DNA from: Acidobacteriota bacterium
GTDB taxonomy: Bacteria; Acidobacteriota; Aminicenantia; Aminicenantales; Saccharicenantaceae
Assembly: GCA_039683095.1 (NCBI GenBank)
Contig: JBDKSB010000012.1
Span: forward strand, 993,846-1,057,845
Length of the DNA: 64,000 nt
Direction: 5' to 3'
A program made the translations under genes and the position numbers. This document shows positions 1 to 64,000 of the stretch, one piece after another. Positions within the stretch are counted from its first letter, which is position 1. Each line of letters begins with the position of its first letter. The notes under the pieces are model-generated. The model was not told where the DNA came from, ran no database searches, and worked only from the letters and a program-made list of their open reading frames with translations.

Positions 1-384
1 AGCCGCCATGCCCAGGATGAACAGCGGGAAGCAGAGATAGTAGCCGCCCAGGCCGTATTCGGGGTAATGGTCCATATAGCGGATGGAGTAGATCGCGCTC
101 ATCACGGCCATGAAGGCGATGACGGCCAGGAACAGGCCCGAGAGGCCGTCGACGAGGAACGGGACCGACAGGGGCCCGAGGGCGAGCGTCCAGGCGGCCG
201 GCCCGGCCTGGCCGAAGATCGATTCGAAGCTGACCGTGAGCAGCAGGGCCGCCGCGGCCGCGACGAGGGCCAGGTTGACGACGCCGGCCAGGGTCCGCTT
301 GCGGGCCAGGAGAGGCGCCGCGAGGGCCGCCGCGGCCAGAAGGCCGAGGCCGATGAACAGTCGGACGAAGAGGTCAGCGGTCAT
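1..384 (-). CDS. HyfB/NuoL-like proton-conducting membrane subunit (N-terminal part, cut by window edge)
   Basis: The visible 128 residues begin with an ATG at 384 and run off the left edge. They contain three to four hydrophobic helices; the segments FLVDGLSGLFLAVIAFMAV and IRYMDHYPEYGLGGYY resemble the start of the large antiporter-like subunits of group 4 hydrogenases and complex I (HyfB, HycC, NuoL/M). Such subunits pump ions in the membrane arm. The start codon lies 11 bases inside the preceding maturation protease gene, so it is the fifth visible gene of the operon. The HyfB-type call is favoured by the hydrogenase context; NuoL/M or Mrp-type cannot be excluded from this fragment. Confidence 0.75.
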   Translation of the reverse strand, partial: MTADLFVRLFIGLGLLAAAALAAPLLARKRTLAGVVNLALVAAAAALLLTVSFESIFGQAGPAAWTLALGPLSVPFLVDGLSGLFLAVIAFMAVMSAIYSIRYMDHYPEYGLGGYYLCFPLFILGMAA

Positions 385-880
385 GGCGTTTCTCCAGGCG
401 GGTCGGGGCGCAGGCCCCGAGGATGAGGTCGCGAAGCGAAGCCGCGGCCCGCTCGGCCGCGGGCGTGAATCCGGTCCCGAACTCGAGGTCGGCCGGGACG
501 ATGCCGAGCAGGAAGACCCGCTTCCCGGCGGCCTCGAGGAACTTGGCGCTGAGCGAAAGGGCGAGCTTGTGCGTCGAGAAGCTCTCCGCCTCGGCGAACC
601 CGGCCAGGGGGCCGAAGACGACCGTGCCCGGGCCGCCGGCGGCGGCCACGGCGTCGACGAAGACGACGTTCCGGGCGGCGCCGCGGGCGATGGCCGGGAC
701 GAAGTTCTCGGGCACGTCCTGGGCGTCGACCAGGCTCAGCCCGGCGCCGTCTGCGGCCCCGCGGACGGCCCCGACGATCCAGGGCCCGACGCCGTCGTCG
801 CGGCGCAGCGGGTTGCCGACGCCGACGAGGCAGGTCGGCTCCCGGAGCACCTCGGCCAGGCGGGCCAGGCCGTCGCTCAT
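374..880 (-). CDS. [NiFe]-hydrogenase maturation endopeptidase (HycI/HyaD family)
   Basis: A 168-residue protein of normal length for the family that cleaves the C-terminal tail of the hydrogenase large subunit after nickel insertion. The N-terminus carries the signature GVGNPLRRDDGVG, with the Asp expected to sense nickel, and a later Asp-Ala-Val pair follows the next beta-strand (VVFVDAV). The start at 880 is chosen because its ATG overlaps the TGA of the upstream subunit gene as ATGA. The next gene starts 11 bases before this one stops. A dedicated protease implies that a nickel-bearing catalytic subunit lies outside the window to the left. Confidence 0.88.
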   Translation of the reverse strand: MSDGLARLAEVLREPTCLVGVGNPLRRDDGVGPWIVGAVRGAADGAGLSLVDAQDVPENFVPAIARGAARNVVFVDAVAAAGGPGTVVFGPLAGFAEAESFSTHKLALSLSAKFLEAAGKRVFLLGIVPADLEFGTGFTPAAERAAASLRDLILGACAPTRLEKRHDR

Positions 881-1719
881 ATCTGCTCTCCCAGGGTCTT
901 GATCTGCTTGTAGGTGTAGACCGGGCCGTCCGTGCAGACCAGGGTCCGGCCGATGGCGCAGTGCTGGCACTTGCCTATGCCGCACTTCATGTGCCGCTCG
1001 AGCGTCGACATGATGGCCTCGTCCTTGATGCCGGCGGCCAGGAGTTCCTTGATGACCGAGTTGAACATGAGCGGCGGGCCGCAGACGAAGGCGACCGTGT
1101 TCTCGACCGGGACCTTGGCCGGGGCGACCAGGGTGTGGACGAAGCCGACGGGGCCCGTCCAGCCGGGCTCGGGCCGGTCGATCGTGAAGTAGGTCTCGAA
1201 GCCCTCAGTGGCCTTCCACTTCTCGATCATGTCCCGGTACATCAGCTCCTGGGACGACTTGGAGCCGTAGATGAGGATGATCCGGCCGAAGTCCTGCCGG
1301 TGCTGGAGGACGTGGACGATGGACGAGCGGAGCGGGATGAGGCCGATTCCGCCGGCGACGTAGATGACGTTCTTGCCCTTGATGGACTCGAAGGGGAAGC
1401 CGTTGCCGAACGGCCCGCGCAGGCCGATCTTGTCCCCGGGGCGCAGCTCGTGGAGGGCCCGGGTGACCTTGCCGACCTGCCGGACCGAAAGGTGGGGCCG
1501 GTCGTCCTCGGGGCTGAAGGGCAGGGAGACGGCGAACTCGCCGGCCCCGTAGACCGTGCACATGACGAACTGGCCGGACCTCGCCCTGAAGGCCCGCGCG
1601 GCCTCGGGGTTCTCGAAGGAGAAGTAGAATGTCCGGACGTCCTCGATCTCGTCCCGGATCTCGTCGATGACGGCGGTTTCGGGGACGGTGACGATGGCCC
1701 CGGCGTTGGCTCCGCTCAT
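877..1719 (-). CDS. FAD/NAD(P)-binding 2Fe-2S oxidoreductase subunit (sulfhydrogenase gamma / HydG-like)
   Basis: A 280-residue ferredoxin-reductase-fold protein. An N-terminal beta-barrel FAD domain (RSGQFVMCTV, then LRGPFGNGFPF) is followed by an NAD(P)-binding domain with YVAGGIGLIPLRS and the C-terminal CGPPLMF motif. The tail has four cysteines, CGIGKCQHC then C, typical of the 2Fe-2S site in sulfhydrogenase gamma, AsrB and dihydroorotate dehydrogenase PyrK-type subunits. It should pass electrons between NAD(P)H and the Fe-S subunit encoded just upstream, with which it shares an ATGA overlap. Not to be confused with the radical SAM maturase HydG. Confidence 0.85.
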   Translation of the reverse strand: MSGANAGAIVTVPETAVIDEIRDEIEDVRTFYFSFENPEAARAFRARSGQFVMCTVYGAGEFAVSLPFSPEDDRPHLSVRQVGKVTRALHELRPGDKIGLRGPFGNGFPFESIKGKNVIYVAGGIGLIPLRSSIVHVLQHRQDFGRIILIYGSKSSQELMYRDMIEKWKATEGFETYFTIDRPEPGWTGPVGFVHTLVAPAKVPVENTVAFVCGPPLMFNSVIKELLAAGIKDEAIMSTLERHMKCGIGKCQHCAIGRTLVCTDGPVYTYKQIKTLGEQI

Positions 1720-2783
1720 TTCGCACCTGCCTTGGTGATCTCCCGCCGGATGTACGTGACGACGTTGGCGATGCCGATGTCGCCCGGGCAGACCCGGTTG
1801 CAGCGGCCGCAGCCGACGCATCCCGGCCTGAGGTATTTGCGGGACTGCGAGTAGGACAGCTTGCAGAAGAAGCGCTTGTTCCTCCGGTCCTCGACGGGGC
1901 GGCGGGGGTTGTGCTCGCCGGCCATGCGGGTGTAGCCCTCGTAGGAACAGGAGTCCCAGGACCGCATCCGGTCGGTCCGGCCCTCGCGGCTGTTGATGTC
2001 CTCGATGTTGAAGCACGAGCAGGTCGGGCAGACGAACGAGCAGGCCCCGCATTCGAAGCACTGGTCGCCGATGAACTCCCAGATGTCGTTGCTGATGAAG
2101 CCCGTGGTGATCCGGTTCATGACCCGCGAGATCCAGGCCTTGTTCTCCGTGGCCTCGGCGTCGAACCGGGCGATCGAGGCGTCGATGATCTTCGCCTTGC
2201 GGCCGGCCGCGCCGGGACCGGCCTCCTTCAGGCCGAGCCGGCGGGCCAGGGCCTGGCCCTTCTCGCTCCCGGCCTCGAAGAGGTAATCGTCGCCGTCGCC
2301 GGTCAGGGCGACGTCGTAGCCCTCCCGGGCCGCCGGCCCGCTGTCGGTGCAGACGCAGAAGCATTGGGGAAAGGGCCGGACGCAGTTGTTGACGACGATG
2401 AACATCTTCTTGCGATGGTCGCGGTAGAACTCGTCGACGTATTCCTGCCCGAGATAGAAGCGGTCCAGGCAGAGAAGGCCGTTGAGGTCGCAGGCCCGGA
2501 GGCCAACCAGGGCTTTGGGCCGGACCAGGTCGTCGCGTTCGAGGGAGACCGTCTTCGCCTCCCGGTCGTAGCGGTAGGACATGATCCTCTCGGCCTGGGG
2601 GAAGACCACGGACTTCGGGGGATTGTAGGGGATGGCGGCCTCGAGCCGGATCGCGGCCGGGTCCTCGACCCGGTCGAACATCGGCTCGCCGGACTCCTCG
2701 CGCAGAACGGGGCCGTGGAGGTCGTAGTCCTCGGCGAGAGCGGCGGCGAGGGCCCGGGCCTGGCTCTTGGGCATGATGTACAT
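1716..2783 (-). CDS. 4Fe-4S dicluster electron-transfer subunit (sulfhydrogenase beta / AsrA-like)
   Basis: A 355-residue soluble iron-sulfur protein. The C-terminal third has two ferredoxin-like cysteine sets, CFECGACSFVCPTC and CVGCGRCNRVCPGD, separated by about 80 residues; the central region has additional cysteines (CVRPFPQCFCVC). This is the pattern of HydB of archaeal sulfhydrogenase and AsrA of anaerobic sulfite reductase, which wire a flavin subunit to the catalytic partner. The ATG at 2783 is used; an in-frame GTG at 2789 overlaps the upstream TGA and is an alternative. The stop overlaps the start of the FAD subunit as ATGA. Confidence 0.85.
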   Translation of the reverse strand: MYIMPKSQARALAAALAEDYDLHGPVLREESGEPMFDRVEDPAAIRLEAAIPYNPPKSVVFPQAERIMSYRYDREAKTVSLERDDLVRPKALVGLRACDLNGLLCLDRFYLGQEYVDEFYRDHRKKMFIVVNNCVRPFPQCFCVCTDSGPAAREGYDVALTGDGDDYLFEAGSEKGQALARRLGLKEAGPGAAGRKAKIIDASIARFDAEATENKAWISRVMNRITTGFISNDIWEFIGDQCFECGACSFVCPTCSCFNIEDINSREGRTDRMRSWDSCSYEGYTRMAGEHNPRRPVEDRRNKRFFCKLSYSQSRKYLRPGCVGCGRCNRVCPGDIGIANVVTYIRREITKAGAK

Positions 2784-2785
2784 GG

Positions 2786-4744
2786 TCACACCTTTTCGAT
2801 CCGCACGGGGATCGCGGATTCCTGGTCCTCGTCGATCGCGGCGCCGGCGGCGTTGAGGAAGCCGGGCACCATGTCCTCGATGAAGTACGGGACGAAGGCC
2901 GTACCCGGCTTGACGTCGCCGGAGATCCGGACGGCCACCCGCATGGAGCCTCCTTCGGCTATGACGTTGACCGGGGCCCGGTCGCGAACGCCGAGGGCCT
3001 TGGCGTCGGAGGCCGCGAGCTCGACGAAGCCCCGCGGGTAGAGCAGGAGCAGGGCGTTGTATTCCCGCTTGGGGATCTGGGTCTTCTTCATGACGTTGTT
3101 GCGGTGCCAGAAGTAGTTCGCCTTGCCGGCCATGAGCAGGAAGGGGAAGTCCTTCGAGACCGCCGCGACGCCGAGGTCCGCCCCGGCGGGGACGAAGCGC
3201 AGGCGCCTCGGCGCGGCGGCCGCGTCGAAGCGGACCGTGCCGGCCGGGTGCCCGGCGTCGACCGGCCACTGGAGGCCGAAACCCTTCTCGAGCCCGGCGT
3301 AGGTGACCGCGCCGTAGGCGGGAACGGCCGCGGCGATCTCGCGCATCACGTCCTCGGCGGAAGCGCCGGGCCAGGATGCGCCGCGCCTCGCGGCGACGTC
3401 GGCGCAGATGCGCCAGGCCGGGCGGACGCCCGGCGGAGGCTCGATCTTCTTGCGGCTGAGCTGGATCCGCCGCTCGGTGTTCGTGTAGGTGCCGTCCGCC
3501 TCGGCGCAGGTCGCCGAGGGGATGACGACATGGGCGAACTCGACAAAGGGGTTGCCGTAGGCCCCGACGTAGACCAGGCACTCGAGCGCCTTGAGCTTGG
3601 CCGCGTGCCGGACGATCTCCTCATCGCGGTCGACAACCATCATGGCCTTGAGGGGCGTCGGGTCGGCCGCGAGGAGCTCGCGGGGGGTGCGGCCGGCGGC
3701 CGGGCCCTCGGCCCGCCGGCAGCCGGCCAGGAACCGGGGCGAGGCGCCGACGTCGTAGCTGCCGACGATGTTGCAGATCCCGGCTACGGGGTTGACGCCG
3801 CAGCCTTCCCGGCCGATCTTGCCGGCCGCGAGGAAGAGGTCGAAGAGCAGGGCGACGGAAGGCCGGTCGAGGCCGGCGATGCCAGAGGTGAAGAAGGCCA
3901 TGGCCGTCGGGGCCTGGGCCAGGCTGCGGGCCAGGTCCTCGATCGCGGCCGGCTCGAGGCCCGAGGCGGCCGCGAGGGCGGCCAGGTCCAGACCGGCCAG
4001 GTAGCGGGCGAAATCGTCGAACCCCTCGGCCCGGTCCCGGAGGAAGGAGGCGTCGTGCCAGCCGCGCTCGACCAGGACCTTGGCCAGGGCCGCCAGGCTG
4101 TGGCGCAGCGTCCCCGGCTTGAACCAGAGGTGCCGGCCGCTGAGCTTGGCGATCTGGGTCAGGCGGCCGCTCAGGGTGACGAGCTCGGCGCCGCGGCGGG
4201 CGGCCCGGTGGATCTCGCTCCCGACGATGGGATTCAGCTTGGCGATGTCGCCGCCGACGACAAGGATGAGCTTGGCCTTGCGGATCTCGGTCAGGGCGCC
4301 GAGCATGGCCGGGAACCCGGCGCCTTCGAGCAGGACGTCGGCGGCGTCGCCGTGGCCCTGGTCGGAGGCCAGGCCGATGTTCGGCGTGCGGAAGACCGTC
4401 CGGGCCAGCCTGGCCAGGCAGTAGTTGTCCTCGTTCGAGGAACGGGGCGAGGCCAGGAAAGCGATCTCGTCGCCGGACCAGCGGGACAGGCCGTCGGCCG
4501 CGGCGGCGATCGCTTCGTCGTAGGAGACGGGCTCGAGGCGGCCGTTCCGGCGGACCATGGGGGCGAGGATCCGGTCCCGGGTCGAGAGGAGCTCGTGGAT
4601 GTGCCAGCCGCGGACGCACAGGCGGCCCTGGCTGACGGGATGGTCCGGCGAGGCGAAGACCCCGCGGGCGACGCCGTTGTCGACCTTGAGCAGGTGGCCG
4701 CAGCCGGTGCCGCAGAAGTTGCAGATGCCTGTTCGAGTGCTCAT
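2786..4744 (-). CDS. FdhF-like molybdopterin oxidoreductase lacking the catalytic Cys/Sec
   Basis: A 652-residue member of the formate dehydrogenase/NuoG molybdopterin family, close to FdhF in length (about 715). The N-terminal 4Fe-4S motif is intact (C8-x2-C11-x3-C15-x27-C43, followed by VRG). Later blocks match the family, for example GCGVNPVAGICNIVGSYD and VVIPSATCAEADGTY. At the position of the molybdenum-ligating Sec140 of E. coli FdhF (VUHG) this protein reads QGHG, so a Gly130 sits where Cys or Sec is expected, while the adjacent His131 is kept. No in-frame TGA occurs there. Formate oxidation is therefore doubtful; a NuoG-like electron-conduit role is possible. A Shine-Dalgarno (GAGGAG) precedes the ATG; first gene of the operon. 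Confidence 0.82.
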   Translation of the reverse strand: MSTRTGICNFCGTGCGHLLKVDNGVARGVFASPDHPVSQGRLCVRGWHIHELLSTRDRILAPMVRRNGRLEPVSYDEAIAAAADGLSRWSGDEIAFLASPRSSNEDNYCLARLARTVFRTPNIGLASDQGHGDAADVLLEGAGFPAMLGALTEIRKAKLILVVGGDIAKLNPIVGSEIHRAARRGAELVTLSGRLTQIAKLSGRHLWFKPGTLRHSLAALAKVLVERGWHDASFLRDRAEGFDDFARYLAGLDLAALAAASGLEPAAIEDLARSLAQAPTAMAFFTSGIAGLDRPSVALLFDLFLAAGKIGREGCGVNPVAGICNIVGSYDVGASPRFLAGCRRAEGPAAGRTPRELLAADPTPLKAMMVVDRDEEIVRHAAKLKALECLVYVGAYGNPFVEFAHVVIPSATCAEADGTYTNTERRIQLSRKKIEPPPGVRPAWRICADVAARRGASWPGASAEDVMREIAAAVPAYGAVTYAGLEKGFGLQWPVDAGHPAGTVRFDAAAAPRRLRFVPAGADLGVAAVSKDFPFLLMAGKANYFWHRNNVMKKTQIPKREYNALLLLYPRGFVELAASDAKALGVRDRAPVNVIAEGGSMRVAVRISGDVKPGTAFVPYFIEDMVPGFLNAAGAAIDEDQESAIPVRIEKV

Positions 4745-4917
4745 GCCTCTTGCTCCTCAGACACGATGGCCCGGATCCTCCCGGCCGGCGGGCCCTGGCC
4801 GGACAGATGCCCCGGCGGACGAGGGATCGGCCTTGAGGCGATCGCCTGGCTAGACAGGAATGCTCAGCTCGTCAGCCGTGCAGGGAAATTTATATCCTAT
4901 GATAACAAATGCGGCGC

Positions 4918-5415
4918 CTATTGTAAAGTCCCGCGCAGTCTCATCTGTATAACATGAATGATATTGAAAAGATTGGAGATGCCGCCGACGAATCGTTCCT
5001 TGATCATGCCCTTCGGGATCTCGTCGATGACCGATCTCAGGGCGTCGAGCGCGTCCCGGAGAGCGGCCTGGTCGGCCAGGATCTCGTCCCGGCCGCCGGA
5101 CGCGAGGAGGGCGTCGATCGAAGGCCCGACCGCGGCGACGTCGTCGAGCATGGCCCGAAAGGACTCCCGGCGCGCCGGGTGGACGGACAGGACGGCCTTC
5201 TCGACCAGGACGACGCGGGCCAGGGCATAGCCGAGCAGGACCTCGGCGGCGTTCCGGTCCTGGGCCCGGTCGGGACAGCGCTCGAAATAGGCTTCCCCGA
5301 GCTCGATCATCTCGGCGCTGCCGAGCCGGAAATCACCGGCGAACGAGCGGACGGCGCGCCGGAAGGACTCGAGGTCCGGTTCGCGGCGGAAGATCTCGGC
5401 CAGGGAAAAGGTCAT
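4918..5415 (-). CDS. Hypothetical helical protein, 165 aa
   Basis: I do not recognise this protein. It is mostly charged alpha-helix, with no signal peptide, no membrane segment and no cysteine-rich motif; the C-terminus ends in an amphipathic stretch (ISNLFNIIHVIQMRL). It lies 40 bases downstream of a single-domain response regulator on the same strand and 173 bases upstream of the FdhF-like gene. A role as a partner of the receiver protein is a guess from position only. Codon usage is like its neighbours, which supports it being real. Confidence 0.6.
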   Translation of the reverse strand: MTFSLAEIFRREPDLESFRRAVRSFAGDFRLGSAEMIELGEAYFERCPDRAQDRNAAEVLLGYALARVVLVEKAVLSVHPARRESFRAMLDDVAAVGPSIDALLASGGRDEILADQAALRDALDALRSVIDEIPKGMIKERFVGGISNLFNIIHVIQMRLRGTLQ

Positions 5416-5455
5416 CGACGGTCCCGACGGCCCTCCGGCGGCGGAGGGATCGGCC

Positions 5456-5833
5456 TTACTTGGATTTCGCGTACCGCCCGAGGACGGCCAGCAGCAGGTC
5501 GAAGTTGACCGGCTTCTGGAAGACGCCGTTGAAACCGTACTCGGCCAGCCCGACGGTCGTGGCCGTGGCGTCGCCGATCGTGCTGAGGAGGAACACGGGC
5601 GTCCCGGGCCGCTCCTGCCTCATGATCTTGGTCACCTGGCCGCCGGAGTCGATGTCCTCCATCATCATGTCGCAGAGGACGACGTCCGGATGATCCTTGC
5701 GGAACGCGGCCAGGCCGTCCTTGCCGCTGAGCGCGCAGGAGGCCTCGAAGCCGTTGCCGTCGAGGATGGCCTTCACGGACTCGCAGATGGCCGGGTCGTC
5801 GTCGATGATGAGCACTTTCTTTTTATCGGTCAT
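5456..5833 (-). CDS. Single-domain response regulator (CheY-like receiver)
   Basis: A 125-residue stand-alone receiver domain with no output domain. Acidic pocket residues Asp11-Asp13, the phospho-acceptor Asp55 (VVLCDMMMED), the conserved Ser in FLLST and the Lys of FQKPV near the end are all present, so it should be phosphorylatable. No histidine kinase is encoded nearby, so its partner is elsewhere in the genome. The following gene on the strand is of unknown function and may be co-transcribed. It could act as a diffusible phospho-signal or phosphate sink. Confidence 0.9.
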   Translation of the reverse strand: MTDKKKVLIIDDDPAICESVKAILDGNGFEASCALSGKDGLAAFRKDHPDVVLCDMMMEDIDSGGQVTKIMRQERPGTPVFLLSTIGDATATTVGLAEYGFNGVFQKPVNFDLLLAVLGRYAKSK

Positions 5834-6280
5834 GGCGTCCTCCGGGGATCGGTGGAGGTCATCTTATAGCACAGAACCAGGAGGTTGTATAGAGGAAGAA
5901 AACGCGGCCGGACCCGGGTCCCCGGAGTCTGGATCGGTTTCCCGGGCCGGCCGCCAGCCCCCTCATCACCCTCGCCTTCCGCGTATCCGGGCCGACTCCA
6001 TGCCGCTTGCGCTTCGCGCCGCCGGGCATGGCCGTGGACGCCCTGAGTCCTTCACGCCTTCCCTTTGGCAAGATCCGTGCCAACTCCAGCGACAGACGGA
6101 GGCCCCCTGCCGGCGGGGCGAGGAGAGCCTGACCAGGGAGCAGGCCCGTCCGGGCGGCCCGCCGTGATTCCCGCCGGACGGTACCGAATCCCGCGGATAA
6201 GGACGCCCGGGGCCGGGATCCCGGGCCGGGCGGGCCGGGTCATCCGGAGCATTGACAACGCCCGGTTCAAGCCATAGATT
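5834..6280. other. Non-coding stretch between the receiver gene and the pseudogene
   Basis: About 450 bases without a credible gene. Short open frames occur on both strands but none has a start with a ribosome site or any family resemblance. A 12-base perfect palindrome (CCGGGATCCCGG) lies in the GC-rich part near 6212-6223. The last 30 bases are less GC-rich and lead into the degraded reading frame that follows. Confidence 0.5.
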
Positions 6281-6801
6281 GTGATAGGTCAGCGGGAAGG
6301 AATCGATATCCTTTATTATATCCTCTATCCCTTCGAGAGCCTCAGCGAGATCGACAAGGGCTTCGGCATCTGGCAGGAGATGGTGGGCAAGCTGGGCGCC
6401 GAGAAGTGGGAGGCCCTCAGCCTGAAGATGGGCGAAGCGACCGAGTACATCAAGCAAGGCACGGTCACGTTCAGCCCGGAGCTCTCCTATGCCCCCGAGA
6501 CGCCCGGGCTCAAGCCGGAGGAGATCAAGTTCGTGTCGAGCTGTACAAGGCCCGGAAGGCGCCGGCGGGATTCAGGAGCTGGATCGGCGGGATCGGGACG
6601 GAGATGCCGTTCTATTTCTATTCGGAAACGGCGAGATCGGACTCCGACCTGTTCCTCATGGACGAGAAGGTCATGAAGCTCATCGACCCTGAGGCCACGG
6701 CCGTCTGGCAGGCCATGCTCAAGCTCTTGCGGAAGTACAAATCGAAGATGGGCGCCTATCGCCCCGATCTCTCGTACGCGCCGGCCGAGAAGGCGAAATG
6801 A
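6281..6801 (+). pseudogene. Frameshifted hypothetical protein (two halves joined by a GT duplication)
   Basis: Two overlapping frames together make one sensible protein. The first (GTG at 6281) reads to PEEIKF; the second continues with VELYKARK and runs to the TGA at 6799-6801. They join exactly if one GT of the tandem GTGT at 6533-6536 is removed, giving about 172 residues. The text ELSYAPE in the first half recurs as DLSYAPA at the C-terminus. A TAG lies in frame just before 6281, so the 5' end, possibly with a signal peptide, may also be lost. I do not know the family. It is either a young pseudogene or an assembly error. Confidence 0.65.
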
Positions 6802-6814
6802 CGGGTGGCCGTCC

Positions 6815-9178
6815 CTAGAACTCCTGGTGCTCGGTGCGGCGGATGATCTCGTCCTGGAGCTCGGCGCCGCAGTCGACGAAGTAATCGCTGTAGCCGGCGA
6901 CGCGGACGATGAGGTCGCGGTATTTCTCCGGATGGGCCTGGGCCGCGCGCAGCAGCTCGGCCGTGACCACGTTGAACTGGATGTGGTGCCCCATCAGGCG
7001 GAAGTAGGCGCGCACCAGGTCCTTGAGCGCCCGCAGCCCCGCGTCGTCGGCCAGCAGCTGGGGCGTGAACTTCTGGTTGAGCAGCGTGCCGCCCGTGCGG
7101 ACGTGGTCGAGCTTGCCGAGCGACTTGATGACCGCCGTCGGGCCCTTGCGGTCGGCGCCCTGGACCGGGGAAACGCCTTCCGAGACGGGCTCGCCGGCCA
7201 GCCGGCCGTCGGCCGTGGCCCCGGTCATCCTGCCGAAGTAGATATGGCAGGTCGTGGGCAGGAGGTTGATCCGGTATGTCCCGCCGCGCGGCGTCGGCCG
7301 GCCGTCGACGGCCTCGAAATAGGCCTCGAAGACCCGCTTCATCAGGCTGTCGGCGTAGTCGTCGTCGTTGCCGAACTTGGGCGTCCGGTCGAGAACGAGC
7401 CGGCGCAGCCCGTCGTGCCCGGCGAAATTGTCCCGGAGCGCGGCCGTGAGCTCGTCCATCGTGAAGCGGCGGTGGTCGTAGACGTTGTAGCGGACGGCGC
7501 TGAGGATGTCGGTGATCGAGCCCAGGCCGACGCCCTGGAGGTAGTTCGAGTTGTAGCGGGCCCCGCCGGCGTGGTAGTCCCGGCCGTTCCGGACGCAGTC
7601 GTCGACGAGGACCGACAGGAACGGCGCCGGGAGATGCTCGGCGCAGAGCTTCTCGATGACGTTGCTGCCCCGGATCTTGATCTCGACGAAATGGCGGACC
7701 TGCCGGCGGTAGGCCTCGAAGAGCTCGTCGAAGGTCTCGAACGAGGCCGGATCGCCCGTCGCCAGCCCGATCCTCTTGCCCGTCCGCGGGTCGACGCCGT
7801 CGTTGAGCGTGATCTCGAAGACCTTGGGCAGGTTGAAATAGCCGGTCAGGATGTAGGCTTCCTTGCCGAACGCCCCGGCCTCGACGCAGCCGCTGCAGCC
7901 GCCGTCGCGGGCGTCGGCGACGCTCTTGCCCTCGCGGACGAGCTCCTGGACGATGGCGTCCGTGTTGAAAATCGAGGGCTGGCCGAAGCCGGTCCTGACG
8001 ATCCTGAGGGCCCGCAGCAGGAACGCGTCCGGCCCCTTGGCGCTGATCTGGACCATCGAGCTGGGCTGAAGGATGCGCATCTCCTCGATGACGTCGAGGA
8101 TGAGGTAGCTGAGATCGTTGACGGCGTCCGTCCCGTCCTGCTTCAGGCCGCCGAGGTTGATCAGGGCGAAATCGGTGTACGTCCCGCTCTCCTCGGCCGT
8201 GACCCCGACCTTGGGCGGGGCGGGCTGGTTGTTGAACTTGACCCAGAGGGCCTCGAGGAGCTCCCGGGCGCTCTCGTTCGTCAGCGTGCCGTCGGCCAGG
8301 CCCTTCTCGTAGAACGGCCAGAGGTGCTGATCGAGACGGCCGGGGTTGAACGAGTCCCAGGTGTTGTACTCGGTGATGACGCCCAGGTGGACGAACCAGT
8401 ACGTCTGGAGAGCTTCCCAGAAATCGCGCGGCGCCTCGGCCGGGACGCGGCCGCAGATCTCGGCGATGCGCTCGAGCTCGCCCCGGCGGACGCCGTCCCG
8501 TTCCAGCTTCGCCAGCTCGCGGGCCTTGTCCGCGTGGCGCCGGGCGAAGGCGATCAGGGCGTCGCAGGTCACGGCCATGGCCCTGAGCTCCTCCTGCTTG
8601 TCGTAGGCGTCCGGGTCGTTGAGGAAATCGAGCCCGGCCAGGGCGGAGGCGATGTCCTCCTTGAAGTCGTTCATGCCCTTCCGGAAAATCTTGCCGTCGC
8701 CGGCGGTGTGCCCGGGGGCCCGCTGCTCCATGAACTCGGTGAAGATCCCGGCCTCGTAGGCCGCGATCCATTCGGGCGTCATGGCCGCGAAGATGCGCTC
8801 GCGCTGGGACCGGCCCTTCCAGAACGGGATGATCTCGTCGGCGTAGACCCGGCGGGTCTCCTCGTCGGAGGCGAAGGCGGTCTTCTTCCGGTCGTTCAGG
8901 GTGACGAGGTCCTGGAGGGAGTGGATGCAGACCTCGGGATAGGTCGGGGTCGCCTTGGGGGCCGGGCCCCGCTCCCCGACGATGAGCTCGCCGTCATTGA
9001 AGACGATGGCCTTGTTTTCCAGGATGTGCTTGAAGGCCAGGGCGTGCCGCAGCGGCGCCGACAGGCCGCGCGTCTCCGGCCGTTTGTAGAATTCGGTCAG
9101 CAGCCGGGCCCGCTCGGCGCTGACCGTCGGCTTGGCCTCGAGCGTCTGCTGCCTGAGCTTCTGGATGCGTTCGTTCAT
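6815..9178 (-). CDS. hypD: trans-4-hydroxy-L-proline dehydratase (glycyl radical enzyme)
   Basis: A 787-residue glycyl radical enzyme with catalytic SGCVEAG (Cys431, Glu433) and the C-terminal radical loop RVAGYSDYF (Gly762). As I recall the Clostridioides difficile enzyme (789 aa), its residues H160, D278, S334, F340, C434, E436, Y450, T645 and G765 have counterparts here at H157, D275, S331, F337, C431, E433, Y447, T642 and G762, a constant offset of three. It should dehydrate hydroxyproline to pyrroline-5-carboxylate in the cytoplasm under anoxia. A strong ribosome site (GGAGG) overlaps the stop of the upstream activase gene, which ends two bases before this ATG. No proC-type reductase gene is in the window. 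The name is unrelated to the hydrogenase HypD. Confidence 0.9.
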   Translation of the reverse strand: MNERIQKLRQQTLEAKPTVSAERARLLTEFYKRPETRGLSAPLRHALAFKHILENKAIVFNDGELIVGERGPAPKATPTYPEVCIHSLQDLVTLNDRKKTAFASDEETRRVYADEIIPFWKGRSQRERIFAAMTPEWIAAYEAGIFTEFMEQRAPGHTAGDGKIFRKGMNDFKEDIASALAGLDFLNDPDAYDKQEELRAMAVTCDALIAFARRHADKARELAKLERDGVRRGELERIAEICGRVPAEAPRDFWEALQTYWFVHLGVITEYNTWDSFNPGRLDQHLWPFYEKGLADGTLTNESARELLEALWVKFNNQPAPPKVGVTAEESGTYTDFALINLGGLKQDGTDAVNDLSYLILDVIEEMRILQPSSMVQISAKGPDAFLLRALRIVRTGFGQPSIFNTDAIVQELVREGKSVADARDGGCSGCVEAGAFGKEAYILTGYFNLPKVFEITLNDGVDPRTGKRIGLATGDPASFETFDELFEAYRRQVRHFVEIKIRGSNVIEKLCAEHLPAPFLSVLVDDCVRNGRDYHAGGARYNSNYLQGVGLGSITDILSAVRYNVYDHRRFTMDELTAALRDNFAGHDGLRRLVLDRTPKFGNDDDYADSLMKRVFEAYFEAVDGRPTPRGGTYRINLLPTTCHIYFGRMTGATADGRLAGEPVSEGVSPVQGADRKGPTAVIKSLGKLDHVRTGGTLLNQKFTPQLLADDAGLRALKDLVRAYFRLMGHHIQFNVVTAELLRAAQAHPEKYRDLIVRVAGYSDYFVDCGAELQDEIIRRTEHQEF

Positions 9179-9180
9179 GG

Positions 9181-10107
9181 CTATCCTCCGCGCCGGACAT
9201 CGAAGCCCGCCCCGCGGAACGCGGCCTCGATCGCGGCCAGGCGTTCTTCGGACGGGGCCTCGAATTTCCGGAAATGGGATGCCTGGCCGATGCGGCCGGC
9301 CTTGTCGAGGCCGCCGGCATGGTAAGGCAGGAGAGCGATCCGCCGGATCGTTCCGAGCGACCGGACCAGGTCGATCGTCCGGCGGATATTGTCCTCGCCG
9401 TCGTTGACGCCGGCGATGAGCGGGATGCGGATCCAGACCTCGGGCCCGGCCGCGGCCAGGCGCCGGAGGTTGTCGAGGATGACGGCGTTCGAGACGCCGG
9501 CGTATTCCCGGTGAAGCGCCTCGTCGACGGCCTTGAGGTCGTAGAGGACGAGGTCGGCGCGGCGGACCAGGCGCTCGAACGGGGCGGCCGGCGCGAGGCC
9601 GGCCGTGTCCAGGGCCGTGTGATAGCCGTGCTCGCGGCAGGCGTCGAGGATGGCGCCGGCGAACCCGGCCTGGACGAGCGGATCGCCGCCGGACAGCGTG
9701 ACGCCGCCGCCCGACTGCTCGAAGAAGATGCGGTCCTTCTCGACCTCGGCCATGACCTCCCCGACGCTCATCCCGCGGCCGACGATCTGCATGGCGTCAT
9801 AGAGACAGGCCTCGGCGCAGCGGCCGCAAGCGTCGCACCTCGAGCGGTCGATGACGACCGCCCCCGCGGCGTCCTTGGAGACCGCGCCGGCCGGGCAGGC
9901 CCGCAGGCACGAGTAGCAGCGGACGCAGCGGGCCGGCCAGTGCATGAGCTCGGGGCCGGGATCGATGCTTTCGGGATTGTGGCACCAGAGGCAATGCAGG
10001 CCGCAGCCCTTTAGGAAGACGGTCGTGCGGATCCCCGGTCCGTCATGGATCGAGTAGCGCCTGATGTCGAAAACGCGGCCCTTCATGTCCGTGTCGTTTT
10101 GCGCCAT
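9181..10107 (-). CDS. hypE: Glycyl-radical enzyme activating protein (radical SAM)
   Basis: A 308-residue activase with the radical SAM signature CGLHCLWC near residue 33 and NPES after it, typical of the pyruvate-formate-lyase activase branch. An inserted ferredoxin domain has two clusters, CVRCYSCLRACP and CDACGRCAEACL, as in activases of dehydratase-type glycyl radical enzymes. It installs the glycyl radical on the adjacent dehydratase. It is the first gene of a two-gene operon; a good sigma-70-type promoter lies at 10170-10198. An in-frame ATG seven codons downstream is an alternative start. Confidence 0.92.
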   Translation of the reverse strand: MAQNDTDMKGRVFDIRRYSIHDGPGIRTTVFLKGCGLHCLWCHNPESIDPGPELMHWPARCVRCYSCLRACPAGAVSKDAAGAVVIDRSRCDACGRCAEACLYDAMQIVGRGMSVGEVMAEVEKDRIFFEQSGGGVTLSGGDPLVQAGFAGAILDACREHGYHTALDTAGLAPAAPFERLVRRADLVLYDLKAVDEALHREYAGVSNAVILDNLRRLAAAGPEVWIRIPLIAGVNDGEDNIRRTIDLVRSLGTIRRIALLPYHAGGLDKAGRIGQASHFRKFEAPSEERLAAIEAAFRGAGFDVRRGG

Positions 10108-10139
10108 GATCTTCGCCGATTCCCCATAACGTACTGACC

Positions 10140-10163
10140 GAGAATTACTTAATTGCTATTCTC
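10140..10163 (-). promoter_or_regulatory. Inverted repeat, possible operator of the hydroxyproline operon
   Basis: GAGAAT and ATTCTC are perfect 6-base arms separated by 12 bases in an AT-rich island. The repeat begins just downstream of the predicted -10 box, covering the likely transcription start, which is where a repressor would bind. No regulator gene is adjacent. Confidence 0.4.
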
Positions 10164-10169
10164 ATTTGT

Positions 10170-10198
10170 AATATATCAGATATCAGCAAGCATGTCAA
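10170..10198 (-). promoter_or_regulatory. Sigma-70-type promoter for the activase/dehydratase operon
   Basis: On the minus strand TTGACA (10198-10193) and TATATT (10175-10170) are separated by exactly 17 bases, close to consensus. The predicted start leaves a leader of about 55 bases before the activase ATG. The surrounding AT-rich stretch stands out against the GC-rich background. Confidence 0.75.
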
Positions 10199-10438
10199 GC
10201 TGTTTTTGGCCCCCCGCCCCGGGCCCCGGGCTCGAAGGCCGAGCCGCTCCCCGAGCCTGGGCAGGCCCGGGAGATCCGTGTTGTGGCGCCGGATTCGAGC
10301 GAGCGGTCGGCCGCCGCCGAGACCAAGCTCCGGGAACCCCGGCGCCTCGCCCTCCCGGGCGGCAGCGGCTGACGGATACGGAACTTTTCCGTACACATCG
10401 CCGCCGTTTTGATGTAAAAACATCCTCTGAGGAGCGCC

Positions 10439-11836
10439 ATGCAGGAACGTCCCTCCTATGATATGCGCTATGTCCGGACGGTGACCCTGGTCTCGGCCAT
10501 GGGCGGCCTGCTGTTCGGCTACGATTGGGTGGTCATCGGCGGGGCCAAGCCGTTCTACGAGAAGTTCTTCGGCCTGACCACGCCGGCCCAGATCGGCTGG
10601 GCCATGTCGAGCGCCCTCGTCGGCTGCCTCGTCGGCGCCCTCGTCGCGGGCGGCCTGAGCGACCGTTTCGGCCGCAAGAGGCTCCTCATCCTGGCGGGTC
10701 TGCTCTTCGCGGTCACCGGGGTCCTGACCGCGCTGGCCCCGACCTTCGCGTTCTTCGTCGCCAACCGCCTGCTCGGCGGCGTGGCCATCGGCCTGGCCTC
10801 CAACCTCTCCCCGCTGTACATCGCCGAGATCTCGCCCGCGGAGATGCGCGGGCGGCTTGTGTCCGTCAACCAGCTGACCATCGTCATCGGCATCCTGGCC
10901 GCCCAGGTCGCGAATTGGCTCATCGCCAGGCCGGTCCCGGCCGGCGCGACCGCCGCCGAGATCCTGGCCTCGTGGAACGGCCGGACCGGCTGGCGCTGGA
11001 TGTTCGGGGTCGAGGCCGCGCCGGCCTTCCTCTTCTTCGCCCTCATGTTCATCGTCCCGGAGAGCCCCCGCTGGCTGGTCAAGAACGGCCGGGCCGCCGA
11101 GGCCGAAAAGGTCCTGGCCCGGGTCGGCGGTCCGGGCTTCGCCGCCGGAGCTTTGGGCGAGATCCGGTCGACGCTCGCGGCCGGCGAGATCGGCCGGGTC
11201 CGCTTCCGCGACCTGCTCGAGCCCGGCCTGGCCCGGGTCCTCCTCATCGGCGTCGTCCTGGCCGTCTACCAGCAGTGGTGCGGCATCAACGTCATCTTCA
11301 ACTACGCCCAGGAGATCTTCACCGCGGCCGGCTACGGCGTCAGCGACGTACTCTTCAACATCGTCATCACCGGCGCCGTCAACCTGATCTTCACCCTGGT
11401 CGCCATCCGCCTGGTCGACCGGCTGGGCCGCAAGCCGCTGATGCTGGCCGGGTCGGCCGGCCTGGCGGTCGTCTTCGGGCTTATCGGCGCGAGCTACGCG
11501 GCCCACAGCCGGGGCCTGCACATCCTCCTTTTGGTTCTCTTCGCCCTGGCCCTCTACGCGGTCTCCCTGGCGCCCGTGACCTGGGTGCTGCTCGCCGAGA
11601 TCTTTCCCAACCGCATCCGCGGCGCGGCCATGTCGGTCTCGACCTTCGCCCTGTGGTCGGCCTGTTTCGTCCTGACCTACACCTTCCCCCACCTCAACAA
11701 GGGGCTCGGCCCGGCCGGGACGTTCTGGATCTATGCGGGGATCAGCGTCCTGGGGTATCTTTTCATCCGGTCCCGCGTCCGCGAGACCAAGGGCCGGACG
11801 CTCGAGCAGATCGAGCGCGAGCTCGTGGACCGCTAG
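10439..11836 (+). CDS. Sugar porter of the major facilitator superfamily
   Basis: A 465-residue, twelve-helix transporter of the XylE/AraE/GLUT type. Family signatures are present: GGLLFGYDWVVIGG in helix 1, GGLSDRFGRKR in the 2-3 loop, PESPRWLV before the central loop, DRLGRKPL in the second half, and the C-terminal RVRETKGRTLEQIE. It likely imports a hexose or pentose by proton symport; the exact sugar cannot be told. A ribosome site GAGGAG precedes the ATG, and a small hairpin (GATGT-N4-ACATC, 10411-10424) sits just upstream. A SpoIIM-like gene follows 15 bases later. Confidence 0.9.
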   Translation: MQERPSYDMRYVRTVTLVSAMGGLLFGYDWVVIGGAKPFYEKFFGLTTPAQIGWAMSSALVGCLVGALVAGGLSDRFGRKRLLILAGLLFAVTGVLTALAPTFAFFVANRLLGGVAIGLASNLSPLYIAEISPAEMRGRLVSVNQLTIVIGILAAQVANWLIARPVPAGATAAEILASWNGRTGWRWMFGVEAAPAFLFFALMFIVPESPRWLVKNGRAAEAEKVLARVGGPGFAAGALGEIRSTLAAGEIGRVRFRDLLEPGLARVLLIGVVLAVYQQWCGINVIFNYAQEIFTAAGYGVSDVLFNIVITGAVNLIFTLVAIRLVDRLGRKPLMLAGSAGLAVVFGLIGASYAAHSRGLHILLLVLFALALYAVSLAPVTWVLLAEIFPNRIRGAAMSVSTFALWSACFVLTYTFPHLNKGLGPAGTFWIYAGISVLGYLFIRSRVRETKGRTLEQIERELVDR

Positions 11837-11851
11837 CAAGGAGACGGCAGG

Positions 11852-12631
11852 ATGGACGAGGAGATCAGGCCGCGGACGGAGGAGCCGGTTCCCGTCCCGA
11901 CGAACCCGGGGCGGCCGGCCGGGCCGGTCAGGCGCCTTTACCGGGAAGAGAAGGAGGTCTGGCGCCGGCATTACCGGCGGCATTTCAAGTGCGCCGCCCG
12001 GGCCCTCGGGCTTGGCTTCGTCGCCGGATTCGTTTTTTTCATGCTCTGGCCGGCCGAGGAAAAGAAGGCGCTCGAATTCGTCGTCCGTTCGTTCAAGGAC
12101 ATCCCGCTCCAGGCTTCGCCGCTCGTCCTCGCCCTGACGCTTTTCTATCACAATACCCGGGCCTCGATCGTCGCCGTCAGCGCCGGGATCGTCCCCTTCC
12201 TCTCCCTCCCCATCCTCGACCCGGTCATCAACGGAGGGGTCCTGGGATTGCTCTGTTCGTTCTCCCGGCACCAGGGCCTGAACGTGCCCCGGCTCGTCCT
12301 GACCCAGATCCTGCCGCACGGCATCATCGAGCTCGCGGCCGTCCTCTACGCGACGAGCGTCGGGCTCTACCTTTCGGCGGGCATGGGGCGGAAGGCGCGG
12401 GCCGCCTGGCGGGCCCGGAAGCGGGCCCGGTCGGAAGGCGAGGCCGCGGAGCCGCGGCCGGCGGATGCGGCGGGCGGAGCCGGCCCGGAGCCGGCGGCGG
12501 AAGAGGCGGCCGCGGGGACGGGGGGCGCCGGCCTTTTCCGCGACGTCGTCCGTTCGTTCGTCCTGGTCGTCATCCCGCTGCTCTTCGTCGCGGCCTTCAT
12601 CGAAGGCTTCATCACGCCCCTTCTCAGATGA
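11852..12631 (+). CDS. SpoIIM/DUF95-family integral membrane protein
   Basis: A 259-residue membrane protein. The first 45 residues are charged and cytoplasmic, followed by a hydrophobic helix (LGLGFVAGFVFFML), a loop, two or three helices containing LPHGIIELAAV, a long Ala/Pro/Glu-rich cytoplasmic insert (about residues 175-225) and a last helix near the C-terminus. The HG(I/L)xE motif is the hallmark of the SpoIIM (stage II sporulation protein M) family, widely found in non-sporulating bacteria. Its role here is unknown. Co-oriented with the sugar porter and probably co-transcribed. Confidence 0.72.
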   Translation: MDEEIRPRTEEPVPVPTNPGRPAGPVRRLYREEKEVWRRHYRRHFKCAARALGLGFVAGFVFFMLWPAEEKKALEFVVRSFKDIPLQASPLVLALTLFYHNTRASIVAVSAGIVPFLSLPILDPVINGGVLGLLCSFSRHQGLNVPRLVLTQILPHGIIELAAVLYATSVGLYLSAGMGRKARAAWRARKRARSEGEAAEPRPADAAGGAGPEPAAEEAAAGTGGAGLFRDVVRSFVLVVIPLLFVAAFIEGFITPLLR

Positions 12632-12689
12632 CTGAGAGCGGCTCGACAGCGTCCGGGCTTTCGGCTATGCTCTCGAAGGGGAGGCTCCC

Positions 12690-13061
12690 ATGCGATTCAC
12701 CTTCGCCCACAACAACCTCAACGTCCTCGATCTCGGCGAAAGCCTGGCCTTCTACAAGGAGGCCCTCGGCCTCCAGGAGGTCCGCCGCCACGAGGCCGGG
12801 GACGGGAGTTTCGTCCTCGTCTATCTCGGCGACGGGCGCAGCGCCCACCGGCTCGAGCTGACCTGGCTCCGCGACCGGAAGCAGCCGTACGATCTGGGCG
12901 ACAACGAGATCCACCTGGCCTTCACGGTCGACGACTATCCGGCCGCGCTGGCCAGGCACAAGGAGATGGGCGCCGTCTGCTTCGAGAACCCGGGGATTGG
13001 CATCTACTTCATCGAGGACCCGGACGGCTACTGGCTCGAGATCCTGCCGGAGACGCGCTGA
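12690..13061 (+). CDS. Glyoxalase I-like VOC-family lyase
   Basis: A 123-residue vicinal-oxygen-chelate protein of normal glyoxalase I length. The four metal ligands of the family are all in place: His7, Glu56 (HRLELTW), His75 (EIHLAF) and Glu117 (YWLEILP). Lactoylglutathione-lyase activity, or the equivalent with another thiol, is therefore likely, detoxifying methylglyoxal in the cytoplasm. A GGGGAGG ribosome site precedes the ATG. It converges with the aldose 1-epimerase gene. Confidence 0.85.
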   Translation: MRFTFAHNNLNVLDLGESLAFYKEALGLQEVRRHEAGDGSFVLVYLGDGRSAHRLELTWLRDRKQPYDLGDNEIHLAFTVDDYPAALARHKEMGAVCFENPGIGIYFIEDPDGYWLEILPETR

Positions 13062-13076
13062 GCCGCGCCTCCGAAG

Positions 13077-14285
13077 CTATTTCCGGACCGGGACTCCCAC
13101 CGAGAGCTTGTGGACCGTGACGGTCCGGTACGTCTGCCCCGGCTCGAGGATGGTCGAGGGGAAGTTCGGGTGGTTCGGCGAGTCGGGGAAATGCTGGGTC
13201 TCGAGGCAGAAGGCGTAGTGCTTGCCGTAGGCGTGGCCGCCCTTGCCGATCACCGAGCCGTCCAGGAAATTGCCGGTGTAGAGCTGGATCCCCGGCTGGT
13301 CGGTCCAGATCTCCAGGATCCGGCCGCTCTCGGGCTCCTCGACGTGGGCCGCCAGGGCCAGCGTCCCGCCGCCGCTCCGGAGCACGAAGTTGTGGTCGTA
13401 GCCGCCGCCCTCGACCCGGGCGATCCGCTCGCCGATGGCGTGCGGGGCCGTGAAATCGAACGGCGTCCCGGCTACCGGGACGATCTCGCCCGTCGGGATG
13501 AGGGTCTTAGGCGAATCCACGGCCGTGATCTTGTCGGCCTCGAGCTGGAGCACGTGGCCCAGGATGTCGCCGCGGCCCTCGCCCTTGAGGTTCCAGTAGG
13601 CATGGTTGGTCAGGTTGACCGGCGTTTTCCTGTCGGTCGTCGCCTCGTAGCGGATCTCGAGCTCGTCCGCATCCGTCAGCGTGTAGATGACCGTGACCGC
13701 GAGATCGCCGGGGAAACCTTCCTCCCCGTCCTTGCTCAGATAGGAGAGCTTGACGCCCGTGCCGCGCTCGCCCTTGACCGCCTCGCCCTTCCAGACGACC
13801 TTGTCGAAGCCCCTGATCCCGCCATGGAGGGTGTTGCCGCTGTCGTTGGCGGGTAGCCGGTACTCGACTCCGTCCAGCGTGAACCGGGCCCCGGCGATGC
13901 GGTTGCCGTAGCGGCCGATGATCGCCCCGAAATACGGGTGGGCGCCGAGATACCCCTGCAGGTTGTCGAACCCCAGGTTGACGTCGGCCAGGACGCCGTT
14001 CCGGTCGGGGATCTCGAGCGAGACGAGGATGGCCCCGTAGGTCATGATCCGGGCCCGGAGCCCGTGCGCGTTCGTCAGGGTGAAGATCTCGACCGGCGTG
14101 CCGTCGGCCAGCTTCCCGAAATGTTCTCGTTTGGTCTTCATGGTCGCATCTCCTTGTCCAACGGGATCCGCCGCCGGAGCCGCCCCGCCGGCCGGAGCCG
14201 TGGGCTCCTGCTTGCAGGCCGGACCGGACAGGGCCAGGACGAGGGCCAGGGCCGCGGGGATGGCCCGTCTCATCGACGCTCTCAT
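13077..14285 (-). CDS. galM: Secreted aldose 1-epimerase (galactose mutarotase)
   Basis: A 402-residue protein: a hydrophobic signal peptide ending in a weak lipobox (SGPACK), a Pro/Ala-rich linker, then a full GalM domain. Family motifs are GRYGNRIA, NDSGNTLHGG, the catalytic-His segment NLTNHAYWNL, GGYDHNF and the catalytic-Glu segment FCLETQHFPDSPN. It interconverts alpha and beta anomers of aldoses, here outside the cytoplasm or anchored to a membrane. The start at 14285 is chosen because GGAGG lies at the right distance; longer upstream readings lack a ribosome site. Divergent from the kinase gene; the sugar porter nearby may use its product. Confidence 0.88.
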   Translation of the reverse strand: MRASMRRAIPAALALVLALSGPACKQEPTAPAGGAAPAADPVGQGDATMKTKREHFGKLADGTPVEIFTLTNAHGLRARIMTYGAILVSLEIPDRNGVLADVNLGFDNLQGYLGAHPYFGAIIGRYGNRIAGARFTLDGVEYRLPANDSGNTLHGGIRGFDKVVWKGEAVKGERGTGVKLSYLSKDGEEGFPGDLAVTVIYTLTDADELEIRYEATTDRKTPVNLTNHAYWNLKGEGRGDILGHVLQLEADKITAVDSPKTLIPTGEIVPVAGTPFDFTAPHAIGERIARVEGGGYDHNFVLRSGGGTLALAAHVEEPESGRILEIWTDQPGIQLYTGNFLDGSVIGKGGHAYGKHYAFCLETQHFPDSPNHPNFPSTILEPGQTYRTVTVHKLSVGVPVRK

Positions 14286-14451
14286 GTTCGCCTCCGAAGC
14301 GGAGATATTCCCCTCCATATGTATCCCAAACGGGGCCCGCGTTTCAACTGCCGCCCCGCGGAGAAAGGCGGGCACGGTTCGCCTCCCCCGCGGACCGCGG
14401 CCGCCGAACGTTGACCCCCTGTCCGCCGTATGGTATCTATTGGTGACTAGC

Positions 14452-15837
14452 ATGGTCGGCACGGTCCTCAAGCATTACCGGATCGAAACCCAGCTCGGCA
14501 AGGGCGGCATGGGCGTCGTCTACCGGGCCCGGGACCTCCGGCTGGACCGGCCGGTCGCCCTGAAGATGATCCCGCCGGGCCTGGTCGAGAGCCCGGAGCG
14601 GCGGAGCCGCCTGCTCCTCGAAGCCCGCTCGGCCGCCGCCGTTTCCCACCCGGCCATCGCCCAGGTCTACGACATCGACGAGGTCGACGGCAACCTCTTC
14701 ATCGCCATGGAGTACGTCGACGGCCGGACGGTCAGCCGGCTCATCGCCGACGGCGAGCTCGACCTCATGGGCGCCGTCGAGATCGCCCTCCAGGTCGCCG
14801 AGGGCCTGGCCAAGGCCCACGACGCCGGCATCCTCCACCGCGACATCAAGTCCGACAACATCATGGTCACCAGGGACGGCCACGCCAAGCTCCTCGACTT
14901 CGGCTTGGCCAAGCTCGTCGAGCCCGAGCCCGGCGAGCCCGTCTCGCCCGCCGAGCTGTCCCGGACGCTGACCCGGGGCCGGGTCCAGACCATCCCCGGC
15001 GCGGTCATGGGCACGCTCAGCTACATGAGCCCCGAGCAGGCCCGCGGCAAGGAGCTCGACAAGCGCAGCGACCTCTTCTCCCTGGGCATCGTCCTGTACG
15101 AGATGGTCACGTCGGAGCTGCCGTTCAAGGGCGAGACGCCACTCGACACGATGCACGCCATCGCCTACGAGGAGGCCCGGCCGGTGACCCTGGTCCGGCG
15201 CAACCTGACCCCCGAGCTCCACCGCATCATCTTCCGCTGCCTGCGCAAGAACCCGGAAGACCGCTACCCGGACGCCCACGCCCTGGCCGCCGACCTGCGC
15301 CGCCTGAAGCACGACCTCGAGACCGGAACGGCCGCCCGGCTGCCGGCTGGCGACCGCCTGCGCAATTGGGCCGAGCGGTGGAAGGCCTCCTTCCCCGGCG
15401 GCACAACTGGGATGATCGTGGTGCTGGCCGGCCTCGCCCTGGCCGCCCTCCTGGTCGCCTTCCACTTCGACCTGGGCGGCCTGATCGGCCCGGCCGTCCT
15501 CCTCCTTTTCCTGTACCGCTACGTGCGCAACCGGAAGAAGAGGCAGATCGCGGCCTTCACCCGAAAAGTGTCGAAGTTCCCGGAGGTCCGCCTGGTCGCC
15601 GCCCGCGGCGATCGGGTGACCGTGGTCGTGGACAAGGCCCCGGCCAAGGTTTACATCCGCATCACCGCCCTGGTCGACGATCTCAACCGCAGCCTGTTCA
15701 TCGGGAAGGACATCCAGGCCGAGATCCGGACGGACATCACGAACGGCGAGGCGACCTCCATGCTGACCCAGGTGGGCGTGCTCTACGCCCGCGAGGAGGC
15801 GGCCGGCGGCGCCGGGAAGCCGCTGTCGAAGGCCTAG
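14452..15837 (+). CDS. Membrane-anchored Ser/Thr protein kinase (Hanks type)
   Basis: A 461-residue protein with an N-terminal PknB-like kinase domain (about residues 8-280): glycine loop GKGGMG, Lys38 in VALKM, catalytic ILHRDIKSDN, DFG in LLDFGLAK and SPEQARGKELDKRSD. After it come a short linker, two predicted membrane helices (MIVVLAGLALAALLVAF, GPAVLLLFLYRYV) and a 100-residue cytoplasmic-looking tail with no PASTA or TPR sensor. The tail is unlike common kinase C-termini and I do not recognise it. No Shine-Dalgarno is evident. The stop codon TAG is shared head-to-head with the convergent gene in the palindrome CTAG. Confidence 0.92.
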   Translation: MVGTVLKHYRIETQLGKGGMGVVYRARDLRLDRPVALKMIPPGLVESPERRSRLLLEARSAAAVSHPAIAQVYDIDEVDGNLFIAMEYVDGRTVSRLIADGELDLMGAVEIALQVAEGLAKAHDAGILHRDIKSDNIMVTRDGHAKLLDFGLAKLVEPEPGEPVSPAELSRTLTRGRVQTIPGAVMGTLSYMSPEQARGKELDKRSDLFSLGIVLYEMVTSELPFKGETPLDTMHAIAYEEARPVTLVRRNLTPELHRIIFRCLRKNPEDRYPDAHALAADLRRLKHDLETGTAARLPAGDRLRNWAERWKASFPGGTTGMIVVLAGLALAALLVAFHFDLGGLIGPAVLLLFLYRYVRNRKKRQIAAFTRKVSKFPEVRLVAARGDRVTVVVDKAPAKVYIRITALVDDLNRSLFIGKDIQAEIRTDITNGEATSMLTQVGVLYAREEAAGGAGKPLSKA

Positions 15838-17933
15838 CGCGGGGCCTTCTTCTTCAGCGCCTCCATCCTCTTCTTGATCTCCGGCTGGTCCGGGCTGAGC
15901 TGGAGCGATTTCTCGTAGGCGGCCAGGGCCTCCTGGGACTTGCCCAGCCCTTCGTAGCACTCCCCGATCGAGTTGATGAGCGCGGCGTTGACGCCGAAGT
16001 GGCCGATGGCCCGGTCGAGCAGCGCGATGGCCGGCTCGAGATCCTTCAGGCGCTTATGGGCCTCGGCGGCCAGGACGAGCGTCTCGTACTTCGGCGACTT
16101 CTGGGGGTCGACGAACGCGGCCAGGGTCCGCGCCGCCTCGGCGGCATCCCCGAGGGCGAGGCAGGCCCGGGCCAGGCTGCCGGCGGTCTCCTCCGATCCC
16201 GGATCGCGGTCCAGGGCCCGCGCCAGGAAGGCGCGCGCCTCCGGGAAGCGCCCGAGGTTGAAGAGCTGGGAGCCCATCATGACCTGGTAGGCCGGGTCGC
16301 TCGTGTCCGGCAGCACCCGCGACGAGAACCAGGGCCGGGGGATGCTCTCGGCGAAGCTCAGATCGAACTCCTCCGACGCCGAGACGAGCTCGGTCCCCCC
16401 GTTGAGGAAGGAGACCCGGACCGTGTAGTGCGCGGGCGGGAAGTCGGTCAGGGCCACCTGCTCGAGGATGTTGTTCGGATCGGGGTAGTCCGCGTTCTTG
16501 TGGCGGATGTCCCGGAACGGCTGGCCGTCCTTGAGGAACTCGATGCGGACCTCCCCGCTGGCCCGGAGGGCCTCGGAGGCGTTGTTGACCTGGAAAGCCA
16601 CGGCCAGCGTATCCTGCTTGGCGAAGACCCGATTGGGCTGGACGTAGATCTGGTACTGGCCGAGGCGGAAGGCCTTCATCTTGCGGGCCGCGGCCGGATC
16701 GAGCTTGAGCGCCCGGTAGCCGAGGACCGGCTGGGTCAGGGCGACCGACGGGCCGGCCGCGGGGATGCGCAGGGCCTGTTCGATCGAGGTGAATTCCTTG
16801 GAGGATTCGTTCTTGATGAGAACGGAGACGTTGTAGTCGCCGGCCACGAGCGGGAACAGGTCCTGGAAATCGAAGGGCATGCGGCTCGCCGACTTCATCT
16901 CCTCCGCGGTCAGCTTGAGTGCGACGGTCTTGTCGAACTGGTGGACGAGCCGGCCGTCGCCGGTCGTGATCCGGCCGTTGACCTTCAGGGTCGTGGAGAA
17001 CGTCTCGTCGTACTGGTTGACCGAGAGCCGCCGCGGCTCGACGGTGTAATGGACGAAATAGAAGCCGGCGGGATCGAGGAAGACCTTGATCAGGCTGTCG
17101 CTGTCGAGGTAGTTGGCGGTGTATTCGACCTCGACCAGGTCCTTGTATTCCAGGAACTTGCGGGCGTATTTCGCCTCGACGGTGCGGACCGGGGTGGTCT
17201 CGATGCGCTGCAGCAGCAGGTCGGAGGACATCGACGGCCGGCCGTAGACGCTGTCGTTCTCGCCGGGCACGAGGTTCATCGAGACCGTGGCCAGTTCCGG
17301 CTCGATCTCCTTGAGCCTCTCGTAGGCCGTCTCGTAGTCCGGCCCGCCGGTCCAGCCGGCGATCAGGGCCTGGGGCCCGGCGGCGATCGGGCTGTACAGC
17401 CGGTATTCCCCGTGCCCGTTCTCCCGGTAGAAGACGACATTGAAGCCGGCCGGCAGCCCTAGGTTCGTCAGCCCCTGGTAGAACCAGACCTCGGTGTCGT
17501 AGGTCTGGGACTTGCCCTCGAACCGCTGGATGTCGCGGGGCTCGCCAAGGATGATGTAGATGCGGCCGCGATCCGTCTTCCGGCCCGGCCGGGGCGCGTC
17601 GCGCCCGTAATAGCGGTCGGCGTAGGCCAGACGGCGGTAATGTTCGGTCTTGGCCTCGTTCTCCGGGGTGTCAGGGTTGGAATCGCGCTGTTTCCAGAAG
17701 GCCTCGATGAAGAGGTCCCGCTCCCGGTCCGACTGGAGCTTCAGGAAGACCTCCCGCTCCATCGGCGCGACGATGTCGACGACCTCGTCGTCGAGCCACT
17801 TTTTATAGTTCTCGGGCAGCTTCGGCTTGGCCGCCTTCTGGCCGGCGGCCGCCGGGGCGGCCAGGACCAGGGTCACGGACAGGACGACGGCCGCGCACAG
17901 GGACGCGGCGAGCTTCGTTCGCATGGCCCGCAT
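15834..17933 (-). CDS. GWxTD-domain secreted protein with C-terminal TPR repeats
   Basis: A 699-residue protein with a signal peptide (cleavage near AAAGQ). The N-terminal third matches the GWxTD family of Acidobacteriota and relatives: ERDLFIEAFWKQRDSNPDTPENE then a DRGRIYIILGEP block. The eponymous motif reads GRKTD rather than GWxTD. A beta-rich middle region is followed by TPR repeats from about residue 560 to the end. It is probably an envelope protein; its function is not known. The start at 17933 has an AGGAGG ribosome site. It lies 11 bases after the acyl-ACP thioesterase gene, so the two form an operon. Confidence 0.82.
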   Translation of the reverse strand: MRAMRTKLAASLCAAVVLSVTLVLAAPAAAGQKAAKPKLPENYKKWLDDEVVDIVAPMEREVFLKLQSDRERDLFIEAFWKQRDSNPDTPENEAKTEHYRRLAYADRYYGRDAPRPGRKTDRGRIYIILGEPRDIQRFEGKSQTYDTEVWFYQGLTNLGLPAGFNVVFYRENGHGEYRLYSPIAAGPQALIAGWTGGPDYETAYERLKEIEPELATVSMNLVPGENDSVYGRPSMSSDLLLQRIETTPVRTVEAKYARKFLEYKDLVEVEYTANYLDSDSLIKVFLDPAGFYFVHYTVEPRRLSVNQYDETFSTTLKVNGRITTGDGRLVHQFDKTVALKLTAEEMKSASRMPFDFQDLFPLVAGDYNVSVLIKNESSKEFTSIEQALRIPAAGPSVALTQPVLGYRALKLDPAAARKMKAFRLGQYQIYVQPNRVFAKQDTLAVAFQVNNASEALRASGEVRIEFLKDGQPFRDIRHKNADYPDPNNILEQVALTDFPPAHYTVRVSFLNGGTELVSASEEFDLSFAESIPRPWFSSRVLPDTSDPAYQVMMGSQLFNLGRFPEARAFLARALDRDPGSEETAGSLARACLALGDAAEAARTLAAFVDPQKSPKYETLVLAAEAHKRLKDLEPAIALLDRAIGHFGVNAALINSIGECYEGLGKSQEALAAYEKSLQLSPDQPEIKKRMEALKKKAPR

Positions 17934-17944
17934 CAGGCCCTCCT

Positions 17945-18706
17945 TCAGGGATCTCCCGCTGTCAAGTCCCACCGGGTCCGCAGCCGGGTCAGCTCGGCGC
18001 CCGTCCCGGCGTTGAGGATCTGGTGGAGGAACACCGGCGCCGGGCCTTCGCCGGGCAGGCGCTGGACGACGCTCATGACCGGGTCCCCGTAAAAGGCCTC
18101 GGCCCGGTAAGAGACCTCGATCTCGACCGCCCGGCCGGTCCTCAGGAACTCCGGGGGGACCGCTTCGAGGGCCCACTGGACATAAACCGCGTTATTGACA
18201 TGACGGTTCCAATCGATATGCCCCGATTCGACGCGGAACAGCGCCTCGGCCTCGCGGGCCGAGGGCAGGGGCAGCGAGTCGAAGGGGTCATTCAGGGCCC
18301 GCTTGCCCAAGGCGTAGGGGATGGCGATGGCCTGGTCGATCCTGACGGGCCGTTTCCGGGCCAGATCGACGATCATCCAGGAGCTCGTCGCCGAAAGGAC
18401 GGGCCGGCCGTCCCCTTCGGCGACCTCGAAGTCGCGGATGGCGAAGTTGCCTTGCTTGTCCGAGGGCCAGGTCGTGACCTCGAGCCGCGCCCCCGCGGCC
18501 GGGGTGCGGTGGATGAGCACGTGATAGCGGGACATCACCCAGGTCATATTGCGCTTGAACAGGTCGAGGACGCCCACCCCCAGAGAGGCGGCGTGTTCCC
18601 CGGCGCAGTCCTGCAGGAAATTGAACAGGGCCGGGACCTTGACGAGGCCCCGGAAGTCCGTCTCGTACTGGTGGACGGCGTATTCCTTCCGATAGATCAT
18701 GTCCAT
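17945..18706 (-). CDS. Acyl-ACP thioesterase (FatA/FatB family)
   Basis: A 253-residue double-hotdog protein of the bacterial acyl-ACP thioesterase family. The second hotdog begins with the conserved DWNRHVNNAVYVQW, carrying the catalytic Asn-His region of plant FatA/FatB, and the first has VMSRYHVLI and WPSDKQGNFAIRDFEV. It hydrolyses fatty acyl-ACP to free fatty acid in the cytoplasm. Co-transcription with the GWxTD/TPR gene is suggested by the 11-base gap; the link between the two functions is unclear. Confidence 0.88.
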   Translation of the reverse strand: MDMIYRKEYAVHQYETDFRGLVKVPALFNFLQDCAGEHAASLGVGVLDLFKRNMTWVMSRYHVLIHRTPAAGARLEVTTWPSDKQGNFAIRDFEVAEGDGRPVLSATSSWMIVDLARKRPVRIDQAIAIPYALGKRALNDPFDSLPLPSAREAEALFRVESGHIDWNRHVNNAVYVQWALEAVPPEFLRTGRAVEIEVSYRAEAFYGDPVMSVVQRLPGEGPAPVFLHQILNAGTGAELTRLRTRWDLTAGDP

Positions 18707-18804
18707 GGCCGAATCGATTATAATCTATTTTGGGGCCGGGCGCCCCTTCCGGATGACCGTCAGGACGTGATCCGCTGCTCGACCTGCCGCGGAGATCCCC
18801 TCAT

Positions 18805-19932
18805 TCAACGATCATGAACGGCCTGCGCCGGACAGGCCCGGATGGTCGGAACGGACGTCCCGTCCAGCCGGATATACCGGTCCCAGAGGTTGACGGTCAG
18901 GCACGAGTGGACCGGCAGGATATAGAGCATATCGCCGGGCTTCATCCGCTTCATCTCCGCGGCGGTCGTCCGGATGACCCCGTGCTCCTGGGACAGGAAC
19001 GTGACCGCCGTCCCGGGCAGGATCGGGCCCCAGCCGTTCCCGCGCGGCCGGCAGACACGGCCGTAGATCCGGCCGTCGCGGCGCGTCAGGACCTCCTCCT
19101 TGGACAGATGGATGGCCCCGCCGTGGATGACGGCCTCGTTGCGGGCGGGGTGCGTGGCGACCACGGGGCAGGCCACGGCCGCCGCGATCTCCGTTTCCCC
19201 GCAGACGCCGAGCTCGAGCTGGGTCGCGTCGAAGAGGACGAAATTCCCCGGCCGGATCTCGTCGGCCCCGTCGAAGGCGTCCAAACGGACGCACGCCGGC
19301 GTGTCGCCGACGGAGATCTCGAGGCCGGCGAACCCGGAGGCCGCCAGGGCGTCACGGGCCTTGACCATCTTGCGCATCGCGCCGGCATGCACGCGGGTCA
19401 GGGCGCCGGGGGTGCGGGCGTGGTAGGTCAGGCCGTTGTGGGTCAGCAGGCCGCGCAGCCGGAAGCTCGGGCGGCGGAGCGCTTCCCGGCAGAGGCGGGT
19501 CAGGAGCGCCCGGTCATCCCAAGCCGCGCCGGCCCGGTGGGACCCGACGTCGATCTTGAGCCAGACGTCGAGCGGGGCCGCGACCCGGCGGGACAGCGCC
19601 TCCAGGACCTCCGGCGTTTCGGCCAGGACCCCGAGGCGGCAGCGGGAGGCCAGCCGTCCGATCTCCGGGGCCTCGAGGATGTTGAGCGGAAAAGCGATCA
19701 GGATGTCCCGCCAGCCGTCAGCCGCGAAGTAGGCGGCCATGTCGACCGACGAGACCGTGATGGCCTCGACCCCCGCGTCACGGAAGATCCGGCCGATCTG
19801 GCGCGATTGATGGGTCTTGAAATGGGGCCGGAAGCGCAGGCCGAGCCGCCGGGCCTTGGCCGCCATGGCCTCGATGTTCCGGCGAACCCGGCCCTCGTCG
19901 AGGACCAGGGTCGGCTTGGCGAGGGTCGGCAT
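18805..19932 (-). CDS. D-threonine aldolase / D-serine dehydratase-family PLP enzyme
   Basis: A 375-residue fold-type III PLP protein. The Schiff-base lysine is Lys39 in FRPHFKTHQ, the exact context used by D-threonine aldolase and eukaryotic-type D-serine dehydratase. The C-terminal pair HSC (PVHSCLTVN) matches the metal-binding His and Cys of D-serine dehydratase. It should cleave or dehydrate a D-hydroxy amino acid. It follows the dipeptide epimerase gene by 19 bases on the same strand, which suggests joint use of D-amino-acid-containing compounds such as cell-wall fragments. Confidence 0.82.
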   Translation of the reverse strand: MPTLAKPTLVLDEGRVRRNIEAMAAKARRLGLRFRPHFKTHQSRQIGRIFRDAGVEAITVSSVDMAAYFAADGWRDILIAFPLNILEAPEIGRLASRCRLGVLAETPEVLEALSRRVAAPLDVWLKIDVGSHRAGAAWDDRALLTRLCREALRRPSFRLRGLLTHNGLTYHARTPGALTRVHAGAMRKMVKARDALAASGFAGLEISVGDTPACVRLDAFDGADEIRPGNFVLFDATQLELGVCGETEIAAAVACPVVATHPARNEAVIHGGAIHLSKEEVLTRRDGRIYGRVCRPRGNGWGPILPGTAVTFLSQEHGVIRTTAAEMKRMKPGDMLYILPVHSCLTVNLWDRYIRLDGTSVPTIRACPAQAVHDR

Positions 19933-19951
19933 CAGGATAGCCCCCGCGTCC

Positions 19952-21163
19952 TCAGATCTTGGCCAGCTTCCTGACGAAGGCCGGGTCGACGTCGCAGCCG
20001 AGGCCCGGCGTCTCGGGCACCGTCAGGGTTCCGGCCTTGACCGTGATGCCGCCGACGATCGGGTCGATGACGTGCTCGGAGTTGCCGTCGAGGTCGGCGT
20101 AGACGATGTTGGCCTGCGAGGCCACGACGTGCGCGGCGGCGGTCAGGCCGAGCCTGGATTCGAGCATGCAGCCGACCATGCAGCGCATGTTGGCGGCGTC
20201 GGCGACATGGGCGATGCGGATGGCGTTGAGCATGCCGCCGGCCTTCATGAGCTTGATGTTGAAGGTGTCGCAGGCCCCGGCCCTGATCAGCTTGACGGCG
20301 TCGGCCGGCCCGAACAGGGCCTCGTCGGCCATGATCGAGATGGGGCTCTGGGCCCGGACGGCCGCCAGCCCGGCCGTGTCGGACGCGAGGACGGGCTGCT
20401 CGCAGAGCTGGATGGCCAGGGGCTCGAGCTTGCGCAGGGCATAAACGGCCTGGGGCACGGTCCAGCCCTGGTTGGCGTCGACGCGGATGGCCGTCTTCGG
20501 CCCGACGGCGGCCCGGATGGCCGAGATGCGGGCGAAGTCCTCGTCGGGATCGAGCCCGACCTTGACCTTGAGGGTCTTGTAGCCCATGTCCGCGTAGCCC
20601 TTCGATTCGGCCGTCATCTTCTCCAGGGTGTCGATGCTGGTGGTGATGTCGGTCTCGAAGACGCTCTTCGTCCCGCCGAGGAGGCGGAAGAGCGGCAAGC
20701 CGGCGGCCTTCCCCAGGATATCGAAGAGGGCCATGTCGAACGCGGCCACGGCGCTCGGGTTGGAGTGGACGATGGGGCCGATGAGCCGGAGCAGGTCGTC
20801 GATGGCCAGCGGGTCCTTGCCGATGATCATGTCCCGGATGGCTTTGGCGGCGGCGGCGTTGGTCGCCTGCGTCTCGCCGGTGATGGGCGGGAAGGGGCAG
20901 GCTTCGCCGATCCCGGTGACGCCCTGGTCCGTGCGGATGCGGACGAGCAGCTCGGTGGCCGCCGTCATCGTGCCGATGGCGATGCGGAAGGGCGAGGTCA
21001 GGCCGATGTCGAAGAGGTAGATCTCGACGCCGGCGATCTTGAGCTTCCCGGCGGCGGACCGGACGTCCTCGAGCGGCTTGGACGGCAGCCCGTAAACCTT
21101 CGTTCCGGCGGCCAGGGCGCCGAGGCCGAGCATTTGCAGGAATCCTTTGCGGGTCAGGCTCAT
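19952..21163 (-). CDS. Dipeptide epimerase (enolase superfamily, L-Ala-D/L-Glu epimerase-like)
   Basis: A 403-residue enolase-superfamily protein. Catalytic features are visible: the second Lys of LKVKVG, metal ligands in RVDANQGW, CEQPV and MADEAL, and the opposite Lys in FNIKLMKAGG. This set matches the muconate-lactonizing/dipeptide-epimerase branch. The N-terminus SLTRKGFLQMLGLGALAAG looks like a Tat-type signal with one Arg replaced by Lys, so the enzyme may be exported, which is unusual for this family. The start at 21163 has a GAGGAGG ribosome site. First gene of a two-gene unit with the D-amino-acid enzyme. Confidence 0.83.
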   Translation of the reverse strand: MSLTRKGFLQMLGLGALAAGTKVYGLPSKPLEDVRSAAGKLKIAGVEIYLFDIGLTSPFRIAIGTMTAATELLVRIRTDQGVTGIGEACPFPPITGETQATNAAAAKAIRDMIIGKDPLAIDDLLRLIGPIVHSNPSAVAAFDMALFDILGKAAGLPLFRLLGGTKSVFETDITTSIDTLEKMTAESKGYADMGYKTLKVKVGLDPDEDFARISAIRAAVGPKTAIRVDANQGWTVPQAVYALRKLEPLAIQLCEQPVLASDTAGLAAVRAQSPISIMADEALFGPADAVKLIRAGACDTFNIKLMKAGGMLNAIRIAHVADAANMRCMVGCMLESRLGLTAAAHVVASQANIVYADLDGNSEHVIDPIVGGITVKAGTLTVPETPGLGCDVDPAFVRKLAKI

Positions 21164-21221
21164 TGATCCTCCTCGAAACACATTCTACCCACGCCGGACC
21201 GGGTTTGACAAGGGAAATGGG

Positions 21222-21267
21222 CCAGGTCTTCGCAAAGCGGAAAGCCTACCGCTCTGCGAAGACCTGG
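21222..21267 (-). terminator. Long hairpin spanning a stop codon
   Basis: Nineteen-base arms (CCAGGTCTTCGCAGAGCGG and its near-perfect complement, one mismatch) flank an 8-base loop that contains the TAG stop of the ATPase gene. It is placed like a terminator between the double-cubane operon and the epimerase operon, but no T-run follows, so it may instead stabilise mRNA ends. The 5' arm is coding sequence for the last six residues. Confidence 0.55.
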
Positions 21268-22028
21268 TCCCTTCCTGATGCGGCCAGGGCGGCGCCGGCG
21301 GCGGCGACGATCTGGGGATGCTCGGGGACGGCCACGGGACGCCGGAGTCGCTTCGACAGCATGTCCACGAGGCACGGGTTCAGGGCCACGCCGCCGGCCA
21401 TCACGACCTCGCCGGCCGGATTGAACCTGGCCGCCAGCGGATAGACGCGGTCGGCGATGGAGGCGCAGAGGCCCCGGGCGATCGCCTTCCGGTCGCGTCC
21501 GGCCGCGAGGAGCGAGATGACCTCGGATTCGGCGAAGACGGTGCACATGCTGTTGAGCGCGATCGTCTCGTCCGCTTCGCCGGCCGCCCGCCCGAACTCC
21601 CCGAGGGCGAAGCCGAGGAGCGCGGCCATGACCTCGAGGAAGCGGCCGGTGCCGGCGGCGCAGCGGTCGTTCATCTCGAAATCGGCGAAGGCGCCGGGCC
21701 CGCGGCCGAGGAGGATGGCCTTGGAGTCCTGGCCGCCGACGTCGATGACCAGGTCCGCGCCGGGCCTCAGGAACCGGGCTCCGAGGGCGCAGGCCGTGAT
21801 CTCGGTCACGACCCTGCAGCCCAGGTCCGCGTTCATGAGGAAGCGGCCGTAGCCGGTCGCCGCGGCGCCGCGATAATCCCGGCGGTCGAGCCGGGCCCTG
21901 ACCCGGTCGATCGACGCGGGAGCGGTATCGAAGACCTCGAAGCGCGCCACGGCCCCGCCGGCCATCTCGACGATCTTGGTCGTCCGGGAGCCGAGGTCGA
22001 GGCCGAGGAAGACGTCCGGCGCGGCCAT
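21246..22028 (-). CDS. BcrAD/BadFG-type ATPase, activator of the double-cubane protein
   Basis: A 260-residue ASKHA ATPase of the 2-hydroxyacyl-CoA dehydratase activator family. Visible motifs are the phosphate loop FLGLDLGSRTTK, VIDVGGQDSK and DFEMNDRCAAGTGRFLE; the last holds one of the two cysteines that bridge a dimer through one 4Fe-4S cluster, and the second is in NSMCTVFAE. It injects electrons into the partner by ATP hydrolysis. The partner gene lies 11 bases upstream. Its last codons form one arm of a long hairpin. Confidence 0.9.
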   Translation of the reverse strand: MAAPDVFLGLDLGSRTTKIVEMAGGAVARFEVFDTAPASIDRVRARLDRRDYRGAAATGYGRFLMNADLGCRVVTEITACALGARFLRPGADLVIDVGGQDSKAILLGRGPGAFADFEMNDRCAAGTGRFLEVMAALLGFALGEFGRAAGEADETIALNSMCTVFAESEVISLLAAGRDRKAIARGLCASIADRVYPLAARFNPAGEVVMAGGVALNPCLVDMLSKRLRRPVAVPEHPQIVAAAGAALAASGRDQVFAER

Positions 22029-22039
22029 GGGATCCCGGC

Positions 22040-23314
22040 CTACCTCGACAGCCCCTCGAGAAAGGCGTCGACCCGCAGCCGCATCGGGCCGGTGTCCTCC
22101 TCGGCGTAGTCGGTCACGATCTTGAGGCTGGGCAGGCCGGCTTCCTTGAGGGCGGCGGCCACGGCGACGGCCTCGATGTTGTATGTGTGGCAATACTGCA
22201 GGACGTACTGGATGACGCCGTCGGCCCGGCATTCCCGGGCCAGGCGCACGACCGAATCGAGGCGCTCGTCGTTCGGCGAGAAGCAGGAGCACTCGATGCC
22301 GAGATAGCGGGCGGCCACGGCGTCGATCTGGGCCTCGAGGCCGTCGCGGGTCTCCTCGACGAGGCTCTCGTAATAGCGCGAGCCCGTGCAGGTCTCGTCG
22401 CCGACGACGACCGCGCCGGCCGATTCGACCAGGGCGTGAAGCTTCCAGTTGCCCATGACCGAGGGGCAGCCGGAGACGAGGATCCGCCGGGCCCGCTCCG
22501 GGGCCGGGCCGACGCCGCGGCGGACGCGGTCCTCGAGCTCGCCGTTGAGCTCCTCCAGCCGGCCGGTGAAGCGCGCGGCGTCGTCGACGAGGGCGCCCTG
22601 CATGACGGCCAGCGCGTCCAGGCCGCTCAGGGGCGGGACGGCCTCCCGCCGGAAGGCGTTGAGCCGGGCCAGGGCCCGGCGCTTCCGGTTCACCAGGCGC
22701 ACGGCCTCGGCCAGCGGCTCGCGCTCCAGCCGGCGGCCGGTCACGTCTTCCAGGCGGGCCCGGAACCGGGCCACCTCCTCGCGCCAGAGGTCCCGGTCGC
22801 GGGGACCTTTCTTCTGGGGCAGCTCGATGACATGGAAGCCGCCCTCCCTGGCCAGGAGGTCCCAGGTCTTCTTCTTGGCGTCGCAGGTCGTTTCCCCGAC
22901 GGCCAGGTCCTCGACCGGCCCGTACGGGCAGGCGTTGGCCAGGGCCAGGCCGATCGTCGACTTGACCAGGGGGCAGATGTCGCGGGGCAGCATCGTCTCC
23001 GCGTAGGGGATGGACGCCGACGTCCCGCCGCAGAGCGCCACGGGGATCGCCCCGAGGGCCAGGACGATCTCCTCGGGGACGAAGATGCAGAACGTGCCGA
23101 TGAGCTTGTCGCCGGCGGCCCGCCGCCCGACGATCTCGCGGACCCGCTCGCCGTGGGCGCCGCGGATGACGCCGTCGAAATAGGCCATTCCGGCTGGCCG
23201 GTCCTTCTGGGCCAGGACGGTCTTGCGGAAGGTCCGGTCGACGGCGTCGAAGATGCGATGGTGGAGCTCGACGTCGAGTCCGAGATCCTTCGGCAGCTCG
23301 TTGTCGCGGTCCAC
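22040..23314 (-). CDS. Double-cubane cluster protein / 2-hydroxyacyl-CoA dehydratase-family reductase
   Basis: A 424-residue single-gene member of the 2-hydroxyglutaryl-CoA dehydratase D family. Multiple conserved cysteines (FCIFVPEE, ALCGGTS, DICPLVKS, NACPYG, ETTCDAKKK, SGCPSVMG, DETCTGSR, CSCF, QYCHTYN) match the double-cubane cluster proteins (YjiM-like), which carry an 8Fe-9S cofactor and catalyse low-potential reductions. Being one subunit plus one activator, rather than a heterodimeric dehydratase, supports this. The physiological substrate is unknown. It starts with GTG, preceded by GGGAG. Confidence 0.85.
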   Translation of the reverse strand: MDRDNELPKDLGLDVELHHRIFDAVDRTFRKTVLAQKDRPAGMAYFDGVIRGAHGERVREIVGRRAAGDKLIGTFCIFVPEEIVLALGAIPVALCGGTSASIPYAETMLPRDICPLVKSTIGLALANACPYGPVEDLAVGETTCDAKKKTWDLLAREGGFHVIELPQKKGPRDRDLWREEVARFRARLEDVTGRRLEREPLAEAVRLVNRKRRALARLNAFRREAVPPLSGLDALAVMQGALVDDAARFTGRLEELNGELEDRVRRGVGPAPERARRILVSGCPSVMGNWKLHALVESAGAVVVGDETCTGSRYYESLVEETRDGLEAQIDAVAARYLGIECSCFSPNDERLDSVVRLARECRADGVIQYVLQYCHTYNIEAVAVAAALKEAGLPSLKIVTDYAEEDTGPMRLRVDAFLEGLSR

Positions 23315-23466
23315 GTCACTCCCTTTCTTTCTTCGCGAATGCGCGGCCGCATCGCGGCTCGTCGATGGGAAACCCGCGCCTGCGGCCGGACCGGCCAGGA
23401 GGGGAGCGTATTATAGGCCGCGGGGCCGGAGGGGGTCAACCAGCCGGAGGGGACCGGGTCCCTTTC

Positions 23467-25023
23467 CTATTTTCGGAGGAAGCGGCGGAGGAAATCGCGG
23501 GCTTCCTTGACGCCAAGGAGCCGGGCCATCCCGAAGAAGACGACGAGCCCGAGACAAGACCCGGCCGCGACGGTCCCGGCGGAAGCCAGGAAAGATGTCC
23601 CGAGCCGGCCGATCATAAGCCGGTTGGCCGCCCAGGCCGCTCCCCCGGCCGCCGCGGACGCGAGGGTCAGCCTGACGGCATAGGACGCCAGCGGCCCGGC
23701 CTCGATCGGCCCGATCTTCCGCGGCAGCAGGGCGTACAGGATGCCGACGTTGAGCACCGCGGCCAGGGACGTCGAGAGCGGGAAGGCCAGGTAGCCGATG
23801 ACCCACATCAGGGAGATGTTGAGAACGAGGTTGAGGCCGATCGAGGCGAAGCTCGCGTACATCGGCGTCCTGGCGTCCTTGCAGGCGTAGAAGACGGCGG
23901 CCACGTTCCGGAGCGCCGAGGCGAACGGGATCCCGGCGGTATAGAGGACGAGCGCCGCCGCCGTGGCCAGCGTGTCCGCGGCGGTGAAATGGCCGCGCTG
24001 GTAGATGGCCCGCGTCAGCGGGATGGCCAGGCCGCAGATGAGGGCCGACGTCGGCACGGTCAGGAACAGGACCATCTTCAGCGAGTCCGCCAGCGTCGAC
24101 TTCACGGCCCCGAAGTTGTTCTCGAGGACGAGCTTGGAAAGCGAGGGCAGGGCCACGGTGCCGACGGCGATGCCGAAGAGCCCGAGCGGCAGGTGCATGA
24201 TGCGGAAGGCGAAGTTCAGCCAGCTGACGCTGCCCTGGGCCAGCGGCGTCACCAGGACCGTGTTGACCAGGACGTTGACGCGCGTCCCGGCCAGGCCGAT
24301 CGCGACCGGGATGAAGAGGGCCATGACTTTCCGGAACTCCGGGTCGCGGAAGTTCAGGACCGGGCTCCAGCGGAATCCCCTGCGCCAAAGGGACGGGACC
24401 TGGACGAGGAACTGCATCAGCCCGCCGACTAGGACGCCGACCGTCAGGCCGAAGATGGGGTTCTTGCCGCGGGCCGCGTACCAGCCATAGGTCAGAAGGG
24501 GGAAGATGATCGAGAAGAGATTGAAGACGGCCGGGGCGACCGACGGCACGAAGAACGACTTCTCCGTGTTGAGATAGCTCATGGCCCAGGCGGCCAGGCT
24601 GATGAACAGGAGGAAGGGGAAAAGGATGGCGGTCAGCTGCGTCGTCAGGTCAATCTTGCCCGGCACCTTGTTGAAGCCGAAGGCGATGACCCTGGCCAGG
24701 ACGGGCGCCAGGAGCAGGCCGGCGAGCGAGACCGCCCCGGTCACGACGAAGAGGATGTTGAAGATGTTCGAGGCCAGCCGGTTCTGGGCTTCCTTGCTCT
24801 TGGCCTTCTCCGCCGTGAGGACCGGAACGAACGCGGCCGAAAGGGCCGTCTCGGCGAAGAGGTCACGGAGCAGGTTGGGGATGCGGAAGGCGACGTTATA
24901 GGCGTCGACGGCGAAGCCGGCGCCGAACAGGCCGGCGATGACCGTCTCCCGGACGAGACCCATGACCCGGCTGAAGGCCGTGCCTATAGCGAAGGACCGG
25001 ACGCCCCGGGAGATATCTTCCAT
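23467..25023 (-). CDS. murJ: Lipid II flippase MurJ
   Basis: A 518-residue membrane protein with about fourteen helices, the normal MurJ length. The start GTAFSRVMGLVRETVIAGLFG and the following AFRIPNLLRDLFAE are diagnostic of MviN/MurJ. It flips lipid II to the outer face of the cytoplasmic membrane for peptidoglycan synthesis. The ATG at 25023 (MEDISRGV) is chosen over longer readings because family proteins begin there. Divergent from the DUF3788 gene with only about 56 bases between starts. Confidence 0.93.
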   Translation of the reverse strand: MEDISRGVRSFAIGTAFSRVMGLVRETVIAGLFGAGFAVDAYNVAFRIPNLLRDLFAETALSAAFVPVLTAEKAKSKEAQNRLASNIFNILFVVTGAVSLAGLLLAPVLARVIAFGFNKVPGKIDLTTQLTAILFPFLLFISLAAWAMSYLNTEKSFFVPSVAPAVFNLFSIIFPLLTYGWYAARGKNPIFGLTVGVLVGGLMQFLVQVPSLWRRGFRWSPVLNFRDPEFRKVMALFIPVAIGLAGTRVNVLVNTVLVTPLAQGSVSWLNFAFRIMHLPLGLFGIAVGTVALPSLSKLVLENNFGAVKSTLADSLKMVLFLTVPTSALICGLAIPLTRAIYQRGHFTAADTLATAAALVLYTAGIPFASALRNVAAVFYACKDARTPMYASFASIGLNLVLNISLMWVIGYLAFPLSTSLAAVLNVGILYALLPRKIGPIEAGPLASYAVRLTLASAAAGGAAWAANRLMIGRLGTSFLASAGTVAAGSCLGLVVFFGMARLLGVKEARDFLRRFLRK

Positions 25024-25079
25024 GCTCCCGCCATTATTCGCCATTTGCGGCCGGGATGGCAAGGCTTATAATGGGGCCC

Positions 25080-25481
25080 ATGAGCTTCGACGACAAGGCC
25101 AGGAAGCCGGACGACAGGGCCCTGGCCGACGGCCTCGGCGGCGCGAAAGCGCTCTGGGACGGATTCGTCCGCCAGGTCAACGACAGCTGCGCTCCCGTCA
25201 CCGGGGACTGGGTCTTCTACAAGTCCTGGTCGCTCCGGCTGAAGCGGAAGAAGCGGACGATCGTCTACCTCCTGCCGCGCGACGGCCATTTCCTGTGCGC
25301 CTTCGTCTTCGGCGGGAAGGCGACCGAGGCGGCCCGCGCGGCGAAGCTGCCGAAGGCGGTCCTGGAGGAGATCGAGGCGGCGCCCGTTTATGCCGAGGGC
25401 CGCGGCTTCCGCCTCGAGGTCCGGACGGCCCGGGACGTCGAAACGATGAAGACGCTGGCCGCGATCAAGATGGCCCACTGA
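25080..25481 (+). CDS. DUF3788-family protein
   Basis: A 133-residue soluble protein. The central text DWVFYKSWSLRLKRKKRTIVYLLP followed by a Phe/Val-rich strand resembles DUF3788 proteins, small alpha/beta proteins of unknown function common in anaerobes. No signal peptide or membrane helix. The start at 25080 is the third possible ATG; none has a good ribosome site. It is divergent from murJ and followed by about 250 bases that lead into the arsenic promoter. Confidence 0.68.
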   Translation: MSFDDKARKPDDRALADGLGGAKALWDGFVRQVNDSCAPVTGDWVFYKSWSLRLKRKKRTIVYLLPRDGHFLCAFVFGGKATEAARAAKLPKAVLEEIEAAPVYAEGRGFRLEVRTARDVETMKTLAAIKMAH

Positions 25482-25664
25482 CGGCGGCCGTAGCCCTCGA
25501 GGCCGGATTTCCCGGACAGGACTTCTCCCCGCAGAACGCCTTTGCCCCGATTCCTGGGTTGCCCCTCTCGCCGGTGACGCGAAAATGGGGCGTTTCGAGG
25601 CCGCGAACGCTCGGCGATCCCGCGGCTGGACCGGGAGAAGAACGAAATAAAATGGAAATGGCGC

Positions 25665-25701
25665 TTGACAAAATTGCTGATTTATCAGACTATTCAGTCT
25701 G
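25665..25701 (+). promoter_or_regulatory. Promoter/operator of the AbrB-like/arsM pair
   Basis: A consensus -35 box TTGACA lies at 25665-25670. About 15 bases later is a perfect inverted repeat, CAGACT-ATTC-AGTCTG (25686-25701), overlapping the probable -10 (TATTCA, at a longer than usual spacing). A palindrome in this position suggests a repressed promoter. The sequence is unlike the AT-only repeat in front of the divergent arsenic operon, so a different regulator, perhaps the AbrB-like protein, may bind. Confidence 0.55.
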
Positions 25702-25736
25702 TATTGATTTTACGGCATTCGGAGGAGGTTTCGCCC

Positions 25737-25988
25737 ATGACCGGACGGGACAAGAACGACGAGGCCTGTTGCGCGGTCGAGGCCCTGATCAGCGTGGACG
25801 AGCGGGGTCAGATGGTCCTGCCCAAGGACATCCGGGAAGCCGCGGGGATCCGTCCCGGCGACAAGCTCGCCCTCATCGCCTGGAAGAAGAACGGGGTCGT
25901 CTGCTGCATGTCCCTGATCAAGGCCGATGACCTGAAGGGCATGGTCCGGGGCAAGCTCGGCCCACTGATGAAAGACATTATTTCCTGA
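25737..25988 (+). CDS. AbrB/SpoVT-like protein of the HgcAB-associated type
   Basis: An 83-residue swapped-hairpin DNA-binding protein: VDERGQMVLPKDIREAAGI is a classic AbrB/MazE core. Two cysteine pairs flank the core (EACCAVEA near residue 10 and VVCCMSL near residue 58), unusual for AbrB and suitable for binding a soft metal or arsenite. I recall very similar proteins being annotated as HgcAB-associated proteins, but no hgcA or hgcB is in this window. GGAGGAGG precedes the ATG, and arsM follows 14 bases later, so it is probably the local regulator. Confidence 0.78.
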   Translation: MTGRDKNDEACCAVEALISVDERGQMVLPKDIREAAGIRPGDKLALIAWKKNGVVCCMSLIKADDLKGMVRGKLGPLMKDIIS

Positions 25989-26002
25989 AGGAGAAGATCG
26001 AC

Positions 26003-26851
26003 ATGAGCGTCAAGGACAACGAGATCAGGAAGCATGTCCGGGACCGCTATGCCCGGGCGGCGAAGGAGAGTTCTTCCTGCTGCGGCCAGGTCTCCAGCCC
26101 CTGCTGCGGCGGCCCGTCGGACCTGGACCAGGACCAAGCCAGCCGGATGGTCGGCTATTCGCCCGAAGAGCTGGCGGCGATTCCGCAGGACGCCAATCTT
26201 GGACTCGGCTGCGGGAACCCGAGCGCGCTGGCCGGGCTGAAGCCCGGCGAGACCGTCCTCGACCTCGGGTCGGGGGCCGGCATCGACTGCTTCCTCGCGG
26301 CCCGGAGGGTCGGCCCGTCCGGTCGCGTCATCGGCGTGGACATGACGGCCGAGATGGTCGACCGGGCCCGCGAGAACGCCCGGGATGGCGGCATCGCGAA
26401 CGTCGAGTTCCGGCTGGGCGAGATCGAGAACCTGCCGGTGGCCGACGACAGCGTCGACGTCATCATCTCCAACTGCGTCATCAACCTCTCGACCGACAAG
26501 CCGCGCGTTTTCCGGGAGGCCTTCCGCGTCCTCCGGCCGGGCGGCCGGCTTCTGGTCTCCGACCTGGCCCTCCAGAAGCCCCTCCCCGCGGCCATCCGCG
26601 AATCGGTCGAGGCCTATGTGGCCTGCGTCGCCGGCGCCCTCGTCAAGGACAAGTATCTCCGGGCCGTCGGCGAGGCCGGATTCGGGAGCGTCGACGTCGT
26701 CAGCGAGAAGGCCTTCCCGGCCGAGCTGGTCCTCGAGGACTCCCTGGCGGCCGACGTCGTCAAGAAGCTGGATCTGTCGCAGCAGGAGCTCCGGGAACAC
26801 ATCGGCTCGGTCATCAGCCTCGCCGTCAGCGCCGTCAAGCCCGGGCGCTGA
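26003..26851 (+). CDS. arsM: Arsenite S-adenosylmethionine methyltransferase
   Basis: A 282-residue class I methyltransferase. SAM motif VLDLGSGAGIDC is followed by GVDMTAEM. The three cysteines used by ArsM to hold As(III) are present in LGLGCGNP, ISNCVINLS and YVACVAG. Two extra pairs (SSSCCGQ, SPCCGG) sit near residues 26 and 34, as in many prokaryotic ArsM. It methylates arsenite in the cytoplasm to volatile or exportable forms. Second gene of a two-gene unit, converging on the ACR3 operon 100 bases away. Confidence 0.93.
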   Translation: MSVKDNEIRKHVRDRYARAAKESSSCCGQVSSPCCGGPSDLDQDQASRMVGYSPEELAAIPQDANLGLGCGNPSALAGLKPGETVLDLGSGAGIDCFLAARRVGPSGRVIGVDMTAEMVDRARENARDGGIANVEFRLGEIENLPVADDSVDVIISNCVINLSTDKPRVFREAFRVLRPGGRLLVSDLALQKPLPAAIRESVEAYVACVAGALVKDKYLRAVGEAGFGSVDVVSEKAFPAELVLEDSLAADVVKKLDLSQQELREHIGSVISLAVSAVKPGR

Positions 26852-26950
26852 CGGCGGCGGCACGATCGCCGCACAGCGGCTCCCGGCGGAGCTCCCGGAT
26901 CGGGGCCGCGGTCTCCGCGACGCCCGGGAAGGGAGGGACGCGCCGCGAGG

Positions 26951-28003
26951 CTAGGCCCGCTCCCCGGAAAAAAACTTCCGCCGGAAGATCAAGGCCACGT
27001 GGACCAGGCCGATCATGACCGGCACCTCGACCAGCGGTCCGATGACCGCGGCGAAGGCCTGGCCCGAGCCGATGCCGAACACGGCCACGGCCACGGCGAT
27101 GGCCAGCTCGAAGTTGTTGCTGGCCGCCGTGAACGACAGTGTCGCCGCCTTCGGGTAATCCGCGCCGGCCCTCCGGCTCAGGAAGAACGAGACCAGGAAC
27201 ATGACGACGAAGTAGACGAGCAGCGGCGCGGCGATGCGCAGGACGTCCAGCGGGATCTTGACTATGTACTCGCCCTTGAGCGAGAACATGACGACGATGG
27301 TGAAGAGCAGGGCGACGAGCGTGATGGGGCTGATGCGGGGGATGAACTTCGTCTCATACCAGGCCTTCCCTTTGAGCTTGATCAGGCCGAAGTGGCTGAT
27401 CAATCCGGCCAGGAAGGGAATGCCGAGATAGATGAAGACGGTCTCGGCGATCTGCCGCATGGTGACGTCGACGGCCGTTCCCGCCAGCCCCAGCCAGGTC
27501 GGGAAGACGGTGATGAAGACGTAGGCGTAGACCGAGAAGAACAGGACCTGGAAGATCGAGTTGAAGGCCACGAGCCCCGCGGCGTACTCCCGGTCGCCGC
27601 CGGCCAGGTCGTTCCAGACGATGACCATGGCGATGCAGCGGGCCAGGCCGATCATGATCAGGCCGTACATGTAGTCCGGCTTGTCGCGGAGGAAGACGAC
27701 AGCCAGGCCGAACATCAGCAGCGGCCCGATGATCCAGTTCTGAACGAGCGACAGGGCCAGGACCCGGACGTTCTTGAAGACGTCGCCGAGCTCCTCGTAT
27801 CTCACTTTCGCCAGCGGCGGATACATCATCAGGATGAGGCCGACGGCGATGGGGATATTGGTCGTCCCCGACTGGAACCTGTTGATGAAGCCGACGACGG
27901 CCGGAACGAGGTAGCCCAGCCCGACGCCGATGGCCATGGCCAGGAAGATCCACAGGGTCAGGTAGCGGTCAAGGAACTTGAGCCCCGGGTTTCCGGGTGT
28001 CAT
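26951..28003 (-). CDS. acr3: ACR3-family arsenite efflux permease
   Basis: A 350-residue, ten-helix transporter. [21 protein letters not shown] at the N-terminus and [18 protein letters not shown], with the essential helix-4 cysteine, are diagnostic of ACR3. It exports arsenite across the cytoplasmic membrane. A start at 28003 (GGAG upstream) is used; an ATG at 28027 in frame is an alternative. It is the last gene of the minus-strand arsenic operon, separated from the OsmC-like gene by about 50 bases. Confidence 0.93.
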
Positions 28004-28056
28004 CGAACCGCTCCGCGCCTCGGGCATCCCGGGCCCAGGACCTTGATCTCCATTTT

Positions 28057-28536
28057 CTAACCTCGCTGTTTTCCGCTGCCAAGGCTGTCTATAAGGATCT
28101 CCGGCTCGATCACGATGTTGCTCTTGACGGAATTGGCGACGAGGCTGAATCTCCGCGCCCCGTCGAGCCCGCGGCGGACCCGTTTTTCGACGGCCTCGGG
28201 GGGCTCCTTCCCGGCGCGAACGGCGATCCGCGGCCGCAGGACGACCTCCGTGAATATCTCCGTCCGGTCGAGCTCGATGAGCTTCGTGCCCTCGGCCCGG
28301 CAGTCGTACGAAACGAGATCAAGGCGGAAGCGCTCGGCCGCCCAGATGAACATCAGCATGACGCAGGTGTTGACAGCCGCGACGAAGGCATCCTCCGGGG
28401 TCAGGACGCCGGCTTCGCCGTGCGAGGCCGGCGGCGCGGAAAAGTCCATCTCGGGCCCGTTGCCGAGCTTCAGGCGCCCCCGGTGGCCGCCCGTCCAAGC
28501 GACCGAGGCCGTGTAGGTCTCCGTCCGCGCCGTCAT
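28057..28536 (-). CDS. OsmC/Ohr-family protein
   Basis: A 159-residue protein with the two redox cysteines of the OsmC family, one in [11 protein letters not shown] and one in YDCRAEG. Family members reduce organic hydroperoxides using lipoyl or other dithiol donors. Its location in an operon with a lipoyl-carrier protein is notable, because lipoylated proteins are known reductants of Ohr/OsmC. The start overlaps the previous gene as ATGA. Confidence 0.85.
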
Positions 28537-29225
28537 GCCTTCTCCTCGAGGAACCTGGCGTATTCCTGGACGAGCGCCTCCGTCCAGGCGTGCTCCCGGT
28601 TCGCCGGAACCTCGTTGTAGATCTTCACGGCCTCTAGAAGGACGGCCGCAGTTCCGGCGTTCGGCTCCAAGCCGCGATCTCTGACCTGCGCGAAGACGAG
28701 CGGCAGCCCGGTGACCCGCACGGCCCGGCCGGAGATGAGCAACGTTCCCGGGGGAAGGCCGGCGCCGCAGCTGCAGCCGCCCGCGGCAGAGGCCGGTTCC
28801 GGGCTCCTTCGCCTAGGCGTTTGGAGGAGCCTGTCGGTCTCCTCGGCGATCTTGGCGGCGACCGTATCGGCCAGTCGCAGGCCGGATCCGTTGAGCCGCC
28901 TGGCCGTGCCGATGTCCGGGGAGCCGCATTCCTTCGCGATCTCCGTCACGACGATCGAAGCGGCCGGCCTGGCGCTGTATCTTTCCGTGGCCCGCGCGGC
29001 GCAGCGCTCGTCGCAGCCGTCGACGGCGATGGTCGGGTAGCGGCGGGCGAAGGACCTTTCCCCTTCTCCCCCGGCGAGGAACAGGGGCAGGCAGAGCGTC
29101 ACGGTGTCGGCCGGGCGGAGCGTCTCGAGGACCTTCCTGACCGCCCGGCGCGTGACCGTGCCTTCGGCCCTCTCCTCGCCGGAACAGGCGATCAGTCCGA
29201 CCTTCTTTCGCGGCAGATCAGGCAT
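28533..29225 (-). CDS. DGC-domain putative zinc-binding protein (long form)
   Basis: A 230-residue protein. KVGLIACSGEE at the start and VDGCDERCA near residue 85 match the DGC domain, named for its conserved Asp-Gly-Cys, thought to bind metal through four cysteines. A linker with GGCSCGAG follows, then a second domain (residues 160-230) that I do not recognise. The biochemical role of DGC proteins is not established. It starts inside the end of a shorter DGC gene and ends in an ATGA overlap with the OsmC-like gene. The many cysteines suggest thiol or arsenic chemistry. Confidence 0.78.
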   Translation of the reverse strand: MPDLPRKKVGLIACSGEERAEGTVTRRAVRKVLETLRPADTVTLCLPLFLAGGEGERSFARRYPTIAVDGCDERCAARATERYSARPAASIVVTEIAKECGSPDIGTARRLNGSGLRLADTVAAKIAEETDRLLQTPRRRSPEPASAAGGCSCGAGLPPGTLLISGRAVRVTGLPLVFAQVRDRGLEPNAGTAAVLLEAVKIYNEVPANREHAWTEALVQEYARFLEEKA

Positions 29226-29637
29226 GGCCTCCCTCCCCGTCGATCCCGTCGACGACCCCGGCCGCTTCCTCGGCGGCCGCCCGGGCCAGCTTCGATCCGT
29301 CTTCGTTGAGATCGCAAACGCCTTCGGGCTTGAGGCCTCGATGGCGGCGGAGGACGTCGAAGACGGCGATCTTATGGACCTTGGCCGCGCCCGAGCAGGC
29401 CAGGCCCTTGGCCGCGCATCCGAGCTTGCAGCCGTCGATGGCCACGGCCTCGGCGCCTTCGACCTCGCGCCGGGCCTCCTCGTCGCCCAGGACCAGGAGG
29501 CCGAGGGCCATGACCTTGGTCTTTTCGGGGCGGAGATCCTCGGTCAGGATGTAGGCGGCTTCCCGGGTCGCCGCGCCCAGGATCTTGCCGATCCCGCTGC
29601 AAGCCGCAACCGGGATCACGCGGTGTTTCGGGCTCAT
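29218..29637 (-). CDS. DGC-domain putative zinc-binding protein (short form)
   Basis: A 139-residue protein with VIPVAACSGIGK near the start and AIDGCKLGCAAKGL in the middle, the DGC-domain signature. It is a single-domain relative of the next gene, so the operon carries two different DGC proteins. The start at 29637 overlaps the stop of the GcvH-like gene as ATGA, which fixes the choice. Function unknown; metal binding is likely from the four or more cysteines. Confidence 0.8.
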   Translation of the reverse strand: MSPKHRVIPVAACSGIGKILGAATREAAYILTEDLRPEKTKVMALGLLVLGDEEARREVEGAEAVAIDGCKLGCAAKGLACSGAAKVHKIAVFDVLRRHRGLKPEGVCDLNEDGSKLARAAAEEAAGVVDGIDGEGGHA

Positions 29638-30083
29638 CGCAGGGTCTCCGCTTCCGCCTGGGACTTGGCCAGGGCCATGTACACGGCCGCAGGCTCTAAA
29701 GCTCCCCGGGCCGCCTCTGGATCTTCGACCTCGAGAACGGCCAGCCAACCCTGGCCGTAAGGATCCTGGTTCACCAGCTCGGGAGAGCTCAGGAGGCCGC
29801 CGTTGACTTCCACGATCCTGCCTGTCAGCGGCGCCGGGATGCTGAGGTTGACCTTGATCGTCTCGACCACCGCGACCTCATCGCCCGATCGGACCCGGGT
29901 CCCTACGCCCTTCGGCTCGGCGAAGGCGACGTCGCCGTTCCGTTGCTGAGTGAAATCCGATAGCCCGATGCGGGCCCGCGTCCCCTCGAACCGGACCCAC
30001 ACGCCCGCTTCGCTGTAGAAGAGGTCCGCCGGAAAGCGGAACCGGAATTTGTCGACCGATATCTCCAGGGCCCCGGCGCTCAT
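29634..30083 (-). CDS. GcvH-like lipoyl carrier protein in an arsenic operon
   Basis: A 149-residue protein with a lipoyl domain. The modifiable Lys77 lies in VVETIKVNLSIPAPLTG, and the surrounding pattern (RIGLSDFTQ before, GRIVEVN after) matches glycine-cleavage H protein. It is about 20 residues longer than usual at the C-terminus. No gcvT or gcvP is nearby, so glycine cleavage is not its evident job. A dihydrolipoyl group is a vicinal dithiol that binds arsenite tightly, so a role in arsenite carriage or thiol reduction is an inference from the operon. GGGAGGGG precedes the ATG. Confidence 0.87.
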   Translation of the reverse strand: MSAGALEISVDKFRFRFPADLFYSEAGVWVRFEGTRARIGLSDFTQQRNGDVAFAEPKGVGTRVRSGDEVAVVETIKVNLSIPAPLTGRIVEVNGGLLSSPELVNQDPYGQGWLAVLEVEDPEAARGALEPAAVYMALAKSQAEAETLR

Positions 30084-30172
30084 GACCCCTCCCGTTTTCC
30101 TTGAACGACTGCCTCCTCGATCCAGGCCCGGATCCCGTCGCGGCCGCAGATGAACAGCGTGGACTCTTTCAT
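30080..30172 (-). CDS. Small 30-residue ORF between arsR and the GcvH-like gene
   Basis: A short reading frame coding for 30 residues that begins MKESTLFICGRDGIRAW and ends REGS. Its ATG overlaps the arsR stop as ATGA, its own TGA overlaps the start of the GcvH-like gene as ATGA, and a strong GGAGGGGG ribosome site precedes it. Double translational coupling makes a real product likely. There is a single cysteine (FICGRD). I do not recognise a family; it could be a small carrier or regulator, or mainly a coupling device. Confidence 0.6.
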   Translation of the reverse strand: MKESTLFICGRDGIRAWIEEAVVQGKREGS

Positions 30173-30546
30173 GCCCCCTCCGGCCTCGGGCCTGCGTCGC
30201 AGAGGCGGCCGCGGACGTTCTGCCGGACGCAGTCTTCGAGCCTGCAGGCGTCAGCCTCGGCCGCGGCCGAGCCCTCGAGACGCGCCTTGAGCGCCCCGGC
30301 CAGAAGGCCGTCGAGTATCGGCCGGGCCTCGTCCCGAAGGCGGTAAATGATCCACCGTCCTTGGCGCACATCCTCGGCGAGGCCCGCCTCGCGCAGGACC
30401 CGCATGTGGCGGGAGACCCGGGATTGTTCCATCTCCAGGATGAACATGAGCTCGCAGACGCAGAGCTCGCGGCGCCGGATGAGGAGCACGATCCTCAGGC
30501 GGGTCGGGTCGGCCAGCGCTTTGAAGATCTTGACCGCGTCGTTCAT
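30169..30546 (-). CDS. arsR: ArsR/SmtB-family transcriptional repressor
   Basis: A 125-residue winged-helix protein. ALADPTRLRIVLL and the recognition-helix segment EQSRVSRHMRVL are family hallmarks. The arsenite-sensing motif ELCVCEL (Cys29-Val-Cys31) matches classical ArsR; further cysteines in the C-terminal tail (ADACRLEDC) may complete the site. It should release DNA when As(III) binds. The start at 30546 overlaps the radical SAM stop as ATGA; an upstream in-frame ATG (30552) is less likely. The probable operator is the 12-4-12 repeat at 31891-31918. Confidence 0.93.
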   Translation of the reverse strand: MNDAVKIFKALADPTRLRIVLLIRRRELCVCELMFILEMEQSRVSRHMRVLREAGLAEDVRQGRWIIYRLRDEARPILDGLLAGALKARLEGSAAAEADACRLEDCVRQNVRGRLCDAGPRPEGA

Positions 30547-31892
30547 GGGCATTGGATGATCCCCTGGGCCCACAGGCAGCCGCCGCAGGCCGGAAAAGCG
30601 TTGCCGTAGCAGTCATCCTCGTTCGTCTCGAGCAGCGAGCAGCCGCCGCAGACGTGGCACGGCGAGTAATCGAAGAGCTTGACCTTCTCGCGAAAATCCC
30701 TGTAAGCCTTCGAGTCCCAGATCGCGGCGATGTCTCCGTCGCGGACGCCGCCCAAGGAGTGGCCGCGGACGCGGCGCTCGAGCCCGTAGAGATAGGTCTT
30801 GTGGGAATGGAGCAGGCCCATGCACGGGCTGACGGCGCCGTCCCAGCGGACGAAGGACGTCCGTTCGCGGACGAAGCGGCAGCGGCGGGCGTCGACGGCG
30901 ATGCGGTTGCCCATGAAGGTCAGGTTCTCGAAGCCCTGGAACAGGCTGAAGAGCGTGTCCTTCGTCGCATTGTTGACATCGAGGCGGGGCAGGCTGATCT
31001 CCGTCTTGCCCGGGGCGAAGGTGAAGGTCTCGAGCGTCAGCGTCTGGAGGCAGAGCATCTCCTTCTCCATGGCCTCGCTGTAGGGCAGGACATGGCTGAC
31101 GATGATGCGGCGGGCTCCGACCGAGCGGGCCAGCCGGTCCAGGTGCTTGACGTCACGGAAGTTCGTCTTCATGACCACGAAGGCGATGCCGATCTCGATA
31201 GTGTGCCCGTCGCGTCCGTTCCGCCTGGCGAGCCTCTCGACGTTCTCGAGGACGCGCGCCAGGCTGGCCCCGGCCCGGATGGCGTCGAAGCTCTCTTCGG
31301 TCGCGCCGTCGAGCGAGATCCAGAGCGTGTCCAGCCGTTCCCCGAGCAGGCCGTCGATGAGGGCGTCGTCGAGGGTCGTGGCGTTGGTCGTCATCTCGGC
31401 CCGGAGCCCCATGGCCTTGACGGCCCGGATCATGTCGATGATGCGGGGATGGGCCGTCGGCTCGCCGAAGCCTCCGAACATGACCGATTCCAGATGGGGG
31501 AAGCGCCCGAGCTGCCCGGCCAGGCGCTCGAAAACGGGCCAGTCCATGTCGCCCAGGGGCTCGTCCCAGGTGTTGCGGATGCAGGTCCGGCAGGCCAGGT
31601 TGCAGCGGGACGTGGGCTCGATATAAAGGCGGCTGAGACTATGGATATTTGGCTGGATCTCCAGGCGGCCGTGGTCTTCCGTCACTTCGAGGGAGACCCC
31701 GGGCGCGAGGCCGAGTCTCTTCTCCAGCCCGGGCGGGACGGCCAGGCGGCCGTCCTCGGCCTTGAGGAGGTAAACGGCCTGGCCGGCGTTCTCCCGTTCA
31801 CGCAGGAGCGCCTTCTCGCCTTTTCCGGAAAGGGCCAAGAGGCCCGTCCCCTCGGGCATGTTCAAGGCATTCTTCCGTTTCGTGTCCGCCAT
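30543..31892 (-). CDS. Radical SAM/SPASM protein with N-terminal AbrB-like segment
   Basis: A 449-residue protein. Residues 30-80 contain a stretch resembling an AbrB/SpoVT hairpin (GRLAVPPGLEKRLGL then a strand ending GRLEIQP). The radical SAM core follows with CNLACRTC and VMFGGFGEPTAHP. The C-terminus is cysteine-rich (CRFV, CMGLL, CHVCGGC, CYGNAFPACGGC), as in SPASM domains that hold extra Fe-S clusters. Tungsten-cofactor-type rSAM proteins are the nearest match I know. It is not an obvious ArsS or ArsL. It is the first gene of the arsenic operon, with no ribosome site and a very short predicted leader. Confidence 0.8.
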   Translation of the reverse strand: MADTKRKNALNMPEGTGLLALSGKGEKALLRERENAGQAVYLLKAEDGRLAVPPGLEKRLGLAPGVSLEVTEDHGRLEIQPNIHSLSRLYIEPTSRCNLACRTCIRNTWDEPLGDMDWPVFERLAGQLGRFPHLESVMFGGFGEPTAHPRIIDMIRAVKAMGLRAEMTTNATTLDDALIDGLLGERLDTLWISLDGATEESFDAIRAGASLARVLENVERLARRNGRDGHTIEIGIAFVVMKTNFRDVKHLDRLARSVGARRIIVSHVLPYSEAMEKEMLCLQTLTLETFTFAPGKTEISLPRLDVNNATKDTLFSLFQGFENLTFMGNRIAVDARRCRFVRERTSFVRWDGAVSPCMGLLHSHKTYLYGLERRVRGHSLGGVRDGDIAAIWDSKAYRDFREKVKLFDYSPCHVCGGCSLLETNEDDCYGNAFPACGGCLWAQGIIQCP

Positions 31893-31918
31893 ATCAATAT
31901 ATGATGATATATTCATAT
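31891..31918 (-). promoter_or_regulatory. Probable ArsR operator (12-4-12 inverted repeat)
   Basis: Read on the minus strand, ATATGAATATAT and ATATATTGATAT are inverted copies (11 of 12 match) around CATC. Size and AT-only composition fit ArsR/SmtB operators. It covers the predicted -10 box and reaches the ATG of the radical SAM gene, so binding would block initiation. Confidence 0.75.
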
Positions 31919-31940
31919 ATCAAGGGCGCCCACGTGTCAA
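31912..31940 (-). promoter_or_regulatory. Sigma-70-type promoter of the arsenic operon
   Basis: TTGACA (31940-31935) is followed after 17 bases by TATGAA (31917-31912). Transcription would start only about 10-15 bases before the ATG at 31892, leaving no room for a ribosome site and giving a nearly leaderless mRNA. The -10 lies inside the inverted repeat. Confidence 0.72.
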
Positions 31941-32019
31941 GACAGATCGGATGTTTCGCGAAGATATCGCCCCGGCTGGCTTCCCTACCGCGACATCAGG
32001 CTCAGGGACGTCCTGACGG

Positions 32020-33579
32020 TCAGTCGGTTACGGCGGCAAGCATCCGCTTCTGGGCCTTCTTCTCGGCGTAAGGGCGGGGGACATACACCGTTTCGCCCGT
32101 GATCGGATCTTTCCCGGTGTGGTACATGCAGGTCGAGCGGGTCATGGGCGTCGGGGTGAAGATCTGGACGCCCTCGACCGGCTTCTCCCCGCTTCGCTCC
32201 AGCGTTCGAATGTAGGCGGCCAGCTCCCGGGCCTCCTTCTCGGTCGTGCCGGGATGAGCCACCATGAAGTAGTACTTGAGGTGCTGGGGCCGGCCGCCGG
32301 CGCGGGCCGCGACGGCGGCGAAAAGCTTGCGGAACTCCTCGAGACGGCGCCGGCCGCCGCTCTTGTTCATCAGGCGCAGGACGTTCTCGGAGACGTGCTC
32401 GGGCGCGATCTTGAGCAGGCCGGAGGTGTGGTGGCGGACCAGCTCACGCACGTACTCGGGGCTCTCCAGGGCCAGGTCGTAGCGGACGCCGCTGCGGACG
32501 AAGACCTTCTTGACCCCCGGCACCTTGCGGGCGGCGCGCATCAGGGCCAGGAGCCGGCGCTGGGCCCCGGCGACGTCCGCCCCGTCCAGGCCGTACATGT
32601 TGGCCGTCGGGCCGCCGAGGTCGTCGACGAAGCCCTTCCACTCCGGGTGCCGGGTCATGCGCCGGATCTCGGCCAGGATGGACGCTTCGCTGCGCGAGAC
32701 GATCCGGTCGCCCTGGTGGAGCGACAGGGCGCAGAACGAGCAGCGGCCGACGCAGCCGCGGTGGGTCTGGACGGAGAAGCGGGCCATGCCCAGCTCGGGA
32801 AAGGACGCGGGGATGCGGCGGGTGAAGGGCAGGCCGTAGACACGGTCGAGGTCGGCCGGCGTGGCGTCCGGGGCCGGGTATTGGACGACGAACCGGTTGG
32901 CGTGCTTCTGGGCGATCGTCTTGCGGATGGTGAAGCGCTTCTGGGCCTGGCAGAACTTGTCCTTGTCGGCCGCGACCTCTTCCCAGGAGGGAACGATGAG
33001 CGCGCCCTCCGGCGGTTCGGCCCGGATGACGGCCGTGCCGCGGATGCCGTCGAGGGTCTCGCCGCGGTCGAGCCGGCGGGCGATCTCGACGGCCTGGATC
33101 TCGCCCGGCCCGTAGACCAGGATGTCGGCGCGGGTGTCGAGAAGGATGGAGCGGCGGACGTCGTCGCCCCAGTAATCATAATGGGCGAAGCGCCGGAGCG
33201 AGGCCTCGATGCCGCCGAGGACGATGGGCGCGCCCTTGTGGAGCTCGCGGACGCGGTTGGCGTAGACGATGACGGCCCGGTCGGGCATCCGCGACTGGAA
33301 GGGGGCGTTGGGATCGACGGCCCGCTCGCGCTTTAGCGGCGTGTAGTTGACGAGCATGGAGTCGATCGAGCCCGAGGTGATGCCGAAAAAGAGGCGCGGC
33401 CGGCCCAGCTTGAGGAAGTCGTCCTTCCCCTTCCAGTCCGGGCATTCGATGACGCCGACCTTCCAGCCCTCGGCGTCGAGCACCCGGGCGATCATCCCGA
33501 CGGGCGACAGCGGGTGATCGGCGTAGGGCTCGCCGCTGACCAGGATGATGTCGAAGCCCGTGCCTTTCGTCGCGATCAT
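32020..33579 (-). CDS. ygiQ: YgiQ-family radical SAM protein
   Basis: A 519-residue protein matching YgiQ: IILVSGEPYADHPLSPVGMIARVL at the N-terminus, the radical SAM cysteines in HRGCVGRCSFCAL, and the C-terminal FTPTPMTRSTCMYHTGKDP. The N-terminal region is the B12-binding-like fold of the family. Its substrate is unknown in any organism. The start at 33579 (MIATKGTGF) is chosen because longer readings run into a repeat region. Not obviously linked to its neighbours. Confidence 0.9.
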   Translation of the reverse strand: MIATKGTGFDIILVSGEPYADHPLSPVGMIARVLDAEGWKVGVIECPDWKGKDDFLKLGRPRLFFGITSGSIDSMLVNYTPLKRERAVDPNAPFQSRMPDRAVIVYANRVRELHKGAPIVLGGIEASLRRFAHYDYWGDDVRRSILLDTRADILVYGPGEIQAVEIARRLDRGETLDGIRGTAVIRAEPPEGALIVPSWEEVAADKDKFCQAQKRFTIRKTIAQKHANRFVVQYPAPDATPADLDRVYGLPFTRRIPASFPELGMARFSVQTHRGCVGRCSFCALSLHQGDRIVSRSEASILAEIRRMTRHPEWKGFVDDLGGPTANMYGLDGADVAGAQRRLLALMRAARKVPGVKKVFVRSGVRYDLALESPEYVRELVRHHTSGLLKIAPEHVSENVLRLMNKSGGRRRLEEFRKLFAAVAARAGGRPQHLKYYFMVAHPGTTEKEARELAAYIRTLERSGEKPVEGVQIFTPTPMTRSTCMYHTGKDPITGETVYVPRPYAEKKAQKRMLAAVTD

Positions 33580-33597
33580 CGGGACTATTCTAGCGAT

Positions 33598-33786
33598 AAA
33601 ATGGGGGACATGATACCCGTTTCCTATTTTCCCGCCTGTAAAAAACGCTTGACCTGATACCTGTTTCCTAATTCGTCCGCCCGCCCGTTTTGGGAATTCC
33701 CGTGAAGGCGCGCGGGGAACCGGGGACATGGCCCTTCCCTATGGGAAAGCGATCGTACCCCCCGAATTCCCTATGTCCCCCATTTT
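33598..33786. repeat. Inverted pair of a 14-base repeat flanking about 160 bases
   Basis: AAAATGGGGGACAT at 33598-33611 is repeated in perfect inverted orientation at 33773-33786. After the first copy comes TGATACCCGTTTCC, and a related TGATACCTGTTTCC lies near 33655-33668. The second copy supplies the last codons and the TAG of the MFS gene. The layout looks like a REP-type or non-autonomous mobile palindromic element. Confidence 0.6.
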
Positions 33787-34904
33787 GGGACGGCGACGAG
33801 GCCGAAAACGGCGTTGGCGAGGAGGATCGCTCCGGCGACGATCATCGGCACCTGGAGCCCGGCCCGGAAGCCCAGCCAGGAAAAAACCAGGCTGCCGGCC
33901 ACGTGGCCGGAGGTCTGCAGGGCCGTCAGGATGCCGGCGCTGCCGCCGACCGTGCGCCGCTCGAAGAGCCGCGAGATGGTCAGGACGACGAACGCCCCCA
34001 TCAGGCCGTCCCCGCCCTCGTGGAGGAAGCGGAAGACGAACGAGAGCCGGACGTCGCCGACCGTCATCAGTACGAGGCCGGCCCCCGACATGGCCATGCC
34101 AACCAGGAACAACCGCCGGTTGCGGACGGGATCGTACTTGAGCCGGCCGACGAGGAAGGCGGCCGAGGCGAGCGCCAGGTAGGCTCCGGCCATGTAGAGC
34201 GCCGCCCCCGGATCGCTCAAGCCGAACCGCGTCCGCAGGAACGGCCCGTAGACGGTCCCCTCCGTGCCCCAATGGAGGGCCAGCAAAACCAGGAAGACCG
34301 AGAAGAGAAGGGTCCGCCTGTTGAAGATCGTGAACCGGTACTCGCGAATGGAGACGGCCGCGAATCTCTCCTCGCCCAATCCGCGCACGGCCAGCGCGGC
34401 CAGGGCCGTCAGCGCGGCCAGGGCGGCCAGGAGCCCGCGGAAGCCGGCGACCCGGGCCAGCACGCTCCCCAGGATGAGCCCGGCGGGCGGCCCGAGCGAG
34501 AGCCAGCCGACGAACGTGCCGTACTTCCGGTTTGGGTCCGCGGCGCCCTGGCCCTTGTAATAAAGGCTGTTGATCGAAACGTTGATTGCGTTGTTGGCCA
34601 CGCCGACGAGCAGGAAGACCGCGGTCATGGGCACGACGCTCCGCACGAAGCTCATGGCCGCGAGAAGCGCGGCCATCGACAGGAGCCCGCCGGTGATGAC
34701 CGTCCTGATGGACAGCCGGTCGTTGGCCCAGCCCGTCGGGAAGGCGAAAATGACGGGCGCGGCGGCGTACAGGGCGACGATGGTCCCGATCTCCACGCCG
34801 CCGAAGCCGAGGCGCAGGAACTGGAACGGGGCCAGGAAGACGACGGTCGTCACCGCCATCGTCCGGATGAAATTGATCAGATGGACGCGGCGCACGCCTG
34901 CCAT
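33771..34904 (-). CDS. Major facilitator superfamily transporter
   Basis: A 377-residue, eleven- to twelve-helix protein with an MFS 2-3 loop (TGWANDRLSIRTV), a central loop near residue 195 and a second six-helix half. It is shorter than sugar porters and looks like the drug/metabolite efflux-type MFS. Substrate unknown. Its final codons and stop fall within a copy of a palindromic repeat, and another copy lies just upstream of its start, so the gene is bracketed by repeats. It may have been extended or moved with them. Confidence 0.85.
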   Translation of the reverse strand: MAGVRRVHLINFIRTMAVTTVVFLAPFQFLRLGFGGVEIGTIVALYAAAPVIFAFPTGWANDRLSIRTVITGGLLSMAALLAAMSFVRSVVPMTAVFLLVGVANNAINVSINSLYYKGQGAADPNRKYGTFVGWLSLGPPAGLILGSVLARVAGFRGLLAALAALTALAALAVRGLGEERFAAVSIREYRFTIFNRRTLLFSVFLVLLALHWGTEGTVYGPFLRTRFGLSDPGAALYMAGAYLALASAAFLVGRLKYDPVRNRRLFLVGMAMSGAGLVLMTVGDVRLSFVFRFLHEGGDGLMGAFVVLTISRLFERRTVGGSAGILTALQTSGHVAGSLVFSWLGFRAGLQVPMIVAGAILLANAVFGLVAVPKWGT

Positions 34905-34922
34905 TATAGCGGAATCGCGGGA

Positions 34923-34980
34923 ATGGGGGGCATGATGCCTATTCCCGAATTTCGGAAAAAGGCATCATGTCCCCCGCCAT
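34923..34980. repeat. Palindromic repeat related to the 33.6 kb element
   Basis: GGGGGGCATGATGCCT and AGGCATCATGTCCCCC form a 16-base stem with one mismatch around a loop containing a second small hairpin (CCGAA-T-TTCGG). The core GGGGGACATGAT matches the 33.6 kb copies. It sits just downstream of the DUF4097 stop, so it could end that operon's transcript, although no T-run follows on that strand. Confidence 0.65.
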
Positions 34981-34985
34981 TATTC

Positions 34986-35951
34986 TTATTTCTTCCTCAG
35001 GTCGATGTTGCCGCTGAAGGTCTTGAGCATGAGCGTCGCCCCGCCCTTGCCGACCGTGCCGCGGATCTCGCGCGGCGAGATCTTGCCGCTGACCGAGATC
35101 TCGAACTCGCTTTCGATGTCGCCGCTGAAAGTGTTGGCCTCGAGGTCGAACGACGAGGCGGCGGGGATGGTCATGCGCACGTCGCCGCTGTGCGCGTTGA
35201 ACTCGTAGCGGCCGCCTTCCTTGATCGCCCCGGTGTAGATGATGTCGCCGCTGGTGCTCCCGGCCTTGACCGTCTGGGCCCCCGAGACGTCCAGCAGCTT
35301 GATGTCGCCGCTCACGGTCCTGGCCTCGACCGAGCCTTTGATCGCCGAGGCGTCGATGTCGCCCGATACGGCGTTGATGTAGGCGTCGCCGGCGACGTCC
35401 TTCAGGATCAGGTTACCGCTGACCAGGTCGACGTCCGCGCCGGCCGCGCCGCCGAGCCGGACGTCGCCGCTGACGCTCTTGATCTTGGCCGGGCCGCCGA
35501 GCGGCGCCACTTCGACGTCGCCGCTGATCGACCGGAGCTCGACTCCGGCCTGCTCGGGCACCCAGACCTTGTAGTCCACGGAGACATTGGGCGAATCCCC
35601 GCCCCAGAAGCCGCCCTGGCGCTTGGGATACTGCGTTTCGACGCGGACCGCCTCGGCTTCGCCCGTGACCTCGATGGTCACCAGGGCCGCGTTCTCCTTG
35701 GCCTTGTCGAGCGAGCCGGCCTTCGAGGTCTTGAGGGCCTCGATCTTGACCTGGGCTTCCTTCCAGGTCATGACCTCGATATTGCCGGAGATATTGGAGA
35801 GATAGAGCCGGCCCGTCTTGACCAGGGGCACGGTCTTCTCGAACTTCTCCTGGAACCGCTGCTCGGCCAGGGCCGGGGCCGCGACCAGCATGACGGCCAG
35901 GGCCGCGGCGGCCAGAGCAGCGGTCAGTTGTCCTTGGCGCTTCTTGATCAT
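34986..35951 (-). CDS. DUF4097-family secreted beta-solenoid protein (ECF module 1)
   Basis: A 321-residue protein with a signal peptide (cleavage near ALAEQ). From residue 130 on it consists of repeats of about 20 residues centred on SGD (SISGDVEV, SVSGDVRL, AVSGDIDA, TVSGDIKL, HSGDVRM, FSGDIES), the DUF4097 beta-solenoid pattern. It ends FSGNIDLRKK. Function unknown; an envelope or adhesin-like role is usual speculation. The start has GGAGG at a good distance. It is the third gene of a sigma/anti-sigma/DUF4097 operon and has a paralogue at 51.5 kb. Confidence 0.87.
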   Translation of the reverse strand: MIKKRQGQLTAALAAAALAVMLVAAPALAEQRFQEKFEKTVPLVKTGRLYLSNISGNIEVMTWKEAQVKIEALKTSKAGSLDKAKENAALVTIEVTGEAEAVRVETQYPKRQGGFWGGDSPNVSVDYKVWVPEQAGVELRSISGDVEVAPLGGPAKIKSVSGDVRLGGAAGADVDLVSGNLILKDVAGDAYINAVSGDIDASAIKGSVEARTVSGDIKLLDVSGAQTVKAGSTSGDIIYTGAIKEGGRYEFNAHSGDVRMTIPAASSFDLEANTFSGDIESEFEISVSGKISPREIRGTVGKGGATLMLKTFSGNIDLRKK

Positions 35952-35981
35952 GGCGATCCTCCTTCTCATCCTTCTATCCGG

Positions 35982-36689
35982 TCAGATGATCTTCCGCCCG
36001 TTCGCGGCGTCCCGGCCCCTGCGCTGGAGGTCCAGGGCGTCGTCGAGCACGGTGATCTTTTGCGTGTAGGCGGCCATCAGGTAATTCCGGGCGTCGAGGT
36101 CGTCCGGCTCTTCACTCACGGCCCGCCGGCAGGCCTGGATGGTGGCGTCGATGACCGACAGGTTGCGGTCGAAGACCTCGGCGACCTCGGGCGCGAGGAC
36201 GCCCTTCTGGGCGGCGAAGGCCTCGCTGAGGGACGTGATGGCCTGCTGGTAGTGGCGCTCGGCCTCGTCGAGCTTGGCCAGCGTGTATCGCTCGCGGGCC
36301 TCGGGCCCGGGCGCCGCCGGCCCGCGGCCGACGCGCCGTCCGGCGACGATCCCCGCGGCGACGAGGACGACGGCCGCGGCCGCCACGCCGGCGTAACGAA
36401 AGGCCGGCAGCCACGCGCCGGGCGCCGGGCGCCGGAAAGCCCTTTTCCTCCCGGCCGCCGCTTCCGCCGGCCGGCCCGCGAGGTCGGCCCGGATGCTGGC
36501 CCAGACCCTCCCGGACGGCTCGGGGGCGCCGAGCCTGGCCGCCCCGGCCACGATCTTCCGCAGGTCGGCCTCGAGCTCGCGGCACCCGGGGCAGGCGGCC
36601 AGGTGGCGCTCCAGCCGGGCGCGCTCGCGCTCCGGGAGCTCGCCGTCGACCAGGCGGCTGATGTCTTTCATGGCTTTGCGGCATCTCAT
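35982..36689 (-). CDS. Membrane-anchored ZAS anti-sigma factor (ECF module 1)
   Basis: A 235-residue protein. The N-terminal zinc-binding anti-sigma domain has Cys3, His29, Cys33 and Cys36 (HLAACPGC), followed by a membrane helix (YAGVAAAAVVLVAAGIVAG) and a periplasmic helical domain of about 110 residues rich in charged residues. It should hold the upstream ECF sigma factor inactive until an envelope signal arrives. It begins 10 bases after the sigma gene ends. Confidence 0.88.
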   Translation of the reverse strand: MRCRKAMKDISRLVDGELPERERARLERHLAACPGCRELEADLRKIVAGAARLGAPEPSGRVWASIRADLAGRPAEAAAGRKRAFRRPAPGAWLPAFRYAGVAAAAVVLVAAGIVAGRRVGRGPAAPGPEARERYTLAKLDEAERHYQQAITSLSEAFAAQKGVLAPEVAEVFDRNLSVIDATIQACRRAVSEEPDDLDARNYLMAAYTQKITVLDDALDLQRRGRDAANGRKII

Positions 36690-36699
36690 CGTCGCTCTC

Positions 36700-37383
36700 C
36701 TAGACCGCCTTCCGGGCCAGCAGATGGGCCCGGACCTTCAGCCGGGCCTTGAACAGCTGGGACTTGGAGGTCCCGACCGCGCAGCCGATCGTCCGGGCGA
36801 TCTCCCCGTGCTTGAAGCCCTGGACGTCGTGGAGGACGAAGACTGTGCGCAGCCGCGGGGCCAGGGCCTGGATGGCCTCCTCGAGGGGCCCCTGGATGTC
36901 CTTCTCGACAGGATCCGTCCCAGGCTCCTCGATCCGGCCTTCGATATCGGCCAGCGGGACGACCTTGCCGGCCTGGGTTCTTTTCTGGCGCAGATGGCTG
37001 TAAGCCGTGTTCAGGGCGATGCGGTAGACCCAGGCCGGGAACGTGGAGGCGTCGCGCACTTCGCTCATGTGGCTGAAGACCTTGAGAAAGACGTCCTGGA
37101 GCAGGTCCTCGGCCGAGGCCCGGTCCTGGGCGTGTCGGTAGACGAGGCCAAAGACCGGCCCCTTGAACATCTCGTAGATGGCTTCGAGCGCCGCCATCTC
37201 GCCGGCCCGGCCCCGGTCCACGAGATCAGCCAGGCGGGCCTTGTCGGCCGTTCCCCAGATGGGGCCCTCGCCGCGCAAGCGCTCCATGTCTAGGGCCGAC
37301 TCGAGGAAGGATTCGTAATCGTCACAGAATCCATTATCCCCGATTTGGCCGGGAACCGCCAGGAGCAAGCTGCAGGCGCTCAT
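36700..37383 (-). CDS. ECF RNA polymerase sigma factor (module 1)
   Basis: A 227-residue protein with sigma region 2 (LLQDVFLKVFSHMSEV then PAWVYRIALNTAYSHLRQKR) and region 4 (LAPRLRTVFVLHDVQGFKHGEIARTIGCAVGTSKSQLFKARLKV). The start at 37383 is supported by a promoter motif just upstream; the ATG at 37287 is a shorter alternative. It heads an operon with its anti-sigma factor and a DUF4097 protein. The AACCTTTTCCCC motif upstream is shared with the second ECF gene in this window. Confidence 0.88.
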   Translation of the reverse strand: MSACSLLLAVPGQIGDNGFCDDYESFLESALDMERLRGEGPIWGTADKARLADLVDRGRAGEMAALEAIYEMFKGPVFGLVYRHAQDRASAEDLLQDVFLKVFSHMSEVRDASTFPAWVYRIALNTAYSHLRQKRTQAGKVVPLADIEGRIEEPGTDPVEKDIQGPLEEAIQALAPRLRTVFVLHDVQGFKHGEIARTIGCAVGTSKSQLFKARLKVRAHLLARKAV

Positions 37384-37399
37384 CTCGTTCACACCGGTA

Positions 37400-37425
37400 T
37401 AGATGAAAACGGGGGGGAAAAGGTT
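37400..37425 (-). promoter_or_regulatory. ECF-type promoter motif upstream of sigma module 1
   Basis: On the minus strand AACCTTTTCCCC (37425-37414) is followed, 16 bases after AACC, by CATCTA (37405-37400). AAC(C) at -35 with a CGTC-like -10 is the normal ECF promoter form, so the gene is probably autoregulated. The same 12-base -35 text occurs at 50026-50037. Confidence 0.65.
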
Positions 37426-37445
37426 GCCCGGCAGGACCGGGGCGG

Positions 37446-38144
37446 TCAGGGTCTGGACCTGAAGCCGATCGCCGAATGGGCGCCGTCGCAGAAGGGCTTG
37501 TTCGCGGACCGGCCGCACCGGCACAGGGTCACCCGGTTGCGCCGCTCGTATTCGCGGCCCCCGGCCGATTCGATAGCGATCCCGCCCCTGACCCAGATGG
37601 GGCCGGCCAGCCCCGTCCGGGGATCCTCGATCAGGCTGATGCCGGGCCGGCAGGCGGGCTCGATGGCCCGCCCCGTCGTCTTGTCCCAGGCCGCCAGGCT
37701 CCCCGACGGGCAATTGCAGGCCTCTTCGACGGCCCTGGCGCGGCACCCGGGATCATCGGACGCCCCGGCGTAGTTCCAGGCGTCCAGGCCGGCGTGGCAG
37801 AAGCGCGCCCCGATGCAGAGCTTCGGCGACCAGGTCAGGTCCACCCGGGGGCCGGCCGTCCGCTCCGCGCCGTCAAGATATGGCTCCGGCCCGGCCGTCT
37901 CGGTCCCGTCGAAAACGGCCGTGACGTGGCTGCCGTCGCAGAAGGGCTTGTTCTTCGACGCGCCGCACCGGCACAGGGCGTACGTCTCCCGCTCCGGGTA
38001 GACGGGACCCTGCTCCCATTTCGCCGGCTCGCCGTCGCTGCCGAAGGCGATCCGCTGCTCGTCCAGCGGGACCTTCCCGGAAACCAGATACGGCCCGTTC
38101 TTCGTGACCTTGATGCGGGGTTCGGCCTTGGGATCGGCGGACAT
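37446..38144 (-). CDS. Dual-CDGSH iron-sulfur protein with a central mono-cluster domain
   Basis: A 232-residue protein with two CDGSH zinc-finger-like 2Fe-2S sites, CRCGASKNKPFCDGSH (residues 58-73) and CRCGRSANKPFCDGAH near the C-terminus. Between them is a divergent 4Fe-4S-type domain with cysteines in KLCIGARFC, GCRA and CNCPSG. The order CDGSH, Fer4-like, CDGSH matches known bacterial proteins of unknown function, presumably redox or Fe-S carriers. No signal peptide. It sits upstream of ECF module 1 but separated by its promoter. Confidence 0.86.
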   Translation of the reverse strand: MSADPKAEPRIKVTKNGPYLVSGKVPLDEQRIAFGSDGEPAKWEQGPVYPERETYALCRCGASKNKPFCDGSHVTAVFDGTETAGPEPYLDGAERTAGPRVDLTWSPKLCIGARFCHAGLDAWNYAGASDDPGCRARAVEEACNCPSGSLAAWDKTTGRAIEPACRPGISLIEDPRTGLAGPIWVRGGIAIESAGGREYERRNRVTLCRCGRSANKPFCDGAHSAIGFRSRP

Positions 38145-38349
38145 GGCGGCCTCCTTTTGCCGGGGATGGGACTCCGTCCTCGAGGATACGACCGCTTCGC
38201 CCGGCTGTCAATCCGCCCGGCCGGCACGATCCGGCCGACTCAAAGAATCGCGCCGATCCGACATATTCTGGCCTCCGTTGACGACTAATATCAATAAAAT
38301 GCTACAGCCGCGCGGATCCGGCTGACGAAAATTCAAGGAGGTGCCCGTC

Positions 38350-38733
38350 ATGAAGAACCTTCTGCTCGTATCGGCCCTGGCGATGCTCGCGGCCTGCATG
38401 GGTGTGCCCAAGGGCGGAGCGACATCCGCTCCTCGAACGACCCCGCCGGCCCAGGCGGCGTCGGCTCCGACGCCGGCCGGCGATTCTTTCGCCGGAACGA
38501 TCATCGGCCATCGCATGGGAGGGAGCATGGCCAGACCCTACATCAAAGCCGAGATCAGGGGCGAGGACGGCCAGGTGGTCTGGTTCAACCTCCGAAAGAC
38601 GACGACCGTCACGGACCCGGCCGGCAATACCATCGGCTTCATGAAAAGATACAAGAACGGCCTCAGGGTCGAGATCAAGTTCGTGGTCAAGGACGGCCAG
38701 AACGAGGCCGCCGCCTGGCATTACCTGGACTGA
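38350..38733 (+). CDS. Small lipoprotein, 127 aa
   Basis: A short secreted protein with a lipoprotein signal (MKNLLLVSALAMLAAC; lipobox LAAC) and a Pro/Ala/Thr-rich linker, then a compact beta-rich domain (FAGTIIGHRMGG onward) that looks like an OB-type or similar fold. I do not recognise the family. AAGGAGG precedes the ATG. Monocistronic, convergent with the YfcC transporter gene. Confidence 0.75.
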   Translation: MKNLLLVSALAMLAACMGVPKGGATSAPRTTPPAQAASAPTPAGDSFAGTIIGHRMGGSMARPYIKAEIRGEDGQVVWFNLRKTTTVTDPAGNTIGFMKRYKNGLRVEIKFVVKDGQNEAAAWHYLD

Positions 38734-38791
38734 TCGAGGGATCGGGACGGAGGAACGGCTCCCACGCCGGGGACAGTCACGCCCTGCGGCC

Positions 38792-40195
38792 TCAGGCCGG
38801 GCCCCACTTCAGCAGCACCGGCGGGATGAGGGCCAGGGCGGCGAAGATGGCCCAGAGGATGAGGAGCGGCAGCAGCCACTTGGCCCATTTCTCCCAGCGC
38901 AGGCCGGCCAGCCCGAGGACGCCCATGGTCACCCCCGAGGTCGGCAGCACGGGGTTGATGTACTCGGCGAACTGGAAGGCCAGCACGGCCGTCTGCCGGG
39001 TGATGCCGACGAGGTCGCCGAGCGGGGCCATGATCGGGATGGTCAGGGCCGCCTGGGCCGTGCCCGAGTGGACGAAGAAATTGATGACGCACTGGGACAG
39101 GAACATGATCTGGGCCGACAGCACCGGGTGGAGCTGAGAGATCGCCCCGGCCATGCCGGCCAGGAGCGTGTCGAGGATCTTGCCGTCCTGGGCCACGATG
39201 AGCAGGGCCCGGGCCGTGCCGATGATCAGCGCCGCGTTGACCATGTCCTTGGCCCCCTCGACGAAGGCCTTCCCAAACTCGTCGCCCTTGAGCCGGCCGG
39301 CCAGCCCGGCCAGCACGCCCATGGCCAGGAAGACGCCCGCGATCTCGTTGATGTACCACTTGTGCCTGAGGATGCCGAAGACCATGACGGCGAAGCCGCC
39401 GACGAAGACGAAGAGCACCCGCTTCTGCGGGCCGGTGAGGGCGACGCGCTCCAGGACGGGCTTGTCGACGCTGAGCTTCCTGCGCTTCTCCTGGTCCTCC
39501 TCGTAGGTCGGGCTGAGCTCCGGCCGCTTGTGTATCCTGGCCGCGTAGCGCATGACCACGGCGATGGCCACGGCCGTTCCGACGGCCCAAACGGCCAGAC
39601 GGTAGCCGAGGCCCGAGTAGAGCGGCAGACCGGCGATGCCCTGGGCGATGCCGACCGTGAAGGGATTGAAGAACGCCCCCGCGAATCCGGCCGCGGCGCC
39701 CAGGAAGCACATCGCCACCCCGACGATGGTGTCGTAGCCGAGCGACAGGGCCAGAGGGACGAAGATGAGGATGAAGGGCATGGTCTCCTCGCACATGCCC
39801 CAGATCCCGCCGCCGAGCGAAAAGATGACCATGACCACGGGGATGAGCAGCACCCGCAGGGCCTTTTTGCGGCCGAAGGTGAAGGTGATGTTGTGGATGA
39901 CGCCGCTGATGGCCCCGGTCCTCTGGATGACGTTGAAGGCGCCGCCGACGATAAACAGGATGGCAATGATGGCCGCGGCGTCGATGAAGCCGCGGGCCGG
40001 CGAGACGAACAGCCCGCCGAGGCCCTGCGGCTCGCTCGGGACCCGGTGGTAGGAGCCGGCCACGGGAACGGTCCGGCCGTCCTTCTCCACCCGCTGGTAC
40101 TCGCCGCCGGGGATGATCCAGGTGAGCGCCACGGTCAGGACGACCATGACGTAGATGAGGAGCAGCGTGTGCGGCAGGCGGAGCGGCTTCTTCAC
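38792..40195 (-). CDS. YfcC-family amino acid/dicarboxylate transporter
   Basis: A 467-residue, twelve-helix membrane protein. LTWIIPGGEYQR near the start and FFNPFTVGIAQGIAGLPLYSGLGYR are typical of the YfcC/ArcD-like family of basic amino-acid or C4-dicarboxylate antiporters. Its start overlaps the stop of the cyanophycinase gene as ATGA, so the two are translated together. Uptake or exchange of arginine, aspartate or their dipeptide would fit this pairing. Confidence 0.88.
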   Translation of the reverse strand: MKKPLRLPHTLLLIYVMVVLTVALTWIIPGGEYQRVEKDGRTVPVAGSYHRVPSEPQGLGGLFVSPARGFIDAAAIIAILFIVGGAFNVIQRTGAISGVIHNITFTFGRKKALRVLLIPVVMVIFSLGGGIWGMCEETMPFILIFVPLALSLGYDTIVGVAMCFLGAAAGFAGAFFNPFTVGIAQGIAGLPLYSGLGYRLAVWAVGTAVAIAVVMRYAARIHKRPELSPTYEEDQEKRRKLSVDKPVLERVALTGPQKRVLFVFVGGFAVMVFGILRHKWYINEIAGVFLAMGVLAGLAGRLKGDEFGKAFVEGAKDMVNAALIIGTARALLIVAQDGKILDTLLAGMAGAISQLHPVLSAQIMFLSQCVINFFVHSGTAQAALTIPIMAPLGDLVGITRQTAVLAFQFAEYINPVLPTSGVTMGVLGLAGLRWEKWAKWLLPLLILWAIFAALALIPPVLLKWGPA

Positions 40196-41091
40196 TTCGA
40201 CGGCTCCTCGGCTCGCCCGGAGGCGAGGTCATAGACGTCGCCGGCGAGGAGGACGTGCATGGTCAGGCCGTGGCCGCCGAGATGGCCGTCCGGCGCCACG
40301 GCCGTCTTCGCCCGGCGGGCGTCGTAGACGATGACCTGGCCCTCGCCGAGGACCTCGTACCTGCCGTCGGGCCGGACGAGGACGGCCGTCGACTCCTCGA
40401 TGCCGACGCCGACCAGGGCCGGGTTCTGCAGCACGACCGCGATCAGACGGTTGTGCCGCCGGCGGGTGACGAAGTGCTGGTCGATGACGGCCTTTTGGAC
40501 GAAGCCGAAACCGCGGGTGTGTTCGACGTCGTCGGCCAGGATGACCTCCCAGGTCCCCTCCTCGCCGCGTGTTCGCTTCTCGTTGCCGGTGATCATGAAC
40601 TCGCTCATGACCGCCGCGCCGGCGCTCGTCCCGCCGACGACGGCGCCCCGCGCGTAGAGGTCGAGCATGCGCTTGTGGATGGGCGTATCGAGGAGGGCCG
40701 CGGCCAGGAGCGCCTGGTCGCCACCGGAGAACCAGATCCCGCCGGCGCCGTCGAGGATCTTGTCGCTCCCGGGTTTCAGGGCCTGGTCGCGGGTCAGGTT
40801 GTAATAGACGACATCCCTGGCGCCGTTGCCCTTGAACTCCGTGAGAAGCTCCGGCCCGACCTCGTCGGGCGAGCCGCTGGCCATGGTGAAGATGACGATC
40901 CGGCCCGTGTCGTGAGCCTCGGCCAGCCGGATGTAGCGCTTCATCAGCGGCGCGTCGCGCTCGCCGCCGCCGATGATGAAGAGATAGCCCTTGGGCAGCG
41001 GGGCGGCCGGGGCGGGGCCTTTCGCGGCGCAGGCCCCCGCGGCCAGGGCGATCAAAACGAGCGGCAGGATGGCGGCTGGGTTCTTTTTCAA
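40192..41091 (-). CDS. cphB: Secreted cyanophycinase-like peptidase (S51), TTG start
   Basis: A 299-residue S51 serine peptidase. The nucleophile elbow VVGGTSAGAAVMS, FSGGDQ and VIDQHF match cyanophycinase, which cuts multi-Arg-Asp into beta-Asp-Arg dipeptides. The best start is a TTG at 41091: GGAGG lies 7 bases upstream and the protein then begins with LKKNPAAILPLVLIAL, a clean lipoprotein signal ending AAGAC. An ATG at 41118 has no ribosome site. Export implies use of external polymer. Translationally coupled to the YfcC transporter. Confidence 0.88.
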   Translation of the reverse strand: MKKNPAAILPLVLIALAAGACAAKGPAPAAPLPKGYLFIIGGGERDAPLMKRYIRLAEAHDTGRIVIFTMASGSPDEVGPELLTEFKGNGARDVVYYNLTRDQALKPGSDKILDGAGGIWFSGGDQALLAAALLDTPIHKRMLDLYARGAVVGGTSAGAAVMSEFMITGNEKRTRGEEGTWEVILADDVEHTRGFGFVQKAVIDQHFVTRRRHNRLIAVVLQNPALVGVGIEESTAVLVRPDGRYEVLGEGQVIVYDARRAKTAVAPDGHLGGHGLTMHVLLAGDVYDLASGRAEEPSK

Positions 41092-41144
41092 GCTCTTCCT
41101 CCGGGGACCGGTGATCATCGAGCGCCTATCTTATCAAAAAGCGC

Positions 41145-43838
41145 TCAGAAGGCGATATCGACCGTCAGCGGCTTGCCCGGCCCGACCCGGACGGGCGCCA
41201 GCCAGATCACCCGGACGGCGTCGCCCGTCTTCCGGACCGTGGCCGCGGGCGTCGTCCCGGCCACGGCGGCCTTGATCGAGCGGGGGGCCTTGCCGGCGAC
41301 CGCGGGCGGCAGGGTGAAATCGAGCTCCGCGAGCTCGACCGAACCGGCCCCGGCCTCGAGCCGGAGGGCCAGCTTCCCGCCGGCCTCGGACCTCTGGGAG
41401 TAGGCGCCCCAGCCCGAGCCGGCCGTCCAGACCGTCCGGAAATCGTCCGCGTTCATCTTGGGGTCGAATCCCATCCTCTTTTCCGGCCCGGAATAGGAAT
41501 AGCCGGCCAGGGCCAGCAGCACGCCCCACGAGGACATGGCCCGGGCGTAATGATGCCCGCATTCGACCTCGTTCCAGGGATTGCGGCGGAGGCCGTCGTA
41601 GCGGTCGCGGACCGCCTTGACCAGGCTCAGCCCCTCCTCGAGCAGGCCTTCGTAGATGAGATGCGAGGCGACCTGGTACTCGATGCCCGTCCAGACCTCG
41701 TCGGAGTACGGGAACGGCAGGGGCGGCCGGCCGCCCCTGGGCCACGAGCAGAGGAGCAGGCCCTTCTCGTCGTTGAGGGCGTAGGTCCGCTGGACGTTGG
41801 CGAAGTTCCGGAAGTCGGCGAGGAAGTTGTGCACGTAGATGGCCCGCAGCGACGACTTGATGCGCTCGGCCGGCAGACAGCGGTCAAGACCGGCGACCAT
41901 GCCCAGCCACTGGCCGAGGAGCATGTCCGACAGGCAGCCCTCGCCGTACTGGTATTTCTTCTCCATGACCTTGTCGTATTTCTGGACGTAGTACTCGCCG
42001 TTCCAGAGCGCGGCGTCGTAGGCCGCCCGGGCCTTGTCGTACATGGCCAGGTAGACCTTGGCCGACGTGATGTCGCCGGCGGCATAGGCCATGGCCTTGC
42101 CGGCCTTGAGCGCCCCGAGGTAGAAGCCGCTGAGCATGCTGTTCGGGCCGTAGAACTCGATGTCGTAGGTGTTGTGCTGTTCGCCTTCGAGCAGGCCGTC
42201 GCGGTCGGCGTCCCAGGCTTTCCAGGCGTAGTCGAGGGCCTTCTTGGCCTGCGGCCAGAGCTTCTTGAGCCAGGCCGTGTCGCCCGAGATCTGCCAGTCG
42301 CGATAGAGGCTGATGACGCGGCCCAGCTGGCCGTCGGCGGCCGGCTTGAAGTTCCAGAGGACGCCGCTCCCGAGCGGCAGCGAGGTGCGGAACATCATCG
42401 CCCCGTCGGGCTTGACGTTGTTCAGGAAGTCCGTCTCGCGCATGGTCCGCTCGAGCGCGGGGAAGAGGAAAGCCAGCGACTGGGCGTAGTTCCAGACGTG
42501 CGCGCAGTTGAGCGGGCAGCAGCCGCCCTGGTCGCCGCAGCCCTCGAAGCCGAAGAAGTTCCCGTCCTCGAGGCGGAAGCCGGTCGTCGTGCGAATGATG
42601 GCGGCCTGGCTCGAGACGGCGTCGAGGACGTAGGGCGGCAGGGTCGTCCCGAAAAAGGCGTCGTGGAAGGCCCGGCTCGTCTTCTCGAGGCGGTCGAGGT
42701 TGGCCTGCAGGTATTCGGCCGCGGCCCAGGCGTCGGCGTGCCTCGTCGCGTAGTAGTTCCTGAAGATGCGGCCGCGCTGCTCGGGCACGACGTCGAAGTA
42801 GTTGATGAGGTTGGGGAAATTCCAGGAGACGATGAACGGCAGGACGACCTCCTCGCCGGGGCCGATCGTGGCCATGAGGCCGAGCGTCCCGACGTCGGTC
42901 TGCTTGTCCGGCGACGGCGAGACCTCGGCCAGGTCCTTGAGCCTGCCGTCGGCGGAGAAGTCGTCCCAGAAGATCTGGAGATCGTCCCACCATTCGCCGC
43001 GGACCCAGTGGCTGAGGTAGGTGACGTCGGGCCAGGGGGTCGCCAGGGCCATCGTGCCGAACGCCGGCTCGCCGGGCTTGACCTTGCGCGAGGACATGGC
43101 CAGGCCGCGGAGCGCCGGCGTGGCCCTGATCTCGTTGACGTTCTGGCCGAACTTGTCGTTGGCCAGCCCGTCGACCTGGCCGACGCCGTCGTAGCCGATG
43201 GGGTTGATGATCGAGCCGGCGATGGTGACCTTGACCGGCGCGGCGCCCGTGTTCTTGACGCGGTAGCGCAGGACGAAGGCCGGGATGCCGGAATCGTCCG
43301 GCTCCAGCGGGACGAGCGGGTTGAAGGCTTCGAGCCTGACCGCGAGCGGGACCTGGCTGTCGGAAAGCTCGACCTCGGCGTAGGGGTACTCGCCCTTGAA
43401 GCTGGCCTTCTCCATGCGCGGCAGGCCGGGCACGAAGACGCGCTTGAAGCCGAAGCCGGTCGTGAACGGCGGCGCGAGCGGACCTTCCAGGACCCGGACG
43501 GCCTTGCGGCCGGACTGTTCGCAGTACAGGGCGAAGAAGGTGAAAGGCATGTGGACGCCCTTGCCCGGCCGGTTGAAGATCTCCCAGTCGCGGAGGTTGC
43601 CGCGGCCGCCGAGCGAGATCGTGCCGGTGCCGACGCCGCCGAGCGGAAAGGCGACCTCGCCGAGCGCCGGGCCCTCGAAGGCGCGGACCGGGCCGGAGCG
43701 CACGAGCTCGTCATGGCCGTACGGTTTCGAGATCGACGCCGCCTGTCCGGCGGCCAGAGCGGGCGCGGCGAGCGGGACCAGCAGCGACAGGGCCAGCAGG
43801 CGGGCCGGGGCCCGCCTCGGGAGGATCGGACCTTTCAT
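41145..43838 (-). CDS. GH116-family beta-glucosidase (GBA2-like), secreted
   Basis: An 897-residue protein with a signal peptide and the two-domain layout of GH116: an N-terminal beta-sandwich (GGVGTGTISLGGRGNLRDWE) and a C-terminal alpha-barrel. Active-site blocks include FGFEGCGDQGGCCPLNC-AHVWNY and HNTYDIEFYGPN, the latter with the acid/base Asp. Family members hydrolyse beta-glucosides, beta-xylosides or glucosylceramide. The GGAGG site is well placed. A polysaccharide or glycolipid substrate outside the cell is likely. Confidence 0.87.
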   Translation of the reverse strand: MKGPILPRRAPARLLALSLLVPLAAPALAAGQAASISKPYGHDELVRSGPVRAFEGPALGEVAFPLGGVGTGTISLGGRGNLRDWEIFNRPGKGVHMPFTFFALYCEQSGRKAVRVLEGPLAPPFTTGFGFKRVFVPGLPRMEKASFKGEYPYAEVELSDSQVPLAVRLEAFNPLVPLEPDDSGIPAFVLRYRVKNTGAAPVKVTIAGSIINPIGYDGVGQVDGLANDKFGQNVNEIRATPALRGLAMSSRKVKPGEPAFGTMALATPWPDVTYLSHWVRGEWWDDLQIFWDDFSADGRLKDLAEVSPSPDKQTDVGTLGLMATIGPGEEVVLPFIVSWNFPNLINYFDVVPEQRGRIFRNYYATRHADAWAAAEYLQANLDRLEKTSRAFHDAFFGTTLPPYVLDAVSSQAAIIRTTTGFRLEDGNFFGFEGCGDQGGCCPLNCAHVWNYAQSLAFLFPALERTMRETDFLNNVKPDGAMMFRTSLPLGSGVLWNFKPAADGQLGRVISLYRDWQISGDTAWLKKLWPQAKKALDYAWKAWDADRDGLLEGEQHNTYDIEFYGPNSMLSGFYLGALKAGKAMAYAAGDITSAKVYLAMYDKARAAYDAALWNGEYYVQKYDKVMEKKYQYGEGCLSDMLLGQWLGMVAGLDRCLPAERIKSSLRAIYVHNFLADFRNFANVQRTYALNDEKGLLLCSWPRGGRPPLPFPYSDEVWTGIEYQVASHLIYEGLLEEGLSLVKAVRDRYDGLRRNPWNEVECGHHYARAMSSWGVLLALAGYSYSGPEKRMGFDPKMNADDFRTVWTAGSGWGAYSQRSEAGGKLALRLEAGAGSVELAELDFTLPPAVAGKAPRSIKAAVAGTTPAATVRKTGDAVRVIWLAPVRVGPGKPLTVDIAF

Positions 43839-43908
43839 GGAGGCCTCCTCGGCGTTGGGATCGGGCGTGTCCGCCTTCCCTTCTAAAGGAACGAATCCGG
43901 AAAGTCAA

Positions 43909-44373
43909 TCACCCCCGGCGCCCGCGGAGCTTGGCGATCTTGCGCTCCATGTCGCCGTAGTGCGTGCCCTGCCAGAAAACGCGCTGGCAGCCCGGGCAGA
44001 TGGCGAACGACGCGGCGTGCTCGGTGACGAAGGGCGTGACCAGGTTCCTGGCCCGCTCGCGGCTCAGGGGCCTGAGCGGGAGATTGCAGGCGATGCAGCG
44101 CGTGTTCGGCCGGACCGCGTCCCAGAGGCCGAACTCGTCGAGGACCTGGACGACCTGGTCCTCCCAGTCGTCGCTGCGGACGAACAGGCGGTTGGGCCGT
44201 TTGGCCGTCCGCTCGATGAGGCCGGTGTCGCGGGTCAGGAGGACTCGGCCTTCGCGGCGGGCCAGGGCGGCCAGGTCGCGGTCCTCGGCCCTGGAGAAGT
44301 AGGCGACGTCGAAGCCGAGGATGCGCAGCCACTTGGCCAGCCTGCCGAGCATGCAGTCGGCGACAAAGGTCAT
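43909..44373 (-). CDS. Mut7-C/PIN-like RNase domain protein with zinc ribbon
   Basis: A 154-residue protein matching the Mut7-C domain: FVADCMLGRLAKWLRILGFDV at the N-terminus, RVLLTRDTGLIER in the middle, and a C-terminal zinc ribbon with CIACNLPL and CPGCQRVFW. The acidic residues of a PIN-type nuclease (Asp6, Asp in TRDTG) are present. Likely RNA-binding or RNA-cleaving; targets unknown. It follows the metal transporter by 7 bases on the same strand. Confidence 0.88.
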   Translation of the reverse strand: MTFVADCMLGRLAKWLRILGFDVAYFSRAEDRDLAALARREGRVLLTRDTGLIERTAKRPNRLFVRSDDWEDQVVQVLDEFGLWDAVRPNTRCIACNLPLRPLSRERARNLVTPFVTEHAASFAICPGCQRVFWQGTHYGDMERKIAKLRGRRG

Positions 44374-44380
44374 GGGCCTC

Positions 44381-45169
44381 CTAGAGGCCGAGGAATTGGA
44401 CGGCCAGGCCGGAGACGAGGATCATCAGGCCGGCCAGGGCGTGGGAATAGCGCTCGAGCTTGCCCAGCTTGACGAAGCTCGCCCCGTACGAGGCCGCGGA
44501 GATGATGACCAGCATCGTGGCGATGGTCGCCAGCCCGAAGGCGCCGGCCACCAGGGCCACTCCGGCCGTGCTGTGGCGGGCGGCCGGATACATCACCAGC
44601 GGGATGAGCGGCTCGCAGGGGCCGAAAACGAAGATCGTGAACAGGACCCAGGGCGTGATGTTGGCCTTGCCGGGGTCCTCGCCGTGGGGATGGGCGTGCT
44701 CGGCCAGCTCGTGGGTGTGGGCGTGGGCGTGCTGGTGGACGTGCTCGTGGTCCGTGTCGTGCGGGCCCTGGTCGGGACCGTGGGGATGGACGACCGCGTC
44801 CTCGTGGTCGTGGAAGTGCGGGTGGGTGTGGGGCTGGCCGCGCCAGGCCCGGCGCATGCCCCAGGCGAAATAGGCGAAACCGAAGCCGATGAGGAGCCAG
44901 GCCGCTATCGCGCCGCGCGTCGATTCGACGCCCTCGAGCCTGGCCACGGCGATGCCCAGGGCGATTCCGGCGAAGCCGAGGACGACGGAGCTCAGGATGT
45001 GGCCGAGGCCGGCGAAGAAGGAGACGAAGAGGGTCTTGCGGAGCGTCCAGTTGCGGGCCCGGCCGATGACGATGAACGGCAGGTAGTGGTCGGGGCCGAT
45101 GACCGTGTGGACGAGGCCGAGGGTGGCGGCCGTACCGGCCAGCACCCAGATGTCGTGGCTGATCATCAT
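44381..45169 (-). CDS. NicO/UreH-type nickel/cobalt transporter with long His-rich loop
   Basis: A 262-residue membrane protein with about six helices. The first helix carries LGLVHTVIGPDHYLPF, the metal motif of the NicO/RcnA/UreH group. A cytoplasmic or periplasmic loop (residues 112-165) has about twenty histidines arranged as HTHPHFHDH, HEHVHQHAHAH and similar. It probably moves Ni2+ or Co2+, which would suit the hydrogenase operon in this window. Direction of transport cannot be told. tRNA-Ala lies just upstream. Confidence 0.83.
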   Translation of the reverse strand: MMISHDIWVLAGTAATLGLVHTVIGPDHYLPFIVIGRARNWTLRKTLFVSFFAGLGHILSSVVLGFAGIALGIAVARLEGVESTRGAIAAWLLIGFGFAYFAWGMRRAWRGQPHTHPHFHDHEDAVVHPHGPDQGPHDTDHEHVHQHAHAHTHELAEHAHPHGEDPGKANITPWVLFTIFVFGPCEPLIPLVMYPAARHSTAGVALVAGAFGLATIATMLVIISAASYGASFVKLGKLERYSHALAGLMILVSGLAVQFLGL

Positions 45170-45212
45170 GTTTCCGCCCCCGCGCCCCGCGGGGCCGGGA
45201 AAAGGGAAAAAT

Positions 45213-45288
45213 TGGTGGACGGTAGGAGATTCGAACTCCCGACCTCAGCGTTGCGAACGCCGCGCTCTCCCAGCTGAGCTAACCGCCC
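45213..45288 (-). tRNA. tRNA-Ala (anticodon CGC)
   Basis: All four arms fold on the minus strand: acceptor GGGCGGT/ACCGTCC, D-arm GCTC/GAGC, anticodon arm CGGCG/CGCTG with loop TTCGCAA (anticodon CGC), and T-arm GGGAG/CTCCT with TTCGAAT. A G3-U70 wobble pair, the alanine identity element, is present. The terminal CCA is encoded. Length 76. Confidence 0.97.
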
Positions 45289-45383
45289 ACGCCTTGCGCT
45301 TCGGGTCTGTCTTGCCCTGAAAAGCCCCCTCATGATACCAGAACGGCCCACCGCCATCAACCGCCCGACGGTCCGGACGGCGC

Positions 45384-46382
45384 TCAGCTCTTCTTGACGG
45401 CATAGCGGACGACCCTGGGGAATCCCTCCTCTTCGGCGACGTAGATCCTGCCCCCGGTGTCCGCGGCACGGAGCGTCCCCGGGATATCGATCGATCCGAT
45501 CTGCCGCCCGGCCTGGAATACGTCGGCGGACATCCTGGCTTTGGGATCGAGGTCCTGGAACTCCACGAGAACGAGGTCGCCGCTCGAAACGATGTGGGCG
45601 GCGGTGGAGAGGAAGGCCCGGCCCATCCTCTGGATGGGCTTGAAAGCCGGATTCTCGCCCTTGAGGACGCGCTCGCGCTTCCTGTCCTTGAAGACCGAAA
45701 CCTCGTAGCCGTGCGGGTTCAGGACGAAAACGCGTCCGTCCTTGGCGCAGTCGAAGAGGATCGGGGCGCCGAACATGGGCATGCCCTTCAGCGGCTCCAG
45801 GTCGCCGGGCGGGACGAACGCATCGCCGAAGGACGCGAGGCCCTTCCCTTCGGCGTCGAAAACGTGCAGGATCCTTCCTTCATGCGGGCCGATGGCGACG
45901 AGCTCCTCCCTGCCGGGGCAGCCGATCGAAGTGATCATGAAATCGACCCGAAAGGTCCGCAGGTATTCGCCCTCCGGCCCGTAGACGATCACCTTTTGGG
46001 CGTCGTTGACGAACAGCGTTCCCCCGGGCGTGACGGCGATGCCGCCGAGGCTGGTCGCCTCCCGCGGGCCTTGCCCTTCCGGGACGGGGATCAGCCTCAG
46101 GAGATCCCCCCGGCCGTCGAATACGCTGACCCTGCGGTACTTGTAATCGAGGACATAGATGTTTCCCCGGCCGTCGACATCGACGCGGACGATCTGGCCG
46201 AACATAAGCCGCTCGTCGCCGTCCTCGACGCCGATGGTCAAGTCCGGGCTCAGCGCGACCGGCGGGACCTGGCCGGCCGGGAGCGCCGAAGGGCGAGCGG
46301 CCCGGCCCTCCGCCGCCGCAAGGACCGGCCCCATCAGGCAGGAAACGACCGCGAAGATGATGGCGGGCAAGCGCTGCTTCAT
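45384..46382 (-). CDS. Secreted six-bladed beta-propeller (NHL-like) protein
   Basis: A 332-residue protein with a signal peptide (cleavage near LAAAE). Repeats of the form IVRVDVDGRGNIYVLDYKYRRVSVFD and IAVTPGGTLFVNDAQKVIVYGPEGE mark an NHL/6-bladed propeller. Such proteins bind ligands or other proteins; function not known. AGGAGGG lies upstream of the ATG. Monocistronic. Confidence 0.82.
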   Translation of the reverse strand: MKQRLPAIIFAVVSCLMGPVLAAAEGRAARPSALPAGQVPPVALSPDLTIGVEDGDERLMFGQIVRVDVDGRGNIYVLDYKYRRVSVFDGRGDLLRLIPVPEGQGPREATSLGGIAVTPGGTLFVNDAQKVIVYGPEGEYLRTFRVDFMITSIGCPGREELVAIGPHEGRILHVFDAEGKGLASFGDAFVPPGDLEPLKGMPMFGAPILFDCAKDGRVFVLNPHGYEVSVFKDRKRERVLKGENPAFKPIQRMGRAFLSTAAHIVSSGDLVLVEFQDLDPKARMSADVFQAGRQIGSIDIPGTLRAADTGGRIYVAEEEGFPRVVRYAVKKS

Positions 46383-46575
46383 CCTGATGTCCCTCCTGTC
46401 GATCGCCTTTTTGTCCGGATCGCCTCCGAACCCGGGCGGATCTCCGAATCGCGTCCGCGCGGCGATTCCCCGGCGGTCAATATAGTATCGCTGCGGAGGA
46501 GGCGTCAAGACGGCCGGGCAAAGCCCCATTGTTTCGGCCGCCAGGCTGGTCTACAATGCGGGCGGAGGGCTCGCC

Positions 46576-46920
46576 ATGGGCAAGACGATCGTCGTCCTCG
46601 TCCTCATCGCCGCGGCCGGCTATTTCGTCTACCAGCGACTCGAACGGACGCCATCCGACGAAGAGCAGCTCGTCGCCCACCTTCGCGAGCGATACGCCGT
46701 CGTCGTCAACGAATTCGCCAGCGCCGCGGGCCGATCTGGCCTGATCGGCATTGACTCCACGGCGGACGCCGACACGGCCGTCAACGCCATGAAGAAGCTC
46801 CGGGCCGAGCTGGAGGCGCTCCGGGCCAAGCTGACCGAGGAGCGGGCCAGCCGCAAGGCCGACGAGCTCCTGGAAAAGATCGAGAACTTCTACAGGAAGA
46901 ACGACATTATCCGGCCGTGA
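46576..46920 (+). CDS. Small membrane-anchored coiled-coil protein, 114 aa
   Basis: An N-terminal helix (TIVVLVLIAAAGYFVYQRL) is followed by a short linker and a charged helix rich in heptads (MKKLRAELEALRAKLTEERA). Not recognised. Its TGA overlaps the GTG of the GH36 gene as GTGA, so the two are coupled, though the functional link is unclear. Confidence 0.68.
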   Translation: MGKTIVVLVLIAAAGYFVYQRLERTPSDEEQLVAHLRERYAVVVNEFASAAGRSGLIGIDSTADADTAVNAMKKLRAELEALRAKLTEERASRKADELLEKIENFYRKNDIIRP

Positions 46921-48554
46921 CGTTCCAGCTTTTCGGCAAACCCGCCCGCGCCGGCCGCCTGGTGCGCCGCTATGGCCGGGCCCGCCTCGAGGCCTCCGTC
47001 GAGAAGATCGGGGGGGGATATCTCGTCAGCGGCACGATCCCGGGCCGGCCGGGGCGGATCGAGGTCTATCGGGCCCCGGCCCCGCCGGCGTTCCTCCTCA
47101 ACAACTGGCAGTCCTGGGGCCCGATGCAGCGGGCGATTCCGTCGACGCGCTTCCCCGAGCTCGAGGCCGTCGTCCGTGACTACAGCCCGTATCTTTTCTC
47201 GCCCGTCCCGGACGAGCTTCTGCGCGGGCCTGTCAGCGATTATTTCGCGGCCTGGGACGGCGGGCTGGCCGGCTTCCTGACATCGCGGGTCGCCCACCCG
47301 TTCTTCACGATCGAAGGGAACGACCTGGTCGGCTGGCTCGACTATTTCGACGCCGAGTTCGAGGCGCCGGTCGCGCTCGAGCCCCTGGCGGTCCTGGCGG
47401 GAGGGCCGGCCGGGGAGCTCCTCGACGCCTACGCCCGCCTCGTCAAGAGGGCCAACCGCGTCCGCGTCAATCCCTGGAACCCGGCCGGCTGGTGCAGCTG
47501 GTACCACTACTTCGGGAAGCTCGGCTGGCCGGACGTCGTCGAGAACCTCGACACGGCGGCCGCGGACAGGAAGTCCTTCCCCTTCGACGTCTTCCAGGTC
47601 GACGACGGCTACGAGACGGAGATCGGCGACTGGATGTCGGCCAGGCCGGGGTATCCCGATCTCGGGGGCTTGGCCCGGGCCATCAAGTCAAGGCGGTTCC
47701 GGGCCGGGATCTGGACGGCCCCGTTCAGCGCCGCGGAAACGTCGCGGCTCTTCGCCGAACACCCCGATTGGATGGTCGCGGAGGGCGGACGGCCCAAGCC
47801 CTGCTACAGGGGCTGGGGAAAGACGATCTACGCCCTGGACACGACGCACCCGGAGGTCCGGAGGTGGCTCGACGCGACGTTCCGGACGCTGCGTCAGGCC
47901 GGGTTCTCGTATCTAAAGATCGATTTCCTGTTCGCCGCGGCCATGCCGGGCGAGCGGCGCCGGAACGTCACCCCGGTCCAGGCCTACCGGGAAGGGCTGC
48001 GCCTCATCAGGCGGGCGGCCGGCCGGGATTTCGTCCTCGGCTGCGGCGCGCCGCTCCTGCCATCGGTCGGCCTGGTGGACGGCATGCGCATCGGCGAGGA
48101 CACGGCGCCCTATTGGAAGACCAAGCCCTCGCCGTTCCAGGGGCCGAACGCCTTTTTCGCCCTGAGGAACGCCCTGATGCGGCAATTCATGCACCGGGCC
48201 TTCTGGCTCAACGACCCGGATTGCGTTCTCCTGCGGGACCGCGAGATCGAGCTGACGGCGAGCGAGCGGGAGCTCTACGCCCTGGCCGCCGGGGCCCTGG
48301 ACAACATGGTCATCGACAGCGACCGGCTTTCGCTCCTGGGCCCCGACGAAAAGGCGCTGCTCCGGCGCGCCCTGGCGCTCCGGGGAGGCCGGGCCGGAGT
48401 CGAGGGGCTGCTGGGCGAGTGCGGGGAAGACGCCTATATCATCGGCAGGAAGGACGGGCGGGGCGGGGACATCCGGTTGGCCGCCAACCTCTCGGACGAC
48501 ATGAGGATGATCGAGGGACGGACGGTCGCGCCCCGTTCGGCGGTCGTCCTGTAA
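46917..48554 (+). CDS. GH36-type alpha-galactosidase (cytoplasmic), GTG start
   Basis: A 545-residue melibiase-like glycosidase. GWCSWYHYFGK starts the barrel, YLKIDFLF holds the nucleophile Asp, and DGMRIGEDTAPYW the acid/base Asp, as in clan GH-D. It is shorter than most GH36 enzymes (about 700). No signal peptide. It should release alpha-galactose from oligosaccharides. It starts with GTG overlapping the preceding stop. Secreted galactose mutarotase and the sugar porter elsewhere in the window would complement it. Confidence 0.85.
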   Translation: MTFQLFGKPARAGRLVRRYGRARLEASVEKIGGGYLVSGTIPGRPGRIEVYRAPAPPAFLLNNWQSWGPMQRAIPSTRFPELEAVVRDYSPYLFSPVPDELLRGPVSDYFAAWDGGLAGFLTSRVAHPFFTIEGNDLVGWLDYFDAEFEAPVALEPLAVLAGGPAGELLDAYARLVKRANRVRVNPWNPAGWCSWYHYFGKLGWPDVVENLDTAAADRKSFPFDVFQVDDGYETEIGDWMSARPGYPDLGGLARAIKSRRFRAGIWTAPFSAAETSRLFAEHPDWMVAEGGRPKPCYRGWGKTIYALDTTHPEVRRWLDATFRTLRQAGFSYLKIDFLFAAAMPGERRRNVTPVQAYREGLRLIRRAAGRDFVLGCGAPLLPSVGLVDGMRIGEDTAPYWKTKPSPFQGPNAFFALRNALMRQFMHRAFWLNDPDCVLLRDREIELTASERELYALAAGALDNMVIDSDRLSLLGPDEKALLRRALALRGGRAGVEGLLGECGEDAYIIGRKDGRGGDIRLAANLSDDMRMIEGRTVAPRSAVVL

Positions 48555-48861
48555 GCCGGACCCGCCGCGCGCGGGTTGCCGGCGAAACCGGGCCGGATCG
48601 TTCCTTCGGGGAAAGATCCGCCTTCTATGCTGGCCGCGAGATGTATGGAAAAGCCGAGGATCCGAACTTAGAAGCTCGGTCCCCGGCTCTCGGGGAAACC
48701 CCCTTCCCCTCTTCTACTCCTCACCTTCTAGTGGGTCCCGTGACCGCACCTTCCCGTTCCCGCATATGTGACAATAAGCATTTCACTTGTGATGTCAAGC
48801 GGGTTTTTAGAAATGTCCCATTTTGTCAGGATATGACACGGCGGTTGTAAGGAGCCGGCCG
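48555..48861. other. Non-coding gap between two convergent genes
   Basis: No gene is evident. A hairpin with a TTCG loop (GGATC-gTTCC / GGGAA-aGATCC, 48595-48619) follows the GH36 stop and may be its terminator. The right half is less GC-rich and holds four TGACA/TGTCA elements (48769, 48793, 48824, 48834), two of them as TGTCA-GGATA-TGACA. Confidence 0.5.
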
Positions 48862-49869
48862 TCAGATCAGGGCGACTTCGTGCGGGCCGCGGACCACTTC
48901 ACCTATGGTCCAAGCCCGGAAGCCCAATCTGTCGAAGCCGCCAATGGTCCGGTCCACGTCCCCTGGGGCGACAACCAGGGCCATGCCGATGCCCATGTTC
49001 AAGGTCCGGAAGATCTCGCGTTCCTCGATCCGGCCGGCCTGCTGGATCTTCAGGAAAATGGGAGGGATGGGCCACGATCCCCTCTCGATCCTGGCCCCGA
49101 ATCCTTCGGGGATGACCCGGGGGATGTTGTCGTAGAAGCCGCCGCCGGTGATATGGGCCATGGACTTGATGCGGACCGTCTTCAGGACCTCGAGGATGGC
49201 CGAACAGTAGATCCTCGTCGGCCGGAGGAGATCCCGCCACAGGCCGGCCTTGATCTCCCTGGGCGAGAAGACCTTGCGGGCCAGCGAATAGCCGTTGCTG
49301 TGGAGGCCGCTCGAGGCCAGGCCGATGACGGCGTCCCCGGCCCGGCAGGACCGGCCGTCGATGATCTTCGGCTGGTCGACGAGCCCGACGCAGAAGCCGG
49401 CCAGGTCCCACTTGCCGGGGGCGTAGAGGCCGGGCAGCTCGGCCGTCTCGCCGCCGACCAGGGCGCAGCGGGCCTCGCGGCAGCCCCGGACGACGCCTTT
49501 GACGAGGTCGACGAGCATCGGCGGCTCGACCTTGCCGACAGCGATGTAATCCAGGAAGAAAAGCGGCTCGGCCCCGAGGACGACGACGTCGTCGACCGAC
49601 ATGGCCACCAGGTCGACGCCGACCGTGTCGTACTTCTTGACCAGGTCGGCGATGAGAAGCTTGGTCCCGACGCCGTCCGTCGAGGAAACCAGGACCGGCT
49701 TCTTCATCCCGGCCAGGCGGGGCCGGAAAAGCCCCGAAAAGCCGCCGATCCCGCCGAGGACCTCCGGCCGGCCCGTCGTCCGGACGAGCGGCTTGATCAG
49801 GCCGATGAAGCGGTCGGCGGCGTCGATATCTACGCCGGCTTTCTTATAGGTCGCTCGGGTACGGGGCAT
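48862..49869 (-). CDS. purM: Phosphoribosylformylglycinamidine cyclo-ligase
   Basis: A 335-residue protein with the AIRS signatures: VSSTDGVGTKLLIA near residue 63, ALVGGETAELPG, SSGLHSNGYSL and ITGGGFYDNIPR. It closes the imidazole ring in purine synthesis in the cytoplasm. Normal length. It is monocistronic here, with no other pur gene near. A strong palindrome lies in the intergenic space upstream. Confidence 0.95.
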   Translation of the reverse strand: MPRTRATYKKAGVDIDAADRFIGLIKPLVRTTGRPEVLGGIGGFSGLFRPRLAGMKKPVLVSSTDGVGTKLLIADLVKKYDTVGVDLVAMSVDDVVVLGAEPLFFLDYIAVGKVEPPMLVDLVKGVVRGCREARCALVGGETAELPGLYAPGKWDLAGFCVGLVDQPKIIDGRSCRAGDAVIGLASSGLHSNGYSLARKVFSPREIKAGLWRDLLRPTRIYCSAILEVLKTVRIKSMAHITGGGFYDNIPRVIPEGFGARIERGSWPIPPIFLKIQQAGRIEEREIFRTLNMGIGMALVVAPGDVDRTIGGFDRLGFRAWTIGEVVRGPHEVALI

Positions 49870-49957
49870 GTTCGTTCTCCAGGGGGGAATCTCCTTGTTT
49901 ATAGCATCCGCTCCCGGCCAAGTCAAACCGGACAAGCCGGGGCCGAACCGGATAGAG

Positions 49958-50009
49958 GGGGTCAAAACTGCTTTTTGCGCAAAAATGAGCAAAAAGCAGG
50001 TTTGACCCC
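49958..50009. repeat. Near-perfect 21-base palindrome in a divergent intergenic region
   Basis: GGGGTCAAAACTGCTTTTTGC and its complement (20 of 21 pairs) surround a 10-base loop. It lies between the divergent starts of purM and the ECF sigma gene, so it is not a terminator for either. It is a REP-like or non-autonomous mobile element, of a different sequence class from the 33.6 kb repeats. Confidence 0.62.
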
Positions 50010-50025
50010 TTCTGCACCGCGGTGT

Positions 50026-50051
50026 AACCTTTTCCCCGAGGGGCGGTATTT
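50026..50051 (+). promoter_or_regulatory. ECF-type promoter motif upstream of sigma module 2
   Basis: AACCTTTTCCCC at 50026-50037, identical to the motif before the first ECF gene, is followed 16 bases after AACC by GTATTT. This places transcription start near 50058, which argues against the upstream ATG at 50056 as the coding start. Confidence 0.6.
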
Positions 50052-50082
50052 ATCGATGAACGCCGATCACTTAAGGACAAGG

Positions 50083-50649
50083 ATGACCGGACGCATGTCA
50101 CCGACGGACAACGAGCTGATGGAAGACGTCCGGGACGGCCGGGTCGAGAAGCTGGCCGTCCTGTTCGAGAGATACCAGACCATGCTCTACAACTTCTTCC
50201 TCCGCCTGACGGGCGACCAGGCCGCGAGCGAGGATCTCGTCCAGGAGGTCTTCGTCCGCATCCTTAAGTACCGGACCGGCTACCTCAGCGAGAGCCGGTT
50301 CAACGTCTGGCTCTTCCAGATCGCGCGCAACGCCCATATCGACCATTTAAGGAAGCGGAAGCCGGCTCTCCCCCTCGACGAGCAGTACGCCGAGATGCCC
50401 GGCCGCGAGCCCCTGCCAGAGGCCGCCTACGAGGCCGACCGGGAGGCTGACCTCGTCCGCCGGGCCCTCGACCGCCTGCCCGTGCGGAAGAGGGAGATCC
50501 TCGTCCTCTTCCGCTTCCAGAACCTCAAGCTCCGGGAGATCGCCGAGCTCACGGGAGTCCAGGTGGGCACGGTCAAGGCCCAGGTCCACCGGGCCCTCAA
50601 GGACCTCAGCCGCGCCTACCTCGAGCTTCAGCGTGGAGACCTGTCATGA
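50083..50649 (+). CDS. ECF RNA polymerase sigma factor (module 2)
   Basis: A 188-residue protein with region 2 (ASEDLVQEVFVRILKY, SRFNVWLFQIARNAHIDHLRKRK) and region 4 (LPVRKREILVLFRFQNLKLREIAELTGVQVGTVKAQVHRALKDL). The start at 50083 has AAGGA upstream; ATG codons at 50056 and 50095 are alternatives. The ATGA overlap with the anti-sigma gene shows coupling. It shares organisation and promoter with module 1. Confidence 0.9.
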   Translation: MTGRMSPTDNELMEDVRDGRVEKLAVLFERYQTMLYNFFLRLTGDQAASEDLVQEVFVRILKYRTGYLSESRFNVWLFQIARNAHIDHLRKRKPALPLDEQYAEMPGREPLPEAAYEADREADLVRRALDRLPVRKREILVLFRFQNLKLREIAELTGVQVGTVKAQVHRALKDLSRAYLELQRGDLS

Positions 50650-51458
50650 CCTGCGAAAAGACCCAGGAAAAGTTCGCCGATTACCTGACCGGGGACCTCG
50701 ACGAGGCCGGCCGGGCCGAGGTCCAGGCCCACATCCTCGGCTGCCAGGCCTGCCGCCAGGATCTCGAGAACCTGACCGTGGTCTGGGCCAAGCTCGGCGT
50801 TTTGCCCGAGGAGCAGCCGGGCAGCGTCGTCCGCGCCCGCTTCTACGCCATGCTCGAGGACGAGCGGCGGAAGATCGCCCGGGCCGCCGCCGCGGCGGCC
50901 GCGCCCCGGTCCCGCTTCGCCGGCCGGTTCAGCTTCCGCCGGCCCGCCTTCGCCGCCTCGTTCTCGGCCTTCCTGCTCCTCGTCGGCCTCGGCGCCGGCT
51001 GGCTCATCAGCGGCGCGCGGCGCGGCGGCGGGAGCTACGCCGCCCTGTCCCGCCAGGTCCAGGACATGCGCCAGCAGGTCGCCCTGTCGCTTCTGAACGA
51101 CCCCTCGGCCTCCGAGCGGATCCAAGGCGTCGGCTACACCGCCGAGGTCAAGAACCCGAGCGACGCGACCCTGGCCGCGCTTTTCAAGGCCGTCGACGCC
51201 GACCCGAATCCCAACGTGCGGCTGGCCGCCGTCGACGCCCTGTACCTCTTCCGCGACCGGCCCGGCGTTCGCGAGAGCCTGGTCCGTTCCCTGTCGGTCC
51301 AGACCTATCCCCTCGTCCAGGTGGCGCTCATCGACTTCCTGGTCGAGGTGCGCGAGGCCAAGGCCGCCGACGCCCTCAAGAAGCTGATCGACGCCGGCGA
51401 GCTCACCCCGGACGTCAAGAAGCGGGCCGAGCAGGGCCTGCAGCAGATCGCGCTCTGA
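50646..51458 (+). CDS. ZAS anti-sigma factor with C-terminal HEAT repeats (module 2)
   Basis: A 270-residue protein. The zinc-binding anti-sigma domain has Cys3, His29, Cys33, Cys36 at the same positions as in module 1. A membrane helix (FAASFSAFLLLVGLGAGWL) separates it from an outside domain of HEAT-like helical repeats (NPNVRLAAVDALYLF, YPLVQVALIDFLVEV) that may sense protein ligands. The start overlaps the sigma gene stop. Confidence 0.88.
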   Translation: MTCEKTQEKFADYLTGDLDEAGRAEVQAHILGCQACRQDLENLTVVWAKLGVLPEEQPGSVVRARFYAMLEDERRKIARAAAAAAAPRSRFAGRFSFRRPAFAASFSAFLLLVGLGAGWLISGARRGGGSYAALSRQVQDMRQQVALSLLNDPSASERIQGVGYTAEVKNPSDATLAALFKAVDADPNPNVRLAAVDALYLFRDRPGVRESLVRSLSVQTYPLVQVALIDFLVEVREAKAADALKKLIDAGELTPDVKKRAEQGLQQIAL

Positions 51459-51544
51459 GGACGGCCATGAATGAACGGCGACGGCGGCGCCCTGATCGCC
51501 CGCCGATCGATATCAACGTCCAAGACGGACATGGAGGAAACGAT

Positions 51545-52651
51545 ATGAACACGAACAAACGGATCGGCAACATCCTGGCCCTGGCCCTGCTCGCGGCCGG
51601 GACGTGCGGCTGGGCCCTGGCCCAAGCCAAGGAAGAGGCCCCTGACCGGGCCGTGGTGCCGCTCTCGAACCCGGCCAAGCCGGCCAGGATCGAGGTCTCG
51701 GTCATGCGGGGCAGCATCACCATCAAGGGCTACGACGGCAAGGACGTCGTCGTCGAGGCCCGGGTCCGCGAAAAGGCGCTGAGCGGGCTCGTCGAATTCT
51801 ATTCCCGGGGCGGCCGCTACGCTCTGGCCATGCCCGCACCTCCCGCCCAGCCGGCTCCGGCCGCCGTGCCGGCGCCCGCCCCCAAGGCCGCGACAGGCGA
51901 CGCCGAAGTGCGGCCGCACACCGAGGAGGAGCTCCAGGCCCGCCTGCTGGACGAACAGGAACGGCTGGCCAAGAGGATCCAACGCGACTACGACCGGCAG
52001 GCCGGCAACTACAGCCTGTTCTTCCAGGACGGCAAGAAAGCCCTCGAAGATAAGGAAAAGAAGATCGCCGGCATGAAGCGCCTCTCCGGCTCGAACTCGG
52101 GCCTGGAGGTCGAGGAACAGGACAACGTCGTGACGATCAATACCCAGTCCTGGAAGGCGGCCACCGACCTGGTCATCCAGGTCCCCCGGACGACGTCGCT
52201 CGAGGTCCGGTCGTCCATGGACGGCGCGGTCGTCGTCGAAGGCGTCAGCGGCGAGATCGACATCAACAACATGCAGGGCCCGGTGACCCTGACGAACGTC
52301 TCCGGGAACACGCTCGTGCACACGGTCAACGGGGACATCACCGTGTCCCTGAACCGCGTCGCCGCCGACAAGCCGCTGTCCTTCAGCACCATGAGCGGCG
52401 ACATCGACGTCACCCTGCCGGCCGACATCAAGGCCAACCTGAAGATGAAGTCCGACCAGGGCGAGATCTACAGCGACTTCGACATGACCGTGGGGCGGAA
52501 GGCGACCCGGAGCGAGGAAGCCGGCAAGGCCGAGGCCGGCAAGTACCATATCTCCTTCGACAGGTCCCTCCTGGGGCTCGTCAACGGCGGCGGCCAGGAG
52601 TTCTCGTTCAACACGTTCAGCGGCGACATCTACATCCGCAAGAAGAAGTAA
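51545..52651 (+). CDS. DUF4097-family secreted protein (module 2)
   Basis: A 368-residue protein with a signal peptide (cleavage near ALAQA), a Pro/Ala-rich insert, a charged helical segment (residues 125-180), then the DUF4097 repeats (GVSGEIDI, NVSGNTLV, TMSGDIDV). It ends FNTFSGDIYIRKKK, close to the module 1 end. GGAGG supports the ATG at 51545; an in-frame ATG at 51468 lacks a signal-peptide start. A strong terminator follows at 52674. Confidence 0.86.
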   Translation: MNTNKRIGNILALALLAAGTCGWALAQAKEEAPDRAVVPLSNPAKPARIEVSVMRGSITIKGYDGKDVVVEARVREKALSGLVEFYSRGGRYALAMPAPPAQPAPAAVPAPAPKAATGDAEVRPHTEEELQARLLDEQERLAKRIQRDYDRQAGNYSLFFQDGKKALEDKEKKIAGMKRLSGSNSGLEVEEQDNVVTINTQSWKAATDLVIQVPRTTSLEVRSSMDGAVVVEGVSGEIDINNMQGPVTLTNVSGNTLVHTVNGDITVSLNRVAADKPLSFSTMSGDIDVTLPADIKANLKMKSDQGEIYSDFDMTVGRKATRSEEAGKAEAGKYHISFDRSLLGLVNGGGQEFSFNTFSGDIYIRKKK

Positions 52652-52673
52652 GGACGCGATCCGCGCGAACCAC

Positions 52674-52710
52674 GGGCGTCCCGGGGCCGGTCCCCGGGAC
52701 GCCCTTTTTT
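52674..52710 (+). terminator. Rho-independent terminator of ECF module 2
   Basis: A perfect 13-base stem (GGGCGTCCCGGGG / CCCCGGGACGCCC) with a 5-base loop is followed by six T residues. It lies 22 bases after the DUF4097 stop. This is the clearest intrinsic terminator in the window. Confidence 0.95.
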
Positions 52711-52806
52711 CTCCTCCCGACGGTATCCCTCTTCCCGGATTGACAGGCCGCGGCCCGGGGCTATAATTGGCCACGCCCGGAATCGCGAGCCTGGAGGGTC
52801 CATCGC

Positions 52807-54534
52807 ATGTCCGCCAAGAACCGCCGCCTGGGAATCCTCGTCGTCCTCGTCGCCGTCATCACGGTCCTGTTCATCGTCAACCGCCGGCAGAAGCAGCCCG
52901 CCGAAACGGCCAGCCTGATCCTCGTCAACGGCAAGATCGTGACCGTCGACGACCGGTTCCCGGAGGCGACCTGGATCGCCGTCGCGGGCGACCGCATCGC
53001 CGCCGTCGGCAGGGACTCGAAAGGCTTTCGGCGCCACGTCGGCGACGGCACCCGGATCATCGACCTCGGCGGGGCGCTGGCCGTGCCCGGGCTCATCGAG
53101 AGCCACGGCCACTTCCTGGGGCTCGGCGAGTCCATGACCATCCTGGACCTGACCAGGGCCAGGACCTGGGAGGACATCGTCGCCCTGGCGGCCGAGGCGG
53201 CCAGGTCGGCCAAGCCCGGACAGTGGATCATCGGCCGGGGCTGGCACCAGGACAAGTGGGACAAGGTCCCCGTGCCCAGCGTCGAGGGTCTGCCTCTCCA
53301 TGACGCCCTGAGCAGGGCGACGCCGGACAATCCCGTGCTTCTCGAGCATGCCAGCGGCCATTCGTCCCTGGCCAACGCCAAGGCCATGGCCCTTTCGGGC
53401 GTCACGGCGGCGACGGCCGACCCGGCCGGCGGCAAGATCGTCCGCGACGCCAAGGGCCGGCCCACCGGCGCCTTCCTCGAGGAAGCCATGGGCCTGATCC
53501 GCTACGAAGAGGAGGGGACGGCGACGCCCGAAGAGGAGACGGCGAAGATGCGCAGGCTCGTCGACCTCGCCGCCCGGGAGTGCCTGGCTCACGGCGTCAC
53601 GACCTTCCACGACGCCGGCGTCCCGTTCGCCGCGGTCGACCTTTACAGGAAGATGGCCGGCGAGGGCGCCCTCCCCGTCCGGCTCTATGTCATGCTCAGC
53701 GCCGGCAGCAAGGCCCTGGCCGAGCGCGGCCCGGCCTACCGCATGATCGGCGAGGCCGGCAATCACCTGACGGTCCGGGCCGTCAAGCGCCTCATGGACG
53801 GCGCGCTCGGCGCCCACGGCGCCTGGCTTCTCGAGCCCTACAGCGACCTCCCGTCGTCGACCGGCCTCAACACGACATCGATCGAAGAGATGAAGGCCAC
53901 GGCCAAGTTCGCCATCGAGAACGGCTTCCAGCTGGCCACCCACGCCATCGGCGACCGCGGCAACCGCGAGACGCTCGACGTTTACGAGGAGGCCTTCAAG
54001 GCCCACCCCGGCAAAACCGACCTGCGCTGGCGCGTCGAGCACGCCCAGCACCTCGGCGCCGCCGACATCCCGCGCTTCGCCGGGCTCGGGGTCATCCCGG
54101 CCATGCAGCCTATCCACTGCACCTCGGACGGGCCGTGGGTCCCCAAGCGGATCGGCGAAGCGCGGGCGGCCGCGGGCGCCTATGTCTGGCGCAAGCTCAT
54201 GGAGGCCGGCTCGACCATCCCCATCGGCACGGATGTCCCCGTCGAACGCGTCGATCCCATGGCCAATTTTTACGCGGCCGTCACCCGCGGGCTCAAGGAC
54301 GGAACTGCCTTCTATCCGGACCAGAGGATGACCCGCGAGGAGGCCCTGCGCGGCTACACCATCAACGGCGCCTACGCCGCGTTCGAGACTGGGCTCAAGG
54401 GATCTCTCGCGCCCGGCAAGCTGGCTGACATCACGGTCCTGTCGCGCGACATCATGACCTGCCCGGAGGCCGATATCCCCGGGACCGAGGTCCTCTACAC
54501 GATCGTCGGCGGCAAGGTCCTTTTCCAGCGCTAG
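52807..54534 (+). CDS. Membrane-anchored amidohydrolase (YtcJ-like, amidohydrolase family 3)
   Basis: A 575-residue protein with an N-terminal membrane helix (LGILVVLVAVITVLFIV) and a metal-dependent amidohydrolase domain. LVNGKIVTVD, the metal-site motif ESHGHFLGLGESM, the later histidines in ATHAIGDRGN and RVEHAQHL, and GTDVPVERVDP are typical of the YtcJ group. The substrate is unknown; exported members often act on N-acyl amino acids. GGAGG precedes the ATG after the terminator. Confidence 0.87.
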   Translation: MSAKNRRLGILVVLVAVITVLFIVNRRQKQPAETASLILVNGKIVTVDDRFPEATWIAVAGDRIAAVGRDSKGFRRHVGDGTRIIDLGGALAVPGLIESHGHFLGLGESMTILDLTRARTWEDIVALAAEAARSAKPGQWIIGRGWHQDKWDKVPVPSVEGLPLHDALSRATPDNPVLLEHASGHSSLANAKAMALSGVTAATADPAGGKIVRDAKGRPTGAFLEEAMGLIRYEEEGTATPEEETAKMRRLVDLAARECLAHGVTTFHDAGVPFAAVDLYRKMAGEGALPVRLYVMLSAGSKALAERGPAYRMIGEAGNHLTVRAVKRLMDGALGAHGAWLLEPYSDLPSSTGLNTTSIEEMKATAKFAIENGFQLATHAIGDRGNRETLDVYEEAFKAHPGKTDLRWRVEHAQHLGAADIPRFAGLGVIPAMQPIHCTSDGPWVPKRIGEARAAAGAYVWRKLMEAGSTIPIGTDVPVERVDPMANFYAAVTRGLKDGTAFYPDQRMTREEALRGYTINGAYAAFETGLKGSLAPGKLADITVLSRDIMTCPEADIPGTEVLYTIVGGKVLFQR

Positions 54535-54606
54535 GCCGGCGCGGCGCGGCGCAACGAACGTTCGTCCGCCGGGGTATAATGAGCCTTAGGGACGGAGGGC
54601 GCGGAC

Positions 54607-55113
54607 ATGCGAAAGAAGATCTTCCTGACGACGGCCGCGGCGGGGCTCATCTTCCTGGCGGCGGCGGCTTTGCCGGCCGCGGCCCAGCCGCGCCTGAACA
54701 CGCGGCCGGTCCAGCTTTACATCGACTTCGGCTACATCAATCTCTTCACCTATCCAAAATGGGTCAGCCTCGGTCCCGAGCTCGAGTTCCGGCTCGGGCG
54801 CCTGGTCACGTTCAACCCCGAAGCGGCGATCTGGGTCCGGCAGAACGCCGGGAGCAGCGTCCGCGTCGTGCCCGGGGCCACGGTGAACCTGCGCTTCAGG
54901 AACTTCTATGTCGGAGGGGGCGCCGTCGGCCGGGTCTCCGACTGGAAGACGATGGCCGGCGGCCGGCTCGTCCCCAAGGCCCAGGTCGGCTACTTCGCGG
55001 GCCCGGGCCGGCTGACCCTGTCCCTGTTCTACCTGAGCACGAGCAGGGACGTCGCCGCCGCGCTGTCCTTCGGCTTCGGCATCGGCCGCAGGGCGCGCGA
55101 GCCCGAGGACTAG
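54607..55113 (+). CDS. Small outer-membrane beta-barrel-like protein
   Basis: A 168-residue protein with a signal peptide (cleavage near AAAQP) and alternating hydrophobic strands (VQLYIDFGYINLF, LEFRLGRLVTF, VNLRFRNFYVGGGAV, LTLSLFYLS, ALSFGFGIG) suggesting an eight-strand barrel. The mature part has no cysteine. Family not recognised. Ends in a charged tail rather than the usual terminal aromatic. Confidence 0.7.
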   Translation: MRKKIFLTTAAAGLIFLAAAALPAAAQPRLNTRPVQLYIDFGYINLFTYPKWVSLGPELEFRLGRLVTFNPEAAIWVRQNAGSSVRVVPGATVNLRFRNFYVGGGAVGRVSDWKTMAGGRLVPKAQVGYFAGPGRLTLSLFYLSTSRDVAAALSFGFGIGRRAREPED

Positions 55114-55182
55114 GCCCGGCGAACCGGCGCCAGGCATCGGCAAGCCAAGGGAAAAAAGGGACGGCCTCTTCGGGGACGGTCC

Positions 55183-56586
55183 TCAGAGCGCGGCCAGGGC
55201 CTTGAGGGCCAGCGCGTACAGCCAGCGGTGGGCCTTGTTGCCGTTGGTCAGGATGGCGATGCCGGTCTTCCGGTCCAGGTCCCCGGCCAGGAAAGCCGTA
55301 TACCCGTTGACGCTGCCGCTGTGGGCGATGACCTTCCGGCCTTCGAGCGTCGAGACCCACCAGGCCAGCCCGTAGCCGGAAGTCTCGTTGAGCCAGCCGC
55401 CGTTGATGGGCCCGGCGAAGCGGTCGTATTGGCGGCGGGTCATCTCCCGGAACGCGGCCGCGGAGACGATGCGCCTGCCCTTGTATACGCCGCCGTTGAC
55501 GGCGGCCATGAGCCAGCGGGCCTGGTCGATGGCCGTGCCGTAGACGACGCCGGCCGGCCAGGCGTCGGCCTTGACCCAATCCACCGGCCGGAAGAGGCCG
55601 GCCCGCCGCCGCACCGGCATGTAGGGGATGGCCAGCCGCTCGGCCATGTCGGCCCGCGGCTCGAAGGCGGTGTCCCGCATCTCGACCGGGCCGAAGATGT
55701 TCTTGCGCATGTAGTCCTTGAACGGCATCCCGGAGAACTTCTCGACGAAATAGGCGACGAGGGTGAAGGCGACGTTCGAGTAGAGCAGCCGCGTCCCGGG
55801 CCGCCGGGCCAGGCGCAGCCGGCCGCGCAGGTAATCGGCCAGCGAGGACGGGACCTGATCTTCCCAGACCGAGTGCCGCCCGAAATCGGTCGGCAGGCCG
55901 GAGGTGTGGGTCAGGAGGTTGCGGAAGGTCACGGGATAGCGCTTGTTCTCGCCCTCGATCTTGAGGTCGTCCAGATAGTCGCTGACCCGGTCGTCGAGCT
56001 TGAACTTGCCCTGGTCCATCAGCTGCACCAGGGCGGTCGCCGACATGGTCTTGAATGTCGAGGCGATGAGATAGACGCTGTCGCAGGCGGCCGGGGTCTT
56101 GACCCGGACGTTGGACAGGCCGGCCGAGCGCGTCCAGACGATGCGGTCGCCGGAGACGCAGACGACGGCCATGGACGGGATGCGGCCGAGCTTGAGGGCC
56201 CGCTCGATCTCGGGATCCAGGATGGCGGCCAGCCGGGCGTCGTCGACCGGCGAGAAGGGGCGCGCGGCGGAGGGATCGGAGAGCATGACCGGTCCGGGCA
56301 GGGGCTCGTCGCCGGGCTCGCCTTCGAGGTCCTCGGGGCCGGGCTCCAGGTCGGCGAACTCGTCGGAGCTCGCGAGCGGGCCTTCGGGGCCCATGGTCGG
56401 CGCGGCGGCCCGGGCGCCGTTCGCATCCGGCGCTTTCGACGGGCCGGCGGCGTGGCCGCCGATGATCTTCACGGCCACGAACAGCCCGACGGCGCCGACG
56501 GCCAGGACGATCAGGGCGATGTCGGCGGCCCGGCGCAGGGGCTTCGCGGGCTTGTTCTTGTTGGCCGGCCGGGCCATGGGGCTCAT
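55183..56586 (-). CDS. Serine hydrolase of the beta-lactamase/DD-peptidase (S12) family
   Basis: A 467-residue protein. A membrane helix (ADIALIVLAVGAVGLFVAV) anchors it, followed by an acidic low-complexity linker (residues 55-110) and the catalytic domain: ASTFKTMS (SxxK), YSNVAF (YxN) and AHSGSVNG (HxG). The fold acts on D-amino-acid peptides or esters outside the membrane. The true substrate cannot be told. Start among three ATG codons is uncertain (56586 used). Confidence 0.88.
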   Translation of the reverse strand: MSPMARPANKNKPAKPLRRAADIALIVLAVGAVGLFVAVKIIGGHAAGPSKAPDANGARAAAPTMGPEGPLASSDEFADLEPGPEDLEGEPGDEPLPGPVMLSDPSAARPFSPVDDARLAAILDPEIERALKLGRIPSMAVVCVSGDRIVWTRSAGLSNVRVKTPAACDSVYLIASTFKTMSATALVQLMDQGKFKLDDRVSDYLDDLKIEGENKRYPVTFRNLLTHTSGLPTDFGRHSVWEDQVPSSLADYLRGRLRLARRPGTRLLYSNVAFTLVAYFVEKFSGMPFKDYMRKNIFGPVEMRDTAFEPRADMAERLAIPYMPVRRRAGLFRPVDWVKADAWPAGVVYGTAIDQARWLMAAVNGGVYKGRRIVSAAAFREMTRRQYDRFAGPINGGWLNETSGYGLAWWVSTLEGRKVIAHSGSVNGYTAFLAGDLDRKTGIAILTNGNKAHRWLYALALKALAAL

Positions 56587-56656
56587 GACGTCTTCTCTCC
56601 CGGCCAAAGATTATACCACGCCCCTCCGCGGGGAAGCCGGGTCGCCGCGTTCGTCC

Positions 56657-58525
56657 CTATTTTTGCGGGGCCGCCGGCCTGAGCTTCTCGATCGCGCGGG
56701 CGCTCGCCCAATAGGCACGGCTTTCCCCGCCGCGGCCGCTCAGGAAGAACAGATACTTGCCGTCGGCCGTGACGACGGGACAGATCTCGACCGCGGCGGT
56801 GTTGATCTCCGGGCCGAGCTTGACCGGCCCGGACCAGCGGCCGCCCGCCCCGCGGAAGCTCGCCCAGATGTCGTATTCGCGGCAGAACAGGAGGTAGCTG
56901 CCGTCGGCCGAGACGAAAGGCGTGTTCTCCCCGGCGGCCGTGTCGACCGGCTCGCCGACGTTGACCGGCTTCTCGTACCTCCCGTCCGAAAAGCGGGCCA
57001 GGTAGATGTCCTCGCCGCCCCGGCTGTCGGCGGCCCGGGCGGAGAAGTAGAGGTCCCCCCGCCTGTCCAGCGAGAACGCCCAATGCAGGTCATAGGCGTT
57101 GACGCCGGGATCGAGCGGCCGCGGCCCGGACCAGCCGGCGGCGGTCCTCTCGGCGAACCAGATCCGTTCGGACCCGCCGGCCGTTTCGCCGGCCAGGGGC
57201 CGGGAGGAGATGAAATAGATCCTCTTCCCGCCGTAAGAGAAGAACGGGACGTCGTCGCTGAATTCGGGGCCGGAGAACGGGGCCCAGGCCGGCGGCGACC
57301 ATCGTCCGTTCGTCCGCTTCATCATCAGCAGTCCGCCCCGGGAATAGACCTCCCCGGGAAAGGTCATCATCGGCGCCCAATAGACCTCGTTCCCGTCCGG
57401 GGAGAAGACCGGCGCGCTGTGCAGGCCCCAGACCGAGGACACGATCCCCGGGGCGAACAGCTCGGGCTCGTCCCCGGCCGGCGGCTTCTGGCCCAGGAAA
57501 TCGCCTTCCAGAACGGGGAAGCGGATGCCGCCGCGATCGGCGCCCTTTTCGGCCAGGAACGAGGCCGTGTCCGCCATCGCCCGCTCTTTCGCGACGTCGT
57601 ATGCCGACTGTCCCATGATCGTGCGGGCCTCGAGCGGCGCTCCCCGTTCTAGGAGCGTCCGGGCCGCTTCGAGCCGGCCGTCCCTGGCCGCGTAATGGAG
57701 CGGCGGCCAGCCGAAGCCGTCGGCCCGGGCCGGATCGAAGCCCCGGTCGATCAGGAGGCCGATGATCCCGGCCGACCCGCCCGCGGCCGCGGCCTGCAGG
57801 AACGTCTGGCCGGACGGATCCTCCGCCTTCACGTCCTGGCCCTTGTCGGTCAGGCGCCGGAAGAGCGTGTCCAGCCCGTTCGAAGCGGCCTGGAAGAGCA
57901 GGCCCTGCCACGACCGCCCGCCCTCCGGCACGCGGGCGCCCTTGGCCAGGAGGAGGTCGACGAACTCGGCCTTGCCGCGCCAGGCCGCGAGGTCGAGGGC
58001 GCTGGAGCCGAACTTGTCAGCGGCGTTGACGTCCGCCCCGGCCTCGATAAGGAGGCGCCCCGTCGCCGCCTGCCCGCGCTCGCGGGCGCAGAGGATGAGG
58101 GCCGTCCGCTGATAGTCGTCCCGCGTCTCGAGCGGCGCCCCCCCGGCCAGCAGCGCGGCCACCGCGCCGGCGTGGTCGTTCATCGCCGCCAGGTGGAGCG
58201 GGGTCTTGGCCCGGATGTTCGCGGAGTCGAACTTGGCCCCCTTGGCCATCAAGAGGGCGATCAGTTCGGCGTCCCCGCCCGCCGCGGCGTGATGGAGCGG
58301 GGTCAGGCCGTCGCCGTCGCGCGCGTCCACGAGCGCCGGCGTCTTCTCGACGAGCGCCTTGACGGCGGCGATATCGCCCTTGCGGAGCGCGTCAAAGATA
58401 TCCTGGGCCGGGGGCGCCTGCCGGGAGGACCCCGGAAGGGGACCGGAGACGCCCCCGCCAAAGGCGAAAAGGACGAGGACGACAATGGCCAGGATGAGGG
58501 CCAGGACAAGCACCCAGGTCTTCAT
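56657..58525 (-). CDS. Ankyrin-repeat/PD40 beta-propeller fusion protein
   Basis: A 622-residue protein. A signal anchor (WVLVLALILAIVVLVLFAF) is followed by eight ankyrin repeats (about residues 40-330), for example GLTPLHHAAAGGDAELIALLM, then a region of WD40-like PD40 blades (HSAPVFSPDGNEVYW, ENTPFVSADGSYLLF, ICPVVTADGKYLFF). The joining of ankyrin repeats to a PD40 propeller on an exported protein is uncommon. It is probably a binding platform in the envelope. Confidence 0.84.
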   Translation of the reverse strand: MKTWVLVLALILAIVVLVLFAFGGGVSGPLPGSSRQAPPAQDIFDALRKGDIAAVKALVEKTPALVDARDGDGLTPLHHAAAGGDAELIALLMAKGAKFDSANIRAKTPLHLAAMNDHAGAVAALLAGGAPLETRDDYQRTALILCARERGQAATGRLLIEAGADVNAADKFGSSALDLAAWRGKAEFVDLLLAKGARVPEGGRSWQGLLFQAASNGLDTLFRRLTDKGQDVKAEDPSGQTFLQAAAAGGSAGIIGLLIDRGFDPARADGFGWPPLHYAARDGRLEAARTLLERGAPLEARTIMGQSAYDVAKERAMADTASFLAEKGADRGGIRFPVLEGDFLGQKPPAGDEPELFAPGIVSSVWGLHSAPVFSPDGNEVYWAPMMTFPGEVYSRGGLLMMKRTNGRWSPPAWAPFSGPEFSDDVPFFSYGGKRIYFISSRPLAGETAGGSERIWFAERTAAGWSGPRPLDPGVNAYDLHWAFSLDRRGDLYFSARAADSRGGEDIYLARFSDGRYEKPVNVGEPVDTAAGENTPFVSADGSYLLFCREYDIWASFRGAGGRWSGPVKLGPEINTAAVEICPVVTADGKYLFFLSGRGGESRAYWASARAIEKLRPAAPQK

Positions 58526-58596
58526 CGACCGGACCTCCCTATCGTGGACTATCCGACAGCCAAGGCATGATCGATCGAAAGCGGCCCCGCCGGGGA

Positions 58597-58803
58597 TCAG
58601 TCTTCGGTGAGCCCGGCCAGCTTGTCCTGGACACGGCGGAGCTCGTCCTGCGCTTCCTGAAAGAGCTTGGACTTGAAGGCCAGCGTGTCGAGGGCCTTGG
58701 TCTCGCTCATGGTCCGCTTGAGGCGGTCGATGCGGGCCAGGATCTCGGCCTCGCGCCGCTTCAGCGCGGCAGCCTCGGCTTCGGTCAGGCGCGGCGTGTC
58801 CAT
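58597..58803 (-). CDS. Small coiled-coil protein, 68 aa
   Basis: Begins MDTPRLTEAEAAALKRREAE and is almost entirely charged helix with heptads, no cysteine. AGGAAGGG precedes the ATG. Probably real; family not known. Sits 72 bases before the ankyrin gene. Confidence 0.6.
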   Translation of the reverse strand: MDTPRLTEAEAAALKRREAEILARIDRLKRTMSETKALDTLAFKSKLFQEAQDELRRVQDKLAGLTED

Positions 58804-58922
58804 GGATTCCCTTCCTGCCCGGCCATTGTAGACCGAAAACGGCCCCCCGGCAAGACGGGACGGGGCCGCCGGACGGTTTGACCGCCCGGGAACGATATGC
58901 CATCATAGTGCCTCGAGGCATC

Positions 58923-59735
58923 ATGACCGCTCGGCGAAAGACCGGAAGGACGCTCCTGGCGCTGGCCCTGGCTGCGGCGTTCGCGTCCGGCGCGCTGGCC
59001 GGGCCGGCCCGGCCGGGCGGCGGCGGCGCGGCGCCGCAGAAGAAAAAGAAGGTGTCCGAAGAGAAGGACCCGAAATACCAATGCGAGCTGGGCGTCATCG
59101 CCCTCCGCTACGGCCTGCCCGACCAGGCCGTTCTCTACGGCCGGCAGGCCGTGGCCCTCGACCCGTCGTTCTTCGACGGCTGGCAGCTGCTCGGGTCGGC
59201 CTACGCTCAGAAGGGAGAGCTCGTCCAGGCCGCGGAGGCCTTCGAAAAGGCCGCGGCCATCAAGCCCGGGGCCGGCGACGTCCAAAGGCAGCTGGGCCTG
59301 GTCTACCTCGGGCTCAACGAGACGGCGAAGGCCGAGTCCGCCTTGAAGACGGCCTTCGACGCGGGCGGCGACGCCGAGTCCGCCTACGCCCTGGGCAAGC
59401 TCTTTTACACCCAGAAACGGTTCGACGAAGCGATGGATTACGCCGTCAAGGCCATCCAGAAGGACGGCAAGAGCGCCAAGGCCTATAACCTCAAGGGCGT
59501 GCTCCTCAACCAGAAGGGACGCTACGCCGAGGCCGCCGGGGCTTTCCAGGCGGGGCTGGTCCTCCTCCCGGAGGACGTCGGGCTGCAGGTCAACCTGGGC
59601 ATCGCGCTGTTCAACAGCGGCGAGTCCACCAGGGCCCGCAAGGTCTTCGAGGCGGTCCTGCCCAGGATCGAGGCCGGCGAGCTTAAGAAGCAGGTCCAGG
59701 ACTACATCCAGGCCATCAAGGACGCCGGCAAGTAG
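58923..59735 (+). CDS. Secreted TPR-repeat protein
   Basis: A 270-residue protein with a signal peptide (cleavage near ALAGP), a Gly/Lys-rich linker, then seven TPR units (FFDGWQLLGSAYAQKGELVQ, SAKAYNLKGVLLNQKGRYAE and others). It is a scaffold for protein interaction, probably periplasmic. No clear partner gene. The ATG at 58923 is chosen because the signal peptide starts there. Confidence 0.83.
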   Translation: MTARRKTGRTLLALALAAAFASGALAGPARPGGGGAAPQKKKKVSEEKDPKYQCELGVIALRYGLPDQAVLYGRQAVALDPSFFDGWQLLGSAYAQKGELVQAAEAFEKAAAIKPGAGDVQRQLGLVYLGLNETAKAESALKTAFDAGGDAESAYALGKLFYTQKRFDEAMDYAVKAIQKDGKSAKAYNLKGVLLNQKGRYAEAAGAFQAGLVLLPEDVGLQVNLGIALFNSGESTRARKVFEAVLPRIEAGELKKQVQDYIQAIKDAGK

Positions 59736-59797
59736 CCTTCCGCCGCCGGGGGGAGGGGGGAGTTCAAGCCGGCGGGCCAAAGTGCTATCATGAAGGC

Positions 59798-60022
59798 ATG
59801 AACTGGGTCACCGTCCATACATCCAACGGAGTCACGGAGGCGGAGATCCTCAGGAACATGCTCGAATCCTTCGGCATCCCCGCGCGGGTCAGTGCCGAAG
59901 CCGTAGGCAAGGTTCTCGGGATGACCGTCGACGGGATGGGCCGCGCGGCCCTTCTCGTCCCCGCGGATCGAGCCACGGAAGCCCAGGACATCCTGGCCGA
60001 GCACTTCACCGCCGAAGCCTGA
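59798..60022 (+). CDS. DUF2007-family small protein
   Basis: A 74-residue protein that reads WVTVHTSNGVTEAEILRNML then a central loop and ALLVPADRATEAQDIL, the layout of DUF2007 (proposed signal-transducing, ferredoxin-like fold). The region before the ATG has no clear ribosome site. Function unknown. Confidence 0.78.
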   Translation: MNWVTVHTSNGVTEAEILRNMLESFGIPARVSAEAVGKVLGMTVDGMGRAALLVPADRATEAQDILAEHFTAEA

Positions 60023-60108
60023 GGGGGGCGGTCGCCGCGTGACGCCTCGAGGGGGACGGCCCCCGAGATGTTGAGGTTTGCGGGGAAGGCGTCCGCTGGC
60101 GGCCGGCG

Positions 60109-61206
60109 TCAGCTGAGCTTGAGGCCCTTGCGGTGGGCCCGGTACTCGTAGACGCCGACGATCCGCCGGGCCATGGCCTCCTCGGAATACTTCTCGAGGA
60201 CCGTCTCCCGGCCCTTGGCCCCGAGGCGCGCCGCCAGGTTGCGGTCGAAGTGGACCTTGAGGATGGCATCGGCCAGGGCCTTGGCGTTCCGGGCGGGGAC
60301 GAGGAAGCCGTTCTCGCGGTTGACGACAAGGTCCCTCGCCATCCCGATATCGGCGGCCGCGACGGGCAGCCCGCTGGCCATGGCCTCGACGAGCTGGCCG
60401 CCGAGGCCGTCGAGATGGGAGAACAGGACGAACATGTTCAGGGAGGCCAGGACCCGCGGCGCCTGGCCGCGCAGGCCGAGAAGATAACGGACGTTGTCCA
60501 TGGGCGGCGGGGCCGACCCTTCGGCCGCCTCGAGACGGAGCGATCCCTCGCCGAGGACGACGACCTTGATCTTCGGCGACTGGGCGGCGGCGATGGCCGC
60601 GGCTTCGAGCAGGGCGCGCTGGCCCAAATCGTCCTCGAGCGGCAGGATCGCGCCGACGAGGAAGTCCCCGGGATCGAGGCCGAGTTCCCGGCGGACGAGG
60701 TCGTCGGGCGGCTGGGACGTGAATCGCGAGAAATCCGCGCCCGGAGGCACGACTTCGACTGACGTTTCCGCGACGCCGCCCTGGACGAGGATGGACTTGA
60801 TCGCCTCCGTCCCGGCGATGACCGCGTCGATCGATCCGAAGGGAGGCCGCCCTTCGAGCGGCGACGAGCCGGCCGGCCGCGACAGGACGCGCACGCGGAC
60901 CTCGGCCGCGGCCGCCGCCGCGAGGCCGAGCGACGCGGCCAGCGCGTCGAAGGCGTGGACCAGCCGGCAGCGGCGGGCCCGCATCAGGCCGGCCAGCCTG
61001 CGGCGGACGAGCCAGCCGATCCGGCCGCGCATGCGGACCGGGAGAACGGGCAGGCCCTCGTCCGAGGCCCGGCGCAGGATGTCGCTGCCGGGTTCGAGGA
61101 TCAGGTGCGCGGCGTAGCCCCTGCGGCCGAGCTCACGGGCAACGGCCAGCACCTGGCGCTGGTCCTCGCGCCACTCGCGGACGGAATCGACGAGAAAAAC
61201 GCTCAC
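60109..61206 (-). CDS. Glycosyltransferase family 4 protein
   Basis: A 365-residue GT-B glycosyltransferase. The C-terminal domain has FLVGAILPLEDDLGQ, VVVLGEGSLR and the sugar-nucleotide motif HLDGLGGQLVEAMASGLPV, where the first Glu of the usual EX7E is Asp. It likely transfers a sugar in cell-envelope glycan synthesis. Monocistronic. Confidence 0.87.
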   Translation of the reverse strand: MSVFLVDSVREWREDQRQVLAVARELGRRGYAAHLILEPGSDILRRASDEGLPVLPVRMRGRIGWLVRRRLAGLMRARRCRLVHAFDALAASLGLAAAAAAEVRVRVLSRPAGSSPLEGRPPFGSIDAVIAGTEAIKSILVQGGVAETSVEVVPPGADFSRFTSQPPDDLVRRELGLDPGDFLVGAILPLEDDLGQRALLEAAAIAAAQSPKIKVVVLGEGSLRLEAAEGSAPPPMDNVRYLLGLRGQAPRVLASLNMFVLFSHLDGLGGQLVEAMASGLPVAAADIGMARDLVVNRENGFLVPARNAKALADAILKVHFDRNLAARLGAKGRETVLEKYSEEAMARRIVGVYEYRAHRKGLKLS

Positions 61207-61381
61207 TGGGCAATTTTAGCACACCGGGCCCGCCGGCGAAACCATCACTTCTCCCGGGCGTGACAGCCGGGCAGTCGTGCGCCCCTCGGGCCGCCAAGCC
61301 GGAGAGAGGGATCCCCCGATATTCGACGAACAGCCCGAAATGTCCTCTTCCGAAAGGAGGAGGGCCCGATCGAGCCGGGCG

Positions 61382-62947
61382 CTACTTGATGTAGTCGCTG
61401 AGCGTGATGCCGCGGTCCTCCAGGGTCGAGCCGGTGGCCTTGGCGATGTTGGCGACGGCGACGTTGTAGTCGACCAGGGCCTTGATCTCCAGCGACCGGG
61501 CGCTGGCCAGGGCGTCCTGGTAGGTCAGGACGAAATAGTTCGTCGACATGCCGACGCTGAGCTTCTTCATCTCGGCCTCGAGCTGCTTCTCGGCCAGCTC
61601 GCGGGCGATGCGGTAGGCGTCGACGCTCTTGGCCGCCGTCTCGAGCGACCGGACGGCGTCGCTGACCTCGAGGAAGACCTGCTGCTCCTGGGTCTTGAGC
61701 TTGGCCACGGCCTGCTCGAGGTCGAGCTTGGCGTAGGTGTACTGGGCCTTGCCGAAGATGTCGCCGAAGGGGACGGTCAGGGTCACTCCGGCCGTCCAGT
61801 TGTTATAGAGGAACTTGAAAGCGTCGCGGAAGGCCGCCGAAGCGCTGCCCGGATCTCCCGCCGTGGGCGGCAGGAACGGGTTGCTCTCGTCGTAGATGTA
61901 CTGCTGTCCGGAGATGCCCGGGCTGGCCTTGGACAGCTGGAGGTCGAGCTGGGGCAGGCGCTGGTTCTTGGCCACGCGGAAATTGATCCGCTTCCCCTCG
62001 ATCGCCGACTTGGACGCCTCGAGATCGGGCCGCCGGGCCACGGCCTTGGCCATGGCGTCCTCGAGGGTTATGGTGAGGGGCTTGAACTCGGGTTTGTCGG
62101 CCGGGACCAGGCTCGTGCCCAGCGCCGAAGGGTCGACTTCGATATTGAGGAGCGTCCGGAGCTGGTCCTGGCATCTCTTGACCAGAGCCTCGGCTTGGAG
62201 GATGTCGGCCTCGCGGCGGGCCACGGTGGCCTCGGCGTTCAGGACCTCGATGGGCGCCTTGGTGCCGACCTGGACCTCGCGCTTGGTCTTGGCCAGGAGG
62301 TCTTTCCCGCTCTCCAGGGACAGCCGCAGGGTTTTGAGGTTCTCGACGCTGTAGACGAGGTTCCAATAGGCCGATTCCACCGAATAGATCGTGTCGATGA
62401 GGGTGTTCCGGAACTGGCTGCGGGAGACCTCGAAGTTGTTCTGGGCGACGAGGATCTCCTTGCGGCTGACGGTCCAGCCGAAGTTCTTGAGCAGCGGCTG
62501 GGTCAGGACGAAGTTCAGGCGGCTGGTGTATGACGGATTGTAGCTCTGGAAGAGCTGGTTGTTCTTCGAATAGTCGTAGCTCAACGCGGCCTGGAGCGTG
62601 CCGCCGAAGGGGATCTTCTGCGTGATCGCGGCGCTGGCGCTGGTCGAGCGATCGATGTAGCTGCCGGCGGACTGGAGGGACCAGGTAGAGAGCTGCTCGT
62701 AGTGGTTGCCGCTCAGGCCGACCTCGAAGGTCGGCGCGTACATCTGCCTGGCCTGCGAGACCGTGGCCGAGGCCAGGCTGGGGTTGATGACCTCGGCGGC
62801 CACGTTGAGGTTGTTCTTGAGGGCCCGGAGGATCGAGTCCTCGAGGGTCAGGCTGAGTTCCTTCTTTTCCTGGGCGAAGCCGGTGCCGCAGGCCAGGGCC
62901 AGCGCGGCCAGCGCAAAGAACGCGCCGGGGATCCGTCTCTTGATCAT
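61382..62947 (-). CDS. TolC-family outer-membrane protein
   Basis: A 521-residue protein with a signal peptide (cleavage near GFAQE) and the two long-helix repeats of outer-membrane efflux proteins: LTLEDSILRALKNNLNV near the start and LTITLEDAMAKAVARRPDLEASK in the middle. It would form a trimeric channel for type I export or efflux. No pump or adaptor gene is next to it in the window. A sigma-54 promoter lies 44 bases upstream and a sigma-54 activator gene is divided from it by about 106 bases on the same strand. Confidence 0.91.
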   Translation of the reverse strand: MIKRRIPGAFFALAALALACGTGFAQEKKELSLTLEDSILRALKNNLNVAAEVINPSLASATVSQARQMYAPTFEVGLSGNHYEQLSTWSLQSAGSYIDRSTSASAAITQKIPFGGTLQAALSYDYSKNNQLFQSYNPSYTSRLNFVLTQPLLKNFGWTVSRKEILVAQNNFEVSRSQFRNTLIDTIYSVESAYWNLVYSVENLKTLRLSLESGKDLLAKTKREVQVGTKAPIEVLNAEATVARREADILQAEALVKRCQDQLRTLLNIEVDPSALGTSLVPADKPEFKPLTITLEDAMAKAVARRPDLEASKSAIEGKRINFRVAKNQRLPQLDLQLSKASPGISGQQYIYDESNPFLPPTAGDPGSASAAFRDAFKFLYNNWTAGVTLTVPFGDIFGKAQYTYAKLDLEQAVAKLKTQEQQVFLEVSDAVRSLETAAKSVDAYRIARELAEKQLEAEMKKLSVGMSTNYFVLTYQDALASARSLEIKALVDYNVAVANIAKATGSTLEDRGITLSDYIK

Positions 62948-62990
62948 GGTCGTCCTCCGATCAACGAGATATCTTCGAAAGAATCCTGTT

Positions 62991-63007
62991 TGCAAAAACG
63001 ATGCCAA
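62991..63007 (-). promoter_or_regulatory. Sigma-54 promoter of the TolC-family gene
   Basis: On the minus strand, TTGGCAT-CGTTT-TTGCA has the -24 GG and -12 GC elements at the correct spacing. The leader after it has a GGAGG ribosome site 7 bases before the TolC-family ATG. It sits beside a sigma-54 activator gene. Confidence 0.85.
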
Positions 63008-63053
63008 AATGCAAGATCGCTTATAAATAGATACGCAGCCGGCGGCTTTTCGT

Positions 63054-64000
63054 TCACTCCGGCCAGCGGATCCCCAGCGCCGTCATCTTGTTGAAAAGGG
63101 TCTTGCGGCTGATCCCCAGGATCCCGGCGGCCCGGGTCCGGTTGCCGCCGGCCTGCCGGAGCGCCTCGAGGATAAGGTCCCGTTCCCGGGCCGCGGCGAC
63201 GTTCTGGACGGCCTCTTTCAGGGGCGCGACCCGGTCCGGGCCGGCCGGCGCTTCGGCCGCCGCGGGGGCCACGGCGAGGCGAAGCCGGACCGGCAGGGCC
63301 GCTTCGGTCAGCCAATCGCCCTCGGCCATGACCATGGCCTCGTAGACCACGTTCTCGAGCTCGCGGACATTGCCCGGCCAGGCGTAGGCGGCCAGCCTAT
63401 GGAGCGCGCCGGGGGTGAAGCCGAACACGTTCTTCTTCAATTCGGCGGCGTACTTGCGGACGAAATGTTCGACCAGGAGCGGGATGTCCTCGGCCCTCTC
63501 ACGGAGCGGCGGCAGGGCGATCGACAGGACGGCCAGGCGGAAATAGAGGTCTTCCCGGAAGTTCCCGCGCCCGACCTCGGCCTCGAGGTCCTTGTTGGTG
63601 GCCGCGATGACGCGGACGTCGACGGGCACCGTCTTCGTCCCGCCGACCCGGGTGATCTCCCTCTCGCCCAGGGCCCGCAGCAGCTTGACCTGGGCGTCCT
63701 GGGAGAGCTCGCCGACCTCGTCGAGGAAGATCGTGCCGCCGTTCGCCTGCTCGAACTTGCCGGTCTTGTCCGAGCGGGCGTCGGTGAAGGCGCCCTTGAC
63801 GTGGCCGAAGAACTCGCTCTCGATGAGGTCGCGCGGCACGGCCCCGCAGTTGACGACGACGAACGGCCCGTCCTTGCGCGGACCGGCGAAATGCACGGCC
63901 CGGGCCGCGAGCTCCTTGCCCGTGCCGCTCTCGCCGGTGATGAGGACGGTCCCGTCGACCCGGCTGATCTTCTCCATCAGCTGGAAGACCGAGTTCATCC
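63054..64000 (-). CDS. Sigma-54-dependent Fis-family activator (N-terminus cut by window edge)
   Basis: The visible 315 residues cover a AAA+ domain with Walker A GESGTGKE, GAFTDA in place of the usual GAFTGA loop, Walker B GGTIFLDEVGE, and RVIAATNKDLE, then a linker and a Fis-type helix-turn-helix (ILEALRQAGGNRTRAAGILGISRKTLFNKM). It remodels sigma-54 polymerase to open promoters. A receiver or other sensor domain presumably lies beyond the right edge. The neighbouring sigma-54 promoter is its most likely target. Confidence 0.93.
   Translation of the reverse strand, partial: MNSVFQLMEKISRVDGTVLITGESGTGKELAARAVHFAGPRKDGPFVVVNCGAVPRDLIESEFFGHVKGAFTDARSDKTGKFEQANGGTIFLDEVGELSQDAQVKLLRALGEREITRVGGTKTVPVDVRVIAATNKDLEAEVGRGNFREDLYFRLAVLSIALPPLRERAEDIPLLVEHFVRKYAAELKKNVFGFTPGALHRLAAYAWPGNVRELENVVYEAMVMAEGDWLTEAALPVRLRLAVAPAAAEAPAGPDRVAPLKEAVQNVAAARERDLILEALRQAGGNRTRAAGILGISRKTLFNKMTALGIRWPE

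Follow-up and report, generated by a model that had tools for sequence, protein, structure and literature searches.

A Conserved Operon Predicted to Join an NAD(P)H Module and a Degenerate Formate Dehydrogenase Subunit to a Formate Hydrogenlyase-Type [NiFe] Hydrogenase

Gene Content and Distribution of the Operon

The window, that is, the whole stretch of 64,000 nucleotides that was analyzed, opens within a cluster of minus-strand genes whose products were assigned by family scans (Table 1). The earlier note on this DNA had described a hybrid operon combining an FdhF-like gene with HydB/HydG, maturation protease and HyfB-like genes, and all five were indeed found at positions 1-4744. The edge of the window splits the operon, and the missing genes were recovered from the contig of the same genome (C12, on which the window begins at base 993846). 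There, the HyfB-like gene is followed by four more, for a large subunit of NuoCD/HycE type (560 aa), two subunits resembling NuoH/HycD (300 aa) and NuoI/HycF (181 aa), and a small subunit of NuoB/HycG type (176 aa). Because consecutive genes either overlap or are separated by 20 nt or less, the sequence itself supports a single operon. We refer to the FdhF-like protein as FdhL.

Table 1. Genes of the operon and its surroundings (coordinates with the prefix L007 lie to the left of the window).
Feature	Coordinates	Strand	Basis or remark
HyfB/HycC-like gene, remainder	L007:15871-17730		Left of window; full protein 619 aa
Large subunit and HycD-, HycF- and HycG-like genes	L007:12166-15851		Left of window, after HyfB
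Response regulator, Cache-domain histidine kinase, receiver-kinase	L007:8737-12169		Directly after small subunit
HyfB/HycC-like antiporter-type membrane subunit, 5' end	1..384	minus	Family scans; runs past window edge
HycI-type hydrogenase maturation protease, 168 aa	374..880	minus	Family scans
HydG/AsrB-like FAD/NAD(P)-binding subunit, sulfhydrogenase gamma type, 280 aa	877..1719	minus	Family scans
HydB/AsrA-like iron-sulfur subunit, sulfhydrogenase beta type, 355 aa	1716..2783	minus	Family scans
FdhL, FdhF-like molybdopterin-fold subunit, 652 aa	2786..4744	minus	Family scans
Conserved all-helical protein, 165 aa, no assigned family	4918..5415	minus	Upstream of FdhL
Stand-alone response-regulator receiver protein	5456..5833	minus	Conserved upstream of operon
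Trans-4-hydroxy-L-proline dehydratase, glycyl radical enzyme	6815-9178	minus	NCBIfam NF043068, 1280 bits

The combination of genes is not a product of chance, as the compact order FdhL-HydB-HydG-(HycI)-HyfB-large-HyfC-NuoI-NuoB was repeated in 31 distinct loci. These were drawn from the neighborhoods of the top FdhL matches, from named genomes and from further members of the class; a few of them are interrupted by contig ends and one (G256) is incomplete. Besides Aminicenantes, the hosts are other Acidobacteriota, two MAGs from Verrucomicrobia and a single MAG labelled Spirochaetia. The genome of the window is itself taken to be an Aminicenantes-class member of Acidobacteriota, and G178, from the same family, has the locus as well. 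Across the phylum, 14 of 297 genomes had an FdhL-type protein scoring above a wide gap, below which the next-ranked proteins were ordinary formate dehydrogenases. At G256:C5 (L152 / L051) the operon breaks off after the start of HyfB, which is joined to a fragment of a histidine kinase, and the remaining hydrogenase genes are absent there, owing to either a deletion or an assembly fault.

The Hydrogenase Core and Membrane Subunits

The earlier note had looked to the leftward continuation of the operon for a NiFe large subunit, and this was present with both of its CxxC motifs (L1, RICGICG; L2, DPCFSCTDR) along with the small subunit. After L2 the protein continues into a C-terminal tail as in HycE, and its best match among solved structures was E. 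coli HycE (7e-122). In a tree made by a quick method with few references from outside the phylum, it grouped with HycE/HyfG (SH-aLRT 99 for the joint clade), and the Mbh-type large subunits encoded in the same genomes branched separately. Based on this match, the NiFe motifs and the tree position, we assign the core to the formate hydrogenlyase (FHL) lineage of group 4. The four Cys that make up the RICGIC/DPCFSC-type NiFe ligands were kept in every member with a complete large-subunit gene.

The remaining hydrogenase genes encode, by family scans, membrane subunits of NuoH and NuoL type and NuoI- and NuoB-like Fe-S subunits. Alignment of the antiporter and HycD-type subunits revealed the conserved Lys/His/Glu residues common to E. 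coli HycC/HyfB/HycD, and the [4Fe-4S] ligands are intact in the HycF-like and HycG-like subunits. No HycB/HyfA-type linker gene was found in the operon between FdhL and NuoB. The HycI-type protease gene was not found in L045, L046, L052, L195 and L196, and the large subunit in those loci keeps the CTDR motif and the tail. The host genome also has complex I, two other group 4 [NiFe] sets and one further NiFe hydrogenase, and hence the FHL-type system is an added, specialized one.

The HydB/HydG Module

The putative input module resembles that of a soluble hydrogenase. The best structural relative of HydG was the gamma subunit of P. furiosus sulfhydrogenase 1 (1.7e-54; PDB entry 9nez), and the sole PDB match of HydB was the beta subunit of the same enzyme (1.4e-34; entry 9nez), the family matches of both proteins scoring below the NCBIfam equivalog cut-offs. 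HydG has the [2Fe-2S] ligands Cys246/251/254/262 and a nucleotide-binding stretch, and HydB has 16 conserved Cys with its [4Fe-4S] ligands intact. In 19/19 HydG proteins compared, the residue after the second strand of the nucleotide-binding region is Lys or Arg; this residue would suit the 2'-phosphate of NADPH, which is not decisive, and NADPH instead of NADH as the cofactor is a guess.

HydB and HydG also accompany formate dehydrogenases in the absence of any hydrogenase. Such sets, with the catalytic residues kept, occur in Desulfuromonadales and others. In L065-L070, L077, L080 and L089 we observed soluble-looking sets in which HydG and/or HydB flank an intact Cys/Sec formate dehydrogenase, and these sets are likely formate:NAD(P) oxidoreductases.

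FdhL and the Loss of Formate Dehydrogenase Residues

FdhL matched the Fdh-alpha model TIGR01591 (5e-105, below that model's cut-off), and its closest solved relatives are formate dehydrogenases. It scored 352 bits against FdhA versus 120 bits against NuoG, and the N-terminal ferredoxin domain was absent from FdhL in the family scan; for both reasons FdhL is not a NuoG. The predicted structure (pLDDT 72.6 overall) had formate dehydrogenases as its best fold matches. Because the cluster domain was poorly modeled (pLDDT 25-52 over residues 1-60), we used this model for the fold only. In the tree, the FdhL proteins formed one well-supported group separate from the HydB/HydG-associated formate dehydrogenases. 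No other FdhA-like protein matched in the host genome at 1e-30.

Comparison of FdhL with 50 formate dehydrogenases, including the soluble ones paired with HydB/HydG, revealed a consistent pattern of loss. Sec/Cys140, Arg333 and Lys44 (E. coli FdhF numbering) are near-invariant in the 50 enzymes, and in FdhL from the window they are replaced by Gly, Ala and Arg, respectively, while the [4Fe-4S] ligands Cys8/11/15/43 are retained. The same holds for the compact operons as a whole: in 31/31 FdhL proteins Sec/Cys140 is lost, position 333 is never Arg, position 44 is Arg, and none of the four cluster Cys is missing. The residue at position 140 is G, W, Y, T or H, and both this position and position 141 vary freely, with no constant substitute. 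Among 102 columns that are near-invariant in the 50 enzymes, 22 are nearly lost in FdhL and 49 are kept. Some substitutes are themselves conserved among the FdhL proteins (Asp176, Asn181 and Pro155).

Two variants differ from the compact type. In G262 (L188) the same module is accompanied by three antiporter-like subunits, an arrangement also found in FHL-2; Cys140 is missing from its highly divergent FdhL, which forms a long branch, and the placement of G262 is unsure. In G324 (L192; G324:C33:90000-109000) the order is HydG-FdhL-HydB, two antiporter-like subunits, large subunit, HyfC, NuoI, a third antiporter and NuoB. The FdhL of G324 keeps Cys140, His141, Lys44 and 93/102 of the formate dehydrogenase-invariant columns, position 333 being Ile, and in a quick tree its HydG clustered with those of the hydrogenase-free formate dehydrogenase sets, apart from the compact operon. 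These sequences suggest that in G324 a soluble formate dehydrogenase-HydBG set joined an FHL-type hydrogenase on a second occasion, apparently independently of the union in the compact operon, and that the result stands at an earlier point in the process.

Proposed Function and Alternative Explanations

We propose that the operon encodes one membrane-bound group 4 complex of the FHL lineage in which electron exchange between NAD(P)H and H2 would be coupled to ion translocation, with FdhL acting as a relay. From the gene sequences, we put the probability of this explanation at about two in three; assembly of the products into one complex is what we infer from the operon structure. Electrons from NAD(P)H would pass to the FAD and [2Fe-2S] cluster of HydG and on to the HydB clusters, then via the single [4Fe-4S] cluster of FdhL and the HycF/HycG clusters to the NiFe site, where H2 would form; every cofactor site on this route is represented in the sequences. 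HydB and FdhL would thus occupy the place of HycB and FdhF in FHL, and FdhL would have become a relay and scaffold comparable to NuoG. Transport of H+ or Na+ would fall to the HycD- and HycC-like subunits. The midpoint potentials are about -320 mV for NAD(P)H and about -414 mV for H2, and for this reason NAD(P)H-dependent H2 release would need either low H2 or an influx of ions; running in reverse, with H2-dependent NAD(P)+ reduction at high H2, the complex could export ions.

The main alternatives concern FdhL. If the system were a true formate hydrogenlyase, FdhL would still oxidize formate and would supply electrons for both H2 and NAD(P)H formation, the latter as a side reaction. The formate dehydrogenase relatives of FdhL, the HycE-lineage core, the existence of soluble formate dehydrogenases with HydB/HydG and the residues retained in G324 (Cys140, His141 and Lys44) are all in its favor. 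However, a catalytic formate dehydrogenase with Sec/Cys140 and Arg333 was seen in none of the 31 compact operons, no constant substitute has taken over position 140 or 141, and many further positions invariant in formate dehydrogenases have gone as well, so that we consider formate oxidation by FdhL quite improbable. Loss of a metal-ligand residue alone does not prove that a site is dead, since arsenite oxidase is active without a protein ligand to Mo. FdhL might therefore bind a Mo or W pterin and act on another substrate, in keeping with its predicted fold, with the conserved replacements at positions 176, 181 and 155, and with the ability of most operon-bearing genomes to make molybdopterin. 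The free variation of positions 140 and 141 among members argues against such a role, as does, weakly, the apparent lack of cofactor synthesis in G264, and we regard it as unlikely.

G264 has the operon and no other formate dehydrogenase-like match at 1e-30; it had no MoeA or MoaC match, and for MoaA nothing beyond generic radical-SAM-level matches. This genome is a single MAG, 95% complete, and since the molybdenum cofactor genes are clustered, one assembly gap could remove all of them. G146 likewise had no MoeA, MoaC or convincing MoaA, yet it has a formate dehydrogenase with an intact-looking site, and for that reason its lack of these genes looks like an assembly gap. We therefore dropped the absence of the genes as proof of a cofactor-free FdhL; for a Mo-free FdhL, the G264 result is weak support.

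A different possibility is that the operon specifies two enzymes, a soluble FdhL-HydB-HydG reductase and a separate, ferredoxin-linked membrane hydrogenase. Soluble-looking FdhA-HydB-HydG sets do stand alone in Desulfuromonadales and others, and Mbh/Ech-type hydrogenases operate with ferredoxin. Against this, the joint operon is fixed in 31 loci across large distances, the hydrogenase is a member of the FHL lineage, whose E. coli representative pairs with a formate dehydrogenase-side partner, and a free-standing FdhL with a dead formate site is hard to explain. We consider it quite improbable that the genes serve two separate enzymes. A single NAD(P)H/H2 complex of the kind proposed above agrees with the earlier note, which had suggested an ion-translocating complex linking NAD(P)H to H2: an NAD(P)H input module, ion-pump-type membrane subunits and an altered molybdopterin subunit were each found and are conserved across related operons, so that its suggestion is supported by the sequences, the catalytic part being what we infer.

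Comparison with Known Systems

The operon shares with E. coli FHL-1 and FHL-2 (Hyc and Hyf; group 4a) the lineage of the large subunit, the HycC/HycD/HycF/HycG set, the HycI protease, the NiFe motifs and the large-subunit tail after CTDR. It differs in its degenerate FdhF-like subunit, in the lack of HycB/HyfA and HycH and in the addition of HydB/HydG. The earlier note had remarked that FdhF-like and HydB/HydG-type subunits usually belong to soluble enzymes. FdhF is not confined to soluble enzymes, however, as in E. coli FHL it is attached to a group 4a hydrogenase; what is truly new is therefore the dead active site together with the HydBG pair. Soluble sulfhydrogenase 1 of P. furiosus (group 3b) has the HydB and HydG subunits in common with the operon, its core being a soluble group 3b one, in contrast to the membrane-bound, NuoCD/HycE-type group 4 core found here.

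Clusters of this general kind are not new. An "enigmatic" group 4 NiFe hydrogenase with antiporter-like subunits was described in Saganbacteria RX5A in 2019, with a suggested Mbh-like role and with relatives in Zixibacteria and Omnitrophica; the same region has an unclassifiable molybdopterin oxidoreductase, cooF, asrA and asrB (PMC6349859). By that description, the RX5A cluster has several Mrp-like subunits and cooF, whereas the compact type has one HycC-like antiporter and is closer to FHL-1. Active-site loss in the molybdopterin subunit is not reported in the description through which RX5A is known here (PMC6349859). The FDH-Ehr proposal for Riflemargulisbacteria, as outlined in the same source, places a formate dehydrogenase together with NAD(P)H-type subunits on a membrane complex resembling a hydrogenase (PMC6349859). 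There, the enzyme is classed as a formate dehydrogenase, the genes are NuoE/F-like and the membrane part is without NiFe ligands, which are kept in the operon studied here. In the full-text literature, of which coverage was partial, we found no report of a dead formate site or of an NAD(P)H reading for such clusters. We consider three points to be new: that loss of the formate site is conserved, the phylogeny of the module and, in G324, an apparently independent second union in which the catalytic Cys is retained.

The closest parallel in design is complex I (NuoEFG on NuoBCDHIL). Both combine an NAD(P)H module and a degenerate formate dehydrogenase alpha-type subunit with a group-4-like core and a membrane ion pump; the operon differs from complex I in having HydB/HydG for NuoE/NuoF, intact NiFe ligands, and a subunit that, unlike NuoG, is nearer FdhA and carries no N-terminal ferredoxin domain. 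NuoG is a dead formate dehydrogenase-like subunit, and the usual explanation of its origin is that a hydrogenase fused with an NAD module linked to formate. In the operon, the complex I design could have evolved separately for a second time, with an FHL-type hydrogenase acquiring an NAD(P)H reductase of the sulfhydrogenase/soluble formate dehydrogenase kind and the formate dehydrogenase decaying to a Mo-free relay like NuoG; we are evenly divided on whether this took place. The partly intact union in G324 resembles a step before the decay of FdhL. The construction of complex I would then seemingly have been repeated with different components, in a form that still has its NiFe ligands and for which an apparently less decayed relative is available, and living enzymes could be used to test in what order the steps toward complex I occurred. 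Aminicenantes would, if the proposal is true, gain an energy-coupled NAD(P)H/H2 exchange that is relevant to syntrophy in sediments and the subsurface.

Genes Flanking the Operon

Signaling genes surround the operon on both sides. The 165-aa protein and the receiver protein are encoded directly upstream of FdhL in most, or nearly all, Aminicenantes operons; the predicted structure of the 165-aa protein (pLDDT 92.5) had no PDB fold match, and its sequence had no Pfam match. It is a probable regulatory partner of the adjacent receiver protein. The three signaling genes that follow the small subunit are conserved alongside the operon in Aminicenantes and may possibly exert H2 or redox control. 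The trans-4-hydroxy-L-proline dehydratase gene was observed upstream of the hydrogenase operon only in close relatives.

Follow-up and report, generated by a model that had tools for sequence, protein, structure and literature searches.

A probable, translationally coupled cyanophycin-scavenging gene pair in an Aminicenantes bacterium

Known cyanophycin systems and the paired genes

Gene clusters for cyanophycin scavenging that include a transporter, as well as exported cyanophycinases in Acidobacteriota lacking a synthetase, are already in print, judging from the available portions of two papers (PMC10206079, PMC8528874). The cyanophycin utilization locus of strain L21-Spi-D4 (Ben Hania et al. 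2017, as described in the accessible text of PMC10206079) holds cyanophycinase, iadA, and transporter genes together. Like that locus, the window analysed here (a whole stretch of 64,000 nucleotides) contains a cyanophycinase gene next to a transporter gene, with a putative role in scavenging environmental cyanophycin. In contrast to L21-Spi-D4, where iadA lies inside the locus, no isoaspartyl dipeptidase gene is clustered with the pair, and the IadA gene of the window genome is ~261 kb away. The pair may therefore work like a cyanophycin utilization locus but would not be a complete one. Within the same phylum, "Candidatus Sulfomarinibacter" has exported cyanophycinases, for which cyanophycin use was proposed (PMC8528874). 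As in those genomes (Sec signal; a dipeptidase in one MAG), the window genome combines an export signal on the cyanophycinase, no synthetase over the cut-off, and an isoaspartyl dipeptidase, which is the pattern of a nonproducer with an exported enzyme. "Ca. Sulfomarinibacter" belongs to a different class, however, and the available text of that paper mentions no coupled YfcC carrier.

Individual components also have described counterparts. Like the extracellular CphE of Pseudomonas, the window protein is a predicted exported serine-type cyanophycinase, but at the position of CphB Gln173 CphE carries Thr, whereas the window protein shares the Gln of CphB (PMC3235067, available part). Its predicted fold matches that of the intracellular CphB of Synechocystis (3en0, 7uqw), and its nine active-site residues are all shared with that enzyme, whereas identity is only ~30% and the window system differs in its export signal and in having no synthetase over the cut-off in the genome. 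The transporter belongs to the same carrier family as YfcC and ArcE, both of which we take to be members of PF03606 and of TC 2.A.118; unlike YfcC, it scores below the equivalog cut-off and is coupled to a polymer-cutting enzyme. We found no paper joining YfcC and cyanophycin in the literature searched, and the portions seen of papers naming both Aminicenantes and cyanophycin ascribe no cyanophycin use to Aminicenantes. With this pair, cyanophycin use by an Aminicenantes lineage known here from metagenome-assembled genomes alone rests on firm genomic ground, and the breakdown product gains a likely carrier. The titles of related records, which are MAGs and in many cases titled Candidatus Aminicenantes, agree with the description of the organism as uncultured.

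Both genes lie on the minus strand, at the positions originally predicted. The cyanophycinase gene (exported peptidase S51, 299 amino acids) occupies 40192..41091, with the TTG codon at 41089-41091 as its most likely start. A GGAGG ribosome-binding site (41098..41102, minus strand) stands 6 nt ahead of this codon, which opens a signal sequence and lipobox (41029..41091, minus strand), read directly as MKKNPAAILPLVLIALAAGA followed by cysteine C21. By the lipobox rule, C21 was taken as the lipoprotein cysteine, and the motif suggests that the enzyme is probably lipid anchored. Eight members of the window genus retain the N-terminus, the window genome included; by eye, the codon at the corresponding place is TTG in five, GTG in one, and ATG in two, and GGAGG or GAAGG precedes it in seven. 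A hydrophobic stretch ending in cysteine follows the start in all eight (the ninth gene is cut by a contig end). The original prediction of a TTG start with GGAGG and a lipoprotein signal thus agrees with the sequence, but the expectation that ATG-only calling would miss the gene does not, since an in-frame ATG at 41116..41118 (minus strand) would add nine codons; the start would be misplaced and the gene still called. This ATG was judged not to be the start, the nearest relative (L002) having no matching ATG. Further in-frame starts occur upstream of the cyanophycinase in some genus members, the window included.

The transporter gene (38792..40195, minus strand; 467 amino acids, GTG start) encodes a protein that scored 348 bits against the DcuC model PF03606 (gathering cut-off, 23.1) but 360.1 bits against the YfcC equivalog model NF008611 (cut-off, 500). 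It is a YfcC-like member of the DcuC family and not an equivalog of Escherichia coli YfcC. No relative in the PDB was found by sequence at an E value of ≤0.1. The two genes share a four-nucleotide stop/start overlap at 40192..40195 (minus strand), which reads GTGA and not ATGA as first reported. Such (A/G)TGA overlaps were present in all nine cyanophycinase-bearing genus members (ATGA in five, GTGA in four), and coupling of this kind would keep enzyme and carrier in step.

Genome context and the proposed pathway

No cyanophycin synthetase scored over the cut-off in any of the 34 genomes of the family; in the window genome, which is 95.27% complete, the best match reached 114 of 850 bits, in line with the original prediction. 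In the same search, 1 of 14 control genomes was over the cut-off. Weak matches to the model, mostly to its C-terminal half and otherwise to a middle stretch, occurred in all 14 controls too and are probably Mur ligases and ATP-grasp enzymes. A storage cycle of cyanophycin was considered and set aside, with no synthetase over the cut-off in the window genome. The isoaspartyl dipeptidase that the original prediction called for was found as IadA (G000:C12:770813-771967, same contig as the pair; TIGR01975, 471 bits against a cut-off of 331). Its sequence starts MITLIRGG and has no signal sequence. IadA scored over the cut-off in 32 of the 34 family genomes, the window genome included, and was also present in the four genus genomes that have no cyanophycinase, so it fits the scavenging pathway without being specific to it.

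We consider it likely that the two genes form a translationally coupled cyanophycin-scavenging pair. The exported, probably lipid-anchored cyanophycinase would trim cyanophycin, which other microbes keep as a nitrogen reserve, outside the cytoplasm to beta-Asp-Arg, the YfcC-like carrier would bring this dipeptide across the inner membrane intact, and cytoplasmic IadA would split it into Asp and Arg. Entry of the intact dipeptide, as opposed to free Arg, would be required because the dipeptidases encoded at cyanophycinase loci (31 M20 peptidases and 3 IadA proteins) are by eye without signal sequence. We infer that beta-Asp-Arg is the substrate of the carrier and that cyanophycin sustains the organism. 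The originally proposed module of external polymer cutting and product uptake is supported, as it fits the export signal, the lack of a synthetase over the cut-off, and the presence of IadA. A search with one receptor query found no TonB receptor beside the pair in the window genus, which leaves passage of the polymer through the outer membrane unexplained.

The main rival, which we regard as unlikely, retains scavenging but has the dipeptide split outside the cytoplasm, with the YfcC-like protein taking up free arginine by product exchange in the manner of ArcE. ArcE, an arginine/ornithine exchanger, is placed in the "basic amino acid antiporter" family TC 2.A.118 (PMC5300872), and in the NCBI naming YfcC is a putative antiporter of basic amino acids. 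An extracytoplasmic activity could come from two Asparaginase_2 proteins of the window genome, which have twin-arginine-like N-termini and by eye look like glycosylasparaginases; the title of a reference in PMC10206079 speaks of a glycosylasparaginase hydrolysing beta-aspartyl peptides. Asparaginase_2 was, however, found in none of 19 sister-genus genomes, 17 of which bear a cyanophycinase, and the M20 and IadA dipeptidases at loci with both cyanophycinase and yfcC show no signal sequence. No arginine deiminase scored over the cut-off in the window genome (best, 38.8 of 489.1 bits); this fate of arginine was rejected, the matches being weak and partial. One arginase-family gene is present in the genome.

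A second candidate for uptake stands next to IadA. The gene after it encodes an NhaC-family transporter (TIGR00931, 457.7 bits against a cut-off of 370) that reached 351 of 650 bits on the arginine/ornithine antiporter model. The arginine/ornithine exchanger of Halobacterium is an NhaC-family protein (PMC5300872, available part), which makes the IadA-linked transporter a real alternative uptake route; it could itself carry the dipeptide.

Enzyme identity and conservation of the pair

The window cyanophycinase scored 166.1 bits against TIGR02069, over the curated cut-off of 126.6, and 46.1 bits against PF03575 (cut-off, 23.9). The best sequence matches in the PDB, 7uqv, 3en0, and 7uqw, bear the name cyanophycinase; the first of them, 7uqv, is titled "pseudo-CphB," and nearness to it therefore says little about activity. 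In the predicted model (pLDDT, 84.9), the best fold match was 7uqw (TM, 0.78/0.88; E = 2.2e-26), which is CphB bound to a cyanophycin dimer. Query TM scores were 0.76 to 0.79 against 7uqw, 3en0, and 7uqv and 0.44 to 0.58 against PepE structures. Residues S156, H206, and E233 align with the catalytic S132, H174, and E201 of CphB, and Q126, D204, Q205, R210, R212, and R215 align with its binding residues Q101, D172, Q173, R178, R180, and R183, so that all nine are present. The roles of the CphB residues are described in the available part of PMC3235067, and those of His174 and Arg178 in that of PMC12661447 too. Across the 80 relatives kept from the scan described below, eight of the nine columns were invariant (80/80) and the Glu column was conserved in 79, the remaining sequence having a gap. 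The window protein is, by its sequence, a cyanophycinase-family enzyme with an intact active site, as originally called, and would be expected to release beta-Asp-Arg from cyanophycin.

It is improbable, though less so than a chance association of the two genes, that cyanophycin is not the substrate of the exported S51 enzyme and that it works instead on damaged proteins or on a different isoaspartyl or aspartate polymer. The S51 family has other specificities, such as that of PepE, and one of the nearest structures is the pseudo-CphB named above; a poly(aspartic acid) hydrolase, 7ljh, is also among the fold matches of the M20 peptidase that neighbours the enzyme in other phyla. Against this stand the TIGR02069 score, the complete set of binding residues (Q, D, Q, R, R, and R), and a top fold match with bound cyanophycin dimer. 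A PepE-type peptidase was rejected, with 18.7 bits on a model whose cut-off is 156 and weaker fold matches to PepE. S51 peptidases and microcin C are the listed topic of PMC9239234.

In the 34 family genomes, a cyanophycinase (E ≤ 1e-20) was found in 26, comprising 9 of 13 in the window genus (the window genome included) and 17 of 19 in the sister genus; several of the matching sister-genus records are titled Candidatus Saccharicenans or Aminicenantes. The genus cyanophycinases are 62 to 81% identical to the window protein, and the transporter gene adjoins the cyanophycinase gene in all nine bearers. Adjacency and overlap in the genus point to more than chance. The four genus genomes without cyanophycinase are also without a close yfcC orthologue, two having no match and two only a paralogue with 42 to 44% identity. 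In the sister genus, no yfcC was found within 1.5-kb flanks of the cyanophycinase in the 17 bearers; in eight of these genomes both genes are on one contig, ~15 to 21 kb apart on opposite strands, which counts against strict coupling as a requirement. The N-termini of sister-genus cyanophycinases include, by eye, a hydrophobic stretch but lack the lipobox cysteine. That the two genes are mere neighbours, with YfcC serving another substrate, is very improbable: the genes are indeed apart in the sister genus, and a second carrier, 42 to 44% identical, stands behind a different M20 peptidase in two such loci that were read, but the four-nucleotide overlap recurs in nine of nine genus members, and 44 of the best 80 of 418 relatives have a carrier gene downstream.

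Upstream of the pair and on the same strand is a gene for a GH116 family protein that probably carries a signal sequence (41145..43838, minus; PF12215 and PF04685). It stands beside the pair in seven of the nine genus loci (one of the other two is cut by a contig end) and is probably a neighbour outside the pathway. Beyond it on the minus strand are genes for a Mut7-C RNase domain protein (43909..44373; PF01927) and a DsbD_2/NicO-like membrane protein (44381..45169; PF13386, 32.0 bits; PF03824, 26.5 bits, just under the cut-off of 27.7). All three neighbours were considered unrelated to the pair.

Related loci in other phyla and an M20 peptidase

A scan of genome contigs, in which 84,980 species are represented by one genome each, gave 418 cyanophycinase relatives, and the best 80, that is, the closest, were examined; eight of these entered the genus counts above, and many more are sister-genus genomes that were likewise included above. 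A hydrophobic stretch precedes the enzyme core in 77 of the 80 (in the other three, no N-terminus was found by the script), so the export signal read in the window enzyme extends to its relatives, a predicted location that differs from the cytoplasmic one under which the original prediction would fail. Of these best 80 of 418, 44 have yfcC downstream on the same strand; 77 of the 80 extend 900 nt or more past the cyanophycinase gene, and all 44 are among them. Eight of the 44 are the genus members, and a four-nucleotide overlap is possible in 25. In the 44, the carrier gene is mostly the direct downstream neighbour, with a gap of ~0.4 to 0.9 kb in three loci (L122, L142, and L151). One locus beyond the 44 (L092) has a divergent carrier.

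Grouped by title and similarity, the 80 loci comprised 37 that are Aminicenantes-like and 43 others, a division to be read with the caveat that MAG titles may err (one of the 43, L079, is titled Pirellula and is 73% identical to the window protein). The carrier is present in 31 of the 43, whose titles include Ignavibacteria, Bacteroidetes, Chlorobi, Neomarinimicrobiota, KSB1, Calditrichia, and a Deltaproteobacterium. Each of these 31 loci has in addition a dipeptidase candidate, which is a PepT-like M20 peptidase in 29 and IadA in 2; the Aminicenantes-like group has 14 carrier loci, 1 with IadA and 13 without either candidate. Outside that group, the genes commonly run in the order M20 peptidase, cyanophycinase, carrier, a further protein that looks exported (the one member scanned has a type IX sorting tail), RpiR regulator, and TonB-dependent receptor. 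Five Bacteroides-type loci have a SusD-family protein ahead of the M20 peptidase, cyanophycinase, and carrier. At the SusC place, the in-frame open reading frame gave no Pfam match. With neighbour families sought by one query each, a TonB receptor or SusD was found in 25 of the 31 loci. An earlier paper records a TonB receptor in the vicinity of a cyanophycinase in Citromicrobium (PMC3400609).

Across the best 80 of 418 relatives, the PepT-like M20 gene is directly upstream of the cyanophycinase in 31, and IadA is at the locus in three (L087, L151, and L157), never together with M20. On the PepT-like model, the M20 protein of L154 (4835-5935) scored 256.1 bits, below the cut-off of 274.25, which places it close to, but outside, the curated group. 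Residues H72, D74, D102, E135, E136, D158, and H339, presumably those that serve metal binding and catalysis in M20 enzymes, are invariant in 31 of 31. A predicted model of the L134 protein (4900-5991; pLDDT, 94.3) had its best fold matches in the PepT-type structures 3gb0 and 3rza, and the M20-family poly(aspartic acid) hydrolase 7ljh was also among the matches. No N-terminal signal was seen by eye in the 31 proteins, although several N-terminal stretches exceeded 1.5 in the hydrophobicity scan, the threshold used for the cyanophycinases.

The genomes with an M20 locus, many of them MAGs of unstated completeness, yielded IadA (E ≤ 1e-50 or over the cut-off) in 0 of 31 and cyanophycin synthetase (E ≤ 1e-100 or over the cut-off) likewise in 0 of 31. 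Asparaginase_2 (IaaA or glycosylasparaginase) was found in 22; with this family in 22 of 31 and CphZ-type enzymes outside the search, another dipeptidase is possible in most of these genomes. Nine have neither Asparaginase_2 nor IadA, including Bacteroides ilei (L134, G047). In the family of the window, no counterpart of this M20 peptidase was found at E ≤ 1e-30 in 34 genomes by a search run without a positive control.

According to the available text of Sharon and Schmeing (PMC10206079), the isoaspartyl dipeptidases of Firmicutes and Bacteroidota are still undiscovered. From its sequence and setting, the M20 peptidase is a fair candidate for the Bacteroidota enzyme, and it offers a concrete, clonable candidate for the gap stated in that paper. 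More tentatively, and with nearly as much to be said for it as against it, cyanophycinase and YfcC may be the core of a peptide-polymer utilization locus found in several phyla, in which a cytoplasmic PepT-like M20 peptidase, and not IadA, IaaA, or CphZ, would split imported beta-Asp-Arg; M20 would then be the missing Bacteroidota enzyme and YfcC the beta-Asp-Arg carrier. In the portions seen of the literature searched, no report of beta-Asp-Arg as a substrate of the YfcC family was encountered. The widespread M20 form is a more novel lead than the window pair, and one of its loci is, by title, in the named strain Bacteroides ilei Marseille-P3208 (L134), where the candidate is directly testable.

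Peptidases and receptors beside cyanophycinase

Among the best 80 of 418 cyanophycinase relatives, 31 loci carry a PepT-like M20 peptidase directly 5′ of the cyanophycinase, as at L154 (4835-5935) and in Bacteroides ilei (L134:4900-5991); none of these 31 M20 loci also carries the isoaspartyl dipeptidase IadA. Bacteroidota have an isoaspartyl dipeptidase still to be discovered, for which the PepT-like enzyme is a candidate. At many loci outside Aminicenantes, the cyanophycinase-carrier pair is followed by an RpiR-type regulator and a TonB-dependent receptor (L124:5473-8810; similar loci elsewhere), an arrangement that resembles a polysaccharide utilization locus, here for a peptide polymer.

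Carriers beside peptidases and hydrolases

An NhaC-family transporter scoring above the antiport_nhaC model cut-off follows IadA in the window's genome (L057:6775-9520, on the window's contig), as in family member G007 and sister-genus genome G021, and may offer isoaspartyl dipeptides another way into the cell. In two genus members, a different M20 peptidase is followed directly by a second carrier of the YfcC-like family, 42 to 44% identical (L074:5001-7615 and L073:5579-8165), which suggests that such carriers pair repeatedly with peptidases.

In family member G002, an AstE/AspA-family protein lies convergent to a YfcC-like gene (L071:4886-7486). It belongs to the superfamily of CphZ. According to PMC10206079, the hydrolases of the cyanophycin dipeptide carry the annotation succinylglutamate desuccinylase/aspartoacylase family.

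Asparaginase_2 proteins and other features

Two Asparaginase_2 proteins of the window's genome have twin-arginine-like N-termini (L158:4809-6056 and L159:4834-5997); both resemble glycosylasparaginases. Within the window, a minus-strand tRNA-Ala (cgc; 45213-45288) lies a short way upstream of the run of minus-strand genes that contains the cyanophycinase-carrier pair, and the protein encoded at 37446-38144 has a CDGSH iron-sulfur domain (PF09360) and a divergent 4Fe-4S domain (PF06902).
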